Positions 1 through 8,278 of a stretch of 8,278 nucleotides of DNA are shown one piece after another. The notes below the pieces were generated by a model. It was not told the DNA's origin, did not search any database, and saw only the letters and a program-made list of their open reading frames with translations. How positions within the stretch are numbered: position 1 is the stretch's first letter; each line of letters begins with the position of its first letter. A program made the position numbers and the translations under genes. Source of the stretch: a candidate division WOR-3 bacterium (GTDB taxonomy: Bacteria; SDB-A); NCBI GenBank assembly GCA_016926475.1, contig JAFGON010000064.1, forward strand, positions 1 to 8,278, written 5' to 3'.

Positions 1-2
1 AA

Positions 3-77
3 TGGTTGCGGGAGAGGGATTTGAACCCTCGGCCTCTGGGTTATGAGCCCAGCGAGCTACCACTGCTCCATCCCGCG
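3..77 (-). tRNA. Initiator tRNA-Met (anticodon CAT)
   Basis: The reverse complement folds into a complete cloverleaf with encoded CCA (bases 3-5). The anticodon stem is CTGGG/CCCAG around a loop carrying CAT. Three consecutive G:C pairs next to the loop and an unpaired C1:A72 at the top of the acceptor stem (base 77 against base 7) are the two hallmarks that separate bacterial initiator tRNA from elongator tRNA-Met. The T arm is GAGGG-TTCAAAT-CCCTC. A near-consensus promoter lies 18 bases upstream. It starts translation by carrying formyl-methionine. Confidence 0.97.
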
Positions 78-94
78 ACGTAAATTTACTTCTA

Positions 95-122
95 ATTATA
101 TTGTATTTTTAACCGTTGTCAA
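95..122 (-). promoter_or_regulatory. Sigma70-type promoter of the initiator tRNA
   Basis: On the minus strand TTGACA (117-122) and TATAAT (95-100) are both perfect consensus hexamers with a 16-base spacer. The expected transcript start, near base 88, leaves a leader of about 10 bases before the tRNA at 77. The promoter lies just past the stop codon of the 140-973 gene, so the initiator tRNA does not depend on read-through. Confidence 0.85.
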
Positions 123-139
123 TCTAAATCGGGCGTTTT

Positions 140-973
140 TTATTTTGTCAAAAAATAAGAAGGCGAATAGATTGTGGCGTATTCACCTGTGACAACAACT
201 ATCGCCGAAGATCCAAAAAATGTTTTGCCTTTGTTTTCGATTATTTTGTGGTCTGAAGCTAAAAACATGAAAGCCGAGGACAGCGTCTCTTCCCCTTCTC
301 CTGTTAAACGGACAAGTTCGGAAATTTTAATTTTTACCCTGTTTTTGTTTTCCAGCAGTTTCGCGATTTTTTTTCCGGCGACGTTTTCTGACCCGGAGTA
401 TTTTTCAAAATCCGCGAATTCGCCGGAAAGAAGAATATAATCGTTGGCTGAGTAATAGGACTGCATTTTTGATATCTTCACGGGCGACACGAATTTCACC
501 AAAAAAAAATCGAACGTCTCGAAATCGTATTCGAAAAAAAACTTGTCCGGAATAAAAGGGAAAATACTCTGTCTTTTTACACCCCATAAATTGAAAAAAC
601 CAGCGAACATTTCGGCAAATGGCAAAAGGTCTCCCGTCTCATCTTGACTTTCCTGTGGTTCTGAGCTCTTTTTCAAAATTAAAAGTTTACTGCAGTTTGA
701 AACAGGTTTTTCCTCCGCCAGTTCGGAAAGAAAAGTGACCGCGAGAAAATACTCTTCTGTTTCTTCAAACCTATCTATAACGGCATATCCGATCTCAGTT
801 GAATACTGCCTTTCTTCGGGGAGTTGCCCTGCGATTCTTTCGGTTATCTTTGAAAGCAACTCATTCGCTTCATCGAGAGTCAGTTCTTGCGACTCCGTTA
901 TGGTGTATTGACCTTTGAAATCATAAAAGTATTTTTCAAGGTCGTAGATTTGTTTGGGATTTTTAATGTTCAT
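140..973 (-). CDS. Unrecognised protein with a possible C-terminal winged helix, encoded directly behind tRNA-Gln
   Basis: I do not recognise the family. The frame is open to 1012, but its first 13 codons would be read from the T arm and acceptor of tRNA-Gln, so the start is placed at the ATG at 973 (277 residues, beginning MNIKNPKQ). The protein is acidic, has no signal peptide and no clear membrane segment, and is probably cytoplasmic. Residues about 198-253 (AGKKIAKLLENK..., then ISELVRLTGEG, then SSAFMFLASDHKI) resemble the small winged-helix pattern of the DUF2582 type, in which a helix rich in small residues ends in a basic 'D/EKI' turn; this is pattern matching only. The middle is rich in Phe and Tyr. 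No Shine-Dalgarno sequence precedes the ATG and only 10 bases separate it from the tRNA CCA end, so it is probably transcribed with tRNA-Gln and released by tRNA 3' processing. It lies between two tRNA genes. Confidence 0.7.
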   Translation of the reverse strand: MNIKNPKQIYDLEKYFYDFKGQYTITESQELTLDEANELLSKITERIAGQLPEERQYSTEIGYAVIDRFEETEEYFLAVTFLSELAEEKPVSNCSKLLILKKSSEPQESQDETGDLLPFAEMFAGFFNLWGVKRQSIFPFIPDKFFFEYDFETFDFFLVKFVSPVKISKMQSYYSANDYILLSGEFADFEKYSGSENVAGKKIAKLLENKNRVKIKISELVRLTGEGEETLSSAFMFLASDHKIIENKGKTFFGSSAIVVVTGEYATIYSPSYFLTK

Positions 974-983
974 GGAGAAGATT

Positions 984-1057
984 TGGCTGGGGTGCAGGGA
1001 TTTGAACCCCAATAGCGTGATCCAGAGTCACGAGTCCTGCCATTGGACGACACCCCA
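984..1057 (-). tRNA. tRNA-Gln (anticodon CTG)
   Basis: The minus strand folds as a cloverleaf: acceptor TGGGGTG/CACCCCA, D arm GTCC/GGAC, anticodon stem CGTGA/TCACG with loop CTCTGGA giving anticodon CTG, and a T arm with two wobble pairs. The U1-A72 top pair and discriminator G are typical of bacterial tRNA-Gln. CCA is encoded (984-986). It has its own promoter and is followed after 10 bases by the start codon of an unknown protein gene, probably on the same transcript. Confidence 0.96.
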
Positions 1058-1073
1058 GTGATTTATTCCAGAA

Positions 1074-1102
1074 AGAATATATTCTAATCCCTTTCTTGTC
1101 AA
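1074..1102 (-). promoter_or_regulatory. Probable promoter of tRNA-Gln
   Basis: On the minus strand TTGACA (1097-1102) is followed after 17 bases by TATTCT (1074-1079), four of six matches to the -10 consensus. The start would fall near 1067, 10 bases before the tRNA. The -10 box forms half of a perfect 12-base palindrome, AGAATATATTCT (1074-1085). The promoter sits in the 64-base gap behind lepB, where I see no convincing terminator. Confidence 0.65.
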
Positions 1103-1121
1103 TTCCCATGAAAATATTTTT

Positions 1122-1886
1122 CTAAACTATCAGCCTGCCTATCCTCGTCCACTTAATCCATTTCCACGGAGGAATTATTCTGTCGTTCTCCTTGGTGTCG
1201 AAGGAAAAATAAAGAATCAGAGGTTTTCCACGCAATTCTTTTTCCGGCACAGGACCCCATGCCCTTGAATCGTCGGAGTTGTCTCTGTTGTCACCGAGCA
1301 TCAGGTAATTTCCTTCGGGGACGACTACTGGCCCAAAGTTGTCCCTGATGTAGGGGAAGATTGAGTTTTCATGGAATTTTCTTTCTTCCCAGAGCTTCTG
1401 GTATTCTTCCTGCGCTAAAGAAGCGCCGAGTCTCGTCTGAAAAAGCGACGGGAAAATTCTGTCGTCTGTGTAAACCGTGTAATCTTCCTGAAGAAGTTTT
1501 CCGTTTATGTAAACTTTCTTGTTTCTTATCATGACGGTATCTCCGGGAAGCCCTATGCACCTTTTTACGAAATCCCTTCCATCAATCGGATACCTGAAAG
1601 CTATTATGTCCCCTCTCTGCGGTTCGGATATTTTAAAAAGATGCAGGTTCCACAGCTCCTCACCCGCTCTGTGGTATGCTATTCTCGGTCCGAGAGAGAC
1701 CCTTTCTACGAACAGAAAATCTCCGACGAGAAGGGTGTTGACCATGCTCGGAGTGGGTATCCTGAAAGATTGTATCAGAACAAGCCTAACTATCATCACA
1801 AAATAGACCGCGACAGCTATGGATTCAATCCATTCGCGCACGGGACTCATGTTTTTATTCGCTTTGTCTTTTTTTCTGAAAAACAT
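1122..1886 (-). CDS. lepB: Signal peptidase I
   Basis: An inner-membrane serine peptidase (family S26) that cuts signal peptides from proteins exported by Sec or Tat. The 254-residue protein has one N-terminal membrane segment (about residues 19-40) and then the three family signatures: PTPSMVNTL with the catalytic Ser47; RGDIIAFRYP...DFVKR with the general base Lys108; and GDNRDNSDDSRAWGPV (198-213). The catalytic pair is intact. The stretch between Lys108 and the GDNRD box is longer than in minimal Gram-positive enzymes, with a charged helix-like insert around 155-175, as in many Gram-negative forms. The ATG is 4 bases past the stop codon of the channel gene, with a weak purine-rich GGAAGTGAGAG before it, so it is the last gene of a three-gene unit. 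It would process the phosphatase encoded two genes upstream; that link is inference. Confidence 0.95.
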   Translation of the reverse strand: MFFRKKDKANKNMSPVREWIESIAVAVYFVMIVRLVLIQSFRIPTPSMVNTLLVGDFLFVERVSLGPRIAYHRAGEELWNLHLFKISEPQRGDIIAFRYPIDGRDFVKRCIGLPGDTVMIRNKKVYINGKLLQEDYTVYTDDRIFPSLFQTRLGASLAQEEYQKLWEERKFHENSIFPYIRDNFGPVVVPEGNYLMLGDNRDNSDDSRAWGPVPEKELRGKPLILYFSFDTKENDRIIPPWKWIKWTRIGRLIV

Positions 1887-1890
1887 ACTC

Positions 1891-3411
1891 TCACTTCCTG
1901 GTTAAACCGAAAAATCCTTGTATTCTCATGAGAATTGAAGATTTTTCTTTTTCGTCAATTTCCCGATTCTGTTCAGAATAATTGGCATTTGATATTCTTT
2001 CAAGTTCTTTTTTTCTCGTAAGGAGTTTTTCACTGAGTGAAAACGCTATTTTTGGGTTGGCTACGATCACTCCCTTGAAGGTGTTTTTGTTTATGAGAAT
2101 GACTTCTACTTCGGAGGAAGCCCTGACGCTCGCGCTTCTCTTCTCTCCTGTCAGAAGAGACATCTCGCCAATAAAGTCGAGTGGGCCGAGTTTTGTGACG
2201 AATTTGCTTGCCCCGTCGCTGTCCCTTTTTTCGACCACGACTTCGCCTCTCGTGATGATGAACATCGAGTCGCCCTCGTCGCCTTGTTTTATTATTGTAT
2301 CTCCTTGTCCGTAGGAGACTTTCGGTGAATTTTTCGCCAGCGAAACCAGGTCGTCTTTCTCCAGGGGTTCGAAAATCGGGACGCTTTTTAGGACTGACAT
2401 CGTCTCTTGAATTTTTGCCTCATCCGAAACTTCTCTCGATTCGTAATTTTTTACCTGGACTATCGGGAAAGGAATTTCAACTCTGTTTCTCTTGAACGAA
2501 TACCATATTTTCGTCAATACCTCGTCTTGAGCATGATAAACTTCTCCATAATCTTTTATCCAGAACTTCAGCCTGTAACTAATTGAGGAATCCCCGTAGT
2601 TTGAAAGCCAACAGATAGGTCTTGGGTCTTTTTTGACAAGTTTGGATTCTAGGGCGCATTGAATCATTATGTTCTTTACCTTTTCGGGTGAGTTTTCGTA
2701 AGAGACGCCGACGTTGACTTCAACCGCCTTGTTTCTCTGAGGCTTTGAGAAGTTGATGATCTTACCTGAGCTGACGTTTGAATTTGGAATGGTTATCAAG
2801 TCGTCATCCCTGGTGTGTATGGTGGTCGACCTCCAAGTTATATCAACCACCCAACCCTCGTCTTCGCCCACCCTGATCCAGTCTCCATGCCTGAAAGGGG
2901 ATTCCATGTTCAGGGCTATTCCCGATAAAAGGTTTCCGAGTGTCTCTTGGAGCGCAAAACCGAGAACACCTGCCAATACCGCGGAAGTCACCGATATGCC
3001 TTTTAGCTCAACTTTAAAATGAAGCGAAAGAATCAAAAGAACCAGAATTATGACTGCGGTGAATTTGATTATGTTTCTCAGGACTCCCGGAATGATTTTT
3101 GTCGTTTGTCCCCTGTAATAGGCTTTGCCGGAAAGAATAAAATCGGCCGCGTCCGCAATCAAATAGGCGGAAATAAAAAGGGCTATTCCGAAAAACAGAC
3201 TGCTCATGCCATCGCTGAATTTTGGAGAGAAAAACAGCTCGGAAACGAGGAGGGACATCAACCATACAAACAAGAAAAACAAAAGCGCGTGGATTAAAAA
3301 AATGTTTTTGACGAGAAACTTGTGTTTGAACTTTTTCAAAATGATAAGTTCGAGGATGAACCAGCCGATCACTGACAATGCGATTTTCAATGTCAAAAAG
3401 GAAATTATCAT
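1891..3411 (-). CDS. MscS-family channel with C-terminal cyclic-nucleotide-binding domain
   Basis: A 506-residue fusion of an MscS-type channel and a cyclic-nucleotide sensor, in the inner membrane. Residues 1-135 hold about four hydrophobic segments (near 6-25, 36-60, 70-93, 113-131). The pore helix and MscS core follow: GISVTSAVLAGVLGFALQ (138-155) and GNLLSGIAL, then the beta domain with ITIPNSNVSSGKIINFS (206-222). From about 343 to 465 there is a cNMP-binding fold. Its phosphate-binding cassette, IGEMSLLTGEKRSASV (414-429), keeps Glu416 and Arg425, the residues that hold the ribose and phosphate. A charged, coiled tail follows. Characterised bacterial channels of this design (bCNG) can be gated by cAMP and respond poorly to tension; whether this one does is not visible. 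The ATG lies 1 base past the phosphatase stop codon without a clear Shine-Dalgarno site, which suggests translational coupling. lepB follows after 4 bases. Confidence 0.92.
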   Translation of the reverse strand: MIISFLTLKIALSVIGWFILELIILKKFKHKFLVKNIFLIHALLFFLFVWLMSLLVSELFFSPKFSDGMSSLFFGIALFISAYLIADAADFILSGKAYYRGQTTKIIPGVLRNIIKFTAVIILVLLILSLHFKVELKGISVTSAVLAGVLGFALQETLGNLLSGIALNMESPFRHGDWIRVGEDEGWVVDITWRSTTIHTRDDDLITIPNSNVSSGKIINFSKPQRNKAVEVNVGVSYENSPEKVKNIMIQCALESKLVKKDPRPICWLSNYGDSSISYRLKFWIKDYGEVYHAQDEVLTKIWYSFKRNRVEIPFPIVQVKNYESREVSDEAKIQETMSVLKSVPIFEPLEKDDLVSLAKNSPKVSYGQGDTIIKQGDEGDSMFIITRGEVVVEKRDSDGASKFVTKLGPLDFIGEMSLLTGEKRSASVRASSEVEVILINKNTFKGVIVANPKIAFSLSEKLLTRKKELERISNANYSEQNREIDEKEKSSILMRIQGFFGLTRK

Positions 3412-3412
3412 T

Positions 3413-4831
3413 CTACTTTACTACCGTCGTTTTGCAGGAAACCGTTCTCGAAGGGGAATTGAAGAGGATGAAATACACTCCGGGCCTGAAATTTGAAAAT
3501 TCAGCCCAGCGGCCTTCCAGCACTGCTTCTCTGAAAACAACCCTTCCGGACTGGTCTAAAACGCTTAGGTTGCCGTTTTCTTCCGCGTAAAATCTGAACC
3601 CTCCCAAAAAGGTCTGGACTCGATTGAAATCGTCCCCAAGAACAGGTTCTCCTTCTTCCACGCAGGTCATGACGAAATTGTCCCTTACGGCACCAGATGT
3701 GTCGATTACCGTCACGTTGAGTGAATTCTGACGGACTTCTATCAGGCAGAAATGGTGAAAGTTTCCAAAGTGCCCCTGGACTATGCTCCCTCCGCCGCCC
3801 CCCGATATAAGTTGCCTCACGCAGGTTATCGTGTCGGGAAGAATTCTTCCGAAAAAATCGCTGTTGTAGAGGTGTATGTGCCCTGCCATGTCGAGAATAA
3901 CTCCGTAGTCTCTGAGAACTTTCCAGTACGCGTCCCTCTCAGTTACATGTTCTCCTAGAAAACCGTATTCGTCTCCGGCGTAAGACCACGCGTGTTCATG
4001 GTGAGCACTTATCTTGAAACGGGAGGAAATACCTGAGAGGTTTTGTTCCAGCCAGTTCCTTTGGTAGATGTCAATGACTTCTGGGTTGTCGTAGCAGTCG
4101 GAGTCGAGGATGAAAACCCGCGCGTCTCCCCAGTCGAAATAATAGACCAGTTCGTCGTAAAACTGCGGCACGGGAGAATTGTGAGGCATCTCGAATTCAT
4201 CGACTAAAATATCTCCGCCGTTGAAATTGTGGTACCAAGTGTTTACGTCGTGATTTCCAATAGTCATGAACACAGGCCTGTTGTATGCTAAGGTGTCTGT
4301 AGCCGCTTTAAAATTATCCCACTGCTCTCTCACCTCGCTCTGGTAATAGGAATTATGGACCGCGTCTCCCAGAAAGACGACGAAATCAGGGTCATAAGAC
4401 ACCATGTTGATTACATTGGCTGTGAGGGCGGGAGAAATTCCTCCTGAGCCGGCGGTGCAGTGGGCGTCGCCGAAAACGGCGAAACTGAAAGTTTCGCCGG
4501 GATTTGCCGGCATCCGGAAAGTCCGGACGGGTGTAAGGGCGGAATCCTGAGCGTTGAACGCGGTCACGGAATATTTCCATGTTCTCGCGCCGGTGAAGTC
4601 TCTGAGAACAGCCAGATGGAAAGTGTCGGGCGTCGAGCAATAAACGGTCTCCGACATAGCTCCGTTTTCTTCGCCATACAGAACTTTCAGAGAGCACAAA
4701 GCGTCTGTCTCAGCGATTATGAAAACCGAATCTCTGAAAACGCTTGATATCCTCGGACCATGGACAAAAGAAAGCGAGCCGATTTCCAATGAGTAAAGGG
4801 ACAAAACAAAAAAAATGTAAGCCAATTTCAT
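3413..4831 (-). CDS. Secreted calcineurin-like (purple acid phosphatase type) metallophosphoesterase with T9SS tail
   Basis: A 472-residue exported phosphoesterase. An N-terminal signal peptide (about 1-20, MKLAYIFFVLSLYSL...) is followed by a fibronectin-like domain (about 24-108) as in purple acid phosphatases, then the metal-binding motifs in family order: GDAH (Asp122, His124), GDAV (Asp156), GNHD (Asn193, His194), SAHHE (His277/278) and GHIH (His318, His320). All expected two-metal ligands are present, so it should be active; the substrate cannot be told. Residues about 400-472 look like a T9SS type A sorting domain: FRFYAEENGNLSVLDQSGR..., FRPGVYFILF, and a basic last strand ending TTVVK. 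By family knowledge this implies outer-membrane export with removal of the tail. The start has no Shine-Dalgarno site but a TATAAT box 6 bases upstream. The gene leads the block with the MscS channel and lepB. Confidence 0.9.
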   Translation of the reverse strand: MKLAYIFFVLSLYSLEIGSLSFVHGPRISSVFRDSVFIIAETDALCSLKVLYGEENGAMSETVYCSTPDTFHLAVLRDFTGARTWKYSVTAFNAQDSALTPVRTFRMPANPGETFSFAVFGDAHCTAGSGGISPALTANVINMVSYDPDFVVFLGDAVHNSYYQSEVREQWDNFKAATDTLAYNRPVFMTIGNHDVNTWYHNFNGGDILVDEFEMPHNSPVPQFYDELVYYFDWGDARVFILDSDCYDNPEVIDIYQRNWLEQNLSGISSRFKISAHHEHAWSYAGDEYGFLGEHVTERDAYWKVLRDYGVILDMAGHIHLYNSDFFGRILPDTITCVRQLISGGGGGSIVQGHFGNFHHFCLIEVRQNSLNVTVIDTSGAVRDNFVMTCVEEGEPVLGDDFNRVQTFLGGFRFYAEENGNLSVLDQSGRVVFREAVLEGRWAEFSNFRPGVYFILFNSPSRTVSCKTTVVK

Positions 4832-4837
4832 AGAGAA

Positions 4838-4865
4838 ATTATATAGGAGGACTGAAAAAAAACAA
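4838..4865 (-). promoter_or_regulatory. Possible promoter giving a leaderless phosphatase mRNA
   Basis: On the minus strand a perfect TATAAT (4838-4843) ends 6 bases before the ATG of the phosphatase gene. A weak -35 box, TTGTTT (4860-4865), lies 16 bases upstream. A transcript from this -10 box would start at or within a base or two of the ATG. No Shine-Dalgarno sequence is present; the nearest purine-poor stretch reads CTCCT. Read-through from tRNA-Leu is an alternative source of transcription. Confidence 0.5.
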
Positions 4866-4878
4866 CTCCAAAGAAAAA

Positions 4879-4962
4879 TGCCGGGACTGGGACTTGAACC
4901 CAGACAGGATTACTCCCGCCAGCCCCTCAAGCTGGTGCGTCTGCCAATTCCGCCACCCCGGC
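4879..4962 (-). tRNA. tRNA-Leu (anticodon GAG)
   Basis: The minus strand forms a class II tRNA: acceptor GCCGGGG/TCCCGGC (one G:U pair), anticodon stem CCAGC/GCTGG around loop TTGAGGG giving anticodon GAG, a long variable arm (CGGGA...TCCTG) as expected for Leu, and T arm CTGGG-TTCAAGT-CCCAG. The discriminator base is A. CCA is not encoded: the gene runs straight into TTTTT, unlike the other two tRNA genes here, so CCA must be added afterwards. Two T runs downstream (4874-4878 and 4855-4862) may help end transcription. Confidence 0.96.
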
Positions 4963-4998
4963 AAAAAGGTGCAATATTTCAAAAAACGATGAGAAAGT

Positions 4999-5027
4999 TT
5001 TTTACAATGAAACTCTTCGCCCGTCAA
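4999..5027 (-). promoter_or_regulatory. Probable promoter of tRNA-Leu
   Basis: On the minus strand TTGACG (5022-5027) and TAAAAA (4999-5004) are 17 bases apart. The start would be near 4992, about 30 bases before the tRNA. It faces away from the lipoprotein promoter, whose -35 box begins 28 bases to the right. Confidence 0.5.
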
Positions 5028-5055
5028 GATTTTTCACAACAAAAAAATCCTCGCC

Positions 5056-5084
5056 TTGACTATCATTTTCTACTCTGATAAAAT
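5056..5084 (+). promoter_or_regulatory. Promoter of the lipoprotein operon
   Basis: TTGACT (5056-5061), a 17-base spacer, then TAAAAT (5079-5084) preceded by TGA, which makes an extended -10 element. The start would be near 5091, followed by the strong Shine-Dalgarno sequence AAAGGAGGT (5096-5104), so the leader is short but SD-led. Confidence 0.75.
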
Positions 5085-5107
5085 GTAAGTAATTTAAAGG
5101 AGGTCTT

Positions 5108-5482
5108 ATGAAAAGAATTCTAACGGTGTGTGTCTTGTCCGCTTTTGTTCTTTTGACTGTCGGTTGTTCAATGATGGGAAACAACCAGAAGCTTCTCGAC
5201 GATCTGAAGGCGGCTCAGGATAAAGTCACTGAAATGACAAACGAGAAAACAGAGTTGGAAGGCAAAATTTCCGACTTGGAAGAACAGATTGATAAATTCG
5301 GCGACATGGACATTGAAGAGATCGACGCTGAGATGGAAAGGCTCGGGGAAGAAAATGTTCAACTTAAATTGACAAATGATTCTCTTGTTCAGGTCATTGA
5401 AAAACTTAAAGCAGGCTCATCTTCTGGCGGCGGCTCATCAGGCGGTCATCCAGACCTTGGACCTCAAATAATAATCGAATAA
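5108..5482 (+). CDS. Small coiled-coil lipoprotein
   Basis: A 124-residue predicted lipoprotein. The signal peptide MKRILTVCVLSAFVLLTVGC ends in a lipobox with Cys20 as the likely lipidated residue. Residues about 26-98 are strongly charged with heptad-like Leu/Ile spacing (KLLDDLKAAQDKV, LEGKISDLEEQIDKF, IDAEMERLGEENVQL, LVQVIEKLKAG), so a long coiled coil is expected. A Ser/Gly linker (SSSGGGSSGG) and a short tail PDLGPQIIIE follow. It is too short for enzymatic activity; a structural or trimeric envelope tether is plausible but unproven. The start is fixed by AAAGGAGG 4 bases upstream and a clean promoter at 5056. The stop codon overlaps the Shine-Dalgarno sequence of the next gene, which has a similar MKRI signal peptide. 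Confidence 0.85.
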   Translation: MKRILTVCVLSAFVLLTVGCSMMGNNQKLLDDLKAAQDKVTEMTNEKTELEGKISDLEEQIDKFGDMDIEEIDAEMERLGEENVQLKLTNDSLVQVIEKLKAGSSSGGGSSGGHPDLGPQIIIE

Positions 5483-5493
5483 AGGAGTCCTAA

Positions 5494-6246
5494 ATGAAAA
5501 GAATTATTTTAATAAGTGTTTTCGCAGCCGCACTGATAGTTTTCGGCTGCACAAAAGACGACAACCCGACCAACCCAGGAGGCGGTACTGCCTCAGCTCC
5601 AACTACTGTTACAATTACAGCAACATCAGATGGTTATGGTGTTGTAATTAGCTGGACTGCTGTCGCAAGCGCCGATTCTTACCAGGTAGAATACCCCGGT
5701 TCAAAAGGCTATGCAGTAGTGACGGGTCTGAGCTACACCCACAACGATCCCACAGAACTCGGCGCATACAGAGTTAGAACATTTGTCGACAACGACACGA
5801 GCGGCTGGTCATCTTCGGTATCTACAGCTCCTTATACAGGATCAGGTCAATTAGGGGAATGGTCGTACTCATCTCTCGCTTCTTGCTATTACTGGACTAC
5901 AACAGGAACAGGAACATCAATATCGAGGTTAGATCCTAACGCTGCCACTTTAACAGATATTTTTTGCTACTACGACAACAATGAGTTGAACATAGTCAGA
6001 GCAAACCAAGCTCCTTTAAACGGAACAAGACAAGTTTCAATAGCTTATTCAACAGACCCTTCTTATGTTGCAAAAGCACCCTCTACTGGTTATGCAAATT
6101 ATCAACCTCTTAGCGTCAATGGTTATTTCTGGGTTCATAACGGAGACTCAAGATATGTAAGAGTCAGGGTTACCATTTTGGATACTTATGATTTTGATTT
6201 CTCTTGGGTATATCAACCCGTTTCTGGATTCCGTTACGTAGATTAA
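5494..6246 (+). CDS. Lipoprotein with a fibronectin type III-like domain
   Basis: A 250-residue predicted lipoprotein, probably on the cell surface or in the periplasm. The signal peptide MKRIILISVFAAALIVFGC puts the lipidated residue at Cys19 (the lipobox has an unusual Phe at -2). A short Asp/Pro/Gly linker follows, then a fibronectin type III-like domain (about 36-112: VTITATSDGYGVVISWTAV..., DSYQVEY, GAYRVRTFVD). Residues 115-250 form a second, probably beta-rich domain that I do not recognise, rich in Tyr, Ser and Thr, with two cysteines (131, 158) that could pair. No catalytic motif is visible; binding or scaffolding is the likeliest role. Shine-Dalgarno AAAGGAG (5481-5487) overlaps the preceding stop codon, so the two lipoproteins form one operon, closed by the hairpin at 6261. 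Confidence 0.85.
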   Translation: MKRIILISVFAAALIVFGCTKDDNPTNPGGGTASAPTTVTITATSDGYGVVISWTAVASADSYQVEYPGSKGYAVVTGLSYTHNDPTELGAYRVRTFVDNDTSGWSSSVSTAPYTGSGQLGEWSYSSLASCYYWTTTGTGTSISRLDPNAATLTDIFCYYDNNELNIVRANQAPLNGTRQVSIAYSTDPSYVAKAPSTGYANYQPLSVNGYFWVHNGDSRYVRVRVTILDTYDFDFSWVYQPVSGFRYVD

Positions 6247-6260
6247 TTTGAGTTTTTTTA

Positions 6261-6288
6261 AAAGGGCAAGAATAATCTTGCCCTTTTT
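6261..6288 (+). terminator. Rho-independent terminator of the lipoprotein operon
   Basis: AAAGGGCAAG (6261-6270), loop AATAAT, then CTTGCCCTTT (6277-6286), a perfect 10-base stem continuing into TTTTTCATTTTTT. It starts 14 bases after the stop codon. In the minus direction the stem is followed by TTTTAAAAAAA, so it is at best a weak terminator for leftward transcription. Confidence 0.92.
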
Positions 6289-6299
6289 CATTTTTTCCA

Positions 6300-6416
6300 T
6301 TATTCGAAAATCGTGAATTTGCCCTTGTGAAGAGTTTTTCCTCCGGTGTTTATTACTAAGAAGTATGTTCCAGTAGAAATGTCTGCATAAGTTCCCCAAC
6401 TGTAGAGTATATCATA
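6300..6416 (-). pseudogene. Orphan C-terminal fragment of a T9SS-type sorting domain
   Basis: Read on the minus strand, the frame ending in the TAA at 6300-6302 gives a tail whose recognisable part begins about 6413: DILYSWGTYADISTGTYFLV, then INTGGKTLHKGKFTIFE and stop. The 'STGTYFLVI...G' strand followed by a basic final strand is the usual end of a T9SS type A sorting domain; compare FRPGVYFILF in the phosphatase of this window. The frame is open only back to the stop at 6471-6473 and holds no ATG, GTG or TTG codon, and its upstream part overlaps the end of abiEii in another frame. It is therefore best read as the surviving 3' end of a larger secreted-protein gene whose front was lost or displaced when the AbiE segment arrived. 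A longer frame in the +1 register covers the same bases but encodes nothing recognisable. Confidence 0.6.
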
Positions 6417-6418
6417 TT

Positions 6419-7363
6419 CTATTTTGACAACACATTTCTCAATTTTGAAAGTAGTTCGGTTTTTTTTTCTTTATTCATTCTTCTTATATTTGCCAGTTTC
6501 CATTGAACCGCAGGTAATTTCTCTATAACGTCAATCCCTGATAGATTCCAATTTGGTTCACCTTTTTTAAAAGTTAATAAAAAATCTTTTTCGTTCTCTG
6601 TCAGACTTCTACGAATAATATGCAACAATGATCTACGCACTTCTACTAAGTCCTCATACGATACATCGTCCTCTGTCATTCCCTGGAATTCCCCTTCAAA
6701 TACGTTATTAAATTCACTAAAAACAGGATCAAGTAATTCGTGAATAGGCCGATTATGGCTAATTAGGTTTACTATGAAAGCTTTTCGTATCTGTTCTGTG
6801 ATACCTTCAAGATTCAACAGCTGTTTTATGTCGTAAAAATCCCGAGGATGTTGTCTATCTAAAGCAGCACAGATTTTTCCTCCGAATATATCAGCAAAGG
6901 ATGCAGTGATGGCTTCAAAGGAAAGTTCAAAAATATTTTGTGCCTTTTTACATAGTATATGTTTTTCTACAGGAAAGACAGTACCTCTGTTAACTAAATT
7001 TGGTTCAATTTTTATCTGTACATCAGTTTGTCTAATAAAAATTTTGTTAGTCATATTGGGATCAGTAATATGCCCTTTTTGAATACTTATACCAGGGATC
7101 CTGCGTTCAATATTTTCAGCTATTCGCGATAATGAGGATTCGATTTTTACCAAAGAAATATCTCTTGATTCTACAGGCAGATAAGTCAAATCTATATCTA
7201 CGGATAATCTGGGCATGTTCCTGAAAAAGAAATTTATTGCACTGCCACCCTTTAGTGCAAACACTTTTTCTTCAAAAACATAAGGTAAAGATTGCAGCAT
7301 TAATCTTGCTTGCTTGAAGAATTTTTTCTTCATTGTACTGCTATTTTTCACTTTGATTTCCAT
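6419..7363 (-). CDS. abiEii: AbiEii-type nucleotidyltransferase toxin (type IV toxin-antitoxin)
   Basis: A 314-residue member of the AbiEii/AbiGii nucleotidyltransferase toxins, which in phage abortive infection and toxin-antitoxin modules block growth when the antitoxin fails. The core signature is present: ALKGGSAINFFF (residues 36-47) followed by LSVDIDL (Asp56, Asp58), the GS...DxD metal and nucleotide site. VQIKIEPNL (115-123) supplies the likely third acidic residue, and GGKICAALDRQHPRDFYDI (161-179) is the typical Lys...Arg-Asp-x-x-Asp box. All expected catalytic residues are intact. The C-terminal half is helical and less conserved. The ATG at 7363 lies inside the antitoxin gene (23-base overlap), with no Shine-Dalgarno site, so translational coupling is likely; Met11 at 7333 is an alternative start. 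The segment is visibly more AT-rich than the leftward genes. Confidence 0.88.
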   Translation of the reverse strand: MEIKVKNSSTMKKKFFKQARLMLQSLPYVFEEKVFALKGGSAINFFFRNMPRLSVDIDLTYLPVESRDISLVKIESSLSRIAENIERRIPGISIQKGHITDPNMTNKIFIRQTDVQIKIEPNLVNRGTVFPVEKHILCKKAQNIFELSFEAITASFADIFGGKICAALDRQHPRDFYDIKQLLNLEGITEQIRKAFIVNLISHNRPIHELLDPVFSEFNNVFEGEFQGMTEDDVSYEDLVEVRRSLLHIIRRSLTENEKDFLLTFKKGEPNWNLSGIDVIEKLPAVQWKLANIRRMNKEKKTELLSKLRNVLSK

Positions 7364-8117
7364 TCGGGACAGATATCAGATATTTTACATCGAGAACTCC
7401 TCCTTTAGATATAACACGTTTTCCTTTGCCGAAATCAATTCTTGCTGTATTAAGATGACTCACCCAGGGTTGATTAAACTTTTCAGCAAAATACATAAAC
7501 AGGCGCTTTACTTTTACTGAAACTGTTTTTTCCAATAGCCATTGAACAAGATCCGGTCTTAATGTTTTCAATCCTTCCATCAAAAGACCAGCATGCTCGA
7601 ATGTCTCTGTTTTATCTACTAAAAATAACACTTCCATTATAGCCATTTCATTTGACGAAATAGTTATTGAATATTCTCCCATTTCTATTTTTGACAATCC
7701 GATTTTTTTTTCGTAAGGGAAACAGTTAGTAAAAGTATATTTCAAAGACGATCCCCTGTTATACTCCATAAACCATTTTGGCAAATATCTGGACAATCCA
7801 AATATATAAATGGGATGTTTTTCATTAAAAGGAATAAAATGTCCATAACCATGAAGTTCTAACGCACTACGGGCACCAACATGAACATTGAGTTTTAATT
7901 GTTCTTGTAGGGCATACAAACCACTGGTCCAATCAATTTTGTCACCTGAACGCATATAAGCTCCATGACCTATAGATTCAATCCATGCTGATTTTTCGTA
8001 AATTTCTATGAGTTGACGATAAATTCCTTGCTCTTTCAGCCATTTGCTGATTGCGACAGTATTTTTCGGCCATATTTTGAGAAGTTGGTTTAATTTTCGG
8101 GGATTTTGTCTATTCAT
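7341..8117 (-). CDS. abiEi: AbiEi-type antitoxin and autorepressor (type IV toxin-antitoxin)
   Basis: A 258-residue protein, first gene of the pair. The N-terminal ~60 residues form a winged-helix-like domain (AISKWLKEQGIYRQLIEIYE, then IESIGHGAYMRSGDKIDW), the usual DNA-binding part of AbiEi antitoxins. Next comes the family's HVGARSALELHGYGHFIPF motif (79-97), and then a C-terminal domain (from ~125) thought to counter the toxin. Studied AbiEi proteins repress their own operon by binding repeats in the promoter and neutralise the toxin without forming a stable complex; here the promoter carries matching repeat copies (8119-8130 and 8168-8196). The ATG at 8117 lies 8 bases after a -10 box with no Shine-Dalgarno site, so a leaderless or near-leaderless mRNA is likely. 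In the hand-counted line 7621-7680 only 17 of 60 bases are G or C, against 25 of 60 at 4201-4260, which suggests horizontal acquisition. Confidence 0.85.
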   Translation of the reverse strand: MNRQNPRKLNQLLKIWPKNTVAISKWLKEQGIYRQLIEIYEKSAWIESIGHGAYMRSGDKIDWTSGLYALQEQLKLNVHVGARSALELHGYGHFIPFNEKHPIYIFGLSRYLPKWFMEYNRGSSLKYTFTNCFPYEKKIGLSKIEMGEYSITISSNEMAIMEVLFLVDKTETFEHAGLLMEGLKTLRPDLVQWLLEKTVSVKVKRLFMYFAEKFNQPWVSHLNTARIDFGKGKRVISKGGVLDVKYLISVPNGNQSEK

Positions 8118-8118
8118 A

Positions 8119-8130
8119 ATTTACAATTAT
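8119..8130. promoter_or_regulatory. Possible AbiEi operator half-site over the -10 box
   Basis: ATTTACAATTAT matches 11 of 12 bases of the inverted-repeat arm ATTTACATTTAT at 8185-8196, in the same orientation. It covers the -10 box and start region of the abiE promoter, where a bound repressor would block RNA polymerase. It is AT-rich, so chance is not excluded. Confidence 0.4.
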
Positions 8131-8153
8131 GACAAAAAATAAACTTTTGTCAA
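8126..8153 (-). promoter_or_regulatory. Promoter of the abiE operon
   Basis: On the minus strand a perfect TTGACA (8148-8153), a 16-base spacer, then CATAAT (8126-8131) preceded by TGT, giving an extended -10. The -10 box ends 8 bases before the abiEi ATG, so the transcript should start at or next to the start codon. Confidence 0.8.
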
Positions 8154-8167
8154 GTTTAAAAAAAACG

Positions 8168-8196
8168 ATAAATGTAAATTTATGATTTACATTTAT
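8168..8196. repeat. Perfect 12-base inverted repeat upstream of the abiE promoter
   Basis: ATAAATGTAAAT (8168-8179), spacer TTATG, then ATTTACATTTAT (8185-8196): both arms match perfectly. It lies 14 bases upstream of the -35 box. Two readings are possible. It may be an AbiEi operator, supported by the third arm copy at 8119-8130. Or it may be the terminator of a leftward gene ending near 8198, supported by a run of eight T on the minus strand (8158-8165) two bases after the stem. The stem has only two G:C pairs, which weakens the terminator reading. Confidence 0.75.
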
Positions 8197-8197
8197 A

Positions 8198-8278
8198 TTA
8201 ATAAATAAACTCTACACAAAACCCCTCTTTTAAAAAATTGAATAATTTTTGGCAACAGTTTGATTTTACTCTTCTAAT
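8198..8278 (-). other. Possible 3' end of a further leftward gene cut by the window edge
   Basis: One minus-strand frame is open from the window edge to a TAA at 8198-8200 (26 codons, ending KEGFCVEFIY); the other two minus frames are stopped within the first 12 bases. The length is too short to tell from chance in AT-rich DNA, and I recognise nothing in the peptide. The inverted repeat with its T run directly after the stop is what would be expected behind a real gene end. Confidence 0.15.

What the first reader, a model, noticed from the sequence alone, without database searches (positions are those of the whole stretch)
6300..6473. Broken T9SS sorting tail directly behind the AbiE module
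The last ~35 codons of a T9SS-type tail survive without any start codon (the frame has none back to its upstream stop at 6471) and partly overlap the toxin gene's end. This points to the toxin-antitoxin segment having landed in, or replaced, most of a secreted-protein gene, so the left junction of the acquired DNA should lie near 6416-6420. The two bits of evidence, a recognisable tail and a lack of any start, are independent.
Basis: partly seen in the sequence, partly recalled or inferred. Interest (0 to 1): 0.6.

Follow-up and report, generated by a model that had tools for sequence, protein, structure and literature searches.

The report
Secreted-protein gene stub beside AbiE
A toxin-antitoxin pair sits exactly where all but the last 34 codons of a secreted-protein gene have vanished; sister species lost the same gene by other routes, so this is an ordinary case of gene loss next to acquired DNA.

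Summary
The fragment is real. The minus-strand frame 6404-6300 encodes the last 34 codons of a T9SS-type tail (TIGR04183, 18.3 bits, E 0.0017 over all NCBIfam models, but below the 23-bit cut-off). A same-genus genome without AbiE (G001) carries the full gene at the same site: about 510 codons, convergent with the lipoprotein gene and split only by an insertion sequence with a 9-bp target duplication. Homology to that gene stops at window 6400-6404. The AbiEii stop is at 6419-6421, so the left junction lies in about 6401-6418; the "overlap" with the toxin gene is only chance open frame. GC falls from about 0.44 to 0.34 there, and the gene's first 355 codons are absent from the assembly. However, a third species (G002) has no AbiE and yet keeps only a decayed stub of about 66 codons, so AbiE is not needed for the loss. 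Whether AbiE cut the gene or landed in an existing stub is open, because the right junction lies in an assembly gap (contig end 8278). AbiE itself is an ordinary complete type IV module. A candidate 12-bp inverted repeat at its ends was rejected.

The parts
6300..6404 (-). 3' remnant (last 34 codons plus stop) of a T9SS-tailed secreted-protein gene, no start codon
   Evidence: TIGR04183 18.3 bits, E 0.0017; homologous to the end of the gene in G001, alignment reaches window 6404
6401..6418 (.). left junction interval: homology to the gene stops (6400-6404), AbiEii stop codon at 6419-6421
   Evidence: pairwise alignment with G001; AbiEii homologues end at the same residue
6419..7363 (-). AbiEii toxin (314 aa), complete, motifs GG-x15-DID and RDFYD present
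   Evidence: PF08843 E 9e-33; PADLOC AbiEii E 9e-112 over full length; alignment A1
7341..8117 (-). AbiEi antitoxin (258 aa), overlaps abiEii by 23 nt
   Evidence: PF11459 E 1e-40, PF17194 E 4e-27; PADLOC AbiEi E 4e-77
8126..8153 (-). predicted abiE promoter TTGACA-16-CATAAT
   Evidence: 11 of 12 consensus matches; consensus match only
8145..8219 (.). inverted repeat (two 35-nt arms, 71% complementary, 5-nt spacer) at the abiE promoter, candidate AbiEi operator
   Evidence: layout like AbiEi operators in PMC3985639 and PMC7319586
6260..6287 (.). terminator-like hairpin between the convergent lipoprotein gene and the remnant, also present in G001 and G002
   Evidence: conserved in alignments
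5494..6246 (+). lipoprotein-like gene that marks the left side of the site; homologues in G001, G002 and G003

Best explanation
Window 6300-6404 is the dead 3' end of a gene of about 510 codons for a T9SS-exported protein that lay, convergent with the 5494-6246 lipoprotein gene, between it and a comEA-like gene in the genus. In this genome a probably foreign, low-GC AbiE type IV toxin-antitoxin segment now abuts the break at 6401-6418. Shown: a gene at the same site in G001 that is intact but for an IS, absence of the first 355 codons from this assembly, a complete AbiE module, and a GC step. Inferred: AbiE DNA entered by non-homologous recombination or deletion-insertion and removed or displaced the rest of the gene. 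The remnant makes no protein, and AbiE works as an ordinary bacteriostatic anti-phage or addiction module.
For: The G001 gene reads open for about 510 codons across the IS empty site (9-bp target duplication TTTTAAATC on both contigs) and is 44% identical in its N-terminal part to an intact 517-aa protein in G003. The N-terminal 355 codons are absent from G000. The remnant has 20/28 codons identical to G001, more than any of 706 windows of two neighbouring genes (maximum 16), so the loss looks recent. AbiE is absent from G001-G003. GC is about 0.34 in AbiE against 0.40-0.50 beside it. The comEA-like gene that should follow starts 21 bp into contig C85.
Against: G002 lost the same gene without AbiE, so the gene may already have been broken. 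The right junction is not in the data. No target duplication was found and no integrase is in the window.
Confidence: 0.6

Rival explanations
1. The gene had already decayed to a stub, as in G002, and AbiE later settled in the non-essential remnant without causing the loss.
For: G002 has no AbiE and keeps only about 66 codons with an internal TAA, followed at once by the comEA-like gene. G001's copy is independently broken by an IS. The gene is evidently dispensable in this genus.
Against: The window's stub has no lesion and is close to G001's sequence at synonymous sites (20/28 identical codons against 6/28 for G002), so it was probably intact until recently. The G000 and G002 stubs end at different points.
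Confidence: 0.28
2. AbiE simply inserted into the gene, and the 5' part still exists in the assembly gap between contigs C64 and C85.
For: The window is a whole contig ending 161 bp beyond abiEi; the comEA-like gene is at the edge of C85, so the gap is unread.
Against: No trace of the first 355 codons in the assembly, rated 100% complete; nothing at 8118-8278 resembles the gene.
Confidence: 0.1
3. The tail is a chance open frame.
For: The profile score is below the curated cut-off.
Against: Homologous at nucleotide level and in synteny to the end of a real gene.
Confidence: 0.02

Closest known systems
T9SS type A sorting domain (TIGR04183 / PF18962)
   Same: C-terminal GTYFLVI...GKTLHKGKF motif, last residues of the frame, in a genome with 65 TIGR04183 matches elsewhere
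   Different: only 23 of 72 profile positions left; no signal peptide, no start codon, below cut-off
AbiE type IV toxin-antitoxin module (AbiEi/AbiEii, PMC3985639)
   Same: gene order, overlap, polymerase-beta-type nucleotidyltransferase motifs, inverted repeat at the promoter
   Different: nothing notable; overlap is 23 nt rather than 4 nt

Membership tests
T9SS type A sorting domain protein | C-terminal match to TIGR04183 above cut-off | tested here: not met
   18.3 of 23 bits, profile 48-70/72; the fragment is a remnant, not a member
T9SS type A sorting domain protein | homology to the tail of a larger secreted-protein gene | tested here: met
   G001 gene of about 510 codons, signal-peptide-like N-terminus by eye only; G003 517-aa homologue, TIGR04183 18.5 bits and PF13860 29.6 bits
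T9SS type A sorting domain protein | full-length gene with start codon | tested here: not met
   no ATG/GTG/TTG in frame
AbiE type IV toxin-antitoxin system | AbiEi antitoxin followed by AbiEii nucleotidyltransferase toxin | tested here: met
AbiE type IV toxin-antitoxin system | hG[G/S]-x15-DhD and +DxxD motifs of AbiEii | tested here: met
   KGGSAINFFFRNMPRLSVDID and RDFYD in alignment A1, motifs from PMC3985639
AbiE type IV toxin-antitoxin system | toxicity neutralised by antitoxin; phage resistance | not testable with these tools
   needs expression assay
transposon-like cassette with terminal repeats | terminal inverted repeats beyond chance and target duplication | tested here: not met
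   TGTAGAGTWTAT pair at 6401/8216 scores no better than unrelated pairs at several other AbiE loci and lies inside the operator repeat; no direct repeat longer than 6 nt between the two edges. The true right edge is not in the data.

The most novel reading that the evidence does not exclude
The site is a spot where one dispensable T9SS-exported surface protein is repeatedly removed in sister species, by an IS, by deletion and by AbiE arrival, perhaps because the protein serves as a phage receptor, so that its loss and AbiE would be two layers of phage defence at one locus.
Probability: 0.05. Interest if true: 0.5.

Novelty: new member of a known kind. Interest (0 to 1): 0.22.

Why it matters
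It gives a near base-level left junction for an acquired AbiE module and a comparative case of a secreted-protein gene broken in three congeneric species, apparently by three routes. It also cautions that a gene stub beside acquired DNA is not proof that the acquisition destroyed the gene.

Tried and rejected
Terminal inverted repeats: TGTAGAGTATAT (6401-6412) and ATAAACTCTACA (8205-8216) looked like element ends (4 of 300 shuffles reach the score), but equal or better scores occur at several other AbiE loci with unrelated sequence, the motif is at no other AbiE 3' end, and the right copy lies inside the probable AbiEi operator repeat. Target duplication: none found. Continuity of the window's right end with the comEA-like gene start of G002: not better than shuffles. 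8118-8278 elsewhere in the four genomes: no match. The G001 fragment first looked frameshifted; it is an IS insertion instead. Species tree from shared genes to order the losses: 67% support, G003 not recovered as a clean outgroup, not usable. First scan of genome contigs with AbiEii alone found nothing. The organism could not be named with the tools at hand.

Full report
Observation. The minus-strand frame from 6473 to 6300 is open and lacks ATG, GTG and TTG. Its end, YSWGTYADISTGTYFLVINTGGKTLHKGKFTIFE, matches TIGR04183 at E 0.0017 over the whole NCBIfam library, 18.3 bits, profile positions 48-70 of 72, below the 23-bit cut-off. The genome has 65 TIGR04183 matches at E <= 0.001, so it is a T9SS genome; none has nearly the same tail (next best 56% identity).

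The gene it came from. The window is a complete contig (C64) of a 106-contig genome. Three relatives carry the 5494-6246 lipoprotein-like gene and none carries this AbiEii. In G001, contig C65 holds, next to that gene and convergent with it, a reading frame ending DISSGTYFLVINSGGKTLHKGKFAIFE. Contig C9 holds the comEA-like gene and, beyond it, the 5' 355 codons of the same gene. The two contigs end in the two halves of an insertion sequence with ends CACTAGTGTCCTA and a 9-bp duplication TTTTAAATC; the same 13-bp end occurs ten times in G001, always near contig edges where sampled, and other pairs show matching 9-bp duplications. Read across the empty site the gene is open for about 510 codons, homologous to an intact 517-aa protein in G003. 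That protein has weak TIGR04183 (18.5 bits) and FlgD_ig (29.6 bits) matches at its C-terminus. So the window fragment is a true gene remnant.

The break. Alignment of the window with G001 runs from the shared terminator-like hairpin (6260-6287) through the tail to TACAG at 6404-6400 and stops there. The AbiEii frame ends at 6419 and its last residues align with the ends of other AbiEii proteins, so the toxin is not truncated and the junction lies in about 6401-6418. The claimed overlap of tail and toxin gene is readthrough of an unrelated frame. GC falls from 0.44 (5601-6100) to 0.34 in AbiE, which fits acquired DNA; AbiEii relatives of 44-54% identity are scattered over many phyla.

What happened to the rest. 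The first 355 codons are not in the G000 assembly, rated 100% complete. The comEA-like gene, which should lie on the far side, starts 21 bp from the left end of contig C85, so by synteny C64 and C85 are neighbours (inferred) and the right junction lies in the unread gap. G002, without AbiE, keeps only about 66 codons of the gene with an internal stop, and comEA follows directly. The gene is thus broken in all three congeneric genomes. The stub in the window is lesion-free and unusually close to G001's (20/28 identical codons; best of 706 windows in two neighbouring genes is 16), while G002's shares 6/28 with either. That favours a recent loss in the window's lineage, separate from G002's, and so favours AbiE arrival and loss being one event, but does not prove it. 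The same excess similarity could also come from recombination with a G001-like donor; the adjacent lipoprotein gene is instead closer to G002 (65% against 53%), so the region may be mosaic.

AbiE. Antitoxin and toxin are complete, with the catalytic motifs described in PMC3985639, a good sigma-70-like promoter and a promoter inverted repeat of the kind AbiEi binds (PMC3985639, PMC7319586). No special mobility signal was found; the candidate terminal repeat was rejected.

Verdict. Observation confirmed with corrected limits; interpretation partly supported; ordinary biology, modest interest.

Noticed in passing
L087, L092 and other G001 contig edges; L083, L085 in G000: An insertion sequence with ends CACTAGTGTCCTA and 9-bp target duplications occurs at several places in G001 and at two contig edges in G000, where it probably breaks the assemblies.
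   Followed up: partly
window 6300-6383 and L067 487-570: The last 28 codons (stop included) are far more alike between G000 and G001 (20 identical) than any stretch of two neighbouring genes, while the adjacent lipoprotein gene is closer to G002: possible recombination mosaic.
   Followed up: partly
L126 2014-2058 and 3908-3952: In an Oligoflexia contig the AbiE operon is flanked by a 45-nt, nearly perfect inverted repeat (TGTTCCAAATTTGGAACATTTTGTCCCGAAAATGGGACTGAAGCG), which could be the ends of a small mobile cassette carrying AbiE.
   Followed up: no
window 3413-4831: A calcineurin-like phosphoesterase also carries a weak T9SS tail (22.1 bits in the genome search, just under cut-off).
   Followed up: no
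window 8115-8131: The predicted -10 of the abiE promoter ends 8 nt before the AbiEi start codon, so the transcript may be nearly leaderless.
   Followed up: no
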